Below, one piece after another: positions 1 to 64,000 of a DNA stretch of 64,000 nt. Below the pieces are notes generated by a model, which ran no database searches, was not told the origin of the DNA, and saw only the letters and a program-made list of their open reading frames with translations. Both the position numbers and the translations under genes were made by a program. Location of the stretch: NCBI RefSeq assembly GCF_007164525.1, contig NZ_AP019791.1, forward strand, positions 1,289,501 to 1,353,500, in the 5' to 3' direction. Position 1 is the stretch's first letter, and every line of letters starts with the position of its first letter. The stretch is from Rubrobacter xylanophilus (GTDB lineage: Bacteria; Actinomycetota; Rubrobacteria; Rubrobacterales; Rubrobacteraceae).

Positions 1-183
1 TGCGGTTGAACTTGAACTCGAAACGCGGGTCTATCCCGGAACGGGCTCTTGCGGCCAGGACATCGAGCTCCCTGTAGAGGGTGGCGGTCTTTTCCAGCTT
101 CAGGGCGCCGAGGGCGAAGAAGGGCTGGGCCGGGTCGCGGGTCAGGACGCCCGTCTCGTCCACGAAGATCCAAACGTTTTTCA
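1..183 (-). CDS. DUF3800-like protein, C-terminus outside window
   Basis: Reading the minus strand from an ATG at 183 gives an open frame that runs off the window edge. It begins MKNVWIFVDETG and continues with PFFALGALKL. A hydrophobic strand ending in an aspartate-glutamate pair followed by a second strand is typical of the N-terminus of DUF3800 proteins, which have a predicted RNase H-like fold and are often found on mobile elements or beside defence genes. About 61 residues are visible. It lies 101 bases downstream of the excisionase-like gene on the same strand, so the two may be cotranscribed. There is no clear ribosome binding site. The family call rests on the N-terminal motif only. 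Confidence 0.6.
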
Positions 184-284
184 TGGCCGAAGATCATGAC
201 AGCCGGCGGCCTGCGGCGCCAGCATCCGCGGCCCACGTCCGGCAGCTGCGAAAGCGCCGGAGCCGCCTGCCGACGGCACCGCGC

Positions 285-482
285 TCACCTCCCGGCGACA
301 TCAAAGTAACGCTGGCCCTCCACCCAACGGTCGAGCTCCTTGCGGCTGACCCGCACGCTGCGCCCGATCCTGACCGCCGGGATCTCACCCGAAGCGACGA
401 GCTCGTAGGCCCGGCTGCGCGCTATTCGCAAGACCTCCGCCACCTCCGGAACCTTTAGCCACTCGTGCTGCCGTTCGTTCAC
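285..482 (-). CDS. Excisionase/MerR-type helix-turn-helix DNA-binding protein
   Basis: This 65-residue protein is a single winged-helix domain of the excisionase (Xis) type. LKVPEVAEVLRI is the first helix-turn-helix, RSRAYELVASGEIPAVRIG is the recognition helix and wing, and VSRKELDRWV closes the domain. Such proteins direct excision of integrated elements or act as small repressors. The GTG start at 482 is preceded by GGAGGG at a normal distance. It sits between the DUF3800-like gene and the caspase-helicase gene on the same strand. No integrase is visible; it could lie to the left of the window. The domain is clear, but its role as excisionase rather than repressor is inference. Confidence 0.8.
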   Translation of the reverse strand: MNERQHEWLKVPEVAEVLRIARSRAYELVASGEIPAVRIGRSVRVSRKELDRWVEGQRYFDVAGR

Positions 483-544
483 GTATCCCTCCTCTGTTCG
501 ATTGCGGCTACGGGGATGCTACGGCGTGGTGCGGTGCTTGAGTA

Positions 545-573
545 CCGGAATTCGGCTACCTGCCGAATTCCGG
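545..573. repeat. Perfect 12-bp inverted repeat with 5-base loop
   Basis: CCGGAATTCGGC at 545-556 is perfectly complementary to GCCGAATTCCGG at 562-573, with TACCT between. It lies downstream of the caspase-helicase stop and upstream of the excisionase-like gene. There is no T-run on either side. It could be a terminator-like hairpin for the helicase transcript or an operator for the excisionase-like protein. Confidence 0.75.
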
Positions 574-638
574 GTATCGGTAACGGTAAACAAAGTCAGA
601 ACGCTACCGGCTGACCCTTGCGGAGTACTGCTACGATA

Positions 639-3632
639 CTAAGAGGACGAGCTCGCGAGCTGTTCGGCCCGTCGTTGCCCGACATACTGGCGCAGCTCGT
701 CGGCCGGGAGTGAAAGTACGTCTTTAGGCGTCGCGCATCCCGCGTTGTAGAGCGCGAGGTACTCGCCTCTCGGCAAGCTGACGGGAAGGTCGAGCAGTCC
801 GACGGCACCGGCCGGTAGGCCTGCTTCCAACCGCTTCAAGAGCGTATCGACGGCCGCCTCGTCGGGACCTTCGCCGAGGAGCAGGACATCCGCGATGTCG
901 TACGCAGCACGCAGGTAGAGTCGCGTCCGGTCGGCGTAGCCAACGACGTCGCCCGCCCCGACACTCCCAGCGAAGGGAGTAACGGTAAATCGCCGCTCTA
1001 TTGACTCGATGGGCTCGCCTTCTATCCACGCCCGGAGGATAGCCGCGCGCTTGCATCGAGCGTAGAAGTCGTGCAGGTCCTTCGCTCCTCGCTGGAGCCC
1101 GGCCGTAACCTCGGGGCCGTAGTAGAGCGTCACGTCGCGCTGCCACACCGACTCCTTTGTACCCTTCTTGAAGATCGAGGTGTAGCCGCCAACCTCCGGG
1201 AGAGCCTGGATGTACGCCATTAGACCCTCTGCCGTCAGGCCGCCCGAAACCCTCCTGAGGAGGTCGACGAGCTTCATCGCTGACCCGAACGAGAGCCTTG
1301 AACTTCCGCAGGCTCTCCCTAGTAGGCTGAGCCGCAGCTGCCCCTCCTCTTCTTCGACGAGGCCCAGCGCTTCCATCTTCTCTAGCAGCTTCGCCAAACG
1401 TCCCTGCGCCCAGTCGTGCCATCCCGGATCCTGGATGCTCCCAAGGTACCCGCCGTATGTGTTGGCAAGCAGCCGTACGACCTCGCTTCTGGGGACCCGA
1501 TCGACCTGGGCCAGGAGCCGGAGGATCCACGTCTCGATATCTGAGGGACTGAAGGAGGAGCGGATCGGCTCCGGCTCGCCCTTGACGTACCGGCGGAAGA
1601 GGTTCTCGCGTTCGAAGGCGTTGTTCGCCAGCAACACACTCCGCCCTTGCTCTGTGAGGCCGAGGCGGCCAGCGCGCCCGGCCATGTTCTTGTACTCGGC
1701 TACGGTGAAGTCCCGCCTTTCGTCACCGTAGAAGAAGGTTTCGACGATGATGACCGTGTTGGCGGGCGTGTTGACACCGGCGGCGACCGTGGTCGTCGCC
1801 GCTACAACACGGATCGTGCCTTCGGGGTCCCGGAACGCCTGCTCCACAGCCACCCGCTCCTCCCGCGTCAAATTCGAGTTGTGGAAAGCGGTTCCTCCTT
1901 CAAGTGCCTGGCGCAGGCTCGCGGAGGATGTCGAGGGGTCATGCTCGGGCAGCTGCTCCAGCACGTCGGAAGCGGGCGGGAGGCCCAGCTCATTCGCGAG
2001 GTAGATCGCGCATCCTACCGCACTGCCGCGCTGGTTGCGGAAAACGAGCACCTGCTCGCCATCCTCGACGAGCTTCCTCACCAGCGGGACGATCACGTCC
2101 TGCGAGCTCGGCTTCTTACCACGCTGGACGATCTCGTAGGACGAGAGCAATTGCTCGACGTACTCCGCTCCGTCGAGTCCGACGTACTGGAATGCCCCGC
2201 TACGGTCCAACACACCCTCGATGAGAGGAATCGGGCGCTCGCGGGTGAGGAGCGTCTCGCACCCGAGCCAACTGTCGAACCGATTGACGTCGCCGATAAC
2301 GGCTGAAAGCGCCACGAGTTGTGGCTCGACGCCTCGCTCCCGCGCCGCTAGCAGATTCGTGAGGAGTAGCTCGACGCCTATTCCGCGTTCGGGATCGGCT
2401 ATGAACTGGGCCTCGTCAAGGACAACGAGTCCAATCTTGTTGAGCAGGGAAGGTGACGCGAGGGAGAGGCCGAGAAACATTTCGTACGTGAGGAGAGCGA
2501 TGTCGTACCTCCCTCTCACGAAGTTCTCGGTGTCGTCGGAGTGGTCGCCCGTGCAGCGAACAACGCGGAGACCTAGACGACCGCCGTAGAGTGCGCTGAA
2601 GTCTTCATACTTCTCGTTCGTGAGCGCCTTGAACGGGAGGAGGAACACGGCTTTCCGGCCATCGACGATAGCCTTGGCGGCTGCCATCTCGCCGATAAAA
2701 GTCTTGCCCGAGCTGGTCGGCGCAACCACGAGGAGGGAGCGTCCGTCGAGCACCCTGTGGTCGTTGACCGCCTGCAGTTGCAAATTGTTCAGGCCGCCCA
2801 TAAACCGGTCAGCCCATTCCTCAAGGAGCTCGGGGGACAAGCCGAAGGCGGCGAGATCGTGGATATCGGAGCCGACGCGGACGCCGATCGTATCTGGAAA
2901 GGCCTCCGCGTAGCGAGGGCCCGGCCGTAGCGGTGGGAAGGTAAGCCCGCCCTCCACAAGGTTAAAGACGACGGGGGTCTGTTCCCAGCCGAAGCGCCCG
3001 GCTTCGGTCCGCACCCGCTTTGTGACCTCGTCCGTGACCGCGCCTACATTGACCCCATCTTGGCTTTCTTTAAAGGTTCGTAGCAACGCCTGCGTGAGCA
3101 GCCCGTGTCCGCGAAGCTCGTAGGCCGGCTCGTCGTCTTTCGACGCCGCGATGATGACCCGCCCCCTTCCTCGCAGGTCAGCCACGGTGGTCACGACTCC
3201 GCGAGGAGCCGGCGCATCGTGAAGCACACGAGCGGTCGCACCCCCGCTAAAGCAGCAGTCAAGGATGACCACGACGGCGCGAGCCCGCGACGCGCCGAGG
3301 CGCTCGGCGAGTTCGTCCATTGGGATCGCCGTTTCGTTCAGCGCATTGAGCTGAACGTCATGAGGGACGAGCTGATGGGCCGGAGAACCGTGCCCGGCGA
3401 AAAAGAACAGCGCCGTGTCGTCCGAACCAGCGGCGCCGAGGGTTTCGTCGAGGGACTCCCTGATCCTCGTCGCCGTAGCTTCCTCATCGAGCAGTAGCCG
3501 TGCGTCGAGGTCCGTTAGAGAGTCCGAGAATAGCGCCCAAAGAGCGGTAGCATCCTTCGTCGCCCCGGTAAGGTCTGGGACGTTCGGATCCGCATGCTTG
3601 TTCACGCCGACAAATGTAGCTAGCAGGACCAA
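639..3632 (-). CDS. Caspase-like protease fused to Ski2-like DEAD/DEAH helicase
   Basis: This 997-residue protein has two enzymatic halves. Residues 1-235 form a caspase-like (peptidase C14) domain with the histidine motif FFFAGHGS (His81) and the cysteine motif ILDCCFSGG (Cys127 the likely nucleophile). Residues 280-750 are a superfamily 2 helicase of the Ski2/Hel308 type: Q-motif-like NNLQLQAV at 282, Walker A APTSSGKT at 304, DEAQ at 406, LSAV at 442, HNSNLTREER near 584, ATTTVAAGVN near 612 and NMAGRAGR at 649. A winged-helix region and a C-terminal helix-hairpin-helix-like segment (YNAGCATPKDVLSLPADEL) follow. The start is a TTG with a weak binding site. Third codon positions are less GC-biased than in the core genes to the right, which suggests transfer. 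Both active sites look intact. A defence role is a hypothesis. Confidence 0.9.
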   Translation of the reverse strand: MVLLATFVGVNKHADPNVPDLTGATKDATALWALFSDSLTDLDARLLLDEEATATRIRESLDETLGAAGSDDTALFFFAGHGSPAHQLVPHDVQLNALNETAIPMDELAERLGASRARAVVVILDCCFSGGATARVLHDAPAPRGVVTTVADLRGRGRVIIAASKDDEPAYELRGHGLLTQALLRTFKESQDGVNVGAVTDEVTKRVRTEAGRFGWEQTPVVFNLVEGGLTFPPLRPGPRYAEAFPDTIGVRVGSDIHDLAAFGLSPELLEEWADRFMGGLNNLQLQAVNDHRVLDGRSLLVVAPTSSGKTFIGEMAAAKAIVDGRKAVFLLPFKALTNEKYEDFSALYGGRLGLRVVRCTGDHSDDTENFVRGRYDIALLTYEMFLGLSLASPSLLNKIGLVVLDEAQFIADPERGIGVELLLTNLLAARERGVEPQLVALSAVIGDVNRFDSWLGCETLLTRERPIPLIEGVLDRSGAFQYVGLDGAEYVEQLLSSYEIVQRGKKPSSQDVIVPLVRKLVEDGEQVLVFRNQRGSAVGCAIYLANELGLPPASDVLEQLPEHDPSTSSASLRQALEGGTAFHNSNLTREERVAVEQAFRDPEGTIRVVAATTTVAAGVNTPANTVIIVETFFYGDERRDFTVAEYKNMAGRAGRLGLTEQGRSVLLANNAFERENLFRRYVKGEPEPIRSSFSPSDIETWILRLLAQVDRVPRSEVVRLLANTYGGYLGSIQDPGWHDWAQGRLAKLLEKMEALGLVEEEEGQLRLSLLGRACGSSRLSFGSAMKLVDLLRRVSGGLTAEGLMAYIQALPEVGGYTSIFKKGTKESVWQRDVTLYYGPEVTAGLQRGAKDLHDFYARCKRAAILRAWIEGEPIESIERRFTVTPFAGSVGAGDVVGYADRTRLYLRAAYDIADVLLLGEGPDEAAVDTLLKRLEAGLPAGAVGLLDLPVSLPRGEYLALYNAGCATPKDVLSLPADELRQYVGQRRAEQLASSSS

Positions 3633-3819
3633 TGCGGTTCTCTGAGCCGAAAACTATGCTGACTCGACGACACAGTGCTCATGAGTCTACAGCGTGTTAG
3701 CAGTGCCTACAAAGCGAAGGTGTTCGACCGCCAGCAAACCGTATCTTTGCCCTTGATCTTTCTGGGCGGTAAGTCCGACTCGGATTCTAGGCTCGGGAAA
3801 GGCGTCACAGCCAGCAGAG

Positions 3820-3841
3820 CGTACTGCAACCGTACTGCAAC
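3820..3841. repeat. Two tandem copies of an 11-bp unit
   Basis: CGTACTGCAAC occurs at 3820-3830 and again at 3831-3841 with no spacer. It lies in the gene-free stretch 3633-3917, between the caspase-helicase start and the tRNA-like sequence. Two copies are too few for an array. They could be arm-type integrase or excisionase binding sites of the putative element. I see no gene in the rest of this stretch. Confidence 0.5.
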
Positions 3842-3917
3842 CGGGCCGGTACGGACGCGTACACGGTGGACAGAGCGATACCGCAAAGTGGCGAAAACCG
3901 CGTAAACAAGCCAAATT

Positions 3918-4011
3918 GCCGGACACACGAGGACGGGGTAGACTTATGTGGCGCGACTCAAAATCCGGTGGCCCTAGAGGCCGTGTGGGTTCGAGTCCCA
4001 CCTCCGGCACC
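3918..4011 (+). tRNA. Degenerate tRNA-Leu(CAA)-like sequence, probable attachment site remnant
   Basis: The 3' half from 3957 is a good tRNA-Leu: anticodon loop CTCAAAA, a variable arm pairing GGCC with GGCC, a perfect five-pair T stem around TTCGAGT, the acceptor strand CTCCGGC, then ACC. The 5' half is poor. GCCGGAC at 3918 pairs at six of seven acceptor positions and GGTAGAC resembles a D loop, but the anticodon stem has two mismatches, position 8 is not T, and the anticodon lies several bases too far from the 5' end. This pattern fits a tRNA 3' end duplicated by an integrase, or a decayed tRNA. A functional tRNA is unlikely but not excluded. Confidence 0.45.
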
Positions 4012-4093
4012 GAGCCTCCATTCCGGAAGCGGCGGGGAGCTTCTCCACCACGGGCCTCTGAAGGTCGCAAGGGGTGCGGCCGCGCCCCCGGAT

Positions 4094-4282
4094 TCAGGCG
4101 AGCAGCATCAAGAGTAGATGCCCTGCCACCGCCAGCAGCCCCGCGGCGAGGAGCGCCAGCCCCACGGCGCGGTCTCCCCCGTAGCGCAGCTCAGCGAGCC
4201 CGAGCACCGCGAGTCCGGCTCCGAGCAGCACCCCCGTGAGGTCGCTCCACCACCCACCACCGGGATAGAGGCCCGAGGCCAC
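4094..4282 (-). CDS. Small hydrophobic membrane protein
   Basis: This short frame follows the pyruvate carboxylase stop on the same strand. From the GTG at 4282 it encodes about 62 residues with two hydrophobic segments (LTGVLLGAGLAVLGLAELRY and AVGLALLAAGLLAVAGHLLL). The frame stays open upstream and would add another hydrophobic stretch (RNLRLLAAVLLLAGVASGLY), but no ATG, GTG or TTG is in frame there before the pyruvate carboxylase stop. The true start may therefore be an unusual codon. No family is recognised. Position and hydrophobicity support a real gene cotranscribed with pyc. Confidence 0.45.
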   Translation of the reverse strand: MASGLYPGGGWWSDLTGVLLGAGLAVLGLAELRYGGDRAVGLALLAAGLLAVAGHLLLMLLA

Positions 4283-4334
4283 ACCCGCGAGGAGCAGGAC
4301 GGCCGCGAGCAGCCGCAGGTTTCTCCTGCCGGCC

Positions 4335-7300
4335 TCACTTCTCAGCGGAGATCACCACCAGAAGATCCCCGGGCTCGACGCCGCTCCCCGGGAGCACGGC
4401 GAGCCGCCGCACGGTGCCGGAGACCGGCGCACGGATGGCGGACTCCATCTTCATCGCCTCTATGCTCCCGAGCTCCTCACCCTCCTCGACGGCCTGTCCC
4501 TCACGAACCGCGAGCGTCACCACCCCGCTCATCGGGGCGGCGACGTGTCCGGGATCGGAGGGATCTGCCTTCTCGCGGGCCGGGACCTCCGGCGCGAGCG
4601 AGCGGTCGCGGGCATCCACCGGGCGCGGCTGGCCGTTGAGCGTCATCATGAGGGTCCTTATGCCCTGCTCGTCGGGCTCGGTGATCGCCTCGAGCCGCAC
4701 GTAGAGCCTGACGCCGGGCTCGAGGTCCACAGCGACCTCCTCGCCGGTCTCGAGCCCGTACAGGAACGCCCGGCTGGGGATGACGGAGACGTCCCCGTAG
4801 CGCTCCTCGGCCTCCTTCTGCTCGCGGGCGGGGCCGGGCAGCATGAGCCGGTTGAGCGCCTCCCGGCGCCCCTCCCCAGCGGAGAGGGCCTTGAGATCCT
4901 CCCCAGAGAGCGCCCCGTCTCCCTCGGGGAGGGAGCGCCCGGCGAGCGCCCGCGTCCGGAAGGGCTCGGGCCATCCGCCCGGGGGGTTGCCCAGGTCCCC
5001 GCGCAGAAAACCGATCACGCTCTCCGGCAGATCGTAGGCCCCCGGGTCGCGGGCGAATTCCTCGGGGTCTATGCCCGCAGAGAGCAGGTACAGCGCGAGA
5101 TCCCCCACGACCTTGCTGGTTGGGGTGACCTTCACCAGACGCCCGAGCAGCCGGTCGCAGCGGGCGTACAGAAGCTCGACCTCCTCGAAGCGGTCGCCGA
5201 GGCCCAGCGAGATCGCCTGCTGGCGCAGGTTGGAGAGCTGCCCACCCGGGATCTCGTGCCGGTAGACGGTGCCGGTCGGAGAGCGCAGCCCCGCCTCGAA
5301 GGGGGCGTAGAGGCTGCGCACCGCCTCCCAGTAGGGCTCCATGTCCCCAAGGGCATCCAGCGAGAGCCCGGTCGCGCGCCCGGTGTGGTCGGTGGCGGCG
5401 ACGATCGCCGAGAGACTGGGCTGGCTGGTCATCCCGGAGAGCGGAGCCGCCGCCCCGTCCACGGCGTCCACCCCGGCCTCGATGGCCGCAAGATAGGTGG
5501 CGAGCTGCCCACCTGCGGTGTCGTGGGTGTGCAGGTGTACCGGCAGGTCGAACCGCTCGCGCAGCGCGCCCACGAGGGCGCGGGCGGCCGGGGCCCGCAG
5601 CAGCCCGGCCATGTCCTTTATGCACAGAACGTGGCAGCCGGCATCGACCAGCTTCTCGGCCAGCCTCAGGTAGTAGTCGAGGGTGTAGAGTTCCTCGCCG
5701 GGATCTGAGAGGTCGGCGGTGTAGCACAGGCAGCCCTCGGCGAGCGCCCCCGCCTCCGCCACGGCCTCTATGGCCCCGCGCATCTGCTCCACGTCGTTGT
5801 TGGCGTCGAAGATGCGGAAGATGTCTATGCCCGTCCCGTGGGCCTCCTCCACGAAAGCCCGCACCACCTCCGGCGGGTAGCGGGTGTAGCCCACCACGTT
5901 CTGTCCCCGCAGCAACATCTGCAGGCAGATGTTGGGCATCGCCTCCCGCAGCCGGGCCAGCCGCTCCCAGGGGTCCTCGTGCAGAAAGCGCAGCGCCACG
6001 TCGAAGGTGGCCCCGCCCCACACCTCGGCGGAGAGCAGCCCGGAGAGCCTGCGGGCGATGTGGGGCGCCGCGGCGAGCATGTCGAAGGTGCGCATCCGGG
6101 TGGCCAGAAGCGACTGGTGGGCGTCCCTGAGGGTGGTGTCCGTCACCAGGAGCCGCTCCTCCTCCCGCATCCAGCGGGCGAAGCCCTCGGGGCCGAGCTC
6201 GCGGAGGCGCTGCCGGCTGCCGGCAGGAGGCTCGCCCTCCGGAAGCGAAGGCAGCTTCCCCCGCGGATCGGGGAGGTCGGGCGGCGGTCCGTAGGGCCGG
6301 TTCACCGTGACGTCGGCCAGCAGCGAGAGCAGGCGGCTGGCCCGGTCCCTGCCGGTGCCGACCGACGTCAGGTGCGGCCGCTCGTCGATGAAGGAGGTGT
6401 CTATGCGGCCGGCGAGGAAGTCCGGGTCGTCGAGGACCGCCCGCAGAAAGGCGATGTTGGTGGCGACCCCCCGCACCCTGAACTCCGCGAGCGCCCTTCT
6501 CGCCCGCCGGGCCGCGGCGGCCAGGTCCGGGCCGCGGGTGGTCAGCTTGACCAGGAGGGAGTCGAAGTACGGGGTGACCTCCGCCCCGGCGAAGGAGTTG
6601 CCCCCGTCCAGCCGGATGCCCGCGCCGCCCGGCGAGCGGTAGACGGAGATCCTGCCGGTATCCGGCCGGAAGCCCTGGGCGGGGTCCTCGGTGGTGACCC
6701 GGCACTGCAGAGCGACCCCCCGCTGCCGGATGTCCTCCTGACGCAGGCCCAGATCCGCCAGCGTCTCGCCCCCGGCGATCCTCAGCTGGGCGTGGACGAT
6801 GTCCACGTCGGTGGTCTCCTCGGTGACGGTGTGCTCGACCTGGACCCTGGGGTTCATCTCGATGAAGACGTGAGAGCCGTCCTGGCCGACGAGAAACTCC
6901 ACCGTCCCAGCGTTCCGGTAACCCACCGCCCGCCCGAAGCGGACCGCGTCCTCGCAGAGCCTCTCGCGCAGCTCCGGGGACAGGTTCGGCGCGGGGGCCA
7001 TCTCCAGCACCTTCTGGTGCCGCCGCTGCACCGAGCAGTCGCGCTCGAAGAGGTGGATCACCTCGCCGGCGGCGTCTCCGAGGATCTGCACCTCTATGTG
7101 CCGCGGGCGCTCCAGCGCCTGCTCCAGGAAGACCGTGGGGTTCCCGAAGGCCGCCTCGGCCTCCCGCATGGCGGTCTGCACAGCCCCCGGAAGATCCCGC
7201 GGCCGGCGAACCATCCTGAGCCCCCGGCCGCCCCCGCCCCCGGCGGCCTTCACGAAGACCGGATAGCCCATCTCCTCGGCGGCCGCGAGCGCCTCTTCGG

Positions 7301-7721
7301 GGGTCGCAACGGGACCCGAGGCCCGCAGCACCGGCACCCCGGCCCCGCGGGCGGCCTCCCGGGCGCGCACCTTGTCCCCGGTGAGCGCGAGCACCTCCGG
7401 CGGCGGGCCGACGAAGGTTATCCCGGCCTCCTCGCAGGCGGCGGCGAACTGCGCGCTCTCCGAGAGAAAGCCGTAGCCGGGGTAGATGGCGTCCGCCCCC
7501 ACCCGCACCGCGGTCTTGACCAGCGTCCCCACGTCCAGGTAGGCACGCACCGGATGTCCCGGCTCGCCGATCTCGTAGGCCTCGTCTGCCTTCTGGCGGT
7601 GCATCGAGGCCCGGTCGTCGGGAGTGTAGACCGCGACCGTCCGGATGCCCAGCTCGTAGGCGGCCCTGAAGGCCCGGATCGCGATCTCCCCCCGATTGGC
7701 CACAAGCACCTTGCGCAGCAT
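4335..7721 (-). CDS. pyc: Pyruvate carboxylase
   Basis: This 1128-residue biotin enzyme converts pyruvate, bicarbonate and ATP to oxaloacetate and so refills the TCA cycle. The order is standard: biotin carboxylase (starts MLRKVLVANRGEIAIRAF, with the glycine-rich KAAGGGGGRG loop and EMNPRVQVEH), carboxyltransferase (DTTLRDAHQSLLATR, later HLHTHDTAGG), the conserved carboxylase domain, and a C-terminal biotinyl domain with EAMKMES (Lys1091 biotinylated). Length matches the single-chain family. The start at 7721 was chosen because AGGAGG lies just before it; an upstream in-frame codon at 7736 would contain that site. It is divergent from ppa across about 100 bases. Confidence 0.97.
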   Translation of the reverse strand: MLRKVLVANRGEIAIRAFRAAYELGIRTVAVYTPDDRASMHRQKADEAYEIGEPGHPVRAYLDVGTLVKTAVRVGADAIYPGYGFLSESAQFAAACEEAGITFVGPPPEVLALTGDKVRAREAARGAGVPVLRASGPVATPEEALAAAEEMGYPVFVKAAGGGGGRGLRMVRRPRDLPGAVQTAMREAEAAFGNPTVFLEQALERPRHIEVQILGDAAGEVIHLFERDCSVQRRHQKVLEMAPAPNLSPELRERLCEDAVRFGRAVGYRNAGTVEFLVGQDGSHVFIEMNPRVQVEHTVTEETTDVDIVHAQLRIAGGETLADLGLRQEDIRQRGVALQCRVTTEDPAQGFRPDTGRISVYRSPGGAGIRLDGGNSFAGAEVTPYFDSLLVKLTTRGPDLAAAARRARRALAEFRVRGVATNIAFLRAVLDDPDFLAGRIDTSFIDERPHLTSVGTGRDRASRLLSLLADVTVNRPYGPPPDLPDPRGKLPSLPEGEPPAGSRQRLRELGPEGFARWMREEERLLVTDTTLRDAHQSLLATRMRTFDMLAAAPHIARRLSGLLSAEVWGGATFDVALRFLHEDPWERLARLREAMPNICLQMLLRGQNVVGYTRYPPEVVRAFVEEAHGTGIDIFRIFDANNDVEQMRGAIEAVAEAGALAEGCLCYTADLSDPGEELYTLDYYLRLAEKLVDAGCHVLCIKDMAGLLRAPAARALVGALRERFDLPVHLHTHDTAGGQLATYLAAIEAGVDAVDGAAAPLSGMTSQPSLSAIVAATDHTGRATGLSLDALGDMEPYWEAVRSLYAPFEAGLRSPTGTVYRHEIPGGQLSNLRQQAISLGLGDRFEEVELLYARCDRLLGRLVKVTPTSKVVGDLALYLLSAGIDPEEFARDPGAYDLPESVIGFLRGDLGNPPGGWPEPFRTRALAGRSLPEGDGALSGEDLKALSAGEGRREALNRLMLPGPAREQKEAEERYGDVSVIPSRAFLYGLETGEEVAVDLEPGVRLYVRLEAITEPDEQGIRTLMMTLNGQPRPVDARDRSLAPEVPAREKADPSDPGHVAAPMSGVVTLAVREGQAVEEGEELGSIEAMKMESAIRAPVSGTVRRLAVLPGSGVEPGDLLVVISAEK

Positions 7722-7826
7722 CGAGACCTCCTGCACGGATTCGGTACGTCAGGCACGACATCTTAGTGCCCCCGGACCGTTCTCCGCCACCCCGCACGGG
7801 GTATAAAAATGTGGGAGGAGAGAGAC

Positions 7827-8408
7827 ATGGCGCACCCCTGGCACGACATCCCCACCGGAGAGGCGCCCCCCGGGGAGATCCACGCGCTCGTCGAGATCCC
7901 CAAGGGCTCGAAGGTCAAGTACGAGCTGGACAAGAGGACGGGCCTGCTCAGGGTGGACCGGGTGCTCTACTCCTCGGTCGTCTACCCGGCGAACTACGGT
8001 CTGATTCCCCGCACCCTCGGGGAGGACGGGGACCCGCTGGACGCGCTGGTGCTGATGCAGGAGCCGGTCCACCCGCTCAGTATCCTCCGGGCCCGCCCGA
8101 TAGGGATGATGCTGATGACCGACGAGGGGGAGCGGGACGAGAAGATCATCTGCACCCACCTCGACGACCCGGAATACCGCTCCTACCTCCACCACGGCGA
8201 GCTGCCGGAGCACCGGCTCGCCGAGCTGCGGCGCTTTTTCCAGGACTACAAGAAGCTGGAGAACAAGGAGGTCAGGGTGGGGGATTTCCTGGGCCCCGAA
8301 GAGGCCCGTGAAGCCATCGCCGCGGCCATGCAGCTCTACGAGAGGCGCTTCGGCGCACCGGAGGGCGAACTTCGGAGTGGAACACCAGAGAAAGGAGGCG
8401 AACGGTGA
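7827..8408 (+). CDS. ppa: Inorganic pyrophosphatase, family I
   Basis: This 193-residue soluble enzyme hydrolyses diphosphate to phosphate and pulls biosynthetic reactions forward. It has the family I pattern: [14 protein letters not shown] near the N-terminus, [14 protein letters not shown], and the metal-binding [10 protein letters not shown]. The ATG at 7827 is preferred because GGGAGGAG precedes it; the in-frame ATG at 7809 would place that site inside the gene. The stop overlaps the start of the pterin dehydratase gene, so the two are translationally coupled. The same window encodes a phosphofructokinase with diphosphate-type residues, so cellular diphosphate may be both hydrolysed and used. 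Confidence 0.95.
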
Positions 8409-8728
8409 GCGATCTCGCGCAGAGGGAATGCGTACCGTGCAAGGGCGGCGTCCCGCCCCTGAAGGGAGAGAAACTGGAGGAGCTGGCGCGCCAGCTTCCG
8501 GACTGGGAGGTGGTCGATGAGCACCACCTGCGCCGGAAGTTTCGTTTCGGGAACTTCCGGGAGGCGCTGGACTTCGTCAACAGGGTCGGAGAGCTCGCCG
8601 AGGAGCAGAACCATCACCCGGACATCTGCTTCGGCTGGGGGCGGGTCGAGATAACGGTCTTCACCCACAAGATAGACGGCCTGACGGAGAGCGACTTCAT
8701 CTTCGCGGCGAAGGTGGACAACCTCTAG
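8405..8728 (+). CDS. 4a-hydroxytetrahydrobiopterin (pterin carbinolamine) dehydratase
   Basis: This 107-residue protein fits the PCD/PhhB family, which dehydrates 4a-hydroxytetrahydropterin during pterin-dependent aromatic hydroxylation or pterin repair. The core [20 protein letters not shown] carries the two active-site histidines and the conserved tryptophan, followed by [13 protein letters not shown]. The GTG start at 8405 overlaps the ppa stop by four bases. The N-terminal [17 protein letters not shown], with two cysteines, also occurs in many family members. No aromatic amino acid hydroxylase is visible nearby, so the substrate in this organism is open. Its stop overlaps that of the convergent nuclease gene. 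Confidence 0.93.
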
Positions 8729-9279
8729 CAACCGCCGCCTATCCCGTTGCCCCGGTCGGCGAGACGGCAGAGCTCCTCCGGGGGCAGTCCCCACAGGCCA
8801 CGCCGGGCCTCGCGGGCTTCCCGCTGCGCCCGCCGGAGGCTCGCGGCGTGCAGGGTGTTGGGCGGGAAGAGGGCGAGCTGGGCATACCCCCGCTCCAGCA
8901 ACCGGCGGTTGAACATCTCCTCTCCCGCGTAGACGTAGGCGAGGATGCGCCCGTAGGGGTCCTCGAGCTCGGCGTCGAACTCGAGCCGCACCCGGCGCCC
9001 CTCGAGCCGCCGCTCGGCGAAGGCCGCGGCACGGCGGGCGTAGGGTTGCGGGCCGCCGGAGGCGTGCAGCTCCGGAGCGTCGACCCCGATGAGCCGCACG
9101 TCCTCCTCCCCCCGGACCGGCGGCGAGATCTCGACGGTGTCCCCGTCCACCACCCGGGTGACCACGGCCTCCCTCTCCGGGAGGCTCTCCGCGGGCAGGA
9201 GCGCACACCCGCCCGGGAACGAGAGGGCGACGAACAGGCACAGGGCAGCTACGATCCATGACCGCACGGGCCGGATCAT
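8725..9279 (-). CDS. Staphylococcal nuclease-like lipoprotein
   Basis: This 184-residue protein has an N-terminal signal with a lipobox-like FPGGC (Cys25), so it is probably exported and lipid-anchored. The rest is a thermonuclease (SNase) domain: VVDGDTVEI binds calcium, RLIGVDAPELH supplies the first active-site arginine, and DPYGRILAYVY supplies the second. Members cut DNA and RNA outside the cell. The C-terminus ends in a glycine-rich GGGC that may be disordered. The stop overlaps the stop of the pterin dehydratase gene on the other strand by four bases. A hairpin separates it from the upstream PfpI gene, so it is probably transcribed alone. Confidence 0.9.
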   Translation of the reverse strand: MIRPVRSWIVAALCLFVALSFPGGCALLPAESLPEREAVVTRVVDGDTVEISPPVRGEEDVRLIGVDAPELHASGGPQPYARRAAAFAERRLEGRRVRLEFDAELEDPYGRILAYVYAGEEMFNRRLLERGYAQLALFPPNTLHAASLRRAQREAREARRGLWGLPPEELCRLADRGNGIGGGC

Positions 9280-9295
9280 AGCGCTCCTCCGCGAT

Positions 9296-9328
9296 ACGAA
9301 AAAGAGGAGCCCCTACAGGGGCTCCTCT
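9296..9328 (-). terminator. Rho-independent terminator after the PfpI gene
   Basis: Twelve-base arms at 9303-9314 and 9317-9328 are perfectly complementary (AGAGGAGCCCCT). On the minus strand the hairpin is followed by a run of T from 9303 leftward. It lies just after the PfpI stop and before the nuclease start. Confidence 0.85.
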
Positions 9329-9350
9329 CGGCCGCGCTCCCGAGCGGGGC

Positions 9351-9956
9351 TCAGGCGCTGCGCTTCTGGGCCTCGTGCCGGCCCTCGGCGAACTCCTCGA
9401 CCAGCTTGGCGCAGAAGGCCGGCAGGTCGTCGGGCTTGCGGCTCGAGACGAGGCCCTGATCCACGACGACCTCCTCGTCGACCCACTCGCCGCCGGCGTT
9501 GCGGATGTCGGTCTTGAGCGAGGGCCAGGAAGTGATCCTCCGCCCGCGCAGCACATCGGCCTCCACCAGCGTCCAGGGACCGTGGCAGATCACCGCGACC
9601 GGCTTGCCCTGCTCGAAGAACTCGCGTACGAAGCGGACGGCCTCCTCCCGGGTGCGCAGGTAGTCCGGGTTGGCCACCCCGCCCGGGAGCACCAGCCCGT
9701 CGTAGTCTGAGGCGCTGGCCTCGGATACCACCCGGTCCACCGGGAACCTGTCCGCGCGGTCCAGGTGGTTGAAGGCCTGTATCTCACCCTCCTGCGTGGA
9801 GAGCAACTCGGGCGTCCCGCCGGCCTCCTCGACCGCCTTCCAGGGTTCGGTCAACTCGACCTGCTCGGCGCCCTCGGGCGCCACCAGAAACGCTATCCTC
9901 TTGCCCTGAAGCTCGTTCGCCATTCCGTCCGCACGCTCCTTTCTCGCATGAGACAC
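9351..9956 (-). CDS. DJ-1/PfpI family class I glutamine amidotransferase-like protein
   Basis: This protein of up to 201 residues has the DJ-1/PfpI fold: GKRIAFLVAPEGAEQVEL at the N-terminus, YDGLVLPGGVANPDYLR, and the nucleophile elbow VAVICHGPW with the catalytic cysteine followed by histidine. Relatives act as stress-induced peptidases, glyoxalase III-type hydrolases or deglycases. Two starts are possible: GTG at 9956, preceded by AAGGA at normal spacing, and ATG at 9923 (MANELQGK), preceded by a more distant AAAGGAG. A terminator follows the gene. A fructosamine kinase pair elsewhere in the window is another candidate for repair of glycated proteins, but no link is visible. Confidence 0.9.
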   Translation of the reverse strand: MSHARKERADGMANELQGKRIAFLVAPEGAEQVELTEPWKAVEEAGGTPELLSTQEGEIQAFNHLDRADRFPVDRVVSEASASDYDGLVLPGGVANPDYLRTREEAVRFVREFFEQGKPVAVICHGPWTLVEADVLRGRRITSWPSLKTDIRNAGGEWVDEEVVVDQGLVSSRKPDDLPAFCAKLVEEFAEGRHEAQKRSA

Positions 9957-10037
9957 CTATCTTCCTTCACCACCTCTTGCGATACCCGCTCTCTCGGGAG
10001 GGCTAAACCCACCCTCTGGGGGCCGGTGTGTCCCTCT

Positions 10038-11411
10038 TCACCCTTCGAGATCGCCGCGCCGGATGACCTCCGCGTACCAGCGGGCGCTGTCCTTGGGGAT
10101 GCGCCGCCGGGTCCCGTAATCCACGAAGACCAGCCCGAAGCGCTTGGAGTAGCCCTCAGCCCACTCGAAGTTGTCCAGCAGCGACCAGACCATGTAGCCA
10201 CGCAGGTCCACGCCGCGCTCGATGGCCGCCTGCGCCGCCCGGAAGTGCTCCCTGAGGTAGGAGACGCGCTCGAAGTCGTTCACCTCGCCCTCCGGGTCCA
10301 CGTAGTCGTAGATGGCGCAGCCGTTCTCGGTGACGAACACGGGAAGATCCCGGTACTCCTCCTTTACGCGCACCAGGATCTCCGTGAGCCCGTCAGGCTC
10401 GACGGGCCAACCCATCGCCGTGGTCCGTACGCCCTCCGGCAACACGGTCTCAGCCCCGAGGTCGGAGAAGCGCATCCCGATGGGAAGCTCCCGCGCTCCC
10501 CCGCCGGCCTCGGCCCGGATGGTGTGGCACATGTAGTAGTTGACGCCGAGGAAGTCTATGGGGGCTGCGATCCTCTGCAGGTCCCCCTCCCGGACGAACG
10601 AGAAGTCACTCGTGTTCCGGTAGTGCTCCAGCACGTCTTGCGGGTAGGAGCCCCGGAAGAGCGGGTCGAGGTAGAGGCGGTTGGCGTTGCCGTCCACCCT
10701 GCGGGCGGCCTCCGCGTCGGCAGTCTCGGCCGACGCGGCCCGCACGGGCGAGAGGTTGAGCGTCACGCCGAGGCGGTTGCCGTTGCCGGAGGAGCGCATC
10801 GCCTCCAGCGCGAGGGCGTGTCCCAGGAGCAGGTGATGGGTCGCAGATAGCGCCTTTTCCGAATTCCTGTGCCCCGGAGCGTGCACGCCCAGGCCGTAGC
10901 CCATCCACGCGGCGACCCAGGGCTCGTTGAGCGTGATCCAGTACGAGACCGAGTCCGAGAGCGCCTCGTAGACGAGGGCGGCGTACTCGGCGAAGCGCTC
11001 GCTGGTCTGGCGGCTCGTCCACCCGCCACGGTCTTCGAGCGCCTGCGGGAGGTCCCAGTGGTAGAGGGTGAGCATCGGCTCGATGGAGCGCTCGCGCAGG
11101 CCCGCCACGAGCCGCCGGTAGAAGTCCAGGCCCTTCTGGTTGGCGGGGCCGCTCCCCTCCGGCTGCACCCGCGGCCAGGCCACCGAGAAGCGGTACGCCT
11201 TGAGCCCGATCTCCGCCATCAGGTCCAGGTCCTCCTCCACGCGGTGGTAGTGGTCGCACGCGACGTCCCCCGTGTCGCCGCGGTAGACCCTGCCCGGGGT
11301 GTGGCTGAAGGTGTCCCAGATCGACGGTCCCCGCCCGTCCTCGTTCGCCGCCCCCTCCACCTGGTAGGCGGCCGTCGCCGCCCCCCAAAGGAAGCCTTCC
11401 GGAAAGCTCAA
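10038..11411 (-). CDS. Beta-glucosidase, glycoside hydrolase family 1
   Basis: The protein is about 457 residues from the chosen TTG at 11411, giving MSFPEGFLWGAATAAYQVEG, the usual GH1 N-terminus. A purine-rich AAAGGGGGG precedes this codon, and the longer frame upstream has no family similarity. Acid/base Glu163 lies in TLNEPW and nucleophile Glu362 in FVTENG. SDNFEWAEG-like sequence (LLDNFEWAEGYSKRFGL) shapes the sugar site. There is no signal peptide, so it should act in the cytoplasm on imported beta-linked disaccharides or glycosides. It lies downstream of the aldo/keto reductase, separated by a terminator, so it probably has its own promoter. Confidence 0.94.
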   Translation of the reverse strand: MSFPEGFLWGAATAAYQVEGAANEDGRGPSIWDTFSHTPGRVYRGDTGDVACDHYHRVEEDLDLMAEIGLKAYRFSVAWPRVQPEGSGPANQKGLDFYRRLVAGLRERSIEPMLTLYHWDLPQALEDRGGWTSRQTSERFAEYAALVYEALSDSVSYWITLNEPWVAAWMGYGLGVHAPGHRNSEKALSATHHLLLGHALALEAMRSSGNGNRLGVTLNLSPVRAASAETADAEAARRVDGNANRLYLDPLFRGSYPQDVLEHYRNTSDFSFVREGDLQRIAAPIDFLGVNYYMCHTIRAEAGGGARELPIGMRFSDLGAETVLPEGVRTTAMGWPVEPDGLTEILVRVKEEYRDLPVFVTENGCAIYDYVDPEGEVNDFERVSYLREHFRAAQAAIERGVDLRGYMVWSLLDNFEWAEGYSKRFGLVFVDYGTRRRIPKDSARWYAEVIRRGDLEG

Positions 11412-11528
11412 GGAATCCCCCCCTTTCCAAGACCAGCCTCTTCCGCCGGCGCGGCGACGGGCCGAGAACCAAGATCCCGAACAGTATCTCAAAAAGAGCG
11501 CGGGATCGGGCGGCACTGCACCGGCGCA

Positions 11529-11562
11529 CAAAAAATTCCGGAGCGGAGAAGCTCCGCTCCGG
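11529..11562 (-). terminator. Rho-independent terminator after the aldo/keto reductase gene
   Basis: CCGGAGCGGAG at 11538-11548 pairs perfectly with 11552-11562 around a three-base loop. On the minus strand it is followed by TTTTTT at 11531-11537. It lies between the aldo/keto reductase stop and the GH1 start. Confidence 0.88.
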
Positions 11563-11590
11563 TCCGGACCCCGCCGCCTACAGTTCCCGC

Positions 11591-12547
11591 TCAGGCAGGA
11601 AGCGCGGCCTCTATCTCCCGGATCTCTTCCTCAGAGAGGCGGAACTCCGCCGCCCCAATGATCCCGTCCACCTGCTCCGGCCTGCGCCCGCCGACGATGG
11701 CCGCGGTGACGGCCGGGTGCCGCAGCGTCCAGGCTATCGCGACCTCGCCCGGCGAGCGGCCGTGGCGCTCCCCGATCTCCCGCAGCTTCTCGACGAGCTT
11801 CAGGTTCTGCGAGAGCTTCGGCTCGTTGAACTCCGGGTGGTTGCGCCGCCAATCGTCGGAGGGGAGGCTGCGGACGCGCTCGGGGGTCATCTTCCCGGTC
11901 AAGAGCCCGCTCTTCATCGGGGAGTAGACGATCACCCCGATGTCGTTCTGCCGGCAGTAGGGCAGGATCTCCTCCTCCACCCCCCGGTCGATGAGGTTGT
12001 AGGGCGGCTGGAGCGTCTCGACCGGCGCTATCTTCCCGGCCCGCTCCATCTGCCCGACGTCGAAGTTGGAGACGCCGATGTGCCGGACCTTGCCCTCCTC
12101 CTTGAGCTCGGCGAGCGCCTCCCAGCCCTCCTCGATGTCCTCGTCGGGGATGGGCCAGTGGATCTGGTAGAGGTCTATGACGTCGACCTGCAGCCGCCTG
12201 AGGGAGTCCTCGCACTCGCGCTTTACCGAATCCTTCTTGAGGACGTTGTGGACCTGGCCGTTCTCGTCCCACACGAGCGAGCACTTGGTGAAGACGTAGG
12301 GCCTCTCGGCCTCCGGTACGCCCTTCAAGGCCCGGGCCACGAGCTCCTCGGAGTGCCCGAGCCCGTAGACGGCGGCGGTGTCGATCCAGTTCATCCCCAG
12401 CTCGAGAGCCCGCCGTATGGCCCCGATGGCCTCCTCGTCGTCCTGCGGGCCCCAGGCGGCGGCCCAGCCGCTCCCGCCGATGGCCCAGGAGCCGAAGCCC
12501 ACCGGTGTGATCTCCATCCCCGTCCTGCCGAACGTCCGTTTCTCCAT
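11591..12547 (-). CDS. Aldo/keto reductase
   Basis: This 318-residue TIM-barrel NADPH-dependent reductase begins MEKRTFGRTGMEITPVGFG. The catalytic tetrad is visible: aspartate and tyrosine in DTAAVYGLGHSE, lysine in VFTKCSLVW, and histidine in LYQIHWP. YSPMKSGLLTGK is the usual strand-loop near the cofactor. The ATG at 12547 follows GGAGGAG at a good distance; the frame is open 48 bases further but without support. It lies between a GH38 alpha-mannosidase and a GH1 beta-glucosidase, so a sugar or sugar-derived carbonyl is a plausible substrate, but the family is too broad to say. Confidence 0.92.
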   Translation of the reverse strand: MEKRTFGRTGMEITPVGFGSWAIGGSGWAAAWGPQDDEEAIGAIRRALELGMNWIDTAAVYGLGHSEELVARALKGVPEAERPYVFTKCSLVWDENGQVHNVLKKDSVKRECEDSLRRLQVDVIDLYQIHWPIPDEDIEEGWEALAELKEEGKVRHIGVSNFDVGQMERAGKIAPVETLQPPYNLIDRGVEEEILPYCRQNDIGVIVYSPMKSGLLTGKMTPERVRSLPSDDWRRNHPEFNEPKLSQNLKLVEKLREIGERHGRSPGEVAIAWTLRHPAVTAAIVGGRRPEQVDGIIGAAEFRLSEEEIREIEAALPA

Positions 12548-12642
12548 TCTCGGTCTCCTCCCTCTCTCGGTCGGGTCTCCTTTGCAGAGAGACAAGCTTA
12601 CCCTTCTACTACACAGCCCTCGCCTCCGGCGTGAAAGCTCTC

Positions 12643-15600
12643 CTACGGCTCGAGGAGCAAACTCACCACCTCGAAGGGCCGGACCTCTAGGGAGACCGCC
12701 CCATCCTCCACCCCGAGCTCCTCCCCCGGCTCCTCCAGGAGGTTCGTCCTCCTCACCCGCGCCGGCGGCACCCCGAACCGCAGGACCGCCCGTCCCCGGG
12801 CACCGCGCGGCTCGTAGAACCGCAGGACGAACCCCTCTCCCTCCTCGGCCCGTTTGAGCGCTCCGAGGGCGAGCGGCAGCCCTCCGACCTCCACGAAACC
12901 CCCCGCCTCCCGCGGCGCTCCCTCGACCGCGACGAGGGAGCTGTTCAGCGCGAACGCCTCCTCCACGACGCCCGCCCGCGTCCAGTCACCGGGGTGCGGG
13001 TAGAGCGCGTAGGTGAGGCGGTGGACCCCCTCGTCGGCGAGCGGGTCCGGGTAGAGCGGGCCGCGCACCAGGCTGATCCCCAGGACGTTGTCCAGCGCGC
13101 TGTGGCCGTAGCGGCCGTCGTTGAGCAGCGCCACCCCGTAATCCGGCTCGGAGAGGTCGCAAAAGCGGTGGGCACACATCTCGAAGCGCGCCGCGTCCCA
13201 GGAGGTGTTGCGGTGGGTGGGGCGCCTCACGACCCCGTACATGGTCTCGAAGGTAGCCTCGTGTGAGCGTACGGCGACCGGGAAGAGGGCCCGCAGCAGC
13301 ACCCGCCGCTCGTGCCACTCCATCTCTGTCTCGACGTCCAGCCGGCGCGAGCCAGCGAGCAGCCGGTAGGTCTGCACGACACGGGAGCTCCTCCAGCGAC
13401 GCTCAACCCGCACCGAGGCCCGCAGCGGCCCCTCCTCGACCACCTCGGCGTTCCCGGCGGGAAGCTCCTCCCCGCCCGTCGCATACTCCGCGTCTATGTC
13501 CCAGGCCTCCCACTCGCGCGGCCGGTCCGCGTAGGCGACGAGCCGGTTGGCAGGACCGGCGAGCACATCTCGCCCGGCCTCCCGGTCGTACAGGCGCGAG
13601 ATGCCGCCGTCCGCCCCGATCTCGACGGAGAGGAGCGTGTTCTCCAGGACGGCCCCGCCGCCGGAGCCCTCCGCCCGGACGCCCTCCCGCACCTCCCCCC
13701 GCCCCCCTCCGGCGGGGCGCAGCCCTGCCAACCCGAGCCCCGGCACCCTCACGCCCGGGGCGTGCACGAGGAGCCCCTCCGCGACCCTCTGGGCCGAAAG
13801 CGGGTTCCCGCAGAGGTCCTCCGCTCCCTCCCAACCGGCTCCCGGGAGCACCACCGAGAGCGGCCGCGGATGAAGCGCGGCGTTCGCGACGGTCCACGAG
13901 CCCCGCCCGCCGTCGGAGAGGCGCTCCAGCGCCCGGTCGCGCAGCCCGATCGCTCCCGAGACCACCTTTGCGAGCTGGCGGCGGGCCTCCTCGCAGACCT
14001 CCCGGATCGAGGAGCCCGGGAGGATGTCGTGGAACTGGTTCAGAAGGAGCATCCTCCACAGCCGCCCGAGCTCCTCCAGCGGATACGCAGCGCCCCCGCC
14101 CAGGGCGGCGAGCGCCGAGAACGCCTCGGCCTCCAGCAGGCGATGCTCGGCGCCGCGGTTGAGGCGCTTTATCTCCCCCTGGGTGGTGAGCGTCCCCCGG
14201 TGCAGCTCCAGGTAGAGCTCGCCGACCCACCGCGGCAGCCCCTTGCGAGGGAGGGCGGAGAAGAACTCCTCCACCCGCGCCATCCGGAGGCGCGGCAGCG
14301 CCGGGAACTCCTTCAACCGGCCGTAGGCCTCGAGCATCCTCTCGCTCGGACCGCCACCCCCGTCGCCCCAACCGAAGGAGAAGAGGGTCTCGGGATGGTG
14401 TCGCTTGCCGCGGAAGTTCCGCCAGGTGCCGCAGATGTCGTGCGGCACCACGTCCCCGTTGTAGTCGATGCCGGGGTTGTCGAAGGAGTGGGCGACGACC
14501 CGGCTGCCGTCGAGCCCCTCCCAGAGAAAGAGGTCGTGGGGGAAGCGGTCGGTCTCGTTCCAGTTGAGCTTGTAGGTGAAGAACCCGGTGATCCCGGCGC
14601 CGCGCAGCAGCTGCGGTATCCCCGGGGAGAAGCCGAAGGAGTCCGGGAGCCAGGCCACGGAGCACTCCTTCCCGAAGCGCTCCCGGAAGTACCGCTGGCC
14701 GTGGAGCAGCTGCCGGACGAAGGACTCGCCGGAGGGCATCTGGCAGTCCGGCTCGGTCCAGGAGCCCCCGACGGGCTCCCACCGGCCCTCGCGGACCCGC
14801 TCCGCGACCCGCGCGAAGAGCTCCGGGTCGTCCTCCTCGACCCAGGCGTACATCTGGGCCGAGGACTGGTTGAAGACGAACTCCCCGTAGCGGTCCATGA
14901 GCGAGAGGACACTGGCGAACGTGCGCCGCGCCTTGCGCCGGGATTCCTCGAGCGGCCAGAGCCAGGCCAGGTCCAGGTGCGCATGTCCGGTGAGGGCCAC
15001 CCTGCCCGCCGGCGGATGCTCCTTCCGGAGCCCGGCGAGCCTCTCCGCCACCGCCCGGCGGGCCTCCCGCACCGCCTCCCGAGCTTCCTCCGGCAGGGGC
15101 TCGAGGGGCCGCCCGGGGGAGGGCAGGCTCCAGGGCTCCGGTCCGCGGCCCAGATCGACGATCTTTCTCCTGTAGGGTCCGGGGAGCGAGCGCGCGCTCT
15201 CCCCCAAAGGGTCTTCGAAGCCGAGCAGGTGCCGGGAGACGACCGTCCCGGTCTCCGTGGGCCAGCTCTCCTCCAGCAGAGAGAAGGCCTCCCGCAAGAC
15301 TTCGAGCAGGTGAGGCACCGCGTCGTGGTCCTCCAGGGTCAGGCAGGCCTCGGCGACGACCGAGAGGTCCAGCTCCAGCGCCCGCACCTCCCCCTCGGGG
15401 ACCACCAGCGCCGCCCGCGTCAGGCGGGGCTCGGAGACGTGCGAGCCGAAGAGCCCCTTGGAGACCACCTCCGCCTCCACCCCGACCCGCTCGCCGCCCC
15501 GGGCCTCACGGGTGACCGGGAAGGTCCGGTGGAACGGGTTCAGGCCGCCGACGACCCCGTTGGAGAGCCGGACGAAGCCCTCGCCCCCCAGCCAGAGCTC

Positions 15601-15834
15601 GAGCTCGACCGGCCTCCCGGCCCACTCCCGCGGTATCTCCGTCCACGCGCGCATGAAGACCGGGGTCTCGACCCGCGGCCAGCGGTCGCCCAGGAAGACG
15701 GGCTCCCAGGCCCCCTCTCCCCCGGCCGAGAACAGCCACCGCTCCACCGGGCGCTCCAGCGCGTTGCGCCAGAGCCGGAGGTCCTCTATGCGGCGGACAA
15801 AGCGCTCCAGACGCTGCCTGTCGCGGTCGTCCAT
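12643..15834 (-). CDS. Alpha-mannosidase, glycoside hydrolase family 38
   Basis: This 1063-residue cytoplasmic-type enzyme has an N-terminal beta domain, the GH38 catalytic domain, the three-helix domain (LLNQFHDILPGSSIREV) and C-terminal beta sandwiches. GHAHLDLAWLWPLEE carries the zinc-binding histidine and aspartate, and WLPDSFGFSPGIPQLL carries the nucleophilic aspartate. No signal peptide is seen. Length and layout match bacterial and lysosomal-type GH38 mannosidases that trim alpha-linked mannose. The ATG at 15834 follows GGAAGGAGG. The aldo/keto reductase and beta-glucosidase follow on the same strand. No sugar transporter is adjacent. Confidence 0.95.
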   Translation of the reverse strand: MDDRDRQRLERFVRRIEDLRLWRNALERPVERWLFSAGGEGAWEPVFLGDRWPRVETPVFMRAWTEIPREWAGRPVELELWLGGEGFVRLSNGVVGGLNPFHRTFPVTREARGGERVGVEAEVVSKGLFGSHVSEPRLTRAALVVPEGEVRALELDLSVVAEACLTLEDHDAVPHLLEVLREAFSLLEESWPTETGTVVSRHLLGFEDPLGESARSLPGPYRRKIVDLGRGPEPWSLPSPGRPLEPLPEEAREAVREARRAVAERLAGLRKEHPPAGRVALTGHAHLDLAWLWPLEESRRKARRTFASVLSLMDRYGEFVFNQSSAQMYAWVEEDDPELFARVAERVREGRWEPVGGSWTEPDCQMPSGESFVRQLLHGQRYFRERFGKECSVAWLPDSFGFSPGIPQLLRGAGITGFFTYKLNWNETDRFPHDLFLWEGLDGSRVVAHSFDNPGIDYNGDVVPHDICGTWRNFRGKRHHPETLFSFGWGDGGGGPSERMLEAYGRLKEFPALPRLRMARVEEFFSALPRKGLPRWVGELYLELHRGTLTTQGEIKRLNRGAEHRLLEAEAFSALAALGGGAAYPLEELGRLWRMLLLNQFHDILPGSSIREVCEEARRQLAKVVSGAIGLRDRALERLSDGGRGSWTVANAALHPRPLSVVLPGAGWEGAEDLCGNPLSAQRVAEGLLVHAPGVRVPGLGLAGLRPAGGGRGEVREGVRAEGSGGGAVLENTLLSVEIGADGGISRLYDREAGRDVLAGPANRLVAYADRPREWEAWDIDAEYATGGEELPAGNAEVVEEGPLRASVRVERRWRSSRVVQTYRLLAGSRRLDVETEMEWHERRVLLRALFPVAVRSHEATFETMYGVVRRPTHRNTSWDAARFEMCAHRFCDLSEPDYGVALLNDGRYGHSALDNVLGISLVRGPLYPDPLADEGVHRLTYALYPHPGDWTRAGVVEEAFALNSSLVAVEGAPREAGGFVEVGGLPLALGALKRAEEGEGFVLRFYEPRGARGRAVLRFGVPPARVRRTNLLEEPGEELGVEDGAVSLEVRPFEVVSLLLEP

Positions 15835-15969
15835 CGGCCTCCTTCCTCACGGACGCGGGTCTCCGTCAGGGAAGCGGGTGCCCGAAAAAGGTTACACGAC
15901 GCGACGCACGGCGTCCTTCGGGCTTATACTGGAGGCTGGGAAGGACCTGGACGGAGGAGCCGCAGGAGA

Positions 15970-17541
15970 ATGGGTGAGAGGGTCTACCGCACGGAGCTGA
16001 CGCCGGTGAGCTTTCTGCGGCGCAGCGCCTTCATGTTTCCGGAGAAGACCGCCGTGGTTCACGGCGAGAGACGCTACACCTACCGGGAGTTCGGGGAACG
16101 GGTCGACCGGCTCGCCTCCGGCCTGAGGGAGGCGGGTCTGCGCCGGGGAGACCGGGTGGCCTTCATCTGCCCCAACATCCCGCCGCTGCTCGAGGCCCAC
16201 TTCGCCGTGCCCGCCGCCGGCGGCGTGCTCGTCGCGATAAACACCCGCCTGAGCGCCGAAGAGGTCGGCTACATCCTGGATCACTCGGGGGCCCGTTTCG
16301 TCTTCGTGGACGCGGAGCTCGAGCACCTCGCCTCCGGCGCCGACGTACAGAGGGTGCGTATAGACGACACCGGGGCGGAGGGCGATCCCTACGAAGACTT
16401 CCTCGCCGCCGCCTCGCCGCAGCCGCCGGAGAGCCCCCTCGAGGACGAGGAGGAGACCATCTCCCTCAACTACACCTCCGGGACCACCGGCAGGCCCAAG
16501 GGGGTGATGTACACCCACCGGGGGGCGTACATCTGCGCCCTTGGCAACGTCATCGAGGCCGGTATGGGTTACGAGGCCCGCTACCTGTGGACGCTGCCGA
16601 TGTTCCACTGCAACGGGTGGACTTTTCCCTGGGCGGTGACCGCGGTGGCCGGCACCCACGTCTGCCTGCGCAAGGTGGAGCCCGGGCGCATCTGGGAGCT
16701 CTTCGAGGAAGAGGGGATCACCCACTACTGCGCGGCCCCCACCGTGCAGGTCGGAATAATAAACGACGCGGCGGCGCACCGGCTGTCGCGTCCGGTACGG
16801 GCCATGATCGCCGGGGCCCCGCCCTCCCCCACCCTGATAGAGGCCCTCAGCGAGCTCAACATAGACCCGGTGCACATCTACGGCCTCACCGAGACCTACG
16901 GCCCCATAACCACCAGCGCCCCGCGCCGGGAGTGGGAGGAGCTCCCGCCCGGGGAGCGGGCCCGCCTGCTGGCCCGCCAGGGCAACGCCTACGTCACCGC
17001 CGATCTGGTGCGGGTGGTGGACGAGAACATGCAGGACGTGCCCCGCGACGGAAAGACGATGGGCGAGATCGTGATGCGGGGCAACATGGTGATGAAGGGG
17101 TACTTCGAGAACGAAGCCGCAACCCGGGAGGCCTTCGAGGGCGGCTGGTTCCACTCCGGCGACGTGGCCGTCTGGCACCCGGACGGCTACGTGGAGATCC
17201 GGGACCGCCGCAAGGACATCATCATCTCCGGCGGCGAGAACATCTCCACCATCGAAGTGGAGCAGGCGGTCGTGAGCCACCCGGCGGTGCTGGAGTGCGC
17301 CGTGGTCGCCGTCCCCGACGAGAAGTGGGGCGAGCGCCCGAAGGCCTTCGTGACGCTCAAGAAGGGAAAACAAGCCACGGAGGAGGAGATCATCGAGCAC
17401 TGTAAGCGGAAGATAGCCCGCTTCAAGGCGCCCTCGGCCGTGGAGTTCGTGGAGGAGCTGCCGAAGACCTCGACCGGCAAGGTGCAGAAGTTCGTGCTGC
17501 GCGAGAGGGAGTGGGCCGGCCGGGAGAGGCGGGTGCACTGA
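15970..17541 (+). CDS. Fatty acyl-CoA ligase, AlkK-like
   Basis: This 523-residue AMP-forming enzyme activates carboxylic acids to CoA thioesters. The P-loop-like motif is [16 protein letters not shown], followed by [20 protein letters not shown], and the hinge/adenylate motif [14 protein letters not shown]. The C-terminal catalytic lysine lies in [19 protein letters not shown] and the short insertions resemble AlkK-type medium-chain ligases. The ATG at 15970 follows GGAG sites; the frame is open far upstream but only as antisense to the mannosidase. A TATACT element about 45 bases upstream could be its promoter. PhzF and enoyl-CoA hydratase genes follow closely and are probably cotranscribed. 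Confidence 0.94.
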
Positions 17542-17544
17542 GGG

Positions 17545-18231
17545 ATGCCGACCCTCCACGTGCTGAAGGTGTTCGTCGGGCGGGACGGGGCCGGCGGCAA
17601 CCCTTTGGGCGTCTTCCTGGAGGGCGGCGAGGTACCGGAGGACGAGCGCCAGCGGACCGCGGCGAGCCTGGGTTTCAGCGAGACGGTCTTCGTGGACGAT
17701 GCGGAGCGCGGCGAGGTGCGCATCTTCACCCCGAGGTCGGAGCTGCCCTTCGCCGGGCACCCGCTGGTGGGGGTGGCGCGGCTCTTGATGCAGGAGGGCC
17801 ACGAGGTACCAGTGCTGCGCCCGCCGGCGGGCGAGGTGGCGGTGCGGCGCGAGGGCGACCTCGTCTTCGTTGTCGGGCGGCCCGAGTGGGCGCCACCCTT
17901 CGAGAACCTGCGCCTGCAGAGCCCAAAGGAGGTGGATGCGCTCGAGGGTCCGCCGGAGGGGCACGATCTCGTCGGGGTGTGGGCGTGGGAGGACGAGAGG
18001 ACCGGGCGCGTCCGGGCGCGGGTCTTCGCCCCCCGCCTCGGGATAGCGGAGGACGAGGCCACCGGATCTCACGCAATGAGGCTCGCCGCCCGGCTGGGAC
18101 GCCCACTCGTCACCCGGCAGGGGGAGGGCTCCGAGATCCTGGCCCGTCCCCTCTTGGATGGGACCGTCGAGGTTGGGGGACGCACCGAACTGGTAGAGAA
18201 ACGCGACCATACCGCGGGAGGAGCACCATGA
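17545..18231 (+). CDS. PhzF-family isomerase/epimerase-like protein
   Basis: This 228-residue protein has the PhzF diaminopimelate-epimerase-like fold. The N-terminal strand GGNPLGVFL, SLGFSETVFVDD with the likely catalytic glutamate, and RSELPFAGHPLVGVARLL are all family hallmarks. DEATGSHAMRLAARLGR near the C-terminus is the second half of the active site. It is somewhat shorter than the usual 260-290 residues. True PhzF makes phenazines, but no other phenazine gene is present, so the substrate is unknown. It starts four bases after the acyl-CoA ligase stop and overlaps the next gene by four bases, which marks an operon. Confidence 0.88.
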   Translation: MPTLHVLKVFVGRDGAGGNPLGVFLEGGEVPEDERQRTAASLGFSETVFVDDAERGEVRIFTPRSELPFAGHPLVGVARLLMQEGHEVPVLRPPAGEVAVRREGDLVFVVGRPEWAPPFENLRLQSPKEVDALEGPPEGHDLVGVWAWEDERTGRVRARVFAPRLGIAEDEATGSHAMRLAARLGRPLVTRQGEGSEILARPLLDGTVEVGGRTELVEKRDHTAGGAP

Positions 18232-19022
18232 TAGAGGCCGAGAGGAAGACCTACGAGCACATCCTCTTCGAGCGGGACGGGGAGGTCGCCCGCATCACCA
18301 TGAACCGTCCCGAGAAGCGCAACGCGCTCTCTCTCGCCCACATGCAGGAGCTCACCGACGCCTTCCGCTCCGTCGGGGAGAGCCGCGAGGTGCGGGCGGT
18401 GATCCTCGCGGGCAACGGCCCGGCCTTCTGCGCCGGCCACGACCTCTCCGAGATGCTGGACCGGGACCCGGGCTTCTACCGCCACACCTTCGAGAGGTGC
18501 ACCACGATGATGACGGCCATCCGCTCCATCCCCCAGCCGGTCATCGCCCGGGTGCACGCCACCGCCACCGCCGCGGGCTGCCAGCTCGTTGCGACCTGCG
18601 ACCTCGTGGTGGCCTCCACCGAGGCCCGCTTCGCCACCCCGGGGGTGAAGATAGGGCTCTTCTGCTCCACCCCGATGGTGGCCCTCTCGCGCGCCGTCGG
18701 GCAGAAGAAGAGCATGGAGATGCTGCTCACCGGGGACTTCGTCTCCGCGGAGGAGGCCGAGAGGATCGGGCTGGTCAACCGGGTGGTAGCGCCGGAGAAG
18801 CTGGAGGAGGCCACGCGGGAGCTGGCAGCGAAGATCTGCGCGGCCAGCCCGCTGGTGGTGGGCGTCGGCAAGCAGGCCTTCTACCGGCAACTCGAGATGC
18901 CGACCGAACAGGCCTACGCCTACGCCCAGGAGGTGATGTCCTTCAACGCGACCTTCGCCGACGCGCAGGAGGGGATGTGCGCCTTTCTGGAGAAGCGGGC
19001 GCCGGAGTGGCGGGGACGCTGA
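18228..19022 (+). CDS. Enoyl-CoA hydratase/isomerase family protein
   Basis: This 264-residue crotonase-fold protein starts with ATG at 18228 inside the PhzF stop and behind GGGAGGAG. ITMNRPEKRNALS, ILAGNGPAFCAGHDLSEM (first oxyanion-hole segment) and ATAAGCQLVATCDLVVAS (second segment) are clear. The pattern resembles the ECHDC3 branch, where the two catalytic glutamates of true hydratases are not always kept: in the second segment the usual glutamate position appears as cysteine-glutamine, so hydratase activity is uncertain. It follows an acyl-CoA ligase in the same operon, so a role in acyl-CoA conversion is reasonable. Confidence 0.9.
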   Translation: MIEAERKTYEHILFERDGEVARITMNRPEKRNALSLAHMQELTDAFRSVGESREVRAVILAGNGPAFCAGHDLSEMLDRDPGFYRHTFERCTTMMTAIRSIPQPVIARVHATATAAGCQLVATCDLVVASTEARFATPGVKIGLFCSTPMVALSRAVGQKKSMEMLLTGDFVSAEEAERIGLVNRVVAPEKLEEATRELAAKICAASPLVVGVGKQAFYRQLEMPTEQAYAYAQEVMSFNATFADAQEGMCAFLEKRAPEWRGR

Positions 19023-19342
19023 CCGACACGAAGACCAGACCGCGCGAGGAGAAGCGCCGCAAAACGGCGGGCCTCCCACCGTACAACGTCGTGCTGCTCG
19101 ACGACGACGAGCACAGCTACGAGTACGTGATCTTCATGCTCAAGACGCTCTTCGGGTACCCGGTCCGGAAGGGCTACGAGCTGGCCAGGGAGGTCGACAC
19201 CAAGGGGCGGGCCGTCGTCGCGACCACTCACCTGGAGGAGGCCGAGCTGAAGCGGGACCAGATCCAGTCCTTCGGTCCAGATCCCCTCATCCCCCACTGC
19301 AAGGGCTCGATGAACGCGATCGTCGAGCCCGCCGCCGGTTGA
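19007..19342 (+). CDS. clpS: ATP-dependent Clp protease adaptor ClpS
   Basis: ClpS binds the N-domain of a Clp ATPase and delivers N-degron substrates. The protein, up to 111 residues, has a charged flexible tail (TKTRPREEKRRKT), then PYNVVLLDDDEHSYEYVIFM with the acidic pocket residues and a central helix, and ends ATTHLEEAELKRDQIQSFG. The first start in frame is GTG at 19007, overlapping the enoyl-CoA hydratase by 16 bases; CTG at 19019 is another option. No clpA or clpC lies beside it. Its position at the end of an acyl-CoA operon suggests coupled translation and not a functional link. Confidence 0.88.
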   Translation: MAGTLTDTKTRPREEKRRKTAGLPPYNVVLLDDDEHSYEYVIFMLKTLFGYPVRKGYELAREVDTKGRAVVATTHLEEAELKRDQIQSFGPDPLIPHCKGSMNAIVEPAAG

Positions 19343-19400
19343 ACCCCGGCTCTGCCGGAGACCGTGTAGAATCGGGCCTCCGGAGCCGGAGATTTTCTCT

Positions 19401-20768
19401 TTGAAGGGCCCGCAACCCAGCATCAGGAAACGTGCAGACCGGCTGCGCCCCGCCCTCGGGGCGGTCTTTCTGGCCGGGTACGCGCTGCATACCTTTGCAC
19501 CCGGATCGTTCCGGACGGCCGCATTCCTGATCTCCGGCGCCGTCCTCTACCTGCTCTCCGTGCCGTGGTCGAGCGCCTTCCACAGGGGGCTCGTAGCGGT
19601 ATCCTTCGGGCTGCTCGGCGTGGCGGTCGCGACCGGCCGCTTCGACACCGGGCGCTTTCTCGAGGGGATGCCTACGTACTTCGGCGTGGTGGCCGTGCTG
19701 CTCGTGCTCAGCGTCGCGGGGTACCCGCTGCGGGCGGCGCGCTACGAGGCCCAGATCCGGGCGCTCGTCGCCGCCCTCTCCCGGCGCGGAGCCAACGTCC
19801 GGACCACGGCGGGCGTCCTCGGCCACGGGCTGGGCTCGGTGCTGGACGTGGGAGCGTTCGTGCTGGTGGATGTGATCTCCGCCCGCGCCGCCCCCCGCGA
19901 GCGCCTCGAAGCACTCAAGTGGGCCGGGCGCGCCTTCTCCTTCGCCCCGCTGTGGACGAACCTCAACGTCTTCACCGCGACGACCATCGTCCTGACCGGC
20001 GTCACCTACCCGGGCCTGCTCTCCGTCACGCTGCCTTTCGCGATGATCGGGCTCGCCGCCACGCTGCTGGCCGCGCAGAGGAGCAAGGCGGGCGCCGCGG
20101 AGGTGGCGGAAGCGGAGCCGCTCGACCGCCGCGCGCTCGCCGTCCTGCTCTACCCGGTGGGCCTCGTGGCCGCGGTCGCCGCGGTCAACCTCATGCTGCC
20201 GGGCGTCTCGCTCACCGCGGCCATCTCGCTCACCGTCGCCGCGGTGGTCCTGCTCGCCGCCGGGGTGGCGGCGCTCGTCCTGCGCCGCTCCTCCCCGCTG
20301 GAGCGCCTCGTCCGCGAGGCACGCGCCGCGCTCACCGCCTCGCACGCCGAGTTCGCCCTCTTCGGCTCCGCGGGCGTGCTCGTCCTCTCGCTGCAGATGC
20401 TCGGCGCGCTCGCGCCGCTCGGTGCGCTGCTCTCGGCCCTGCCCGCCTGGCTCGTCGCACCGGCGCTCGCCGCCGTAATGGGGGCGGGCTTCATGCTGGG
20501 CATCCACGTCATCCCGCTGGTGCTCATGGTCGGTGCCGCCTTTCCCCTGGACTCCGGACCGGCGCCCGCGCTCTGGGCCGCGGCGATCCTGCTCGGCTCG
20601 CAGGCCGCGATCCTGCTCACGCCCTTCTCCAGCGCCGTGACGATGCTGGCCCGGCTCTCCGGTCTGCACCCGCTGGAGATCGGACCGCAGAGAAACTGGC
20701 GCTTCGGGCTCGCCGTGGCGACCGCGGCGCTGCTCTACCTGGGGCTTCTGAGCCCGCTGCTGCTATGA
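19401..20768 (+). CDS. Polytopic membrane protein, transporter-like, family unknown
   Basis: This 455-residue protein has around ten to eleven hydrophobic segments, such as LVAVSFGLLGVAVATG and FGVVAVLLVLSVAGYPL. A soluble loop in the middle (LSRRGANVRTTAGVLGHGLG) precedes FSFAPLWTNLNVFTATTIVL, and a near-repeat late in the protein ends LLTPFSSAVTMLARLSGLHP. Proline- and serine-containing breaks inside membrane helices (SFAPLWTN, LTPFSSA) recall ion-transporter-superfamily carriers, but I cannot name a family. The start is a TTG at 19401 with GGAG ten bases upstream. A hairpin follows, shared with the convergent thiolase gene. Confidence 0.75.
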   Translation: MKGPQPSIRKRADRLRPALGAVFLAGYALHTFAPGSFRTAAFLISGAVLYLLSVPWSSAFHRGLVAVSFGLLGVAVATGRFDTGRFLEGMPTYFGVVAVLLVLSVAGYPLRAARYEAQIRALVAALSRRGANVRTTAGVLGHGLGSVLDVGAFVLVDVISARAAPRERLEALKWAGRAFSFAPLWTNLNVFTATTIVLTGVTYPGLLSVTLPFAMIGLAATLLAAQRSKAGAAEVAEAEPLDRRALAVLLYPVGLVAAVAAVNLMLPGVSLTAAISLTVAAVVLLAAGVAALVLRRSSPLERLVREARAALTASHAEFALFGSAGVLVLSLQMLGALAPLGALLSALPAWLVAPALAAVMGAGFMLGIHVIPLVLMVGAAFPLDSGPAPALWAAAILLGSQAAILLTPFSSAVTMLARLSGLHPLEIGPQRNWRFGLAVATAALLYLGLLSPLLL

Positions 20769-20770
20769 GA

Positions 20771-20795
20771 GGGACCGGGCACGGAGCCCGGTCCC
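20771..20795. terminator. Hairpin between convergent genes
   Basis: GGGACCGGGC at 20771-20780 pairs perfectly with 20786-20795 around ACGGA. There is no T-run on either side. It lies between the convergent ends of the membrane protein gene and the thiolase gene, where a shared terminator is expected. Confidence 0.6.
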
Positions 20796-20804
20796 CGCGC
20801 GTCC

Positions 20805-21983
20805 CTAGCCCTGCAGGTTCTCGAAGATCCCGGCGGCCCCCATCCCGCCGCCGATGCACATCGTGACCATTCCGTAGCGCGAGCCGCGGCGCCTCATCTC
20901 GTGGATGAGCTGGATGGTGAGCTTGGTGCCCGTCGCACCCATCGGGTGGCCGAGCGCGATCGCGCCGCCGTTCACGTTCGTCCTCTCCAGGTCCAGGCCG
21001 ACCTCCCGGATCACGGCCAGTGCCTGCGCCGCGAACGCCTCGTTGAACTCGATGAGGTCTATGTCGTCGAGCTCGAGCCCGGCCTGCTCCAGCACCCGGG
21101 GGATCGCCACCGCCGGGCCGATGCCCATGACCTCCGGCGGCACCCCCCCGAGCGCGAACCCGACGAAGCGGGCGAGCGGCTCGAGGCCGCGCCGCTCGGC
21201 CTCCTCCCGCTCCATCACCACCACCGCGGCGGCGCCGTCACTGCGCTGGGAGGCGTTGCCCGCGGTTACCGTCCCACCCTGCTGGAAGGCCGGCTTGAGC
21301 CTGGCCAGCGCCTCCATCGAGGTGTCCCGGGGCCCCTCGTCGCGCCGGAAGACGGTCTTGAAGCGCTGCGGGTTGCCCTCCTCGTCCAGGTAATCGTACT
21401 CCACGTCGAGCGGGACGATCTCCTCGTCGAACAGCCCGCTCTCGACCGCCTTCTTCGCGAGCGTGTGGCTGCGCAGGGCGAACTCGTCCTGGTCCTCCCG
21501 CGAGACCTTGTACCGACGGGCCACCTCCTCGGCGGTGAAGCCCATCCCCATGTAGACGGCGGGGTTGGTCTCCACCAGCGCCGGGTTGGGCGCGAAGGTG
21601 GGGAACTCCAGCGTGGAGGACATGTGCTCCACCCCGCCGGCAAGCACCGTGGTGGCGTGCCCGACCATGATCCGCTCGGCGGCGATGGCGATGGTCTGCA
21701 GCCCGGAGGAGCAGAACCGGTTGACCGTCTGCGCCGGGACGCTCTCCGGCAACCCGGCGCGCAGGGAGGCGAGCCGGGCGATGTTGTAGCCCTGGGTTCC
21801 CTCGGGCATGGCGCAACCGAGGATGACGTCCTCTATCTCCTCCTTCTCGAGCCCCTCGGCCCGGCGCACCGCCTCCCCGACGGCCGCGGCCGCGAGGTCC
21901 ACCGGGTGCATCCCGCGCAGGGTGCCGCGGGGCGCCCGCCCGACGGCGGTCCGGGCCCCGGAGACGATCACTGCTTCTTTCAT
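20805..21983 (-). CDS. fadA: Acetyl-CoA C-acyltransferase (thiolase)
   Basis: This 392-residue thiolase carries out the last step of beta-oxidation, cleaving 3-ketoacyl-CoA to acetyl-CoA and a shortened acyl-CoA. The acyl-accepting Cys91 lies in NRFCSSGLQT, the histidine in GGAIALGHPMGATG, and the second cysteine in MCIGGGMGAAG. The ATG at 21983 follows AGGAGGAGG. It begins eleven bases after the stop of the hydroxyacyl-CoA dehydrogenase gene, so it is the last gene of the five-gene fad operon. Gene order is that of Bacillus fadN-fadA. Confidence 0.95.
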   Translation of the reverse strand: MKEAVIVSGARTAVGRAPRGTLRGMHPVDLAAAAVGEAVRRAEGLEKEEIEDVILGCAMPEGTQGYNIARLASLRAGLPESVPAQTVNRFCSSGLQTIAIAAERIMVGHATTVLAGGVEHMSSTLEFPTFAPNPALVETNPAVYMGMGFTAEEVARRYKVSREDQDEFALRSHTLAKKAVESGLFDEEIVPLDVEYDYLDEEGNPQRFKTVFRRDEGPRDTSMEALARLKPAFQQGGTVTAGNASQRSDGAAAVVVMEREEAERRGLEPLARFVGFALGGVPPEVMGIGPAVAIPRVLEQAGLELDDIDLIEFNEAFAAQALAVIREVGLDLERTNVNGGAIALGHPMGATGTKLTIQLIHEMRRRGSRYGMVTMCIGGGMGAAGIFENLQG

Positions 21984-21994
21984 CGGTCCTCCTC

Positions 21995-24367
21995 CTAGTT
22001 CCTCAGGGGCTTGCCGGTCTTGAGCATGGCCTCTATGCGCTCGTGGGTCTTCCGGTTGCCCAGAAGGGCGAGGAAGGCCTCTTTCTCGAGGCGCAGGATG
22101 TGCTCCTCGGGCACCCACTGGGGCATGCTGAGCTCCCCGCCGGTCATGACCCGGGCGAGGTGCCCGGCGATGACGCCGTCGTACTCGGTGGCGTAGCGGC
22201 CCCACTGCATGCTGCGGACCGCCATGAGCAGAGCGGCCCGCGCCTGGACGCCCGCGGCGTAGACGTCGTTGCCGCCCTCCGGCGGGGAGTAGCTGTCGGC
22301 GAGATCCAACACCTCGTCCTTGGCGTGGTAGAGGAGATGGTCGGCGTTCATCACCACCGGGTCGTCCTCGTCCAGAAAGCCGAGCTCCCGCGCCTCGAGC
22401 GCGCTCCCGGAGACCCGGGCGGTGGCGATGGTCTCGAAGGCCTTCTGCAGGAAGGGCAGCGGCGGGCTGTCGGGGGCCTGCCGGAGCGCCCGCGAGACGG
22501 TCCTCCGCACCATCTCCTTCGTCCCGCCGCCAGCCGGGATGAGCCCCACCCCGGCCTCGACGAGCCCCATGTAGCTCTCGGCGGCGGCGACCACGCGGGC
22601 GGCGTGCAGGCAGATCTCGAGCCCCCCGCCGAGGGTCTGACCCCGCGGGGCGGCGACGACCGGCTTCTCGGAGAAGCGGAAACCCATGAGCAGCCGGTGC
22701 AGGGCGTCGACGCTCTCGCCCACCTGCCCCACACCCCCGTTCTGGACGGCCTGGGCGATCTCGACGAGGTTCGCCCCCACGCAGAAGTTGTGCCCCTCGT
22801 TGCCGACGACGAGCCCGACGACCTCCTCGCGCTCCAGCTCCCGCAGCGCCCGGAAGCCCATCTCGATCACGCCCCGGTCGATGGAGTTGCCCCTGGAGTG
22901 GAACTCCAGACAGAGCACCCCGTCGCCGAGGTCGAGGAGGCTGGCGGAGTCGTTGCGGGCCAGCTCCCGACCCTCCTCGCGCAGCCGCTCCAGAGAGATG
23001 ACCAGCGGGTCCTCCCGCACAGGCGCGTACTCTTTGCGCAGCGGACTGTAGACCAGCTCCCGGCCGTCCTCCCGCCGGTAGAAGCTCTCACCCCCGGCCT
23101 CGAGCATCTCCTCCACCCAGGGGGCAACCTCGAGGCCCATGGAGCGCATCAGCTCCGCCGTCTCGGCGACGCCGAGCATGTCCCACGTCCTGAAGGGCCC
23201 GGCCTCGTGCCCGAAACCCCACTCCATGGCGTGGTCCACGTCCTCTAGGGTGTCGGAGATCTCCGGCACCCGCCGTGAGGCGTAGGCCAGGTAGGGGAGC
23301 AGGGTGTCCCGGACGTAGCGGGCGTGCCGGTCCTCGTCGGCCTTGCTTACGAGAAAGCGCAGCCGGGAGGCGAGATCCCCCTGCCTCTGGGCCTCCTCGA
23401 CGATGGGGATCCGGGGGTTCTCCGGCGGCCGGTGCTCGAAGGTCTCGAGGTCCAGCACGTAGAAGACGGTCCTCCCGTCCTCCCGCACCCGCTTGTAGAA
23501 GCCGGCGCCGGTCTTGTTCCCGAGGAGGTTGCGCCGGATCATCTCCTTCAGCTTCGGATGGGGCCTGAACTCCTCCCGCGACTCGTCCTCCGGGACGGCC
23601 TCGTAGAGGTTCTCGGCGACGCCCACGGCTATGTCCAGCCCCACGGTGTCGTTGAGCCGGAAGGTGGCGGTCTTCGGGTGCCCGATGAGGGGACCGGTTA
23701 TGGCGTCGACCTCCTCGATCCCGTAGCCGTTCTCCAGGGCGTAGCTCACCGACTGCATCCCGGCGAAGGAACCGAGCCGGTTGCCGATGAAGTTGGGGGT
23801 GTCCTTGGCGACGACCGCCCCCTTGCCGAGCACGCGCTCGCCGAAGTCCCGCATCCGCCGCACGACCTCGGGGTCGGTGTCCCCGGTGGGGATCAGCTCC
23901 AGCAGCTTGAGGTAGCGCGGCGGGTTGAAGAAGTGCGTCCCGAGAAAGCGGCGCCGGAAGCCCTCGCCCCGTCCCTCGGCGATCCGGCGCAGCGGGATGC
24001 CCGAGGTGTTGGAGGAGATGATCGCGTCCTCCCGCGCCGTCCGCTCAACCCGGGCCATGAGCTCCCGCTTGGGCTCGAGCCGCTCTACGATGGCCTCCAC
24101 GACCCAGTCGGCGTCGGCTATGCGCCCGAAGTCCTCCTCGAAGTTGCCGAGCCGGATCCTCTCGGCGACCCGCTGGCTCATGAGCGCCGGCGGCCGGGCC
24201 TGCTTCATCCGCTCGAAGCCGGCCTTCACGACGGCGTCCTTGTCCTCCCCCTCCCCGGGGGCGATGTCCAGAAGCTCCACCTCCAGCCCGGCGTTGGCGC
24301 AGTGGGCGGCGATGGCCGCCCCCATCGTGCCGGCCCCCAGAACAGCGACCTTGCGTATCTTTCTCAT
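21995..24367 (-). CDS. fadN: 3-hydroxyacyl-CoA dehydrogenase/enoyl-CoA hydratase fusion, FadN-like
   Basis: This 790-residue two-domain enzyme oxidises 3-hydroxyacyl-CoA and probably also hydrates enoyl-CoA. The dehydrogenase comes first: Rossmann VAVLGAGTMGAAIAAHCANA, SSNTSGIPL, and the catalytic histidine in GTHFFNPPRYLKLLELI. The crotonase domain follows from about residue 500, with VVGNEGHNFCVGANLVE and GGGLEICLHAARVVAAAE. This order is that of FadN-type proteins, the reverse of E. coli FadB. The start overlaps the hotdog gene stop by four bases. It lies in a PadR-associated fad operon. Confidence 0.94.
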   Translation of the reverse strand: MRKIRKVAVLGAGTMGAAIAAHCANAGLEVELLDIAPGEGEDKDAVVKAGFERMKQARPPALMSQRVAERIRLGNFEEDFGRIADADWVVEAIVERLEPKRELMARVERTAREDAIISSNTSGIPLRRIAEGRGEGFRRRFLGTHFFNPPRYLKLLELIPTGDTDPEVVRRMRDFGERVLGKGAVVAKDTPNFIGNRLGSFAGMQSVSYALENGYGIEEVDAITGPLIGHPKTATFRLNDTVGLDIAVGVAENLYEAVPEDESREEFRPHPKLKEMIRRNLLGNKTGAGFYKRVREDGRTVFYVLDLETFEHRPPENPRIPIVEEAQRQGDLASRLRFLVSKADEDRHARYVRDTLLPYLAYASRRVPEISDTLEDVDHAMEWGFGHEAGPFRTWDMLGVAETAELMRSMGLEVAPWVEEMLEAGGESFYRREDGRELVYSPLRKEYAPVREDPLVISLERLREEGRELARNDSASLLDLGDGVLCLEFHSRGNSIDRGVIEMGFRALRELEREEVVGLVVGNEGHNFCVGANLVEIAQAVQNGGVGQVGESVDALHRLLMGFRFSEKPVVAAPRGQTLGGGLEICLHAARVVAAAESYMGLVEAGVGLIPAGGGTKEMVRRTVSRALRQAPDSPPLPFLQKAFETIATARVSGSALEARELGFLDEDDPVVMNADHLLYHAKDEVLDLADSYSPPEGGNDVYAAGVQARAALLMAVRSMQWGRYATEYDGVIAGHLARVMTGGELSMPQWVPEEHILRLEKEAFLALLGNRKTHERIEAMLKTGKPLRN

Positions 24368-24861
24368 CCCACCTCCCGTCTCTCTCGCGGCGCCTCGCGC
24401 CTGACGTAGACGACCTTCTCCACCACCGCACACACCTCCCCCGAAGCGGTCTTCAGGTCCACCGTGTAGCGGCGGTCCGCGGGGCTTCCACCGGCGGTTG
24501 CCGCGCGCACGGCCTCTATCTCCTCCTCCCCGAGCACGAAGCGGGCGTACAGCGTCTGCCGGCCGGGTCGCCGGAAGCGGACGCTGGCAGCCTTGTCCCA
24601 CACCTCATACCCGTCCCCAAGGTTCTTGATGAGCATGAGGGCGTAGAAGGGGTCGACCGCGGCGTAGATGCTCCCCCCGAAGATGGTGCCCATGTAGTTG
24701 CGGGTCCTCCAGTTCAGCGGAAGCCGCACCAGCACCTCCCTCCAGTCGGCGGAGATGCGTACGACCCGCCCCCCGGTTCCCCGGTAGGCTGGATAGAGGT
24801 TCATCGCAGCCCGGAAAAGGCGGGTCCTCGGCGACTCCCTGACGGCCGGCGCCTCACCCAT
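24364..24861 (-). CDS. Hotdog-fold protein, DUF4442 / thioesterase-like
   Basis: This 165-residue protein has the hotdog pattern of DUF4442: VRLPLNWRTRNYMGTIFGG, then SIYAAVDPFYALMLIKNLG and WDKAASVRFRRPGR. The NYMGTIFGGS segment corresponds to the helix start that binds CoA in acyl-CoA thioesterases. It overlaps padR by eight bases and fadN by four, so it is translated as part of the fad operon. A likely role is release of stalled acyl-CoA or hydrolysis of a pathway intermediate; this is inferred from fold and position. Confidence 0.85.
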   Translation of the reverse strand: MGEAPAVRESPRTRLFRAAMNLYPAYRGTGGRVVRISADWREVLVRLPLNWRTRNYMGTIFGGSIYAAVDPFYALMLIKNLGDGYEVWDKAASVRFRRPGRQTLYARFVLGEEEIEAVRAATAGGSPADRRYTVDLKTASGEVCAVVEKVVYVRREAPRERREVG

Positions 24862-25237
24862 AGATCTCCTTCTGCAGCGCCTCGATGGCCTCCTTTACCC
24901 GCATCAGGTGCTCCCCGAAACGCTCCCTCATCTCCTCGTACTTCTCCCTGCCGCGCGGGGTGATGGTGTAGAACCGGCGGCTCCGGGTGTCCGGGTCCTC
25001 CCACTCGGCGGTCAGATAGCCCTTCTCCTCCATCCGCCGCAGCAGCGGGTAGACGGTGTTGGGCGAGACGCTCATGACCCCGCCGGTGAGCTCCCCGATC
25101 TTCCGGATGAGGCTGTTGCCGTACTCGGGGCGCTTGCTGACGAGATGCAGGATGAGCAGGGGGAAGATGCTGCGGGTCTTGACCTCGCCGATGAAGATGT
25201 CGCGCGGCGTCGTCCGCCCGGCCTCCCGCTCACGCAT
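24854..25237 (-). CDS. PadR-family transcriptional regulator
   Basis: This 127-residue protein has the PadR winged helix: ILHLVSKRPEYGNSLIRKI, GGVMSVSPNTVYPLLRRMEE and KGYLTAEWEDPDTRSRRFY for the wing, then a C-terminal dimerisation helix. It is embedded in the fad operon, overlapping fadD and the hotdog gene by eight bases each. PadR proteins usually repress their own operon and lose DNA on binding a small ligand. A fatty acyl-CoA ligand would make sense here. A palindrome upstream of fadD is its likely operator. Most bacteria use TetR- or GntR-type FadR for this job. Confidence 0.92.
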   Translation of the reverse strand: MREREAGRTTPRDIFIGEVKTRSIFPLLILHLVSKRPEYGNSLIRKIGELTGGVMSVSPNTVYPLLRRMEEKGYLTAEWEDPDTRSRRFYTITPRGREKYEEMRERFGEHLMRVKEAIEALQKEIYG

Positions 25238-27002
25238 AGAGCCTCTCTATGTAACCCCCGTAGCGCCGCTGCACGACCCGGGTCTTGACCTTGAGCGTGG
25301 GAGTGAGCTCACCGGCCTCCTGCGAGAGCTCTCTCGGCAGCAGGGCGACCTTCTTGGGCCGCTCGTAGTCCGCGAACCCCCGTGTGGCCTCCTCGACCTC
25401 GCGCTCGATGAGCCGCTGCACCCGCCCGTCCCCGGAGAGCTCCTCGTCCGTCCCCCCGACCCCGAGCGTCTTTCGCACCGCCGCGTAATCCGGGACCACG
25501 AGGACCGAGACGTACTTGCGCCCCTCGCCGACGACCACGGCCTGCGAGATGTGGGGAGCCGTGACCAGCGCGGACTCTATGGGCTGGGGGGCGACGTTCT
25601 TGCCGGTGCTGAGCACGATGATGCTCTTGAGCCGGTCTGTCACGGTGAGGTAGCCGTCCTCGTCGAAGGAGCCGATGTCCCCGGTGCGGAAGAAGCCGTC
25701 CTGCGTGAAGGCCTCCCCGGTGGACCGCTCGTCCCGGAAGTACCCCCGCATGACGCTCGGCCCCCGCACCTGGATCTCCCCCTCGGAGGAGATCCTGACC
25801 TCCAGGTTGGAGAGCGGCAGCCCCACGGTCCCGAAGCGCGGCTTCTCGAGCCGGTTGCAGGCGATGACGGGCGAGGTCTCGGTGAGCCCGTAGCCCTCCA
25901 TGATCCTGATCCCGGCCGCGTAGAAGAACTTCCCCACCTCGGCGTCGAGCTTGGCCCCCCCGGAGACGAAGAAGCGTACCCTCCCCCCCACGGCCTCCCG
26001 GAGTCGCCGGAAGACGAGCCGGTCGTACAGCGCGAGCTCGGCCCTGAGCAGAACGCCCGGCCGCCCACCCCGGTCCATGACCTCGTACCGGCGCTTGCCG
26101 GCCGCCAGCGCCCGCCCGAAGAGCCAGCGCTTGACCGACGACCCCCCGGCGACCATGGCCCTCACCCGGTCGTGCATCTTCTCGTAGAGCCGGGGCACGC
26201 TGGGCATTACGGTGGGCCGTACCTCGCGCAGGTTCTCCGGCACCTTCTCCACGGACTCCGCATAGTACACGCTCGCCCCGACCGCGAGCGCGAGAAACTG
26301 CCCGCAGGTCCGCTCGAAGACGTGCGAGAGCGGCAGAAAGGAGAGGAAGACGTCCTCCGGATGGACGGTGAGCGCGTCCTGGATGCCCTCCAGATTGGAG
26401 AGGATGTTGCCGTGGGTGAGAACCGCTCCCTTGGGCCGCCCGGTGGTCCCGGAGGTGTAGATGATGGTCGCCACGTCCTCCCGCCCGAGCGAGCGCCAGC
26501 CCTCCTCCCATCCCTCGAGCGGCCGCTCCCTCCCCGCCCGTAGCACCTCTCCGAAGGGCGTGGCCCCTTCCCCCTCCATCAGGATCACGTGCTCCAGAGC
26601 CGGAAGCTCTTCCCTCACCGAGGAGACCCGTCCCAGCAGCTCCTCGTCCTCCACCACGACCACCCGGGCCTCGCAGTCGGCGAGGATGTGCGCTATCTGC
26701 TCCGGCTCCAGCGTCGGATACACCGGTACCGTCGCCGCACCAAGGCTCTGCACGGCGAAGTCGGTGACAGGCCACTCCACCCGGTTGCGCGCGATGAGGC
26801 CGACCCTCTCACCCCTGCCTACCCCGAGCCCGCCGAGCCCGGCGGCGAAATCCCGGACCATGCCGTAGAGCTCCCCGTAGGAGACGGCCTCCCACCGCCC
26901 CCCGACCTTGCGGTGCAGCGCACCCTCGCCGCCACGCCCCACAGCGTTCCGGTGCAGGGCCTCCACCAGGTTGTTGAGGCTCCCGATCTCCTCCGGACGC
27001 AT
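25230..27002 (-). CDS. fadD: Long-chain fatty acid-CoA ligase
   Basis: This AMP-forming synthetase of about 590 residues is of the long-chain FAA1/FadD15 type. [20 protein letters not shown] is the nucleotide loop, FLPLSHVFERTCGQFLAL and FVSGGAKLDAEVGKFFYA are typical of the long-chain group, and GYGLTETSPVIACN precedes the adenylate site. GDIGSFDEDGYLTVTDRLK is near the hinge. It starts beta-oxidation by activating fatty acids. The ATG at 27002 follows AGGAAGGGG; an earlier in-frame GTG would swallow that site. It is the first gene of the minus-strand operon fadD-padR-hotdog-fadN-fadA. Confidence 0.94.
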   Translation of the reverse strand: MRPEEIGSLNNLVEALHRNAVGRGGEGALHRKVGGRWEAVSYGELYGMVRDFAAGLGGLGVGRGERVGLIARNRVEWPVTDFAVQSLGAATVPVYPTLEPEQIAHILADCEARVVVVEDEELLGRVSSVREELPALEHVILMEGEGATPFGEVLRAGRERPLEGWEEGWRSLGREDVATIIYTSGTTGRPKGAVLTHGNILSNLEGIQDALTVHPEDVFLSFLPLSHVFERTCGQFLALAVGASVYYAESVEKVPENLREVRPTVMPSVPRLYEKMHDRVRAMVAGGSSVKRWLFGRALAAGKRRYEVMDRGGRPGVLLRAELALYDRLVFRRLREAVGGRVRFFVSGGAKLDAEVGKFFYAAGIRIMEGYGLTETSPVIACNRLEKPRFGTVGLPLSNLEVRISSEGEIQVRGPSVMRGYFRDERSTGEAFTQDGFFRTGDIGSFDEDGYLTVTDRLKSIIVLSTGKNVAPQPIESALVTAPHISQAVVVGEGRKYVSVLVVPDYAAVRKTLGVGGTDEELSGDGRVQRLIEREVEEATRGFADYERPKKVALLPRELSQEAGELTPTLKVKTRVVQRRYGGYIERLYA

Positions 27003-27024
27003 CTCACCCCTTCCTTTCACAGAG

Positions 27025-27057
27025 GTTATCAGTTTTGGGTATTATCAAATATGATAA
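27025..27057. promoter_or_regulatory. Putative PadR operator in the fad divergon
   Basis: TTATCA at 27042-27047 and TGATAA at 27052-27057 form a palindrome around AATA, and a further GTTATCA half-site lies at 27025-27031. The sequence is AT-rich in a GC-rich setting. It sits between fadD (start 27002) and the acyl-CoA dehydrogenase (start 27093), with TATGAT in it that could be a -10 element. PadR binding is inferred from position. Confidence 0.65.
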
Positions 27058-27092
27058 CATTTCATCGACCGGAGGTCGGAAGGAGGTTGCGG

Positions 27093-28301
27093 GTGCTCAC
27101 GAGAGCGGAAGGACTGAAGAGCGCGACGGACTTTTACCTGCTCGACGAGCTTCTCAGCGAGGAGGAGCGTTCGGTGAGGGAGAGGGTCAGGACCTTCTGT
27201 GAGGAGGAGGTTCTCCCCGTCATAAGCGACTACTGGAACCGGGAGGAATTCCCCTTCGAGCTGGTCGGGAAGTTCGCCGACCTGGGGATAGTGGGAGGTG
27301 CGATCAGGGGGTATGGCTGTCCGGGGCTCAGCCGGCTGGCCGAGGGGATCGTCGCGGCGGAGCTGGCGCGGGCCGACGGGAGCATAAACACCTTCTACGG
27401 GGTGCATTCCGGGCTCGCGATGGGCACCATAGCCATGCTCGGCAGCGAGGAGCAGAAGGAGCGGTGGCTGCCGGCGATGGCGCGGATGGAGAAGATCGGG
27501 GCCTTCGGCCTCACCGAGCCCGAGCACGGCTCCGACGCGGTGATGCTGGAGACCACCGCCCGCCGGGAGGGTGAGGAGTGGGTCCTGAACGGGAGGAAGA
27601 AGTGGATCGGCAACGCCTCCTTCGCCGACCTGATCGTCATCTGGGCCCGCGATCTCTCGGACGGCGAGGTGAAGGGCTTCGTGGTCGAGAGGGAGGCCGC
27701 CGGGGACGCGCTCTCCACCGAGGTCATAAAGGGCAAGACCGGCAAGCGCGCCGTCTGGCAGGCCGAGATAGAGCTGCGGGACGTCCGGGTCCCGCACGAG
27801 AACAAGCTGGAGGGGGCCAACTCCTTCCAGGACACCTCCAAAGTCCTCACCGCCACCCGCTACGGGGTCGCCTGGGAGGGCGTGGGGCACGCCGTGGCCG
27901 CCTACGAGGCCGCCCTCGCCTACGCCAAGCAGCGCAAGATCTTCACCCGGCCGCTGGAGAGCTACCAGCTCATCCAGAACAAGCTCGCCAACATGCTCTC
28001 CGAGATAACCGCCATGCAGCTCATCTGCTTCCGGCTGGCGCAGCTCTTCGAGGAGGGCAAGATGACCGGCGGGATGGCCTCGCTGGCCAAGATGCACACG
28101 GCCAAGAAGGCCCGGCAGGTGTGCCTCGAGGCCCGCGATATCCTCGGGGGCAACGGGCTCCTTCTGGAGCACGTGGTGGGTAAGCACCTCGCCGACGTGG
28201 AGGTGGTCTACACCTACGAGGGCACCGACATCGTCCAGTCGCTCATCGTGGGCCGGGAGATAACCGGCACCCAGGCCTTCGCCCCCTCCCGCAGAGGATA
28301 A
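27093..28301 (+). CDS. Acyl-CoA dehydrogenase (glutaryl-CoA dehydrogenase/ACX4-like)
   Basis: This 402-residue flavoenzyme oxidises acyl-CoA to enoyl-CoA. FGLTEPEHGSDAVMLETTAR and KKWIGNASFADLIVIWARD are the FAD-binding core. The C-terminal VYTYEGTDIVQSLIVGREIT carries the catalytic glutamate and closely resembles the glutaryl-CoA dehydrogenase and short-chain oxidase branch. Decarboxylating activity cannot be read from sequence alone. The GTG at 27093 follows AGGAGG; the frame is open upstream only as antisense to fadD. It is divergent from the fad operon and shares its palindromic control region. A strong terminator follows. Confidence 0.93.
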   Translation: MLTRAEGLKSATDFYLLDELLSEEERSVRERVRTFCEEEVLPVISDYWNREEFPFELVGKFADLGIVGGAIRGYGCPGLSRLAEGIVAAELARADGSINTFYGVHSGLAMGTIAMLGSEEQKERWLPAMARMEKIGAFGLTEPEHGSDAVMLETTARREGEEWVLNGRKKWIGNASFADLIVIWARDLSDGEVKGFVVEREAAGDALSTEVIKGKTGKRAVWQAEIELRDVRVPHENKLEGANSFQDTSKVLTATRYGVAWEGVGHAVAAYEAALAYAKQRKIFTRPLESYQLIQNKLANMLSEITAMQLICFRLAQLFEEGKMTGGMASLAKMHTAKKARQVCLEARDILGGNGLLLEHVVGKHLADVEVVYTYEGTDIVQSLIVGREITGTQAFAPSRRG

Positions 28302-28320
28302 GACCCGAAGCCCCGTCGTC

Positions 28321-28357
28321 GCCGCCCGGAAGGATGACCCTTCCGGGCGGCTTTCGT
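28321..28357 (+). terminator. Rho-independent terminator of the acyl-CoA dehydrogenase gene
   Basis: GCCGCCCGGAAGG at 28321-28333 pairs perfectly over 13 bases with 28339-28351 around ATGAC, followed by TTTCGTT. Confidence 0.88.
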
Positions 28358-28377
28358 TCGTCCTGGCTCGCGGGAGA

Positions 28378-29337
28378 TCACGGGCTCGAAGCCACCCCTG
28401 AGAGTTCTTCGGCCACGTCGTCGGAGGCGAGGGCGTAGTTTATGAAGGTGGCGGCGTTCGCCCCGGTGGCGACGGCGTTCGGCAGGGACTGAGCCGGCGG
28501 TATTCCGGCGTCTCCTGCGGCGAAGACTCCCTTCACGCTCGTCTCGCGGGTCATGGGGTCGACGGAGATCGTGTATCCGCGCATCATCTCGATGTATTTC
28601 ATCTCGCACCCGAGCATCTCCGCGAGTTCCGACCTTTGCCGCTGCGGCGGGTTCGTGAAGAGTCCTTCGCGCTCGATCTCCGTCCCGTCCCCGAGAACGA
28701 TGCGGGTGAGTTTCCCGGTCCCCTCTTCGGACTCGATGCGGGATATTCCGCTCTCGTAGAGCGGCACGCCGAGCGCAGAGAGCCTTCCCCGATCCTCGTC
28801 CGAAACCCCCGTCCCGTCGGTGATGGCGACGAGGTCGCGGCTCAGGTTTCGGACGAGGAGCATGCGGTGCATGAGCGAGGCCCCGCTCTCGAACACCGCG
28901 AGCGCTCTCTCCCGAACCTCCCATCCGTGGCAGTACGGGCAATGGAAGATCCCCTTCCCCCACGCCTCCGCGAAGCCGGGAATGTCCGGCATCTCATCCA
29001 CCACCCCCGAAGCGAGGAGTATCTTCCGCGCCGAAACCCTCTCCCCGCCGGAAACCTCCACCTGGAAGTTCCCGTCCGAGCCGGACGCTCCGACGGCGAC
29101 CGCCTCCCGAACCTCGACGCTCGGGTACGCCCCGAGGTCTTTTTTCCCGAGGCGGAGGAGTTCGCCGGGCGGTACTCCGTCACGGGTGAAGAGCCCGTGG
29201 CTGTGCGCCGCGGGCGCGTTCCTCGGCGGCCCGCCGTCGAGGACGAGCGTCCGCCGCCTCGATCGCCCGAGCATGAGCGCCGCCGAGAGCCCCGCCGCGC
29301 CCGCACCGACGATCACGACGTCGTATTTATCGGCCAC
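28378..29337 (-). CDS. Thioredoxin reductase-like FAD oxidoreductase
   Basis: This 319-residue NAD(P)H-FAD protein begins at a GTG at 29337 behind GGGAGGAG. YDVVIVGAGAAGLSAALMLG binds FAD, and the redox motif HCPYCHGWE supplies the CxxC pair in the place expected for thioredoxin reductases. GVFAAGDAG closes the FAD domain. The usual glycine-rich NADPH loop is weak here: the matching region reads LAVFESGASLMHRMLLVR, so cofactor preference is uncertain. It overlaps the XRE-cupin regulator by eleven bases and is almost certainly controlled by it. A thiol-disulfide or flavin-based detoxification role is plausible. Confidence 0.9.
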   Translation of the reverse strand: MADKYDVVIVGAGAAGLSAALMLGRSRRRTLVLDGGPPRNAPAAHSHGLFTRDGVPPGELLRLGKKDLGAYPSVEVREAVAVGASGSDGNFQVEVSGGERVSARKILLASGVVDEMPDIPGFAEAWGKGIFHCPYCHGWEVRERALAVFESGASLMHRMLLVRNLSRDLVAITDGTGVSDEDRGRLSALGVPLYESGISRIESEEGTGKLTRIVLGDGTEIEREGLFTNPPQRQRSELAEMLGCEMKYIEMMRGYTISVDPMTRETSVKGVFAAGDAGIPPAQSLPNAVATGANAATFINYALASDDVAEELSGVASSP

Positions 29338-29971
29338 TTTCTCCTCCCTCGTCGTACAACCCGTGCCTCTCGTGCAGCGCGGGCGCCGGACGCCCCGGTC
29401 CGCCCACCGCTCCGGCGACCATGAGCATCTCCACGTACTCGTCGCCGAGAACCTCGAAGGAATGTTCGAGCGTCCCGTCGAAATACGCCGCATCTCCGGC
29501 TTCCAGCTCGACGACCTCGCCGCCGAGCGTGAGCCGGAGACGACCGGAGACGACGTACAGCCATTCCTCGCCCTCGTGGCGATGGCGTCCAGACTCCCTG
29601 CGGTCCTTCGGGAAGATCACCTTGACCGCCGAGATCCCCGCCGGCCCGGCCTCCGGCGTGAGCGGTTGGAACCTCATCCCGTTCCCCTCGAAAACCGGCG
29701 ACTCCGACCCACGAACCACGATGCCCGGCCTCGGACGCTCCTCGATGAGCTCCGAGATGGAAACCCCAAGACCCGCCGCCACGCTGAGCAAAGTCGCCAG
29801 CGACGGCTGCCGCCCCCCGCTCTCGAGCCGCGACAGATGCGCCACCGATACCCCACTCGCCGCCGACAGCCCCTCAAGCGTCATGCCCCGCGCCACACGC
29901 GCCCGACGTACCCTCCTGCCAACCTCGGCCAGAATCCTCCCGACATCCACCCTCGTCCCGATCTCTTCCAT
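29327..29971 (-). CDS. XRE-family regulator with C-terminal cupin domain
   Basis: This 214-residue regulator has an N-terminal helix-turn-helix (GMTLEGLSAASGVSVAHLSR, then LESGGRQPSLATL) at about residues 18-75 and a cupin domain with HRHEGEEWLYVVSGRLRL and YFDGTLEHSFEVL, which contain the metal-binding histidines. XRE-cupin proteins such as PuuR sense small metabolites. Start is ATG at 29971. It is the first gene of a two-gene unit with the thioredoxin reductase-like enzyme. A 19-base palindrome lies 18 bases upstream of the start, a good position for autoregulation. Confidence 0.93.
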   Translation of the reverse strand: MEEIGTRVDVGRILAEVGRRVRRARVARGMTLEGLSAASGVSVAHLSRLESGGRQPSLATLLSVAAGLGVSISELIEERPRPGIVVRGSESPVFEGNGMRFQPLTPEAGPAGISAVKVIFPKDRRESGRHRHEGEEWLYVVSGRLRLTLGGEVVELEAGDAAYFDGTLEHSFEVLGDEYVEMLMVAGAVGGPGRPAPALHERHGLYDEGGESGR

Positions 29972-29988
29972 GTCAGTGTTTTATCATA

Positions 29989-30007
29989 TTGGCAAAATTT
30001 TTGCCAA
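29989..30007. promoter_or_regulatory. 19-bp palindrome, putative operator of the XRE-cupin regulator
   Basis: TTGGCAAAA and TTTTGCCAA flank a single central T. It lies between the XRE-cupin start at 29971 and the divergent quinone oxidoreductase at 30059, in an AT-rich stretch that would hold both promoters. Confidence 0.65.
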
Positions 30008-30058
30008 AGTATATTTGGGTAAGATGGGAGGGTAGATCGCTTTGCAGGGGGTGGATAC

Positions 30059-31084
30059 GTGAGAGCCGTACGGTTGCACGAGATAGGGAACGGGCCTGAA
30101 GGGCTACGCTACGAGGAAGTGCCTGACCCCGAGCCGGGACCGGGGGAGACGCTCGTCCGGCTGCGTGCGGCGGCGCTCAACCGCCGCGACCTCTTCGTCA
30201 CCTACGGTCAGTACCCGGGGGCCCGGCCGGAGGCGCTTCCGGTCATCCTGGGCTCCGACGGCTCGGGCGAGGTGGTGGCCCACGGCGACGGCGCGGAGAC
30301 GACGCCCCCCGAGGGGAGCGAGGTGGTCATCAACCCGGCGCTCCACTGGGGGGCGGACCAGGACAAACCGGGCAGGGAGTACAGGATCCTCGGGCTTCCC
30401 GACGACGGCACCTTCGCCCAGCTTGTGAAGGTGCCCACGGAGAACGTCTTTCGCAAGCCCTCCCACCTGACCCACGAGCAGGCGGCTGCCTTCCCGCTCG
30501 CCGCGCTCACCGCCTACCGGGCGCTGGTCACCCGCGGCGGGGTGCGGGAGGGCGAGACGGTGGTGGTCACCGGGGTGGGAGGCGGGGTCGCCACCTTCCT
30601 GGTGCAGCTCGCCCACGCCCTCGGAGCCAGGGTCTTCGTCACCAGCGGGAGCGACGAGAAGATCGAGCGGGCGAAGGAGCTCGGCGCGGAGGGCGGGGTC
30701 AACTACCGCTCCGAGCGGTGGGACCGGGAGCTCAAGGAGATGACCGGCGGCGGCGCGGACCTCTCGGTGGACTCGGTAGGCGGCGAGGTCTTCAACGCCC
30801 TCGTCGGCCTGGCCAAGCCCGGAAGCCGCATCGTCACCTTCGGGGCCACGGCCGGCCCGGTCCCCAAGCTGGTGCTGCCCAGGATCTTCCTCAAGCACCT
30901 CACGGTGCTGGGCACCGCCATGGGCTCCAACGTGGACTTCGAGGGCGCGCTGCGGCTCTACGGGGAGCGCGGTCTGATCCCGGTGATAAGCAAGACCTTC
31001 GCTCTGGAGGAGACCCGGGAGGCCCTGGAGTTCATGGAGTCCGGCGAGGGGATGGGCAAGATAGTCCTTCGGATACCGCAGTAA
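30059..31084 (+). CDS. Zinc-independent quinone oxidoreductase, MDR family
   Basis: This 341-residue medium-chain reductase has AAALNRRDLFVTYGQYPG, GSDGSGEVVAHGDG, and the Rossmann loop VVVTGVGGGVATFLVQLAHA. The catalytic-zinc signature is incomplete: aspartate replaces histidine-glutamate in the usual glycine-histidine-glutamate motif, and no cysteine cluster for structural zinc is seen. This suggests NADPH:quinone or enone reduction. The GTG at 30059 follows GGGGGTGG. It is divergent from the XRE-cupin regulator across the palindrome and may be part of the same response. Confidence 0.88.
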   Translation: MRAVRLHEIGNGPEGLRYEEVPDPEPGPGETLVRLRAAALNRRDLFVTYGQYPGARPEALPVILGSDGSGEVVAHGDGAETTPPEGSEVVINPALHWGADQDKPGREYRILGLPDDGTFAQLVKVPTENVFRKPSHLTHEQAAAFPLAALTAYRALVTRGGVREGETVVVTGVGGGVATFLVQLAHALGARVFVTSGSDEKIERAKELGAEGGVNYRSERWDRELKEMTGGGADLSVDSVGGEVFNALVGLAKPGSRIVTFGATAGPVPKLVLPRIFLKHLTVLGTAMGSNVDFEGALRLYGERGLIPVISKTFALEETREALEFMESGEGMGKIVLRIPQ

Positions 31085-31114
31085 AAAGAGGGGCCCCGCC
31101 GGGCGGGGCCCCTC
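31083..31114 (-). terminator. Terminator between convergent quinone oxidoreductase and aceA
   Basis: GAGGGGCCCCGCC at 31088-31100 is complementary to 31102-31114; the real loop is a few bases. On the minus strand it is followed by TTTTT at 31083-31087, so it best serves aceA. It overlaps the stop of the plus-strand gene. Confidence 0.82.
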
Positions 31115-31134
31115 GCTTCCTCCTTCCCGCAGCC

Positions 31135-32415
31135 TCAGTCGTTGAACTGCACCTCCTCGGTCGAGCCGGTGAGCGCGGTCGTCGAGGCCATGCCGCCCGC
31201 GACGACCTGGGCCACCTCGTCGAAGTATCCGGCACCGACCTCCCGCTGGTGCTTGGTGGCGGTGTAGCCGTGCTTCTCGGCGGCGAACTCCGCCTCCTGC
31301 AGCTCCGAGTAGGCGGCCATGCCCCGCTCGCCGTACTGACGGGAGAGCTCGAACATGGAGTAGTTGAGCGAGTGGAAGCCCGCCAGGGTCACGAACTGGA
31401 ACTTGTAGCCCATCTCGCCGAGCTTCTCCTGGAAGGTGCGCATCTCCTCCGGGGAGAGGTAGCGCTTCCAGTTGAACGACGGCGAGCAGTTGTAGGCCAG
31501 CGGCTTGCCCGGGAACCGCTCGTGGATGGCCTCGGCGAACTCCCGCGCCTCGCCGAGGTCGGGCGTGGAGGTCTCGCACCACACCATGTCCGCGTACGGC
31601 GCGTAGGCGAGCCCGCGGGCTATGGCCTGCTCCAGTCCCGCCTTGACCCGGTAGAAGCCCTCGACGGTGCGCTCCCCGGTGAGGAAGGGCTCGTCGGCGG
31701 GGTCCACGTCCGAGGTGAGCAGGTTCGCCGCGTCCCCGTCGGTGCGGGCGATGAGGACGGTGGGAACCCCCATCACGTCGGCTGCGAGCCTGGCGGCGAT
31801 GAGGTTCCTTATGGCCTGGGAGGTCGGCAGGAGCACCTTGCCCCCCATGTGCCCGCACTTCTTCTCCGAAGCCAGCTGGTCCTCGAAGTGGACGCCCGCG
31901 GCCCCGGCCTCGATCATGGCCTTTGTGATCTCGAAGACGTTGAGCGCCCCCCCGAAGCCGGCCTCCGCGTCGGCCACGATGGGCGCGAACCAGTAGGTGC
32001 CGTTCTTGCCCTCGGCGTGGTGGATCTGGTCGGCCCGCTGCAGCGCCTGGTTGATCCTGCGCACCAGGTTGGGAGCGGAGTTGGCCGGGTAGAGGCTCTG
32101 GTCGGGGTAGGTGTGGTTCGCCAGGTTGGCGTCCGCAGCCACCTGCCAGCCAGAGACGTAGATCGCCTCAAGCCCCGCCTTGACCTGCTGCACCGCCTGA
32201 TTGCCCGTCAGAGCCCCCAGCGCCCGCACAAAGGGCCGCTCCCGGATCAGACGCCACAACCGCTCAGCCCCCATCCGCGCCAGCGTGTGCTCTATACGCA
32301 CCGAACCCCGCAGCCGGTGCACGTCCTCCGCCGAATAGGGACGCTCTATCCCCTCCCAGCGCTCAGTCCCCCACTCCCTCTCGATCTCCGCCACCTGCTC
32401 CTTGCCGTCGAGCAT
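31135..32415 (-). CDS. aceA: Isocitrate lyase
   Basis: This 426-residue enzyme splits isocitrate to succinate and glyoxylate, the first step of the glyoxylate shunt that lets cells grow on fatty acids or acetate. The catalytic motif KKCGHMGGK is at residues 185-193 with Cys187. [16 protein letters not shown] binds magnesium and NCSPSFNWK the substrate carboxylates. The ATG at 32415 follows GGAGGAGAG and AAAGGAG. A good promoter lies about 40 bases upstream, so aceA can be transcribed apart from aceB, which lies upstream on the same strand. The nearby fad genes supply the acetyl-CoA. Confidence 0.97.
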
Positions 32416-32451
32416 CGACGCTCCTTTCTCTCTCCTCCTTCATCTATCTAC

Positions 32452-32481
32452 AGTATACACATACATGCGCGAGGCATGCAA
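32452..32481 (-). promoter_or_regulatory. Sigma-70-type promoter for aceA
   Basis: On the minus strand TTGCAT (32481-32476) and TATACT (32457-32452) are separated by 18 bases, a close match to the vegetative consensus. Transcription would begin about 30 bases before the aceA start. Confidence 0.7.
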
Positions 32482-32516
32482 GATGTGGTCTGTTTTCTCC
32501 TGGAGGGGGGAGGGGG

Positions 32517-32568
32517 ACCGGCCGGCGCAGAGGCTGGTGGGGTGAGCGGTCTCTGGTCGCCGGCCGGT
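32517..32568. repeat. 11-bp inverted repeat with 30-base spacer upstream of aceA
   Basis: ACCGGCCGGCG at 32517-32527 is the exact complement of CGCCGGCCGGT at 32558-32568. It lies between the aceB stop and the aceA promoter and could be a terminator-type stem for aceB or a regulator site. Confidence 0.55.
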
Positions 32569-32602
32569 ATGTAGGGGTGAGCGAGATGGTTTTCTTCCTC
32601 CG

Positions 32603-34213
32603 CTACTCCAGGTAGTCGTAGCCGGGGAGGGTCAGGAACTCGACGAACTCGTCCTGAGTGGAGATCCGATCGAAGAACTCGATGGCGGTATCGAACCGGT
32701 CGCGCTGGAAGCGCTCGGGTCCGACGATCTCGTCCCGGATCCTCTCGACCTCCTCGGCCATGACCTTGTGGAAGAGGTCTTTGGTGACCTCGGTACCGTC
32801 GTCGAGGACGGCTTTGGGGTGGTGGATCCACTGCCAGACCTGGGCCCGGCTGATCTCCGCGGTCGCCGTGTCCTCCATGAGGTTGAAGACGGGCACCGCT
32901 CCGCGGCCGGAGAACCAGGCCCCGAGGTACTGGATGCCGACGCTGATGTTGTTGCGGAAGCCTTCCATGGTGATGGTGCCCTCGGGACGCTCCAGCAGGT
33001 CCTCGGCCGTCACGTGCACGTCCTCGCGCTTTTTGGTCTCGATCTGGTTCGGCTGCGGCATGTACCTGTCGAAGACCTCCCTGGCGACCGGGACCAGTCC
33101 GGGATGGGCGACCCAGGTGCCGTCGTGCCCGTCGCGGGCCTCGCGCTCCTTGTCCGCGCGGACCTTGGCGAAGGCCTCCTCGTTCTTCTCCGGGTCGTCC
33201 TTGACCGGTATCTGGGCCGCCATGCCGCCGATGGCGTGGGCCCCCCTCCGGTGGCAGACCTTCACCAGGAGCTGGGTGTAGGCCCGCATGAAGGGCACGG
33301 TCATCGTCACCTGCGCCCGGTCCGGCAGCAGCCGGTCCTCGTACTCGCGGAACTTCTTTATGTAGCTGAAGATGTAGTCCCAGCGCCCGGCGTTCAGGCC
33401 CGAGGAGTGGTCGCGCAGCTCGTAGAGGATCTCATCCATCTCGAAGGTGGCCAGGATGGTCTCCACCAGCACGGTGGCCCTTATGGTCCCCCGCGGGATG
33501 CCGAGCTCGTCCTGGGCCATGTTGAAGACGTCGTTCCAGAGCCGGGCCTCCCTGTAGCCCTCGAGCTTGGGCAGGTAGTAGTACGGACCGCTGCCGTTCT
33601 CGATGAGCCGCCCCGCGTTGTGGAAGAAGGCCAGCCCGAAGTCGAAGAGGGCCCCCGGTACCTGCCGGCCGTCCACCAGCATGTGCTTCTCGAAGAGATG
33701 CCAGCCCCGCGGGCGGACGATGAGGGTCGCCAACTCCTCCCCCAGCTCGTAGTGCTTGCCGGTGTTCGGGTCGTCGTAGGTGATGGTCCCCCTCACCGCA
33801 TCCCGGATGTTGTACTGGCTCTCCAGCATGTTCCGCCAGGTGGGGCAGTTGGCGTCCTCCAGGTCCGTCATGTAGGTGCTGGCCCCGGAGTTCAGCGCGT
33901 TGATCAACATCTTCCGGTCCGGCGGACCCGTGATCTCCACCCGCCGGTCCTGCAGGTCGGGCGGCGCCGGCGCCACCCGCCACTCGCTCTCCCGGATCTT
34001 CCGGGTCTCCGACGGAAAGTCCGGCATCTCGCCGGCGTTGATCCGCAGCTGACGCTCCTGCCGGGCCGCCAGGATCTCGTCCACCCGCCCCGTGAACTCC
34101 CGCGCCAGCTTGGCCACGAAACCCACCGCGTCGGGCGAAAGCACGTCAGCATACTCCTCAGGGATGGGAGCCGTGAACTCCACACCCTCCGGAAAGGAAC
34201 GCCCTCGTGCCAT
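32603..34213 (-). CDS. aceB: Malate synthase A
   Basis: This 536-residue enzyme condenses glyoxylate with acetyl-CoA to malate, completing the glyoxylate shunt. Length matches the A isoform. [41 protein letters not shown] with the acidic metal ligands, and [18 protein letters not shown] are typical. The ATG at 34213 follows GGAG six bases upstream; an open frame extends further to 34270 without support. It is upstream of aceA on the same strand with a 187-base gap that holds the aceA promoter. A divergent LysR gene nearby may regulate it. Confidence 0.96.
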
Positions 34214-34299
34214 GGCGATCTCCACTCCTCTCTCCGCTTCCACGACAGCCACTAAAGATGCATAAGACACTCTAGCAAGCCGTCGCGCCCGACGCCGGA

Positions 34300-34324
34300 G
34301 AAAATTCCGATTGGCGGAATTTTC
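34300..34324 (-). terminator. Hairpin at the end of the small gene before aceB
   Basis: GAAAATTCCG at 34300-34309 pairs perfectly with CGGAATTTTC at 34315-34324. It overlaps the stop of the 67-residue gene and lies upstream of aceB. On the minus strand it ends in TTTTC, so it can act as a weak terminator; an operator for aceB is the alternative. Confidence 0.5.
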
Positions 34325-34526
34325 AGGCCGCGGTGTGGTCCATCTCCGCCACCCGGGCGGGCCGGACGTAGACGATGGACGAGGCCGGAACGCTCCGCCA
34401 GCGGAAGAGCACCTCGTACTCCTCGAAGCCGATCCTGACCCTCTCCCCTATCTCCGGGGTCCGCTCCTCACAACGCCAGTCTAGAACCTCCTCGGTCTGC
34501 GGATCCCGATACTGAACCGTCCTCAT
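34323..34526 (-). CDS. Small protein of unknown function
   Basis: This 67-residue protein starts at an ATG behind AGGAGGG with good spacing. The sequence [17 protein letters not shown] is followed by [18 protein letters not shown] and [14 protein letters not shown], a likely all-beta fold. It has one cysteine and no membrane segment. No family is recognised. It lies between the LysR gene (divergent) and aceB (downstream, same strand), so it may be part of the glyoxylate locus, though a hairpin separates it from aceB. Confidence 0.7.
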
Positions 34527-34660
34527 CTCAAAACCCTCCTAAAACGCCGCCGCTCTCTCTGTGGCCAGAGAGCCTACCAACCCCCTTGCCATCAGTCCAA
34601 TCGTTTGCTTGAATCCTTGAAATAGAAGAAATTTATATTGTTGGGTTGGGAGGCCGCAGA

Positions 34661-35623
34661 GTGATCTACAGGCAGCTGGAGTGTTTTCTTGCGGTGGCCC
34701 GGACGGGGAATCTGAGTCGGGCGGCGGAGGAGATGTATCTCACGCAGCCGACGCTCACGGCGCGGCTGAAGGCGCTGGAGGAGGAGGTCGGGGATCAGCT
34801 CTTCGTGAGGACGAGCCGGGGGATGCGGCTCACGGAGGCGGGGCGGGTCTTTCTACCGTATGCGGAGCGGGTGGTGAGCAGCTTCGAGGAGGGCAAGCGG
34901 CGGCTGGAGGAGCTGCGGGGGGCTTCGGGGGGGCGGCTGGTCATCGGGGCGTCGCCGGGGGTCGGGACGTATGCGCTGCCGGGGCTTCTGGAGCGGTTCG
35001 TGGGGGCCTATCCGAAGGTCAGCGTCTCGGTGAGGACGGGGCACTCCGAGGACATTCTGGAGATGGTGCTCCGGGAGGAGGTGCATCTGGGCCTCACCCG
35101 AGAGATGCGCCATCCGGAGGTGGAGAGCCTGCCGCTCTACGAGGACGAGCTGGTGCTGGTGGTTGCGCCGGAGCACCGCTTCACGCGGAAAGGTTCGGCG
35201 GAGCTGGCAGAGATAGGCGAGGAGCAGCTCATCCTCTTCGACAACGACTCCAGCTACTACGAGCAGACGCAGGCGCTGTTCACCAACGCCGGCATCCGGG
35301 AGCTCAGAACGCTGGAGGTGGACAACATCGAGGCCGCCAAGCGGATGGTCGAGCACCGGCTCGGGATAGCCTTTCTCCCCCGCTCGGCCATCGTACGGGC
35401 GGTCTCGGCGGGCAACCTGGTGCTCATCCGGGTGGAGGACGGACCGGCGATGACCCGTTCCATCGTGGCGCTCAGGCGGCGGGACGCCCCGGCCAGCGGC
35501 CCGGTACGGGCGTTTCTGGAGCTGGCCTACGGCATGGCGGAGAGGCGGGAGGAGAGGACCGAGCTCTCGCCGGCGCTGGCTGCGGAGTTCGAGAACCTCC
35601 AGCTCATAGATCTGTTCACTTAG
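34661..35623 (+). CDS. LysR-family transcriptional regulator
   Basis: This 320-residue regulator begins IYRQLECFLAVARTGNLSRA, the LysR helix-turn-helix, followed by MYLTQPTLTARLKALEEEVG and the effector domain from about residue 90 (GRLVIGASPGVGTYALPGLL). The GTG at 34661 follows GGGAGG; a TTG 15 bases upstream would swallow this site. An AT-rich stretch with TTGAAT and TTTATA-like elements about 17 bases apart precedes it. LysR proteins normally control a divergent gene: here the 67-residue gene and, beyond it, aceB. A role in the glyoxylate shunt is therefore likely but inferred. Confidence 0.93.
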   Translation: MIYRQLECFLAVARTGNLSRAAEEMYLTQPTLTARLKALEEEVGDQLFVRTSRGMRLTEAGRVFLPYAERVVSSFEEGKRRLEELRGASGGRLVIGASPGVGTYALPGLLERFVGAYPKVSVSVRTGHSEDILEMVLREEVHLGLTREMRHPEVESLPLYEDELVLVVAPEHRFTRKGSAELAEIGEEQLILFDNDSSYYEQTQALFTNAGIRELRTLEVDNIEAAKRMVEHRLGIAFLPRSAIVRAVSAGNLVLIRVEDGPAMTRSIVALRRRDAPASGPVRAFLELAYGMAERREERTELSPALAAEFENLQLIDLFT

Positions 35624-37565
35624 GGGAGGGGGCTTCGACCTTCTCGGCGATCAGGCGGGCGTAGAGGCGGGCGCCCTCGGGGCGGGGGTGGATCCCGTCC
35701 TCCCAGAAGAGCTCTTCGCGGCCCTCGGTGGCCCCGTGCCAGTCGACGAGGACGGCCCGCTCGGGATAGCGGCGCACCCCCTCGGCGAGGATCTCGTTGT
35801 TCCTGGTCTCCCAGCCTCTCGGGACCCGGTCGTTCACGAAGACCACCCGCTCCACGCCGTCGAGGACGGACATGATCTCGTCGAACTCCTCCCGGGAGAT
35901 GGGACCGTTGTTGCCGATGTGGACCACGACTATGTTCCCGAGCTGTCCGGAGGCCCGGCGGGACTCGAGCGTCTGGATGATGTCCTCGGCCTGGAACCCC
36001 ACCTGGGCGTCGATCGTGCCGAGTTCATCGACGGCCTTCTGCAGCTGCCGGGTGGAGCCGAGCATCACCGAGTCGCCCACGGCGCTCACCGGGCCTTCGG
36101 GGGCGGGTCGCCCCTCCTCCCCGGCGGGTTCCCCGGAGGCGGTACGGGCGTCGGCGGCCCGCCGCTCCTCGCCGGAGGTGTCCGCGGGGACTTTTATGTG
36201 GATGGCCTCGGCGGCGAGGTAGTCCGGTTTCTTCGGGGGCTCGGCGGTCGCGACCGCGACGCCGAGGGCAGCGCAGGTGACAAAGACGGCGCAGGTTCCG
36301 GTGGCCCACCGGGCGGCGAGCCTCCGGCGCGCGGCCCCCTCGGCCTCCCTCAGGGCCCTGAAGGAACGCTCCAGGGCCCCGCGCCGGATGGGGGTCTCCA
36401 CGAACCGGTAGGAGAGCTCGGCGAGGACGAGGGTCGTGGCCATACGCAGGGCGAAGAGTCGCCAGCCGTCGAGCGGGACGTCCAGCTCGGGCCGGGTGAC
36501 CATGAAGACCGGCCAGTGCCAGAGGTAGATGCCGTAGGAGCGCTGGCCGATCCAACGCAGCGGCTGGCGGCCGAGGAAGCCGGCGTTCATGTGGGCGTAG
36601 GGGTGCACGACGGCCGCTATGAGGGCGGCGGTGGCCAGCGCGGCGAGAGCGAAGCCGCCCCGGTAGAGGAAGGGGTCGTACTCCCCGACGTTGAGGAAGA
36701 ACCACAGCAGAACGAACAGGGCGCACAGCCCGACCAGGTCGAAGAACGCCGGCGAGATCCAGCCCCACCTCCTGCGCAGGTACCTCCTCCGGTTGTCGCT
36801 GTAGACGAAGGAGCGGCGACCGGTGCGCCAGGGAGCCCAGATGAAGGCCAGCGTGGCCCCGATGAGGAGCGCCGAAGCTCGGGTGTCGGTTCCGTAGTAG
36901 ACGCGGGAGGGGTCGGCGTCGGGCACGTAGAGGGCGGCCATGAGCGCCACCGAAGCGACGGCGCCCCCGACCGCGACGAGTAGCGCCCGCCGCCTCCGCC
37001 AGGCGACGGCCGTCCCCAGAAAGACCAGGGGCCAGAGCAGGTAGAACTGCTCCTCCACCGCGAGCGACCACAGATGCTTGAGCAGCGAGGGCCGCCCCAC
37101 GGCCTCAAAGTACGACTCGTTCGCGAAGATCAGGTACCAGTTCGTCACGTAGCCCAAAGCGGCGAGCACGTCCTCCCGCAACCCCGCGACCTCGCCGGGC
37201 AGGAAGAACACCGCGTAGGCCAGCGTGGCCACCAGCACCAGGTACAGGGCCGGCAGGAGCCTCCGCGCCCGCCTCAGCCAGAACCGCTTGAGGTTCACCC
37301 TCCCCCGCGCCCGCCACTCGGCCAGGAGCAGGGAGGTGATCAGGTACCCACTGAGCACGAAGAAGACATCCACCCCGAGAAACCCGCCCGGAAGCCACAC
37401 GGCCCCGGCGTGGTAGACGAGAACGGCGATGACCGCCACCGCCCTCATCCCGTCCAGCCCGGGCAGGTAGGGCAGCCCCGTCCCCCCCGTCCGCTCCCGA
37501 CAACCGGGGGCGCGCCGCCCAACACCTCTCTCCTCCCCAGAGCGCGTGTCACCGGCTCGCAGCAT
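35616..37565 (-). CDS. OafA-type membrane acyltransferase with C-terminal SGNH domain
   Basis: This protein of about 649 residues has an N-terminal acyltransferase-3 domain: GLDGMRAVAVIAVLVYHAGA with the catalytic histidine, then GGFLGVDVFFVLSGYLITSL and about ten membrane helices. After a linker near residue 470 comes an SGNH-like domain: SAVGDSVMLGSTRQL with the nucleophile serine, NIVVVHIGNNGPI, and WEDGIHPRPEGARLYARLI with the catalytic aspartate and histidine. Such fusions O-acetylate cell-surface polysaccharide or peptidoglycan. The ATG at 37565 was chosen; the frame is open to a GTG at 37610 and the binding site for either is weak. The stop overlaps the LysR gene end. Confidence 0.92.
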   Translation of the reverse strand: MLRAGDTRSGEERGVGRRAPGCRERTGGTGLPYLPGLDGMRAVAVIAVLVYHAGAVWLPGGFLGVDVFFVLSGYLITSLLLAEWRARGRVNLKRFWLRRARRLLPALYLVLVATLAYAVFFLPGEVAGLREDVLAALGYVTNWYLIFANESYFEAVGRPSLLKHLWSLAVEEQFYLLWPLVFLGTAVAWRRRRALLVAVGGAVASVALMAALYVPDADPSRVYYGTDTRASALLIGATLAFIWAPWRTGRRSFVYSDNRRRYLRRRWGWISPAFFDLVGLCALFVLLWFFLNVGEYDPFLYRGGFALAALATAALIAAVVHPYAHMNAGFLGRQPLRWIGQRSYGIYLWHWPVFMVTRPELDVPLDGWRLFALRMATTLVLAELSYRFVETPIRRGALERSFRALREAEGAARRRLAARWATGTCAVFVTCAALGVAVATAEPPKKPDYLAAEAIHIKVPADTSGEERRAADARTASGEPAGEEGRPAPEGPVSAVGDSVMLGSTRQLQKAVDELGTIDAQVGFQAEDIIQTLESRRASGQLGNIVVVHIGNNGPISREEFDEIMSVLDGVERVVFVNDRVPRGWETRNNEILAEGVRRYPERAVLVDWHGATEGREELFWEDGIHPRPEGARLYARLIAEKVEAPSPK

Positions 37566-37750
37566 GCGCAGGAATGCCTCTCTAGCGGTCGTCCCTCCCT
37601 GACAGAACACGCCGACTATATCAGGGGGCGCGGAGGCGTTCTACGTGTTCTGGCCTCGCCCTGGACTTGCCGAACAGCTTCAGTCCTCAGACCAGCCCCG
37701 GCCCCTTCCCTCGCGCCGCCGCAGGCCCCGTGCCCGGCAGCTCGAGAGGC

Positions 37751-38494
37751 TTATTCCTCACCATGAAGCTGAGGTATATGCTCCGGTCCTCGCCCCAGGG
37801 AGTCGGTGGCGATCCCGTCCGGGGAGTAATCCAGGAGGCTCTCGTACTCCTTCTCGTCGCGGGCGGTCCAGAAGAAGACCCCGGTCTTGCGCCGGCGGGC
37901 GGTCTCGACGATCTCTTCGGAGGCCAGGCGCTTGTTCAGCATGACGGCGTCCGTGCGGCTGTGGCGGGCGCGGGAGAGCACCTCCTCGGGGAGATGCTCC
38001 GGGTCGCGGGTAGCTGCCGGGAGTGGACCGACGGAGAGCCCGGTGGCGACCTGCGGGAAGTCCTGCTTGAGGCGGCTCAGTGCTCTGTGATCCAGGGAGC
38101 TCACGATGGTGCGCTCCTCGAGGCGGTAGCGGCCGAGGAGGCGCCCGATGCGGCTCTCGTGGGCCACGCCTTTCCAGTCCAGGTTCAGGAAGACATCGGA
38201 GCCCGCGACGAGCTCCAGAAAAGGCTCCAGACGCGGCGGGAGGCCGTCCCGCAGGGAATCCGAGCTGGTGGCGGGCAGCGAGACGGTCCTCTCCCCGACC
38301 CGCACCCGGACGTCGTGGGAGACCACCATCTCCCCGTCCCGCAGGTTGCACACGTCGAACTCCACGCCCGGCACCGAGAGCTCCACCGCGCGCTCCACGG
38401 CCTCCAGCGAGTTCTCGGGGTGCCCGTCGCCGTGGGCCCCCCGGTGGGCGATCGTCAGGGTGGAGGAGAAGGGGAACCTGAGGGAGGGGCTCAT
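37751..38494 (-). CDS. Glycerophosphodiester phosphodiesterase
   Basis: This 247-residue TIM-barrel enzyme hydrolyses glycerophosphodiesters to glycerol 3-phosphate and an alcohol. IAHRGAHGDGHPENSLEAVE gives the catalytic histidine-arginine and the glutamate, GVEFDVCNLRDGEMVVSHD the metal ligands and second histidine, and GVFFWTARDEKEYESLL the last strand. No signal peptide is seen. ATG start at 38494. It stands alone between the acyltransferase gene and the divergent dehydrogenase. Release of glycerol phosphate from phospholipid turnover is the expected role. Confidence 0.92.
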   Translation of the reverse strand: MSPSLRFPFSSTLTIAHRGAHGDGHPENSLEAVERAVELSVPGVEFDVCNLRDGEMVVSHDVRVRVGERTVSLPATSSDSLRDGLPPRLEPFLELVAGSDVFLNLDWKGVAHESRIGRLLGRYRLEERTIVSSLDHRALSRLKQDFPQVATGLSVGPLPAATRDPEHLPEEVLSRARHSRTDAVMLNKRLASEEIVETARRRKTGVFFWTARDEKEYESLLDYSPDGIATDSLGRGPEHIPQLHGEE

Positions 38495-38601
38495 CCGACG
38501 GCCAGCCGCGTGGCTCCTCTCATCGCTGATGTGCGCAGACCTCGCTCAGGATATATGCCACCTGCGGCGGCAGATTTTAAACGATCGGGGCCGGATGTAC
38601 A

Positions 38602-38630
38602 GGTGAAGTGCTTCACCCGGAGGCCTCCGG
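38602..38630. repeat. Two adjacent palindromes in the icd-like gene leader region
   Basis: GGTGAAG TG CTTCACC at 38602-38617 is followed directly by the perfect palindrome CCGGAGGCCTCCGG at 38617-38630. They lie in the 316-base gap between the glycerophosphodiesterase and the dehydrogenase. The gap also has a TATACT at 38744-38749 that could be the -10 element of the dehydrogenase gene. I see no gene in it. Confidence 0.5.
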
Positions 38631-38810
38631 CCGCGTTCCTCGGATGCGGAACGAATCTCCCAGGGAACCTGGAGAGCACGTGCGGGCACCTCCGGTCGCC
38701 GCCGCGCATCACGCAGGAGATACATTCGGGGGTCGAGCGGGGCTATACTCAGCCGGAGTCTGGATTGCAAAGAGCGGGAACTGGAAGCAAATCTCTGAGA
38801 GGTGTTGCCA

Positions 38811-39887
38811 GTGGAGCGCAGGACGATAGCGGTTCTGGAGGGGGATCAGACGGGCCAGGAGCTTCTGGAGGAGGCGCTAAGGGTTCTGGATCCGGGCGTG
38901 ACCGGGCTGGAGCTGGAGTTCCGGCGTTTCGACCTGTCGCTGGAGAACCGGCGGAGGACGGAGAACCGGGTGGTACACGAGGCGGCCGCGGCGATGAAGG
39001 AGTGCGGCTACGGGATAAAGGCGGCCACCATCACCCCGGAGAGGGCCGGGGACGTGGGCTCTCCGAACGCGCTGCTGCGCAAGGACATAAACGGGACGGT
39101 GATCGTGCGGACCGGGCGACGGATTCCGGGCGTCAACCCGCTACCCGGCGTGCACGCGCCGATCTCGGTGGTGCGAATGGCGGTGGATGATGCCTACGGG
39201 GCCGAGGAATGGCGCGAGGGCGAGGGCGCCGACGAGGTGGCCTACCGGACAGAGAAGATCAGCCGCCGGGTGTGCCGGGGGGTGGCGGAGTTCGCGTTCA
39301 TTCACGCCCGCCGGATGCGGGCCAAGGTCTTCGGAGGACCCAAGTGGACCGTCTCGCCGGTCTACGAGGGGATGCTCAAGGAAGAGATGGACCGGGCGGC
39401 GCAGAAGAACCCGGACGTCCGCTACGAGCCGCAGCTCATAGACGCCACCTACGCGCTGCTGCTCTCCACCTACGGCGAGCCGCTGGTCATCCCCACCCTC
39501 AACCGCGACGGCGACTGCCTCTCGGACATGGTGCTGCAGATGTTCGGCTCCATAGCCGGGGCGGAGTCGCTGCTCATCGCGCTGGACGAGGAGGAGAACC
39601 CGCAGACGGTGATGGCCGAGGCGCCCCACGGCACCGCCCCCTCGCTCGAGGGCAAGAACATCGCCAACCCGATGGCGATGATCCTGGCCGGTGCGGCGCT
39701 TTTGGGCTTCTTCGAGGACGAGCAGGCCGGCCGGGTCTCCCGGGCGATCTACGAGTCCACCTTCGAGACGGTGCTCGACGGCGTAAAGACGGCCGACCTC
39801 GGCGGCTCGGCGACCACCACGGAGTTCACCGACGAGGTGATCCGGCACGTCAAGAACAAGCTCGAGGTGTGGAGCGCGCTGGCGTGA
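38811..39887 (+). CDS. Isocitrate/isopropylmalate dehydrogenase family protein
   Basis: This 358-residue beta-decarboxylating dehydrogenase begins RRTIAVLEGDQTGQELLEEA. SPNALLRKDINGTVIVRTG and IPTLNRDGDCLSDMVLQMFG are active-site segments, and EAPHGTAPSLEGKNIANP binds NAD(P). In most members the metal segment reads asparagine-x-tyrosine-glycine-aspartate; here it is NRDGD, and the substrate-loop serine/leucine that separates isocitrate from isopropylmalate enzymes is not clear. The substrate is left open. GTG at 38811 follows GAGAGG; in-frame GTG 38802 and TTG 38805 sit too close to that site. A DUF4126 gene overlaps its stop. Confidence 0.88.
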   Translation: MERRTIAVLEGDQTGQELLEEALRVLDPGVTGLELEFRRFDLSLENRRRTENRVVHEAAAAMKECGYGIKAATITPERAGDVGSPNALLRKDINGTVIVRTGRRIPGVNPLPGVHAPISVVRMAVDDAYGAEEWREGEGADEVAYRTEKISRRVCRGVAEFAFIHARRMRAKVFGGPKWTVSPVYEGMLKEEMDRAAQKNPDVRYEPQLIDATYALLLSTYGEPLVIPTLNRDGDCLSDMVLQMFGSIAGAESLLIALDEEENPQTVMAEAPHGTAPSLEGKNIANPMAMILAGAALLGFFEDEQAGRVSRAIYESTFETVLDGVKTADLGGSATTTEFTDEVIRHVKNKLEVWSALA

Positions 39888-40357
39888 TCGCCGCAAGGGC
39901 CGTTGGCCTCGGCGCCATATCGGGCATGCGCTCGCTCTCCGGCCCGGCGTTTCTGAGCCGTGCGGCTTCGAAGGGTCTGGTCTCCCTCGACGGCACCGCA
40001 CTCGCTTTTCTCGGCTCGCCGCTCCTCTCGAAGGCTCTCACGCTTTTGGAACTCGGAGAGCTCATCGGAGACAAGCTGCCTGTGGCGCCGAGCCGGACCG
40101 CCACCTTGCCTCTCGTCGGCCGCGCGGTCTCCGGCGGTCTGGTCGGGGCCGCCCTGTTCGTCTCGGAGGACCGACGCACAGCGACGGGGGCCATCCTCGG
40201 AGCCTCCGCCGCCATCGCTGCGGCCTTCGTGGGAGAGCGGCTGCGAGCGCTGGCGGGCGAGAGAACGGAGCTCCCAGATCCCCTCGTGGCCCTCGTAGAG
40301 GATGCCATCGTCCTGCTCGTCGGCTTCGGCTCGCTGAACGTCAACACGGGCTCGTAG
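39884..40357 (+). CDS. DUF4126-family membrane protein
   Basis: This 157-residue protein starts with GTG overlapping the dehydrogenase stop by four bases. AISGMRSLSGPAFLSRA is the typical N-terminal DUF4126 motif, followed by ELGELIGDKLPVAPSRTA and hydrophobic, glycine-rich helices (SGGLVGAALFV, AILGASAAIAAAF) ending near VALVEDAIVLLVGF. Three to four membrane helices are expected. The function of the family is unknown. Coupling to the dehydrogenase is by translation and may not be functional. Confidence 0.82.
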   Translation: MIAARAVGLGAISGMRSLSGPAFLSRAASKGLVSLDGTALAFLGSPLLSKALTLLELGELIGDKLPVAPSRTATLPLVGRAVSGGLVGAALFVSEDRRTATGAILGASAAIAAAFVGERLRALAGERTELPDPLVALVEDAIVLLVGFGSLNVNTGS

Positions 40358-40421
40358 CGGACGAAGAAACCCACGCGTCCCGCATCCCGCCCACTCCGAT
40401 GGCCGGGATATACTGCCGCTG

Positions 40422-41139
40422 ATGAGGGAAGGCAGGAGGAGCGACGCGAGAGGCCGACTTGTGAGCAGCGGCTACCGGCCGGGACCGTGGATGCTCGACA
40501 ACTGGTCCCGCATGGCGCTCCCTTTCGCGGTGCTGATGCTGTACTCGCTGCCCGTTCTGCTCACCGGCGACAACCTGCCGCTCGTATTGCTGTACACGAC
40601 GTTGCCCGTTTACATGATCCACCAGTAGAGGAGCATGCACACGGCAGGTTCGTCGCGTTGAAGAACGCGACGATCGGTGGAGGCCGCGAGGTTCTGACCA
40701 GGCCGCTGGCTTTCTGGATCAACGTGGCGGGGGTCTGGCTAGTGTTTCTTGGCTTCTTTCTACCTCGCGGAATACGCCGCGTCCGGCTTCGGGCTCGTAC
40801 CCGTCTATTCTGATGCTGGTCAACGCCGCCATCCACGTCCTCACGAGCGCGCGGCTGCGAACGTACAACCCCGGCCTCTACCCCAGCGTGCTGTTGTTCC
40901 TGCCCTGGGGGCTGTTTCTGACGGTGTATTTCAGCGCCGCCGTCCAGGCCGGTCTTCCGTACCACGCAGCCGGCCTGCTCTTCGCCCTCGCCGAACACGC
41001 AGCCATCGCGCTCTACGCAACACATTCAGGCGCAACGGGCGGGGAGCGGTCAGATCACACCCCGAACCGCCGTAGGGTCTCCTCCACCGAAAGCAGATAC
41101 CCGCCGCCGAAGAAGTACACGTGCACCAGCAAAGGGTAG
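40422..41139 (+). pseudogene. HXXEE-domain membrane protein gene broken by three frameshifts
   Basis: Three frames read in turn give one family. Frame A (40422-40625) ends LLYTTLPVYMIHQ, then stops. Frame B resumes at 40625 with VEEHAHGRFVALKNATIGGG and LTRPLAFWINVAGVWLVF; together they restore the H-x-x-E-E motif (HQVEE). Near 40749 the match moves to frame C (LASFYLAEYAASGFGLVPVY), then near 40812 to a third frame (MLVNAAIHVLTSARLRTYNP and GLYPSVLLFLPWGLFLTVYF). Net shifts are -1, +1 and +1. Either the gene is decayed or the assembly has three indels. The tail overlaps the fructosamine kinase gene on the other strand. Confidence 0.78.
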
Positions 41140-41915
41140 AGGTTGTAGAGGTCGCGCCGGACCTCGAAGAAGCCTTCCTTTATGCCCCGTATCTCCGCGT
41201 AGCGCTCGAAGAAGGGCTCCCCGAAGGAATCGAAGAGCGAGATGAACGCGAGCTCCACCTCGGGGTCGGCGTGGTAGATGGCCGGGTCGAGGAAGGCGGC
41301 TATGCGATCTTCCTTCGCCAGCACGTTGGCGCTCCACACGTCGCCGTGGACGAGACCGGGCGGCTGCGGCTCACCGATGAGATCATCGAGCCGCTCCGCG
41401 AGCCGCCCGACCCGGCGCGCATCCTTCGCAGGGAGCCGCCCCGCCTCGCGGGCCACCCGCGCCATGTACAGCAACCTGTGCTCCCGGAAGAAGTCCACCC
41501 AGGAATCCGTCCAGGGGTTCGGCTGGGGGAGGCTCCCGATCAGGGTGTCCCGCTCGTGGCCGTAGGCCGCCCCTCCGATGTCGTGCAATCCCGCCAGAAG
41601 CTCGGCCGCGTGGCGCTCGGCGGCCGGGGAGAAGCGGCTCTCCCCCTCCACGAACTCCATCAGCAGGAGATTTTGCGAGCAGTGCAGAACCTCCGGCACC
41701 GGAAGCCCGCTCCGCTGGCGCAGGTAGCGCAGCATGTAAGCCTCGCACTCCAGCTGGGCCCCGCCCTCCCGATCCACCTTGGCCACGAGCGGGGTGCCGT
41801 CCGAGAGCTCCACCTTGTAGACCTCGCCGATGCAGCCGCCGCCCAGCGGCCGGGCGGAGACCAGGCGCTCCCCCAGCGCCCCCTCCACGCCCTCCGCGAG
41901 GAGCCTATCCGGCAC
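41055..41915 (-). CDS. Fructosamine/ketosamine-3-kinase family protein
   Basis: This 286-residue kinase of the aminoglycoside-phosphotransferase fold phosphorylates ketosamines on glycated proteins or amines, which destabilises the adduct. SARPLGGGCIGEVYKVELSD is the nucleotide loop, PLVAKVD holds the ATP lysine, LVHGDVWSANVLAKEDRIAA the catalytic aspartate and asparagine, and FLDPAIYHADPEVELAFISL the metal aspartate. The GTG start overlaps the end of the phosphatase gene by eleven bases. Bacterial homologues prefer ribulosamines and erythrulosamines, and many lie beside such a phosphatase gene. It is probably a protein deglycation enzyme. Confidence 0.93.
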   Translation of the reverse strand: MPDRLLAEGVEGALGERLVSARPLGGGCIGEVYKVELSDGTPLVAKVDREGGAQLECEAYMLRYLRQRSGLPVPEVLHCSQNLLLMEFVEGESRFSPAAERHAAELLAGLHDIGGAAYGHERDTLIGSLPQPNPWTDSWVDFFREHRLLYMARVAREAGRLPAKDARRVGRLAERLDDLIGEPQPPGLVHGDVWSANVLAKEDRIAAFLDPAIYHADPEVELAFISLFDSFGEPFFERYAEIRGIKEGFFEVRRDLYNLYPLLVHVYFFGGGYLLSVEETLRRFGV

Positions 41916-42387
41916 GGCTCTTCAGGTGCCTGCGACGGATCTCCTCCAGCAGTCCCCCGGCGGCCTCCTCGAGGAGGCCGGTGACGTGCTCGAAGCCCTC
42001 GGGCCCGCCGTAGTACGGGTCCGGCACCTCCGTTTGGGGGGTGTCCGCGAAGTCCAGGAAGGGCCGGACCTCCGCCCGTCCCTCCGGGCACAGCGAGGAG
42101 ACCACCCGGTAGTTCTCCTCGTCCATCGTCAGGATGTAGTCGAAGCTCTCGCAGTCCTCCGGCGAGATCCGGCGCGCCCGCTGCCCGCTTATGTCCACCC
42201 CGTGCCGCAGGGCGGCCTCCTGAGCACGCGGGTCGGGCGGCTCGCCGACGTGCCAGGAGCCGACCCCGGCGGAGTCAACGAGAATCTCACCCTCAAGGCC
42301 TTCGCGCCGCACCATCTCCTCGAAGATCCCCTGGGCGATCGGCGAGCGGCAGATGTTCCCCATGCAGACGAACAGGACGCGTACCAA
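41905..42387 (-). CDS. Low-molecular-weight protein tyrosine phosphatase family
   Basis: This 160-residue phosphatase begins VRVLFVCMGNICRSPIAQGI; Cys8 and Arg14 form the CX5R loop, and the general-acid aspartate lies in EVPDPYYGGPEGFEHV. The TTG at 42387 was chosen because GGGAGG lies six bases before it. It overlaps the fructosamine kinase gene. Relatives dephosphorylate tyrosine on kinases that control exopolysaccharide, but next to a ketosamine kinase a role as a protein-ribulosamine-5-phosphatase is the better guess; the human homologue has that activity. The 304 bases upstream to pfk hold no gene I can support. Confidence 0.92.
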   Translation of the reverse strand: MVRVLFVCMGNICRSPIAQGIFEEMVRREGLEGEILVDSAGVGSWHVGEPPDPRAQEAALRHGVDISGQRARRISPEDCESFDYILTMDEENYRVVSSLCPEGRAEVRPFLDFADTPQTEVPDPYYGGPEGFEHVTGLLEEAAGGLLEEIRRRHLKSRAG

Positions 42388-42691
42388 ACGCACCTCCCGG
42401 GTCGTACACACTCAAGAGGAAGGGATTTTCGCCCGGGAGGGTTCCGGGATCAAGCACAGATCCATCCAACGAGACCGCCCGAAGCGGCATGCGCCGGTCG
42501 GAGGCCGGGATCCCCCGGCTGCGTGAGCATCACCGCATGCGCGATCGCGCTTCGCGATGTGTGGCGTGCGCACGAGGGCTGCAGGAAGCTCTGCGAACCG
42601 CCTCCTCTCGGGGTATAAAGAGCGTACGCGGTCGGGGCTTTGCTAGACTTGGTCTTTCCGAGGTGACACCACAAGGAGGAGGAAGGAAGAA

Positions 42692-43741
42692 ATGGCGGAG
42701 GTACGCAGGGTAGGCATGCTCACCGGCGGCGGGGATGCCCCGGGCCTGAACGGTGTGATCCGGGCCGTCACCGTCAAGTGCATCGAGGACTACGGCTACG
42801 AGGTGGTCGGGATAAAGCGCGGCTGGAAGGGGCTTCTGGCCCCCGAGGAGGACTCCGTCCAGAAGCTCACCGTGGACGACGTCCGCTACATCCTCGACGA
42901 GGGCGGCACCGTGCTCCTCTCCTCCCGGACCAACCCGTACAAGAAGGAGGGGGATGCCGAGAAGGTCGTGAAGAACATGCAGGAGTTCGGCATCGACGCC
43001 CTAGTGGCCATCGGCGGCGACGACACCCTGGGCGTCGCCAGCAGGCTCCACAAAGACTTCGGGGTGCAGATCGTAGGCTGCCCGAAGACCATAGACAACG
43101 ACCTCTCCGGCACCGACACCTGCTTCGGTTACGACACCGCCGTCTCCATCGCCACCGAGGCCCTCGACCGCATCAGGACCACCGCCAGGAGCCACGAGAG
43201 GATACTGGTCGTCGAGATCATGGGCCGGCACGCCGGTTGGATCACCTACGGCGCCGGGCTCGCCGGGGCGGCGAACGTCACCCTCATCCCCGAGGTCGAG
43301 CCGGACCTCGACGCCATCGCCGACCTCTTCAAGAAGCGGGCCGAGCGGGGCGAGAAGTGGGGCGTGGTCGCCGTGAGCGAAGGGGTGACCATCGGCGAGG
43401 AGTACATCACCCAGACCGCCGAGCGCGACGAGTTCGGCCACATCCGCCTCGGCGGCATCGCGGAGACCCTCGCCAAGGAACTCAAGGAGCGCACCGGGAT
43501 AGACACCCGCCACGTGGTCCTCGGGCACCTGCAACGCGGCGGAACCCCCACCGCCTACGACCGCATCCTCTCCACCCGCTACGGCATCCGGGCCGCCGAG
43601 GCGGTGAAGAACGGCGAGTGGGGCAAGATGGTCGCCCTGCGCGGCAGCGACATCGTCACCGTCTCGCTGGAGGAGGCCACCGGGGAGACCCGCACCGTGC
43701 CGGAGGACCTCTACGACGTCCTGAAGACCTTCTTCGGCTAA
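42692..43741 (+). CDS. pfk: 6-phosphofructokinase with diphosphate-type active-site residues
   Basis: This 349-residue enzyme phosphorylates fructose 6-phosphate in glycolysis. MLTGGGDAPGLNGVIRAV is the N-terminal phosphate loop and EIMGRHAGWITYGAGLA the substrate site. Two residues decide the donor. GGDDT has Asp111 where ATP enzymes have glycine (E. coli Gly104), and PKTIDND has Lys132 where ATP enzymes have glycine (Gly124). Both changes are the accepted signature of diphosphate-dependent enzymes, so PPi rather than ATP is the likely donor. The catalytic aspartates of TIDND (135, 137) are kept. ATG follows AAGGAGGAGG. It is followed at once by a TPP riboswitch. Confidence 0.95.
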   Translation: MAEVRRVGMLTGGGDAPGLNGVIRAVTVKCIEDYGYEVVGIKRGWKGLLAPEEDSVQKLTVDDVRYILDEGGTVLLSSRTNPYKKEGDAEKVVKNMQEFGIDALVAIGGDDTLGVASRLHKDFGVQIVGCPKTIDNDLSGTDTCFGYDTAVSIATEALDRIRTTARSHERILVVEIMGRHAGWITYGAGLAGAANVTLIPEVEPDLDAIADLFKKRAERGEKWGVVAVSEGVTIGEEYITQTAERDEFGHIRLGGIAETLAKELKERTGIDTRHVVLGHLQRGGTPTAYDRILSTRYGIRAAEAVKNGEWGKMVALRGSDIVTVSLEEATGETRTVPEDLYDVLKTFFG

Positions 43742-43783
43742 AGGACGCAGAGAGAGACCTTGCCATACACTGATCCCGAACGC

Positions 43784-43860
43784 GCCAGGGTGCCTCGTAG
43801 GAGAGGCTGAGAGAAGGCCCTTGGAACCTGAACCGGATTACACCGGCACGGGAGCAGATA
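43784..43860 (+). promoter_or_regulatory. TPP riboswitch (THI element), first copy
   Basis: The conserved parts are present in order: CCAGGGTGC, GGCTGAGAG, TTGGAACCTGAACCGG, ATTACACCGGCACGGGA. These match the P2-P5 core of the thiamin diphosphate aptamer. A 19-pair hairpin follows directly, so control by premature termination is likely. No thiamin gene follows for at least 740 bases; the next genes are a small membrane protein and an AGCS symporter. Edges are approximate. Confidence 0.9.
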
Positions 43861-43866
43861 GAGGTG

Positions 43867-43914
43867 AAGAGAGAACTGCCGCGCCTCCTCAGGAGGGCGC
43901 GGCAGTTCTCTCTT
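43867..43914 (+). terminator. Strong 19-bp hairpin behind the first TPP riboswitch
   Basis: The arm at 43867-43885 is perfectly complementary to 43896-43914. The stem ends in CTCTCTT with no longer T-run. It is the expected expression platform of the riboswitch. Confidence 0.85.
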
Positions 43915-43916
43915 GG

Positions 43917-44657
43917 GCCGCCGTAGTAAGGAAGCCCGACTACTTGCGGCCCGAGATATCCGTCGAGACTAAGCTCAAGTGCAGCGTAGACCACGTGAAG
44001 CTACGCATAGAAGACCGCCGCTCCGGCACTCGCTCGATCCTGGCAGCCGGTGACAGCGGGCCGTGAGCTCCTCGGTCCTCGCCTCGCCGGAGCTCAATAT
44101 CCGCGGGCCTGGCCAGATGATCGTCGCTCCAGGGTTCCGTTCGTCACCCGAAAGGAATGGGTGAGATGTAGGTCAGCCGACACGCCCTACCATACAACCC
44201 TACCCGCGACTGCCCGTGAGGGGCATCTGAAAGCGCGAGATGACCGCGAACCGGTGGCGGCGGGAGGCGTATCGGCTGTTCCGGTTATCACTCTCCCCAA
44301 ACACTGCTCGGCGAGATAGTCGCCTGCAGAGCGGCCCCCGAGGAGGTCTGTGACCGACTTGCGGAAAGAGGCGAAAGAGCGTCGGTCAACTCAGGATATC
44401 ACCGGAGGCCCAGCTCCGAACCCTGCGAGAGAGATAGAAGGCACGAACGAGAACCTTGTGCTCTATCTGCGGGCTGCGCACCTCATAGTCTCGCTCATCG
44501 GTCCGGAACCGTGCGCCACTGCCACCGCGTCATGCCGGAGAGACGGTCGAGCTGGGCTGCCTGCCGAGCCGTGATAGGCTGACGATGATGCGTCCGGGGA
44601 TACCAGATCCAGGCGTGCCTTCAGTTAACAGCTCCTCCCAGGGAGGATAGCGCGCGG
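43917..44657. other. Gene-free stretch between TPP riboswitch hairpin and small membrane protein gene
   Basis: No frame here has a good binding site, family match or the usual third-position bias. The base composition is lower in GC than the flanking genes. It may be the remains of a gene once controlled by the riboswitch, or a long leader of the AGCS gene. A weak hairpin (CTCCTCCCAGGGAGGA) near 44632-44647 is next to the start of the small gene. Confidence 0.55.
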
Positions 44658-44819
44658 ATGCGCTCCCCGGCGTGGATGGTCGCCTACGCCGTGATGCTCG
44701 GGCTTCTGGGAGCGTCCTACGCGGCGCTGGTCTTCATCGGGCCGCGGGCGGCGCTTCTCTTCTCTCTGGCAGCCCTCGCAGCCGTCATCGTCGCGCTGGT
44801 GCTCACGATCCTGGGATAG
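44658..44819 (+). CDS. 53-residue two-helix membrane protein
   Basis: ATG at 44658 lies behind GGGAGG, eleven bases upstream. The protein starts MRSPAWMVAYAVMLGLLGAS and has two hydrophobic helices (MVAYAVMLGLLGASYAALVF and LLFSLAALAAVIVALVLTIL). It is 83 bases upstream of the AGCS symporter gene on the same strand. Sodium symporters of other families sometimes have such small partner subunits (for example YhdT with PanF, MetS with MetP). A partner role is plausible but inferred. No family assignment is possible from sequence alone. Confidence 0.55.
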   Translation: MRSPAWMVAYAVMLGLLGASYAALVFIGPRAALLFSLAALAAVIVALVLTILG

Positions 44820-44902
44820 CAGGCGCGGCAGCGATCGCGAGAGAGAGGCCCATGCTCCTCTATACTACCGAGAGTTCGCACGGCTCATGGGGAGGAGTTG
44901 GA

Positions 44903-46300
44903 ATGGACGCATTGGAAGGCATCGTTTCAGCAGCGAACACGCTAATCTGGACCTACTTGCTGGTTGCGCTCCTGATTGGACTCGGAGTCTACTTCACGGT
45001 CCGCTCGAACTTCGTGCAGTTCCGGATGATCCATGAGATGGTACGGGTCCTAGTGGGCTCGGCAGACGGAGGGATCTCCTCCTTCGGCGCCTTCGCGGTG
45101 GGGACGGCGGCGAGGGTCGGCACCGGCAACCTCGCAGGCGTCGCCCTCGCCATCGGGATCGGCGGACCAGGTGCCGTATTCTGGATGTGGCTGATCGCAC
45201 TCATAGGCTCGGCCTCGGCCTTCGTGGAGAGCACCCTCGCCCAGCTCTACAAAGTCCGTGACGGGGACACATTTCGCGGCGGTCCGGCCTACTACATGGA
45301 GAAGGCGCTCGGGCAGCGTTGGATGGGCGTGCTCTTCGCCGTCCTCATCACCTTCACCTTCGGTCTGGTGTTCACCTCCGTTCAAGCAAACACCATCTCC
45401 CTTGCCATAAACGAATCCTATGGGATAAGCCGTTTCCTGCTCGGCCTCGTGCTCCTCGCGATCACGTCGCTCGTGATCTTCGGAGGCATCAAGCGCATCG
45501 CACGCGTGGCGGAGGTGCTGGTGCCGGTATTCGCCATCCCCTACGTTCTGATGGCGCTCTACATCATCACAGCGAACATCACAGAGCTGCCGCGTATCCT
45601 CTATCTGATCGTCTCCGACGCTCTCGGACTGCAACCGGCCCTTGGAGGGGGACTCGGCGCAGCCTTGCTGGTAGGTATCCAGCGCGGGTTGTTCTCCAAT
45701 GAAGCGGGGATGGGCAGCGCCCCCAACGCCGCAGCCACAGCGAGCGTCTCTCACCCGGTCAAGCAGGGCCTCGTGCAATCCTTCGGCGTCTTCGTGGATA
45801 CGCTCATCATTTGCAGCGCGACGGCGTTCATCATCCTCTTCTCCGGCATCTATCAGTCCGGGGAGGCGGACGGCATCGCCCTCACCCAGCAGGCTCTGGC
45901 GAGCCAGATCGGGGAGTGGGCCTCGTCGTTCATCGCCTTCGCAGTCTTCACCTTCGCCTTCTCCTCTATAATCGCCAACTACTACTACGGAGAGACGAAC
46001 ATTGAGTTCATAACCGGCGATGACCGTTACATCTTCTACTACCGCCTAGCTGTGCTGGCCCTAATCCTCTTCGGCTCCGTGGCCGCACTGGAGCTGGTCT
46101 GGACTCTGGCGGACCTGTTCATGGGCTCGATGGCCCTGGTGAACCTCGTCGCCATCGCCTTGCTTGGCCATCTCGCCTTCGCCGCCCTCAAAGACTACCG
46201 TTCCCAGCGCCACGCCGGCAAGGATCCCGTCTTCCGGGCCTCGAACATCCCCGGCCTGCGCAATACGGAGGTCTGGGGAGACTCCAAGAGGGTGCGGTGA
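44903..46300 (+). CDS. AGCS-family sodium/amino acid symporter
   Basis: This 465-residue protein is an alanine/glycine:cation symporter: FTVRSNFVQFRMIHEMVRVL, SSFGAFAVGTAARVGTGNLA (the family signature), GGPAYYMEKALG, and GIQRGLFSNEAGMGSAPNAA. About eleven membrane helices are expected. ATG at 44903 follows GGGGAGGAG. Known members take up alanine, glycine or related amino acids with sodium. It lies between two TPP riboswitches, with the first one far upstream, so a thiamin-related substrate or regulation is possible but not shown. Codon choice is a little less GC-rich than in neighbours. Confidence 0.93.
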   Translation: MDALEGIVSAANTLIWTYLLVALLIGLGVYFTVRSNFVQFRMIHEMVRVLVGSADGGISSFGAFAVGTAARVGTGNLAGVALAIGIGGPGAVFWMWLIALIGSASAFVESTLAQLYKVRDGDTFRGGPAYYMEKALGQRWMGVLFAVLITFTFGLVFTSVQANTISLAINESYGISRFLLGLVLLAITSLVIFGGIKRIARVAEVLVPVFAIPYVLMALYIITANITELPRILYLIVSDALGLQPALGGGLGAALLVGIQRGLFSNEAGMGSAPNAAATASVSHPVKQGLVQSFGVFVDTLIICSATAFIILFSGIYQSGEADGIALTQQALASQIGEWASSFIAFAVFTFAFSSIIANYYYGETNIEFITGDDRYIFYYRLAVLALILFGSVAALELVWTLADLFMGSMALVNLVAIALLGHLAFAALKDYRSQRHAGKDPVFRASNIPGLRNTEVWGDSKRVR

Positions 46301-46344
46301 CGAGATGGCTGCAATCCATCGACAATCGTTGTAGATTAAAGGGG

Positions 46345-46440
46345 GACAATCGGGGAGCTTCCGGCAGGGAGCTGAGAGGGCGCTGGAGCCGCGCCGACCC
46401 GCTGAACCTGATCCGGGTAATGCCGGCGGAGGGAGAGATG
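46345..46440 (+). promoter_or_regulatory. TPP riboswitch (THI element), second copy
   Basis: TCGGGGAGC, GAGCTGAGAGGG, GACCCGCTGAACCTGAT, CCGGGTAATGCCGGCGGAGGGA give a near-canonical thiamin diphosphate aptamer. A -10-like TAGATT at 46332-46337 places the transcript start just before it. A hairpin with a short T-run follows, then the tenA-tenA-symporter operon, which fits repression of thiamin precursor salvage when TPP is plentiful. Confidence 0.93.
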
Positions 46441-46462
46441 GAAAGATGTCGAAACCCATTGG

Positions 46463-46490
46463 CGCTCCGGCTAAGGTTGCCGGAGCGTTT
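46463..46490 (+). terminator. Terminator of the second TPP riboswitch
   Basis: CGCTCCGGC at 46463-46471 pairs with GCCGGAGCG at 46479-46487 around TAAGGTT, followed by TTT. It lies between the aptamer and the first tenA gene and is the likely expression platform. Confidence 0.8.
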
Positions 46491-46535
46491 CGTCGTCTCC
46501 CCCTCCAAAACCCGGACCGCGGAGGAGGGAGGCCC

Positions 46536-47159
46536 ATGAAAGCACGAGAACTGCTGGAGCGGCACCGGGACCTCTGGAGTGGCGCCACCCGCCACCCGTT
46601 CCTCGAAGGGGTGCGCCGGGGGACGCTTCCCCGGAAGGCCTTCGAGAGGTGGCTGGTGCAAGACTACCTGTTCGTCCTGGAGGGTCTGAAGTTCCAGGCG
46701 AACCTCCTCGCCCGGGCGCCCCGGAGAGACCAGCGGCTCCTCATCGGGGGGCTCTCGGACCTGGAAGAGGAGCTCGGCTGGTTCGAGGAACAGGCCGGGC
46801 GCAGAGGCCTCGACCTCCACGCCCGGCCCCATCCCATCAACGCCGCCTACTGCGGCTTTCTCGCGAGGCTGAAGAGCGAAGCCTACGCAGCAGGCATCAC
46901 GGCGCTGTGGGCGTTGGAACGGGCCTATCTCGAAGCCTGGCGGGGCGCCGCGCCGGGGGCCCCGGAGTACCGGGAGTTCGTGGAGCACTGGAGCATGCCG
47001 GAGTTCGAGGAGTACGTCCTTCGTCTGGAGGAGGCGGTGGACGCCGCGCTCGGGGAGGCCCCGGAGGAAGAGCGCGCGCGGGCCGGGAGGGTCTTCCCGG
47101 AAGTCGCCCGCCTCGAGAGGGACTTCTGGGAGATGGCTCTGGAAGGAGGAGAGGAATGA
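46536..47159 (+). CDS. TenA-family protein, cysteine-less (TenA_E) type
   Basis: This 207-residue all-helical protein is of the TenA/thiaminase II family. WLVQDYLFVLEGLKFQANLL has the conserved aspartate (Asp43), and AGITALWALERAYLEAW replaces the cysteine segment of classical TenA. No cysteine is found at that site, so it belongs to the TenA_E branch, which is thought to use glutamate and to salvage amino- or formylamino-pyrimidine products of thiamin damage. ATG at 46536 follows GGAGGAGGGAGG. It overlaps the second tenA by four bases and lies behind a TPP riboswitch. Confidence 0.9.
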   Translation: MKARELLERHRDLWSGATRHPFLEGVRRGTLPRKAFERWLVQDYLFVLEGLKFQANLLARAPRRDQRLLIGGLSDLEEELGWFEEQAGRRGLDLHARPHPINAAYCGFLARLKSEAYAAGITALWALERAYLEAWRGAAPGAPEYREFVEHWSMPEFEEYVLRLEEAVDAALGEAPEEERARAGRVFPEVARLERDFWEMALEGGEE

Positions 47160-47797
47160 GCCTGGCTCGAAGGCTCTGGGAAGAGAACCGGGACCTGGCG
47201 CAGGCCGCGCTGGAACACCGTTTCGTGCGGGGCATCGGGGCCGGCACGCTGCCGGAGGAGAACTTCCGGCGATACGTGGCCCAGGACGCCTTCTTCCTGG
47301 AGGCCTTCGCTCGCGCCTATGCTCTGGCCCTGGCCCGCAGCCCGGAGCGCGAAGGGATGTACGCCTTCTTCGAGCTGCTGTCCGGCGTGCTGGAGGAGCT
47401 CGAACTGCACAAGGGCTACGCGCAGAAGTGGAACATGGAGCTCGAAGAGGTCTCCCCGAACCACGCAACGCTGGCCTACACCGACTTTCTGCTGGCGACC
47501 GCCGGGCTGCGGGAGGTGGGTGAGATCTGCGCTGCGATGACGCCCTGCATGCGGCTGTACGCTCACCTGGGACAGTCCCTGGCCAGAGAAGGCTCCGGCG
47601 AGGAGAACCCCTACGCGGAGTGGGTGCGAACGTACGCCGACCCGGAATTCGAGAAGCTCGCCTCCCGACTCGAAGAGCTTCTGGACCGCTATGGGGAAGA
47701 CACGCCAGCTACGAGGTCCGCCTACCGCCGGGCCATGCGGCTGGAAGTGGATTTCTTCGAATCCGCCTCGAACGGGACGAGCGGAGGCCGGAGATGA
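47156..47797 (+). CDS. tenA: TenA-family aminopyrimidine aminohydrolase, cysteine (TenA_C) type
   Basis: This 213-residue protein hydrolyses aminopyrimidines from degraded thiamin to HMP, the pyrimidine half of the vitamin. YVAQDAFFLEAFARAYALAL has Asp44, and AAMTPCMRLYAHLG has the nucleophile Cys131. The C-terminal helix (YRRAMRLEVDFFESA) carries the expected glutamate. It starts inside the stop of the first tenA and overlaps the symporter gene by four bases. The two TenA forms side by side may handle successive steps or different pyrimidines. Confidence 0.93.
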   Translation: MSLARRLWEENRDLAQAALEHRFVRGIGAGTLPEENFRRYVAQDAFFLEAFARAYALALARSPEREGMYAFFELLSGVLEELELHKGYAQKWNMELEEVSPNHATLAYTDFLLATAGLREVGEICAAMTPCMRLYAHLGQSLAREGSGEENPYAEWVRTYADPEFEKLASRLEELLDRYGEDTPATRSAYRRAMRLEVDFFESASNGTSGGRR

Positions 47798-49224
47798 GCG
47801 GCGAAGCGGCGGGCACGCTCCTCTTGTTGGCGGCCGTCGGGTTCGCCGCGGCGGGCATCGCCTACTCCCGCAGGTTCATCGGCACCCTGGAAGACTACAT
47901 AACCGCCCGCAGCAGCATAGGGGCTTCGGTGACCGCCGTAACCCTGGTGGCCTCGGGGATGGGGGCCTGGATCCTGTTCAGCCCGGCGGAAGCGGCGACC
48001 TGGGGTGGCCTTCCGGCGATCCTGGGCTACGCGCTGGGTTCCGCCGCGCCGCTTCTGGTCTTCATTCCCTTGGGCATCCGCCTCCGGAGGCTGATGCCCG
48101 AGGGACACACCCTCACCGAGTACGTCCGTCACCGCTACGGACGCGGCATGTACCTCTTCACCCTGATCGTAATCTCCTTCTACATGTTCGTCTTCCTGGC
48201 CGCCGAGCTCACCGGCATGGCCCTCGTCGCCAGCCTGGTGGCCGGAATCCCGCTGTGGATCACGGCCCTCATCACCATCGCCGCCACCCTGGCCTACACG
48301 ACCTACGGCGGGCTCCGGGCCTCCGTCTTCACCGATACGGTACAGACGTTCCTGGTCCTGCCCCTCCTGGTAGCGCTGCTGGCGGGTGGATACGTCGCCC
48401 TGGGCGGAATGCGGCCCGCCCTCGCAGGACTCGAAGAGCGGGCTCCCCAGCTCCTCGACTGGGGATATCTGCCGGGCTTAGAAGGCGCTCTCACCCTCGT
48501 GATCGCCATCGTGGCGGCGAACCTCTTCCACCAGGGCTACTGGCAGAGGATCTACGCGACCCGCAGCGCCCGCTCCCTGCGCACCGGGTTCCTGGTGGCG
48601 GCCGCGGCCGTAATACCCATCGTGTTCTCCCTCGGGCTCTTCGGGCTCGCGGCGGTTGGCCTGAACCGGGCGCAGACGCCCTCGGTGGCCCTCTTCAGCG
48701 TACTGCTGGAGGCTCTGCCGCCGGCGCTAGAGGCGGCACTGGTCCTTCTCGGCCTCGCCCTGGTGATGAGCAGCGCCGACACCCTGCTCAACGGCCTGGC
48801 CAGCATCGTGGCCGTGGATCTGCGCCGGGCAGTGCCCGGGATCCGGACCCGGACACTGCTGAGGGTCTCGCGGTGGTCCACCGTGGTGCTGGCGCTCCCG
48901 CTGCTGCTCATCGCCTCGCAGGGCTACAGCGTACTCTACCTCTTCCTGCTGGCGGACCTGGTCTGCGCTGCGGCGGCCTTCCCGGTCTTCTACGGGCTCT
49001 ACAGCGAGCGCTACACGGGCCGGGCGGCGATCTGGGCCACGCTGGCAGGGCTCGTGGCCGGCGGACTGCTCTTCCCGAACCCGGCCATGACCCGGGGCAG
49101 CCTGCTCGGAGCGTTCGTGGCGGCTGCCCTCGTGCCGGTGGTGGTCTCCCTCCTGCTCACGCCCCGGCGGAGCACCTTCGACCTCGGCTCCCTCGCGCAG
49201 GCGGCACGGTCCCTCAGGGACTGA
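47794..49224 (+). CDS. SSS-family sodium:solute symporter, candidate thiamin precursor transporter
   Basis: This 476-residue protein has about 13 membrane helices with the SSS pattern: GIAYSRRFIGTLEDYITARS, SYEV-like MGAWILFSPAEAATWGG, RLMPEGHTLTEYVRHRYG, YTTYGGLRASVFTDTVQTF, and ALVMSSADTLLNGLASIVAV. It is the last gene of a TPP-riboswitch operon with two tenA genes, so it most likely imports a thiamin precursor or breakdown product. The predicted ThiV transporter is also an SSS member. The substrate is inferred from context. Its stop overlaps the convergent accA stop by eleven bases. Confidence 0.92.
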   Translation: MSGEAAGTLLLLAAVGFAAAGIAYSRRFIGTLEDYITARSSIGASVTAVTLVASGMGAWILFSPAEAATWGGLPAILGYALGSAAPLLVFIPLGIRLRRLMPEGHTLTEYVRHRYGRGMYLFTLIVISFYMFVFLAAELTGMALVASLVAGIPLWITALITIAATLAYTTYGGLRASVFTDTVQTFLVLPLLVALLAGGYVALGGMRPALAGLEERAPQLLDWGYLPGLEGALTLVIAIVAANLFHQGYWQRIYATRSARSLRTGFLVAAAAVIPIVFSLGLFGLAAVGLNRAQTPSVALFSVLLEALPPALEAALVLLGLALVMSSADTLLNGLASIVAVDLRRAVPGIRTRTLLRVSRWSTVVLALPLLLIASQGYSVLYLFLLADLVCAAAAFPVFYGLYSERYTGRAAIWATLAGLVAGGLLFPNPAMTRGSLLGAFVAAALVPVVVSLLLTPRRSTFDLGSLAQAARSLRD

Positions 49225-50170
49225 GCCGGGCGGGGTGAGCCCCAATCCGGCGGTAGCGCGCGTAGCGCTTGCCCAGAAGGGTCTCCCGGGGGGTATCGGC
49301 GAACCCGGAGAGCGCCCGCTCCAGTGCCTCTCCCACCGCCCGGACGGCGGCCTCCGGGTCTCTGTGGGCCCCGCCCAGCGGCTCGGGCAACACCTCGTCC
49401 ACGATGCCGTGCTCCTTCAGGTCGTTGGCGGTGAGCTTCAACGCCGCGGCTGCCTCTTCGGCCCGGGAGGAGTCCCGGAAGATGATCGAGGCGCAGGCCT
49501 CCGGAGCTATCACCGAGAGGTAGGAGTTCTCCAGCATCCCCACGTAGTCCGCCAGGCACATCGCGAGCGCCCCGCCCGAACCCCCCTCCCCGATGATCAC
49601 CGAGACCACCGGCACCGACACCGCGGCGAGCGCCATGAGATCCTCCGAGATGGCCCAGGCCTGCCCCCGCTCCTCGGCCCCCCGCCCGGCGAAGGCCCCG
49701 GGGGTGTCCACGAGCGTCACCACCGGCAGCCCGAAGCGGGCGGCGAGCCCGTAGAGTCGCTTCACCTTGCGGTAGCCCTCCGGGTGGGCCATCCCGAAGT
49801 TCCCCTCCACCCGGCTCTTCACGTCCGCTCCCTTGTCGTGGCCGATCAGGACCACGCTGTGCTCCCCGATGCGGGCTAACCCCCCGCGCACCGCCGCATC
49901 GTCCCCGTAGTGCCGGTCGCCGGAGAGCTCGTAGAAGTCCTCGCACAGGGCGTCGCGGTAGACGCGGAAGTTCGGACGCTCGGGGTGGCGGGCGACCTGC
50001 ACCCGTTGGTAGGGCGAGAGGTTGGTGTAGATCCTGCGCTTCGCAGCCTCGAGCGCCTCCTCGAGCCGGGAGATCTCCGCCTGCAGCCCCTCGCTCTCCC
50101 CGGCGAGGCGGTGCAGCTCGGCGATCCGCTCCTCGAGCTCCTTTATGGGCCGCTCGAAGTCCAGCATCAT
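49214..50170 (-). CDS. accA: Acetyl-CoA carboxylase carboxyltransferase alpha subunit
   Basis: This 318-residue subunit works with AccD to transfer carboxyl from biotin to acetyl-CoA, giving malonyl-CoA for fatty acid synthesis. The N-terminus is a coiled helix (FERPIKELEERIAELHRLAG), then YTNLSPYQRVQVARHPERPN, GDRHYGDDAAVRGGLARIG, and GEGGSGGALAMCLADYVGML, which forms the oxyanion hole. Length is typical. The start overlaps accD by four bases. It ends the minus-strand series trpF-trpB-trpA-accD-accA. Confidence 0.95.
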   Translation of the reverse strand: MMLDFERPIKELEERIAELHRLAGESEGLQAEISRLEEALEAAKRRIYTNLSPYQRVQVARHPERPNFRVYRDALCEDFYELSGDRHYGDDAAVRGGLARIGEHSVVLIGHDKGADVKSRVEGNFGMAHPEGYRKVKRLYGLAARFGLPVVTLVDTPGAFAGRGAEERGQAWAISEDLMALAAVSVPVVSVIIGEGGSGGALAMCLADYVGMLENSYLSVIAPEACASIIFRDSSRAEEAAAALKLTANDLKEHGIVDEVLPEPLGGAHRDPEAAVRAVGEALERALSGFADTPRETLLGKRYARYRRIGAHPARLSP

Positions 50171-51012
50171 CCCACGAACCCCAGAAGCCGCTCCAGATCA
50201 CCCTTCAGCGCCAGCCGGTGGACGATCCGGTCCACCATCCCGTGCTCCCGCTGGAACTCTGCCGTCTGAAAGCCCTCCGGCAGCTTCTCCTTGGTGGTCT
50301 GCTCGATGACCCGCGCCCCGGCGAAGCCCACCCGGGCCCCCGGCTCGGCGATGACGATGTCCGCCGCGGTGGCAAAAGAGGCCGTCACCCCGCCGAAGGT
50401 CGGGTCGGTGAGGATGGAGATGTAGGGCTTCGATCCCTCCATGAAACGGGAGAGGGCCACGCTGGTCTTGGCCATCTGCATGAGCGAGTAGATCCCCTCG
50501 AACATCCGGGCCCCGCCGGAGGCGGAGACGGTGACGAGCGGGAGCTCCTCGGAGCGGGCGAGCTCCATGGTCCGGGCCACCCGCTCCCCGACCACGCTGC
50601 CCATCGAGCCCCCGATGAACCGGAAGTCCATGACGGCGAGCGCCACCCTCCGGCCCCCGATCTTCCCCACCCCGCTGAGGATGGCGTCCTCGAGCCCGGT
50701 CTTCTCGCGAGCGGAGCGGAGACGCTCGGGATACCCCTCGAAACCCAGCGGGTCGCCGGCGGAGAGATTCCCGTCGCGCTCCTCGAAGCTCCCCGCGTCG
50801 GTGAGCAGCCGTACCCGCTCGGGGGCCGGCAGCGGGTAGTGGAACTCGCAGTTTGGGCAGACGTTGAAGCGGGCCCTCAGATCTTTCTCGTAGACCGGCT
50901 GCTTGCACCGCTCGCACTTGGTGAACACGGTGGCGTCCATCGCCCGGACGCCGCTCTCGGTCTCGGGTGCGCTCCGGGCGTACTGCCGGCGCCTGCTGAG
51001 CCAGTTCCTAAT
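50167..51012 (-). CDS. accD: Acetyl-CoA carboxylase carboxyltransferase beta subunit, probable ATT start
   Basis: This subunit has a C4 zinc finger (TKCERCKQPVYEKDL and CPNCEFHYP) at its N-terminus and the carboxyltransferase core with VALAVMDFRFIGGSMGSVVG and TVSASGGARMFEGIYSLMQM. The family usually begins 20-25 residues before the zinc finger with a tryptophan- and arginine-rich stretch. Here [14 protein letters not shown] fits that, and its first codon is an ATT that overlaps the trpA stop, behind GGGGGG. The first ATG is at 50940, which would give a 257-residue protein lacking that segment. I favour the ATT, giving 281 residues. Confidence 0.92.
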   Translation of the reverse strand: MRNWLSRRRQYARSAPETESGVRAMDATVFTKCERCKQPVYEKDLRARFNVCPNCEFHYPLPAPERVRLLTDAGSFEERDGNLSAGDPLGFEGYPERLRSAREKTGLEDAILSGVGKIGGRRVALAVMDFRFIGGSMGSVVGERVARTMELARSEELPLVTVSASGGARMFEGIYSLMQMAKTSVALSRFMEGSKPYISILTDPTFGGVTASFATAADIVIAEPGARVGFAGARVIEQTTKEKLPEGFQTAEFQREHGMVDRIVHRLALKGDLERLLGFVG

Positions 51013-51788
51013 GGCCGCCCCCCGCGCTCTCGGAGAGCGCCGCGCGCACCTCCTGCAGCCACCGCCCGGCCCGCTCCGGCCCGCCCTCGCCGACGAGCTG
51101 CATGAGCCGGCTGCCAATGATGATCCCGTCGGCCTCGCCTGCGGCCTCGCGGGCGGCCTCCGCCGAGCCGATGCCGAAGCCCAGAGCCACCGGGGCGGAG
51201 ACCTTCGCCCGCACCCGCCGCAAAAGCTCCACCGCCCCGGGGGGCAGCTTCTCCCGCACCCCGGTGACCCCGGCCACCGAGACGCAGTAGACGAAGCCCG
51301 AGGCGAGACGCCCGATCTCCTCCAGCCGCCGGTCGGTGGAGGTGGGCGCGGCGAGCGGGCAGAAAGCCACCCCGGCGTCCTCCATGGCTCGCGCGAAATC
51401 CCCCGCCTCGTCGACGGGCAGGTCGGGGATCACCACCCCGCTGATCCCGGCCTCGCCGGCCTCCCGGACGAACCGCTCCACCCCCCGCGCGAAGATCAGA
51501 TTGTAGTACACGAGCACGACGACCGGCGCCCGCCCGGAGAACTCCCCGGCCAGCCCCAGAGAGTAGTCCACGTCCGCGCCGTTCTCGAGCGCCCGGGCGG
51601 TGGTGTCCTGGATGGTGGGGCCGTCGGCGAGCGGGTCGGAGAAGGGAACTCCCACCTCCAGCACGTCGGCCCCGGCCTCCAGATAGGCCTCGGCCACCTC
51701 CCGCGCCCCCCCGAGCGAGGGATACCCGGCGGTGAGGTAGGGGATGAGCGCCGGACGCCCCTTGGAGAAGGCCCCGAGCAGGCGCTCC

Positions 51789-51799
<11 letters not shown>
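51008..51799 (-). CDS. trpA: Tryptophan synthase alpha chain
   Basis: This 263-residue TIM-barrel subunit releases indole from indole-3-glycerol phosphate. [40 protein letters not shown] with the catalytic glutamate and aspartate, and [13 protein letters not shown] for phosphate binding are clear. [19 protein letters not shown] is the flexible loop region. The GTG start lies within the end of trpB (eleven-base overlap), as expected for subunits made in equal amounts. Its stop overlaps the proposed accD start. Confidence 0.96.
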
Positions 51800-52980
<1,181 letters not shown>

Positions 52981-52997
<17 letters not shown>

Positions 52998-53598
52998 TCA
53001 CGAACCTCCGCACCAGTTCGGCGTTCTTTCTGCCGGGCGCCTCCTCCAGCGAGCTCGAGGCGTCCACCCCGTAAGGGTCGAAGAACTCGATGGCCGCCCG
53101 CACGTTACCGGGCGTGAGCCCTCCGGAGACGACGATGTTAGCACAGCCCCGGAGCGCCTTGGCCACCTCCCATTCGAACCGGGAGCCGGTCCCCCCGTAG
53201 GCGCCCTCCCTCCAGGCATCGAGCAGGAAGAGATCGGCGGGGTAGCGCTCGATCTCCTGGAGCGAGCCCGCATCCCGGACCCGCACCGCCTTGATCACGC
53301 CCACCCCTCCCTCGCTCACCCGCTCGACCTCCTCCGGCCCCTCGTCGCCGTGCAGCTGGGCGTAGTCCAGCCCGACCCCGCACGCCACGCGCAACACCTC
53401 CTCGGCGCCTGCGTTCACGAACACGCCCACCTTCATCACTCCTTCCGGCAGCGCGGCGACGATCTCACGCGCCCGCTCCACCCCCACGCACCGCGGGCTC
53501 CTCTCGAAGAAGACGAACCCGATGGCGTCGGCCCCGGCCTCCGCCGCGACCCGGGCGTCTTCGACGCTGGTTATCCCGCAGACCTTCACCTTCACCAT
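52981..53598 (-). CDS. trpF: Phosphoribosylanthranilate isomerase
   Basis: This 205-residue TIM barrel carries out the Amadori step of tryptophan synthesis. [20 protein letters not shown] has the catalytic cysteine, [33 protein letters not shown], and [20 protein letters not shown] with the phosphate-binding turn and [14 protein letters not shown] are all typical. ATG at 53598 begins the second half of the trp cluster, separated from trpC by a plus-strand small ORF and an EAL gene. It must therefore have its own promoter, probably in the 229-base gap upstream. Confidence 0.95.
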
Positions 53599-53673
53599 AC
53601 GCCAGGGATTGTAAACCCTCGCCGGGGGCAGGTCGCGGCCCGCCACCCGGCTCGCAGGCGGAGAGGCTGCCCT

Positions 53674-53698
53674 GGTGCTACCCCCGACGTCTAGCACC
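53674..53698. repeat. Inverted repeat in the trpF/small-ORF divergent gap
   Basis: GGTGCTA at 53674-53680 pairs with TAGCACC at 53692-53698 around eleven bases. It lies in the gap that must hold the trpF promoter and that of the divergent small ORF. An operator or attenuator are possible; no tryptophan-codon leader peptide was seen. Confidence 0.4.
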
Positions 53699-53827
53699 GG
53701 CGTGCACCTTCGGGCGCATAAAGGCGGCTTGTGGTCCCGAAGCCTTCCCCGGGAGGGGTGCGGTCTGTAGCATCGGATCATGATGGCTTTGCATGCGCAA
53801 CCCGGGAAGAGGCGAGGAGCGATCCCG

Positions 53828-54061
53828 ATGATAAGGGTACTCATCAGGCTGGAGTCGGAGGTCGAACGGCAGGTCTCCATCAGGGCGGAGAGCATCCGGC
53901 AGGCGCTGGCGGCAGCGCAAAGGGCCTACCCGGGTTCGCGGGCACGCGTGATCTTCCCGATCGACGGCGAATCGTTCTTCGTGAAGGGCTCCCCGGCCGA
54001 GGAGAAGACCCGGGGGGAATGCCCGTCCGCTGTCGGATACTCTCGGGAGTCGGGTGCGTGA
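53828..54061 (+). CDS. Small protein of unknown function next to EAL gene
   Basis: This 77-residue protein starts at an ATG behind GAGGAG. MIRVLIRLESEVERQVSIRA, then SIRQALAAAQRAYPGSRARV and IFPIDGESFFVKGS suggest a beta-alpha-beta fold; the tail is probably disordered. No family is recognised. It is 104 bases upstream of the EAL gene on the same strand, and both interrupt the trp cluster, so they may be one inserted unit. Confidence 0.6.
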   Translation: MIRVLIRLESEVERQVSIRAESIRQALAAAQRAYPGSRARVIFPIDGESFFVKGSPAEEKTRGECPSAVGYSRESGA

Positions 54062-54165
54062 AACACCCCACCCGCCAGCATCCGCGGGCAGCCGGAGCAA
54101 GCCGCGGTGACGAACGATGAACGACACCGGTGTGCCCCTCCCCTCCGGGAGAACCGGAGCCCGGC

Positions 54166-54939
54166 ATGCAGGATAGCCTGCTGCGGGCCATCGAGCGGGA
54201 GGAGTTGTCCGTCCTCTACCAGCCCCAGCTCTTTCTGGAGACCGGCCATGCGGCGGGAGCGGAGGCGCTCGTGCGCTGGGAGCGCCCCGAGGAGGGCCTC
54301 ATTCCCCCGGAGCGCTTCATCCCGCTGGCCGAGGAGAGCGGGGCGATCCTGGACCTGGGGCGCTGGGTGCTGGAGAGTGCCTGCCGGCAGGCCGCCCTCT
54401 GGCAAAGGAGCCTGCGGGGCCTGAGGGTGGGGGTCAACGTCTCGGTGCTGCAGCTGGAGCATCCCGGCTTCCCCGGCGTACTGGAGGAGATCCTCCGCTC
54501 CACCGGGGCTGCGCCGGAGGGGATCGTGCTGGAGATCACCGAGAGCGCGCTGCTGGAGCACGAGCGCCGGGCCACCGAGGCGCTCTGGAGGATCCGGGGC
54601 TCGGGCGTGAGGCTCGCGGCGGACGACTTCGGCACGGGCTACTCCTCGCTCTCCTACCTGGATCGCTTCCCGGTGGACTACATCAAGATAGACCGCTCGC
54701 TGGTCCGGCGGCTGGAGACCAACGGAGAACGGACGGCCTCGCTCCTGGAGGCGCTGGTGGTCTTCGCCCACTCGCTGAAGATGCGGGTCGTCGCCGAGGG
54801 CCTGGAGACCGGGGTACAGCTGGAGCTGCTGCGCGGGATGCGCTGCGACATCGGTCAGGGGCTGCTGTTCTCGGAGCCCCTCCCGGCCGAAGAGGCGGAG
54901 GCCTTCCTGAGGGAGCGGCTGCTGCCGCGGTCCCCCTAG
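54166..54939 (+). CDS. Stand-alone EAL-domain cyclic-di-GMP phosphodiesterase
   Basis: This 257-residue protein is a single EAL domain with no sensor or GGDEF part. The EAL motif is AEALVRW (Glu33), followed by VGVNVSVLQLEHPGF (asparagine), IVLEITESALLE, LAADDFGTGYSSLSYLDRFP with both aspartates, VDYIKIDRSLV with the lysine, and VVAEGLETGVQLELL. CDIGQGLLFSEPL has the glutamine. All residues needed to hydrolyse c-di-GMP are present. ATG at 54166 follows GGAG. It lies between trpF and trpC on the opposite strand, and its stop overlaps the trpC stop by four bases. Confidence 0.94.
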   Translation: MQDSLLRAIEREELSVLYQPQLFLETGHAAGAEALVRWERPEEGLIPPERFIPLAEESGAILDLGRWVLESACRQAALWQRSLRGLRVGVNVSVLQLEHPGFPGVLEEILRSTGAAPEGIVLEITESALLEHERRATEALWRIRGSGVRLAADDFGTGYSSLSYLDRFPVDYIKIDRSLVRRLETNGERTASLLEALVVFAHSLKMRVVAEGLETGVQLELLRGMRCDIGQGLLFSEPLPAEEAEAFLRERLLPRSP

Positions 54940-55706
54940 GTTATGGCGGCGAGCCGCCCCACGAGCTCCGGGTCGCGCATGGCCGCCTCGCCCACCAGCA
55001 CGGCATCCGCCCCGGCCTCCCGCATCCTCCGGGCATCCTCTGCGGTCTTTATCCCGCTCTCGGCCACCCGGATCACACCCTCCAGCGCGGGCGCGAGGCG
55101 CTCGAAGGTCGCGAGATCCACGCTGAAGTCCCGCAGGTCCCGGTTGTTGACCCCGACGATGCAGGCCCCGGCCTCGAGAGCGAGCCCGGCCTCCCGCTCA
55201 TCGTGAACCTCGACCAGCGCGGCCACCCCCACCTCCCCGGCGAGCGCCACGTAGCGGGCCAGCTCCTCCCCGGTGAAGAGCGCGGCGATGAGCAGCACGG
55301 CGTCGGCCCGGACGGCCGCCTCCAGCACCTGCACCTCGTCCACCGTGAAGTCCTTGCGCAGCACGGGCAGACCCGTCGCACCGCGGGCCGCGTCGAGGTC
55401 CTCGAGCGAGCCCCCGAAACGCTCGGGCTCTGTCAGAACCGACAGACAGCCGGCCCCGAGCCGCTCGTAGAGGGCGGCCTGCCGGGCGGGATCGGCCTCC
55501 CGGATAAAGCCCGCCGAGGGCGAGGCACGTTTTATCTCGGAGATCACGGAGAGCCCCGGGGCGGCGAGCGCCGCCGCGAAGTCCCGCTTCTCGGAGCGCA
55601 GGGCCTCCCGGTAGAGGACTTCGGGGTCCGTGCTCCCCCGCAGCGCGGCGGCCCGACGCCGGGCCGCCGCGGCGAGGGAGTCCAGCACCGTCCCGCTCTC
55701 CCTCAC
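54936..55706 (-). CDS. trpC: Indole-3-glycerol phosphate synthase
   Basis: This 256-residue TIM barrel closes the indole ring. VISEIKRASPSAGFIREADP with the catalytic lysine, LPVLRKDFTVDEVQVLEAA, VGVNNRDLRDFSVDLATFER and RVAESGIKTAEDARRMREAG are hallmark segments. It is a separate enzyme, not fused to TrpF as in enteric bacteria. Its start overlaps trpD by four bases. Its stop overlaps that of the convergent EAL gene, which cuts the trp genes into two transcription units. Confidence 0.96.
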   Translation of the reverse strand: MRESGTVLDSLAAAARRRAAALRGSTDPEVLYREALRSEKRDFAAALAAPGLSVISEIKRASPSAGFIREADPARQAALYERLGAGCLSVLTEPERFGGSLEDLDAARGATGLPVLRKDFTVDEVQVLEAAVRADAVLLIAALFTGEELARYVALAGEVGVAALVEVHDEREAGLALEAGACIVGVNNRDLRDFSVDLATFERLAPALEGVIRVAESGIKTAEDARRMREAGADAVLVGEAAMRDPELVGRLAAIT

Positions 55707-56731
55707 ACCACCCTCCCGGCGATCCGCCGGCTCACCCGCACGAAGCGCTCCAGCGCCGTGAGCGCCTCCCCGCTCTCCACCGAGCGCTCGGCCAGACGCA
55801 CCCCCTCCTCCACGGAGGAGGCCCCGCCGGAGACGTAGATCGCCGCCCCGGCGTTCAGGACGATCACGTCCCTCGCCGCCCCCCGCTCCTCCCCGGAGAG
55901 CACGTCCCGCAGGATGCGGGCGTTCAGGTGAGCGTCACCGCCGAGCAGGCCGTCCGGGGAGTGGCGGGCGAGCCCGAAATCCTCCGGAGAGACCTCGTAC
56001 TCCCTCACCCCTTCCCCCCCCACCTCGGCGACCAGCGTGGGGCCGGTCACCGTCATCTCGTCCATCCCGTCCCGCCCGTGCACCACCAGCGCCCGCTCGG
56101 CCCCGAGGCTCTCCAGCGCCTCGGCCATCGGCCGCACGTAGCCGGCCGAGAAGACCCCCACCAGCTGCCGCCGCGCACCGGCGGGGTTGGTGAGCGGCCC
56201 CAGCAGGTTGAAGACCGTCCGGAAGGGCAGCTCCGCCCGCACCGGGGCCACGTACTTCATCGCCGGGTGGTGGGTGCGGGCGAACATGAAGCCGATCCCC
56301 GCCTCCTCGATGCAGCGGGAGACCTGCTCCGGAGAGAGCTCTATGGCCGCCCCCAGGGCCTCCAGCACGTCGGCGCTCCCCGCCCGGCTGGTCGCCGCCC
56401 GGTTGCCGTGCTTGGCGACGATCACACCCGCCCCCCGGGCCACGAACGCGGCGGCGGTGGAGACGTTTATGGTTCCTTTGGCGTCGCCGCCGGTCCCACA
56501 GGTGTCCACCACACCTTCCGGGGCCCTCACCCGGGCGGCGAAGCGCCGCATGGCGCGGGCGAAGCCCACGATCTCCTGCACCGACTCACCCCGGATGCGC
56601 AGCGCCGTCAGCAGGGCCGCCGTCGCCTCCGGGCTCGCCCCCCCCTCCATGATCGTCTCCAGCGCCCGCTCGGCCTCCCCCTCGGACAGGGGCTCACCGG
56701 CGGCCGCCTTGCGTAACGCCTCGCGCAGCAA
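55703..56731 (-). CDS. trpD: Anthranilate phosphoribosyltransferase
   Basis: This 342-residue enzyme attaches phosphoribose to anthranilate. VDTCGTGGDAKGTINVSTAA is the PRPP loop, followed by VAKHGNRAATSRAGSADVLE, FMFARTHHPAMKYVAPVRAE and FNLLGPLTNPAGARRQLVGV. It is stand-alone, not fused to TrpG. It begins one base after the trpG stop and overlaps trpC by four, so trpG-trpD-trpC form one operon. Confidence 0.96.
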   Translation of the reverse strand: MLREALRKAAAGEPLSEGEAERALETIMEGGASPEATAALLTALRIRGESVQEIVGFARAMRRFAARVRAPEGVVDTCGTGGDAKGTINVSTAAAFVARGAGVIVAKHGNRAATSRAGSADVLEALGAAIELSPEQVSRCIEEAGIGFMFARTHHPAMKYVAPVRAELPFRTVFNLLGPLTNPAGARRQLVGVFSAGYVRPMAEALESLGAERALVVHGRDGMDEMTVTGPTLVAEVGGEGVREYEVSPEDFGLARHSPDGLLGGDAHLNARILRDVLSGEERGAARDVIVLNAGAAIYVSGGASSVEEGVRLAERSVESGEALTALERFVRVSRRIAGRVV

Positions 56732-56732
56732 C

Positions 56733-57299
56733 CTAAAGACCTTCCAGGAAGTTGCCGAGCAGCCTCAGCCCCACCCCGGTGAGGATGCTCTCCGGATGGA
56801 ACTGCACCCCCTCCACCGGGTACTCCCTGTGCCGGACCCCCATGATCACACCGTCCCCCGTGCGCGAGACGACCTCCAGGCAATCCGGCACCGAACCGGG
56901 CTCTACGACGAGCGAGTGGTAGCGGGTGGCCTCGAATCCCTGCTCCAACCCCCGATAGACCCCCCTGCCGTCGTGCAGGATGCGGGAGGTCTTGCCGTGC
57001 ACCGGCTCCCCCCGCACGATCCGGGCCCCGAATGCCTGCCCGATGGCCTGATGGCCCAGGCAGACCCCCAGCACCGGCACCTCGCGGCCCACCTCCCGCA
57101 CGAGCTCCACCGAGACGCCCGCCTCGTTGGGGGTGCACGGTCCCGGCGAGACGACTATCCTGTCTGGATGCAGCCTGGGGACGTCGGCGACGGAGACCTC
57201 GTCGTTGCGCCGCACCAGCACCTCGGCCCCAAGCTCGCCCAGGTACTGGACGAGGTTGTAGGTGAAGGAGTCGTAGTTGTCTATGACCAGGACCCGCAC
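56733..57299 (-). CDS. trpG: Anthranilate synthase glutamine amidotransferase subunit
   Basis: This 188-residue class I amidotransferase makes ammonia from glutamine for anthranilate synthase. VLVIDNYDSFTYNLVQYLGE, VSPGPCTPNEAG, the nucleophile Cys80 in VLGVCLGHQAIGQAFG, and GVQFHPESILTGVG with the histidine-glutamate pair are typical. It could also serve aminodeoxychorismate synthase (PabA), since these proteins are often shared. No trpE lies upstream; the divergent gene at 57346 is unrelated. The partner subunit must be encoded elsewhere. Confidence 0.94.
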   Translation of the reverse strand: MRVLVIDNYDSFTYNLVQYLGELGAEVLVRRNDEVSVADVPRLHPDRIVVSPGPCTPNEAGVSVELVREVGREVPVLGVCLGHQAIGQAFGARIVRGEPVHGKTSRILHDGRGVYRGLEQGFEATRYHSLVVEPGSVPDCLEVVSRTGDGVIMGVRHREYPVEGVQFHPESILTGVGLRLLGNFLEGL

Positions 57300-57345
57300 G
57301 TATGACGCAGATTTTAACGGAAAAGCACGAGCATAGGAGGTTCAT

Positions 57346-58296
57346 ATGCCCCTGATCCTCACCGAGACCGAGGTTGCGGACCTTCTGGACATGGGCTCCA
57401 CCATCGACGCCGTGGAGGCGGCGCTCAGAGCCCAGGCGGAGGGGAGAGCCACGAACCGGGCCCGGCGCCGGGTGATGATGCCGGGCAGCGGCCTGAACTT
57501 CATGGCCGCCGGCTTCCCCGATAGCGGGCTCTCGGGGATAAAGGTCTACTCGGTCTCCCGGGCTGGCGCCCGCTTCTACACCCTGCTCTTCGACGCCGAG
57601 AGCGGCGAGCTGCTCTCGATCATGCAGTCGGACAAGCTGGGGCAGATGCGCACCGGGGCCGCCAGCGGCGTCTCCGTCCGCCACCTGGCCCGCGAGGACG
57701 CCACCACCCTGGGAATGTACGGCTCCGGCTGGCAGGCCGAGAGCCAGCTCGAGGCCATCGCCGCCGTCCGGGATCTCTCCCGGGTGATCGTCTACAGCCG
57801 CCGCGAGGAGTCCCGCAAGGAGTTCGCCGCCAGGATGAGCGAGCGGCTCGGCATGGAGGTCGAGACCACCGCGAACGCCGACGAGCCCGCGGCCCAGGAC
57901 ATCGTGGTGACGATCACCTCCTCGCGGGAGCCGGTGCTCCTCGGCGAATGGCTCCGCCCCGGAACCCACGTGATCGCCGCGGGCTCCAACTTCCTCTCCA
58001 AGAGCGAGATCGACCCGGAGACGGTCCGCCGGGCGAGCTTCGTGTGCGTGGATTCCCGGGAAGAGCTGGGGCTGGAGGCCGGAGACCTGCTGCGCCCTCT
58101 CGAGTCCGGCGCGATCTTCCCGGAGGCGATCTACGAGCTGGGGCAGGTGATCGCCGGCCAGGTGCCGGGACGCCGGGGACCGGAGGACATCACCCTGTTC
58201 GCCAGCCAGGGTCTGGCCCTGGAGGACGTCGCCGCGGCCCGGGTGGTCTACGACCGGGCCGTAGCGCGGGACGTCGGAAGGGACATCGAGTTTTGA
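57346..58296 (+). CDS. Ornithine cyclodeaminase/mu-crystallin family protein
   Basis: This 316-residue NAD(P)-binding protein has the family pattern LTETEVADLLDMGSTIDAVE, GIKVYSVSRAGARFYTLLFD, MRTGAASGVSVRHLAREDAT, and the Rossmann loop LGMYGSGWQAESQLEAIAAV. The aspartate that deaminates ornithine in the true cyclodeaminase is not clearly in place, so the reaction could be ornithine cyclodeamination, alanine dehydrogenation or reduction of a cyclic imine. ATG follows AGGAGG. It is divergent from trpG across only 46 bases, and its stop overlaps the start of the MFS gene by four. Confidence 0.9.
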   Translation: MPLILTETEVADLLDMGSTIDAVEAALRAQAEGRATNRARRRVMMPGSGLNFMAAGFPDSGLSGIKVYSVSRAGARFYTLLFDAESGELLSIMQSDKLGQMRTGAASGVSVRHLAREDATTLGMYGSGWQAESQLEAIAAVRDLSRVIVYSRREESRKEFAARMSERLGMEVETTANADEPAAQDIVVTITSSREPVLLGEWLRPGTHVIAAGSNFLSKSEIDPETVRRASFVCVDSREELGLEAGDLLRPLESGAIFPEAIYELGQVIAGQVPGRRGPEDITLFASQGLALEDVAAARVVYDRAVARDVGRDIEF

Positions 58297-59450
58297 CGCT
58301 CGGGCCGCCCCTGCGGGCGGCCCGGCTCGCGGTGCTCGCCGTCTTCTTCCTGAACGGCGTGCTGGTCGCGAGCTGGTTCGTCCGCATCCCTGCGGTGCAG
58401 GAACGTCTCGACCTCGGCGAGGGGCTGCTCGGCGTGGCCCTCCTCGGCTCGGCGGCCGGGGCGCTGGCGGCTATGCCGGCGACGGGCTGGCTGATCTCGC
58501 GCCTCGGTAGCCGCCCGGTGGTCCTCGGCGCCGGACTGTGCCTCTGCGCCGCTCTCCTGCTCCCGGCCCTCGCCCCGAACCTCCTCGCGCTCACGCTCTC
58601 CCTGGCGGCCCTCGGGGCGAGCAACGGCGCGCTCGACGTCTCGATGAACGCACATGGCGTCGCCGTGGAGAAGAACTACGGGCGGCCCATCCTCTCCTCC
58701 TTCCACGCGGCCTTCAGCCTGGGAGGTCTCACGGGATCGGCGCTCGGCGGACTGGCCGCCGCCCGGGGCGTCGGGGTCCTCCACCACTTCCTCGCCGTCT
58801 CCGCCCTCGCGCTGCTGGCCTTCGCCCCGGCCTTCCTGGCCATGCTCCCGGCGAGCGCGGACGCCGGAAGCGGCGGGGGTCCGGCCTTCCGGCGTCCGAC
58901 GCGGGCGCTGGCGGGGCTCGGGGTGGTCGCCTTCTGCGTCCTGCTCGGGGAGGGCGCGATGGCCGACTGGAGCGCCGTCTATCTCGACGACACGCTCGGC
59001 ACCGGCCCCGGGCTCGCCGCGGCGGGCTACGCCGCCTTCTCGGTCGCCATGACCGCCGGCCGGCTCGCCGGGGACCGCCTCAACCGGCGCTTCGGGCCCG
59101 CGGCCGTCGTCCGCTCCGGCGGCGCCCTGGCCGCCTTCGGGCTCGGGGCCTCGCTCGCCGCCGTCCACCCCCTCGCCGCCCTCGCGGGCTTCGCCTGCGC
59201 CGGGCTCGGCTTCTCCGCCGTCTTCCCCGCGGCCCTGAGCGCCGCCGGTCACTCCCCCGACATGCCCCCCGGCTCCGCGATAGCCGCCGTCTCCACCGCA
59301 GGATATCTCGGTTTCCTCGTCGGCCCTCCGGCCATAGGCTTTCTCGCCGAGCTCGCCGGGCTCGGCGGCGCGCTCTACCTGGTCGTCGCCCTGAGCGCCA
59401 CCATAGCCCTGCTCTCCGGCGCGGTCGGAAGGGCAAGAAAAGGGCCCTGA
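58293..59450 (+). CDS. MFS transporter, YbjJ-like
   Basis: This 385-residue protein has about twelve membrane helices. NGALDVSMNAHGVAVEKNYG after helix 4, ILSSFHAAFSLGGLTGSALG, and GEGAMADWSAVYLDDTLG at the start of the second half are characteristic of the YbjJ/FucP-side MFS group. The TTG start overlaps the cyclodeaminase stop by four bases and has GGAAGGG about ten bases upstream, so translation is coupled. Export of an amino acid-derived product or import of a sugar are both possible. The substrate is unknown. Confidence 0.9.
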   Translation: MTLGPPLRAARLAVLAVFFLNGVLVASWFVRIPAVQERLDLGEGLLGVALLGSAAGALAAMPATGWLISRLGSRPVVLGAGLCLCAALLLPALAPNLLALTLSLAALGASNGALDVSMNAHGVAVEKNYGRPILSSFHAAFSLGGLTGSALGGLAAARGVGVLHHFLAVSALALLAFAPAFLAMLPASADAGSGGGPAFRRPTRALAGLGVVAFCVLLGEGAMADWSAVYLDDTLGTGPGLAAAGYAAFSVAMTAGRLAGDRLNRRFGPAAVVRSGGALAAFGLGASLAAVHPLAALAGFACAGLGFSAVFPAALSAAGHSPDMPPGSAIAAVSTAGYLGFLVGPPAIGFLAELAGLGGALYLVVALSATIALLSGAVGRARKGP

Positions 59451-59510
59451 TCGCGCATAGAATCCCCTACTCGTGGACGGAATACCCCGAACAGACCGGA
59501 GGGAGACGCC

Positions 59511-61931
59511 TTGACCGAAACCTACGAGAACCGCCCGAGGACCGGAGGGGTCTACGAGCCGCTCGGCGCGGCGGAGCCCGTCCTGCAGGAGGCCGACCGC
59601 CTGCGCCTGCGCGCCGGTTCCACCACCGTCGAGGTGACCGCCCTCGCCCCGGACCTCTTCCGGGTCGGCGCGTTCCCGGACGGCCGCCCGCCGGAGTACG
59701 CCTCGGAGGCCGTCGCGGAGGAGGACTGGGCCCCGGTTCCGGTCTCCGTGCGCGAGACGGAGGAGGGGCTCGCGCTCGCCACCCCGGAGGCCGAGGCCCG
59801 CCTCTCCCTCTCCCCTCTCCGGATAGGCTTCGCCGACCGCTCCGGCCGCACCTTCTGCGCCGACGACGCGGAGCTCGGGATGGGGGTCGTGCGCCGCGGC
59901 GAGGCGGGCTTCCCACCGGACAGCGAACCCGTGATGCTCCACAAGCGGCGCGAGGAGGGCGAGCGCTTCTTCGGCTGCGGCGAGCGCACGAGCGGCCTGG
60001 AGAAGACAGGCTCCCACCAGGTCTTCTGGAACGTCGACCCCCCGGCGGGCCACACCGCCGCCTTCAACAACCTCTACACCTCCATCCCCTTCCTCCTCTC
60101 CCTCCGCGGCGGCCGGGCTTACGGCCTCCTCTTCGACAACCCCCGACGGGTGGAGTTCGATCTGGCCAGGGAGGATCCCCGACGGGTCCGGCTCGGGGCC
60201 GAGGGTGGCGACCTCGTCTACTACGTCTTCTGCGGCCCCACCCCCCGGAGGGTGCTGGAGCGCTACACCCAACTCACCGGACGGACGCCCATGCCCCCGC
60301 TGTGGGCCCTGGGCAACCAGCAGAGCCGCTGGAGCTACGCCGACGAGGAGGAGGTGCGCCGCATCGCCCGCGCCTTCCGCGAGCGGGACATTCCCTGCGA
60401 CGTCATCTACCTGGACATCGACTACATGGACGGCTACCGGGTCTTCACCTGGGACCGCGAGCGGTTCCCGGAACCAGAGCGGCTCCTCTCGGAGCTGCGA
60501 AAGGAGGGCTTCCGCACCGTCACCATCGTGGACCCCGGGGTGAAGGTAGACGAGAACTATCCGGTCTACATCGAGGGCCGCGAAAACGGCTTCTACTGCC
60601 TAACGCCGGGCGGCGAGGAGTACCGCAACGTCGTGTGGCCGGGGCTCTGCGCCTTTCCGGACTTCACCAGCGACCGGGTCCGCCGGTGGTGGGGCGAGAA
60701 TCTCAGGTCCCTGCTCGACGAGGGGGTCTCGGGCGTCTGGTGCGACATGAACGAGCCCTCGCTCTTCGTGCCCAGGCACTCCACGATGCCCCCCGACGTC
60801 GTCCACCCCGGTGACGGCCGGCCGAGGCCGCACGGCGAGGTGCACAACGCCTACGGCTCGCTCATGGCCCGCGCCGTCCGGGAGGGCCTCCTGAGGCTGC
60901 GCCCCGGCGAGCGGCCGTTCGTCATCACCCGGGCCGGCTACGCCGGGCTGCAGCGCCACGCCCTGCAGTGGACCGGGGACAACTCCTCCTGGTGGGAGCA
61001 CCTGTGGATGGCCATGCCCCAGCTACAGAACCTCGGGCTCTCCGGGGTGGCCTTCTGCGGGGTGGACGTGGGCGGGTTCTTCGGCGACTGCGACGGGGAG
61101 CTTTTGGCCCGCTTCACCGAGTTCGGCGTGCTGCAACCCTTCTGCCGCAACCACTCGGCGAAGGGCACCCGCGAGCAGGAACCGTGGGCCTTCGGCGAGC
61201 CCTACGAGTCGGTGTGCCGCAGGATGATAAAGCTGCGTTACCGCCTGCTGCCCTACCTCTACTCGCTCTTCGAGGAGTGCCACCGGACAGGGTCCCCGAT
61301 CCTCCGCCCCCTGCTCTTCGAGTTCCCGGAGGACGAGACCACCTACGCCACCGACGACGAGTTCATGCTCGGTAGCGCGCTGCTGGCCGCCCCGATCACC
61401 CGCCCGGGCATCCGCCACCGCCACGTCTACCTGCCGGAGGGGAGCTGGTTCCACCTCTGGAGCGGGGAGCGCTTCGAGGGCCCGGCCCACATCCTCGCCC
61501 ACGCTCCGCTCGGCGAGCCGCCGCTCTACGCGAGGGCGAACCACGCCATCCCCCTCGGGCCGGAGCTCTCCCACACCGGCGAGCGCTCGCCGGAGGACCC
61601 GCTGACGCTCATGATCCACGCGGCCGGGGGCTCGGGCTCCACGACGCTCTACGAGGACGAAGGGGACGGCTTCGGCTACCGGGAGGGGGTCTACGCCCGG
61701 CGGGAGATCTCCTGCGAGACCACCGGGAGGCGCACGACCGTCCGGCTCGGGGAGCGCGAGGGCTCCTACGAGCCTGGACCGCGGGAGGTGCTACTCGACG
61801 TGCGCGGCATACGAGGCGCGCGTACCAGGGTGGACGGCGAGGAGCGGGGGTTCCGGGTGGAGGACGGGAGGCTCCTCGTGTCTCTCGAAGAGAGACCCGG
61901 GGAGACCGTGGTCGAGATCGAGGCTACTTGA
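59511..61931 (+). CDS. Alpha-glucosidase, glycoside hydrolase family 31
   Basis: This 806-residue enzyme has the GH31 N-terminal beta sandwich (ERFFGCGERTSGLEKTG), the catalytic barrel (PPLWALGNQQSRWSYADEEE and VIYLDIDYMDGYRVFTWD), and C-terminal beta domains. The nucleophile aspartate is in GVWCDMNEPSLF, and the acid/base aspartate in LQWTGDNSSWWEHLWMAM. HSAKGTREQEPWAFGE is near the substrate. There is no signal peptide, so it acts on alpha-glucosides inside the cell. TTG start at 59511 follows GGAGGGAG. A sugar-phosphate-type HAD gene lies two genes away on the other strand. Confidence 0.95.
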   Translation: MTETYENRPRTGGVYEPLGAAEPVLQEADRLRLRAGSTTVEVTALAPDLFRVGAFPDGRPPEYASEAVAEEDWAPVPVSVRETEEGLALATPEAEARLSLSPLRIGFADRSGRTFCADDAELGMGVVRRGEAGFPPDSEPVMLHKRREEGERFFGCGERTSGLEKTGSHQVFWNVDPPAGHTAAFNNLYTSIPFLLSLRGGRAYGLLFDNPRRVEFDLAREDPRRVRLGAEGGDLVYYVFCGPTPRRVLERYTQLTGRTPMPPLWALGNQQSRWSYADEEEVRRIARAFRERDIPCDVIYLDIDYMDGYRVFTWDRERFPEPERLLSELRKEGFRTVTIVDPGVKVDENYPVYIEGRENGFYCLTPGGEEYRNVVWPGLCAFPDFTSDRVRRWWGENLRSLLDEGVSGVWCDMNEPSLFVPRHSTMPPDVVHPGDGRPRPHGEVHNAYGSLMARAVREGLLRLRPGERPFVITRAGYAGLQRHALQWTGDNSSWWEHLWMAMPQLQNLGLSGVAFCGVDVGGFFGDCDGELLARFTEFGVLQPFCRNHSAKGTREQEPWAFGEPYESVCRRMIKLRYRLLPYLYSLFEECHRTGSPILRPLLFEFPEDETTYATDDEFMLGSALLAAPITRPGIRHRHVYLPEGSWFHLWSGERFEGPAHILAHAPLGEPPLYARANHAIPLGPELSHTGERSPEDPLTLMIHAAGGSGSTTLYEDEGDGFGYREGVYARREISCETTGRRTTVRLGEREGSYEPGPREVLLDVRGIRGARTRVDGEERGFRVEDGRLLVSLEERPGETVVEIEAT

Positions 61932-62676
61932 ACTCCGCGTAGCCGTCGTCGGTCATCACCACCGAGCCGTTTATCGCGTCGGCCTCGTCGGTGGCGAGCA
62001 GGGCGACGGCGCCGGCGATCTGCTCCGGGGTCTGAAGCCGGCGGCGCATCTGGCCGCGGGCCAGCCGCTCGCCGAGGCCCATCTCCTTGTAGCCCTGGAT
62101 GATCGGGGTGTCCACCCCGCCCGGGGCGACGGCGACGACCCGTATGCCGTGGGGGGCGAGCTCGAGGGCGGCGGCCTGGGTCATCATCTTCACCGCGCCC
62201 TTTGAGGCGTGGTAGCCGATCACGCCGGGAGAGGCGAGGAACGCGTAGACGGAGGCGGTGTTGATGATCACACCGGGGTTCTCCAGGGCGACCATCTTCC
62301 TGCCGGCGGCGAGGATGCCGTGGTAGACGCCGTACTGGTTCACCCTGACCACCCGGTCGTAGTGCTCCGGGTCGTGCTCCAGCAGGGGGGCGTAGTGCCC
62401 GATGCCGGCGTTGTTGAACATGACGTCCAGCGTCCCGTACTCCTCCACCGCCCGCTCGACGGCGGCCTCCACCTGCTCGAAATCCGAGACGTCCGTCCTC
62501 ACGAAGACCGCCTCCCCGCCGGACTCACGAGCCTCCCGGACGACCTCCTCGCCCCTCCGCTCGTCGAGCTCCGCCGCGACAACCCGGGCCCCTTCGCGGA
62601 CGAACTTGAGCACGGTGGCCCGGCCTATGCCGCTGCCGGCCCCCGTTATGACCGCGACCTTGCCCTCCAGCATCAT
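61924..62676 (-). CDS. Short-chain dehydrogenase/reductase
   Basis: This 250-residue classical SDR has VAVITGAGSGIGRATVLKFV, the NNAGIGHYAPL motif, the catalytic serine in INTASVYAFLASPG, and the tyrosine-lysine pair in IGYHASKGAVKMMTQAAALE. ELDERRGEEVVREA after the second strand has an acidic residue, suggesting NAD preference. The C-terminus (INGSVVMTDDGYAEFK) is as usual for the family. ATG at 62676. It overlaps the convergent GH31 stop by eight bases and follows the HAD gene on the same strand by 33 bases. The substrate is unknown. Confidence 0.92.
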   Translation of the reverse strand: MMLEGKVAVITGAGSGIGRATVLKFVREGARVVAAELDERRGEEVVREARESGGEAVFVRTDVSDFEQVEAAVERAVEEYGTLDVMFNNAGIGHYAPLLEHDPEHYDRVVRVNQYGVYHGILAAGRKMVALENPGVIINTASVYAFLASPGVIGYHASKGAVKMMTQAAALELAPHGIRVVAVAPGGVDTPIIQGYKEMGLGERLARGQMRRRLQTPEQIAGAVALLATDEADAINGSVVMTDDGYAEFK

Positions 62677-62709
62677 CTCCTGCCGACCTCCCGTTCAGAT
62701 TCTGCGGCC

Positions 62710-63369
62710 TCAGCGGCGCCCCGGCCCGGCCAACAGCTCATCCAGCCGTGGATCTGTGAAGTCCTCCACCACCATGAACGCCCCCAGCGCCTCCAGCTTC
62801 GAGGGATCGTGGGTGGAGGCCACACCCACGGTCGGGATGCCAGCGGCCACCGCGGCCCGGATGCCGGACGGGGAATCCTCGAAGGCCACCGCCTCCCCCG
62901 GGGCGACCCCGAGCAGCCTCAGCGCCCGGCGGTAGGGGGCGGGGTCCGGCTTGCCCGCCCCGGCCTCCTCGGCGAGGACCACCGGATCGAAGCAGCCCTC
63001 AAGCGCGAGCGCCCGGAGGACCGCCAGCGCGTTCTCGCGCGGCGCGTTGGTGACGAGCGCGACCCGGCAACCGCCCTCCCGGGCCCGGCCGACGAACCCC
63101 ACGAGCCCGGGCAGGGGCTCCAGCTCCCCCACCCGGCGGCGGAAATCCTCCTCCTTGGCCTCTATGATCCTCCAACGCTCCTCCTCGGAGAGCTGAGGCA
63201 GAAGCTCGGCGGCGATCTCCGGGTTGAGCCGCCCGCTGATCCTCTCCTGATAGAAGTTCCAGTCCGCGTCGTACCCGTAGGAGGCGAGGATGCCGGCCCA
63301 GGCGGGGTAGTGGACCGAGTCGGTCTCGGCGAGGGTCCCGTCGAGGTCGAAGAGCAGCGCCCGCAACAC
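62710..63369 (-). CDS. HAD hydrolase, beta-phosphoglucomutase-like
   Basis: This 219-residue HAD enzyme has LLFDLDGTLAETDSVHYPAW with the nucleophile aspartates, an alpha-helical cap, LVTNAPRENALAVL (motif II), the lysine in GAGKPDPAPYRRALRLLG and motif IV/V in AFEDSPSGIRAAVAAG. The pattern matches the phosphatase/beta-phosphoglucomutase group, which acts on sugar phosphates. GTG start at 63369 immediately follows the stop of the upstream membrane protein gene. With the GH31 glucosidase nearby, a sugar phosphate is a sensible substrate, but this is inference. Confidence 0.9.
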   Translation of the reverse strand: MLRALLFDLDGTLAETDSVHYPAWAGILASYGYDADWNFYQERISGRLNPEIAAELLPQLSEEERWRIIEAKEEDFRRRVGELEPLPGLVGFVGRAREGGCRVALVTNAPRENALAVLRALALEGCFDPVVLAEEAGAGKPDPAPYRRALRLLGVAPGEAVAFEDSPSGIRAAVAAGIPTVGVASTHDPSKLEALGAFMVVEDFTDPRLDELLAGPGRR

Positions 63370-63789
63370 CTAGTACCCCCCGTAGAGGACCATGTTGAGC
63401 GCCCGGGTGAGGATGAGCAGGGCCCCCAGATACAGGAGGATGAAGAGGTGCCCCGGTTCGCGGTGCCTGCGCAGCGGGCTGGTCTTGTACTCGGCCATCC
63501 CCAGGATGAGCCCGAGGGCGCACAACCCCCAGATCCAGTAGAACGCGAAGTAGCGGGCGAAGTCTCCCTGATGGGGTTTCAGGGTGGCCCAGAGAAAGGC
63601 GAGGGTCACGAAGGCCGCCAGCGAGAGCGAGGAGACGAAGAACACCCGGTTCTTGTGGCTCCTGCGTCCCCAGGCGAGCCAGCCAAGTACTACGCCACGA
63701 AGGCGGCTTCTTGCACCTCTCGCGACCTCCACGCGGGATATGTTAGCAGCCGCGGCCTCCCCGCAAGGTAAACCGGTTCGCTCAGCCAC
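63370..63789 (-). CDS. Membrane protein of unknown function
   Basis: This protein of up to 139 residues has three clear hydrophobic segments: VFFVSSLSLAAFVTLAFLW, YFAFYWIWGLCALGLILGM and LFILLYLGALLILTRALNMV. The first 45 residues are charged and may be over-called, but the GTG at 63789 overlaps the stop of the upstream deacylase gene, which supports it by coupling; a start near 63729 (VEVARGARSR) is the alternative. No family is recognised. It directly precedes the HAD gene. Confidence 0.7.
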   Translation of the reverse strand: MAERTGLPCGEAAAANISRVEVARGARSRLRGVVLGWLAWGRRSHKNRVFFVSSLSLAAFVTLAFLWATLKPHQGDFARYFAFYWIWGLCALGLILGMAEYKTSPLRRHREPGHLFILLYLGALLILTRALNMVLYGGY

Positions 63790-64000
63790 CCTTCACCCGA
63801 GCGACCTTCCCGCCGGTCATCTCGACCAGCTCTCCCGGATGCAGCCCGAAGACGGCGTGGGTGTGCCCGGCGGCAGCCCAGACTTTTCCGTAGCGCATCA
63901 GGTCCTCGTCCACCAGGGCGACCGGCTCCTCGACGTGGCCGAGCGGCGGCACCCCGCCGATGGAGAAGCCGGTTTTCTCCTTGACGAAGGCGGCGTCGGC
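63782..64000 (-). CDS. YbaK/prolyl-tRNA deacylase-like protein, N-terminus outside window
   Basis: The last 72 residues are visible. KEKTGFSIGGVPPLGHVEEP is the conserved motif of the YbaK/EbsC and ProX group, which hydrolyses mischarged tRNA such as Cys-tRNA(Pro) or Ala-tRNA(Pro). VALVDEDLMRYGKVWAAAGH and AVFGLHPGELVEMTGGKVAR finish the fold. Its stop overlaps the start of the membrane protein gene. Which mischarged tRNA it edits cannot be told from the fragment. Confidence 0.9.
   Translation of the reverse strand, partial: ADAAFVKEKTGFSIGGVPPLGHVEEPVALVDEDLMRYGKVWAAAGHTHAVFGLHPGELVEMTGGKVARVKGG

What the first reader, a model, noticed from the sequence alone, without database searches (positions are those of the whole stretch)
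43784..44903. TPP riboswitch with no recognisable thiamin gene behind it
The aptamer and its 19-pair hairpin look intact, yet about 740 bases without a supportable gene follow. The next same-strand genes are a 53-residue membrane protein and an AGCS symporter. Either a thiamin gene was lost, or the riboswitch has a long leader and controls the symporter pair. AGCS carriers are not known to be thiamin-related, so the second option would add a new candidate transporter.
Basis: partly seen in the sequence, partly recalled or inferred. Interest (0 to 1): 0.55.

Follow-up and report, generated by a model that had tools for sequence, protein, structure and literature searches.

The report
Decayed leftover of a thiamin riboswitch
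A bacterial vitamin-B1 sensor RNA appears to have been left behind after the vitamin-B1 gene it once controlled was lost or moved, and it has since decayed; the transporter gene further on looks like an ordinary neighbour with no sign of being controlled by it.

Summary
The RNA at 43777-43870 is a real but damaged TPP aptamer: 38.0 bits, gathering score 54.3. Aptamer and terminator align with the leaders of thiE in the same family. In G021, G002, G014 and G022 a TPP riboswitch with thiE-thiSG-thiO lies downstream of the same PFK gene. In the window's own genome thiE-thiSG sits elsewhere, with its own 71.9-bit riboswitch.

The stray copy differs at 14-15 of 54 columns invariant in nine thiE leaders; each of those nine, left out in turn, deviates at 0-3. 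The 740-base gap has no coding signal. A thiE 3' scar at 44038-44091 is suggestive only.

The 53-residue ORF is a conserved gene. AGCS orthologues in 7 other genomes have no TPP match up to E 5 within 1.0-1.5 kb upstream, while the same scan finds the window's decayed copy.

Verdict: a relict of a lost or moved thiamin operon, not a new thiamin transporter.

The parts
42692..43741 (+). PFK, 6-phosphofructokinase gene; the anchor of the neighbourhood in relatives
   Evidence: TIGR02483 449 bits, PF00365; 95% identical in G001
43777..43870 (+). decayed TPP aptamer (relict of a thiE leader), no facultative stem
   Evidence: RF00059 38.0 bits, below gathering score 54.3; 85% over 60 nt to the thiE leader of G001 and 81% over 62 nt to that of the own genome; 14-15 of 54 conserved columns changed
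43867..43914 (+). perfect terminator-like hairpin, homologous to the terminator stem of thiE leaders
   Evidence: -41.4 kcal/mol; homology to thiE leaders runs through it: 43788-43911 at 73% (G001) and 43788-43915 at 70% (own genome); alignment
43915..44657 (+). gap without coding signal; 43916-44645 has no family match below E 0.004 in 39 genomes
   Evidence: 39 genomes, listed matches; codon scores; profiles of 8 gene families; only thiE scored
44038..44091 (+). possible scar of the 3' part of thiE (right strand and order); suggestive only
   Evidence: nhmmer 3.9 bits, E 0.0017; 0 of 1000 shuffles reach it, but 4 of 496 unrelated real slices do, and a frameshift-tolerant protein test did not separate it from background (188 of 600)
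44658..44819 (+). conserved 53-aa membrane-type protein gene (SORF)
   Evidence: tblastn 49-65% identity in loci from 8 other genomes; no NCBIfam or Pfam match
44903..46300 (+). AGCS sodium:amino-acid symporter gene
   Evidence: TIGR00835 500.5 bits, PF01235 532.1 bits; orthologues at 74-79% in 7 of 59 other genomes...
   Evidence: RF00059 63.4 bits, E 4.3e-10
46536..47159 (+). tenA-like gene 1
   Evidence: PF03070 104 bits
47156..47797 (+). tenA-like gene 2
   Evidence: PF03070 116.3 bits
47794..49224 (+). SSF-family symporter gene behind tenA
   Evidence: PF00474 92.4 bits

Best explanation
43777-43914 is the left-behind 5' leader (TPP aptamer plus terminator) of a thiE-thiSG-thiO operon that once stood downstream of PFK, as it still does in relatives. 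In this lineage the operon was lost from this place, and thiE-thiSG now stands about 210 kb away with an intact TPP riboswitch of its own. Released from selection, the stray aptamer lost P1 and parts of the pyrophosphate-sensor side (P4 and J4/5), so it should no longer bind TPP usefully or switch. The hairpin stayed and is now a perfect palindrome; it probably acts, if at all, as an unconditional terminator that ends PFK transcripts. The 53-aa gene and AGCS further on belong to the PFK neighbourhood and are expressed independently. Shown here: homology to thiE leaders, operon order in relatives, the changes in the aptamer, no TPP match before AGCS in orthologues. Inferred: loss of TPP binding, role of the hairpin, separate expression of AGCS, and whether the operon was moved or was copied and then lost.
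For: Leader homology: 43788-43847 matches thiE leaders best (85% G001, 81% own genome) and the match runs through the hairpin (alignment). Operon order: G021 PFK-(two small predicted ORFs)-TPP-thiE-thiSG-thiO-TPP-tenA-tenA-SSF; G002, G014, G022 PFK-inverted GT2-TPP-thiE-thiSG-thiO-(144 aa)-tenA. Own thiE at 1544616-1545152 and thiG at 1545484-1546212 behind a 71.9-bit TPP riboswitch. Decay: 38.0 bits, against 64.3-74.4 for the ten thiE leaders G000, G001, G002, G005, G010, G013, G014, G017, G021, G022; 14-15 of 54 conserved columns changed, 0-3 for each leader left out; J4/5-P4 signature missing, while 60 of the 62 other aptamers read match the pattern and the other two keep the CG by eye. AGCS: no TPP match before 7 orthologues in a permissive scan that does find the window's own copy.
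Against: The thiE scar in the gap is weak: 4 of 496 unrelated real slices score as high, the frameshift-tolerant test failed to separate it (188 of 600), and part of it (44056-44098) also matches unrelated places in several genomes at E 0.004-0.1. No trace of thiSG, thiO, tenA1, AGCS, GT2, PFK or ABH was found in the gap. So a copied leader without its gene cannot be excluded. P1 counts alone are not decisive: a free search lets the window form 3 of 5 pairs, as in 8 of 63 aptamers (window included), and 3 others score lower. Several conserved letters remain (CTGAGA, ACCTGA, P5). Seven other aptamers with 39-58 bits are kept in place in relatives, so a low score alone is not proof of decay.
Confidence: 0.85

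Rival explanations
1. A working TPP riboswitch with a long leader that controls the 53-aa gene and the AGCS symporter, making AGCS a new thiamin-related carrier.
For: Same strand and order; about 740 bases without a gene; AGCS stands directly before a canonical TPP-tenA-tenA-SSF unit here and in G010, and at the end of such a cluster in G021.
Against: Decayed aptamer and a perfect terminator between it and AGCS. 7 orthologues without a TPP match within 1.0-1.5 kb upstream. AGCS directly behind PFK in G005 and G017. 0 of 80 AGCS loci elsewhere with a TPP-like pattern; the pattern finds 19 of 19 known loci. A review says AGCS carriers are often under glycine riboswitches (PMC11477304, passages). 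The genome has a ThiT-type carrier (TIGR02357, 151.1 bits, cut-off 108.45) directly behind another TPP riboswitch.
Confidence: 0.04
2. A copy of the leader alone (or with a scrap of thiE) arose here by duplication; no full operon ever stood at this place in this lineage.
For: No clear thi coding remnant in the gap; the own genome holds an intact thiE leader of the same type.
Against: It sits downstream of PFK, where the full operon stands in four relatives read; a weak thiE match in the right strand and order.
Confidence: 0.1
3. The hairpin has been taken over as the PFK terminator and is under selection, while the aptamer is only its decayed neighbour (a refinement of the best explanation).
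For: The arms are now a perfect 19-base palindrome, longer than the stems of the thiE leaders in the alignment; no other terminator-like site on the + strand was found in 43000-46800 by the simple scan, which also missed this hairpin.
Against: A palindrome can perfect itself by templated mutation without selection (recalled, not tested); there is no U-tract behind the stem, only within it.
Confidence: 0.4

Closest known systems
TPP riboswitch (THI element, Rfam RF00059)
   Same: Overall layout without the facultative stem, CTGAGA and ACCTGA motifs, P2, P3 and P5, and a terminator-like hairpin behind it
   Different: 38.0 bits, below the gathering score; P1 damaged, one P4 base and one G beside P2 missing, J4/5 CG changed to CA, part of the segment between aptamer and terminator missing, no thiamin gene behind it
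thiE-thiSG(-thiO) leaders of the same bacterial family
   Same: Homologous from the aptamer through the terminator stem; same PFK neighbourhood in G021, G002, G014, G022
   Different: Those leaders score 64.3-74.4 bits and stand in front of thiE; this one has no gene
AGCS carriers under glycine riboswitches (PMC11477304, passages seen)
   Same: Same carrier family
   Different: No glycine riboswitch reported in the window at Rfam's gathering scores nor in L034 up to E 5

Membership tests
TPP riboswitch RF00059 (as a working member) | score at or above the curated gathering score | tested here: not met
   38.0 against 54.3 bits
TPP riboswitch RF00059 (as a working member) | pyrimidine-sensor side with CTGAGA | tested here: met
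   GCUGAGA present in the alignment
TPP riboswitch RF00059 (as a working member) | pyrophosphate-sensor side: J4/5 CG and P4 closing letters | tested here: not met
   CA and a missing P4 base; 60 of 62 other aptamers read match the pattern, the other two keep CG by eye. 62 of the 113 other matches were read. That these letters contact the pyrophosphate is recalled
TPP riboswitch RF00059 (as a working member) | closing helix P1 | tested here: not met
   3 of 5 P1 pairs marked non-standard in the Rfam alignment; nine thiE leaders printed form 5 of 5
TPP riboswitch RF00059 (as a working member) | thiamin gene behind it | tested here: not met
   no coding signal up to 44657; next genes are the 53-aa gene and AGCS
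TPP riboswitch RF00059 (as a working member) | binding of TPP | not testable with these tools
   needs in-line probing or similar
relict of a thiE leader | sequence homology to thiE leaders through the terminator | tested here: met
relict of a thiE leader | same genomic place as the operon in relatives | tested here: met
   downstream of PFK in G021, G002, G014, G022
relict of a thiE leader | remnant of thiE coding sequence | tested here: inconclusive
   44038-44091: for, against or neutral
TPP-controlled transporter (AGCS) | riboswitch kept before orthologues | tested here: not met
   0 of 7 orthologues up to E 5 within 1.0-1.5 kb upstream

The most novel reading that the evidence does not exclude
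The altered aptamer is not dead but changed: with its pyrophosphate-sensor side rewritten it responds to another thiamin-related compound or to none, and its perfected terminator now sets how far PFK transcripts run on into the 53-aa gene and AGCS.
Probability: 0.04. Interest if true: 0.6.

Novelty: new member of a known kind. Interest (0 to 1): 0.15.

Why it matters
It shows how a riboswitch decays once its gene is gone: the ligand side first, with the terminator kept. It also warns against naming a new transporter from a riboswitch hit and a neighbour alone: a comparison of gene order across relatives removes the AGCS-thiamin link. Beyond that it is ordinary genome wear.

Tried and rejected
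AGCS as a TPP-controlled carrier: rejected. Coding gene hidden in the gap: rejected on codon scores and tblastn with ORFs of 28 related loci (apart from the 53-aa gene the best of them has E 0.006). Gene remnants in the gap: DNA profiles of thiE, thiSG, thiO, tenA1, agcs, gt2, pfk and abh: only thiE scored (3.9 bits). A frameshift-tolerant protein comparison of my own was too lenient to be useful (188 of 600 real slices score as high; its background also held at least one true thiE-like locus, L063). Background with real slices: 509 slices, 13 of them true thiE homologues by score and place, 4 of the other 496 at or above 3.9 bits. A first version of the aptamer-letter count read some loci on the wrong strand; it was redone. 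Promoter and terminator scan: 0 promoter-like sites and 1 terminator-like site, on the minus strand, neither above chance. Genome-contig scan with AGCS gave 80 loci, none from this family. Literature. Only one search gave a paper with both 'TPP riboswitch' and 'AGCS' (PMC11477304, passages seen), where AGCS is tied to glycine riboswitches; one search gave none. The other papers were seen as listings only.

Full report
The window is G000:C1:1289501-1353500 of a 3,022,875-base genome. The family is, from recall and not from a call, probably Rubrobacteraceae.

OBSERVATION. Rfam at gathering scores finds one TPP riboswitch in the window, but at 46341-46451 (63.4 bits), not at the place named. A permissive scan of 43700-44700 finds the named one at 43777-43870 with 38.0 bits against a gathering score of 54.3. 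The hairpin 43867-43914 is real: 19-base perfect arms, -41.4 kcal/mol. The following bases to 44657 show no coding signal; five ORFs there score negative, while the 53-aa ORF at 44658 scores like a gene. AGCS follows at 44903-46300, then the canonical TPP riboswitch and tenA, tenA and SSF genes.

WHERE THE APTAMER COMES FROM. Its nearest relatives among the loci held are thiE leaders: 85% over 60 nt to G001 and 81% over 62 nt to the own genome. Against 39 genomes of the family the match runs on through the hairpin (G001 73%, 43788-43911; own genome 70%, 43788-43915). The alignment of nine leaders shows the shared terminator stem and that the window lacks about 10 bases of the segment before it.

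GENE ORDER. G021 (L060): PFK, two small predicted ORFs, TPP, thiE, thiSG, thiO, TPP, tenA, tenA, SSF, ABH, 53-aa gene, AGCS. G002, G014, G022: PFK, inverted glycosyltransferase, TPP, thiE, thiSG, thiO, a 144-aa ORF, tenA. G005 and G017: TPP, thiE, thiSG, thiO, TPP, tenA, tenA away from PFK, and PFK-AGCS-ABH elsewhere. G010: PFK, 53-aa gene, inverted glycosyltransferase, AGCS, TPP, tenA, tenA, SSF, with its thiE operon on another contig. G001, same genus: PFK, canonical TPP, an ABC system with an NMT1/THI5-like protein, 53-aa gene; no AGCS match at E 1e-60. G007 and G029: PFK then the 53-aa gene. In the own genome thiE and thiSG lie at 1544616-1546212 behind a 71.9-bit TPP riboswitch, in a place like that of G001.

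DECAY. Ten thiE leaders score 64.3-74.4 bits; this one 38.0. In an alignment with nine of them, 54 columns are invariant in the nine and the window differs at 15, or 14 if the P4 deletion is placed by hand; each of the nine left out in turn differs at 0-3 of 54-57. Two caveats: near relatives among the nine (own and G001; G002 and G014) make their own counts low, and the count depends on the alignment. Of 63 aptamers read (the window's and 62 of the 113 other matches), 60 match the J4/5-P4 pattern; two more keep CG by eye; the window reads CA with a missing base. P1: 3 of 5 pairs are non-standard in the Rfam alignment, though a free search allows 3 of 5.

THE GAP. Only a profile of thiE scores there (44038-44091, 3.9 bits, + strand, 0 of 1000 shuffles; E 0.0017). 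Against real sequence the support is weaker: 4 of 496 unrelated slices reach it, a frameshift-tolerant test did not separate it, and 44056-44098 matches unrelated places too. I treat it as suggestive.

AGCS. Orthologues at 74-79% exist in 7 of the 59 other genomes searched. A permissive Rfam scan of these loci finds no TPP match before any of them up to E 5 (1.0-1.5 kb upstream), while it finds the window's own 38-bit copy; in G010 a TPP lies behind AGCS, as in the window. In 80 AGCS loci of other bacteria (a capped list; 980,292 bases) a TPP-like pattern is absent; it finds 19 of 19 known loci. The own genome has a ThiT-type protein (TIGR02357) and thiD behind another TPP riboswitch.

CONCLUSION. 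The stray leader is best read as a relict of the thiE operon (0.85). Loss of binding, the role of the hairpin and separate expression of AGCS are inferred. A changed but working aptamer keeps a small probability (0.04).

Noticed in passing
The SSF gene may be a thiamin-related carrier (ThiV type is recalled, not tested).
   Followed up: partly
L063 12314-12434, L052 8742-8844, L054 5569-5671, L055 6788-6905, L056 6166-6281, L062 9445-9561, L053 130-232: In seven relatives a second TPP riboswitch lies inside the ABC operon, behind the permease gene and, in the six where it is in view, before the NMT1/THI5-like gene. All seven share an unusual P5/P4 junction and score 39-58 bits. It may tune the binding protein apart from the rest, or sense something slightly different.
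   Followed up: partly
G000:C1:1544412-1546212 and 2104065-2105168: thiE-thiSG of the own genome has no thiO beside it, and the best ThiO-like protein in the genome is only 39% identical, while G001 has one at 59%. The glycine-oxidase step may have been replaced.
   Followed up: partly
window 44658-44819: A 52-53-aa membrane-type protein kept in loci of 8 other genomes, next to PFK, ABH or AGCS, without a Pfam or NCBIfam match.
   Followed up: partly
window 43867-43914: The terminator stem has become a perfect 19-base palindrome, longer than in the thiE leaders; templated mutation or selection as a PFK terminator would both explain it.
   Followed up: no
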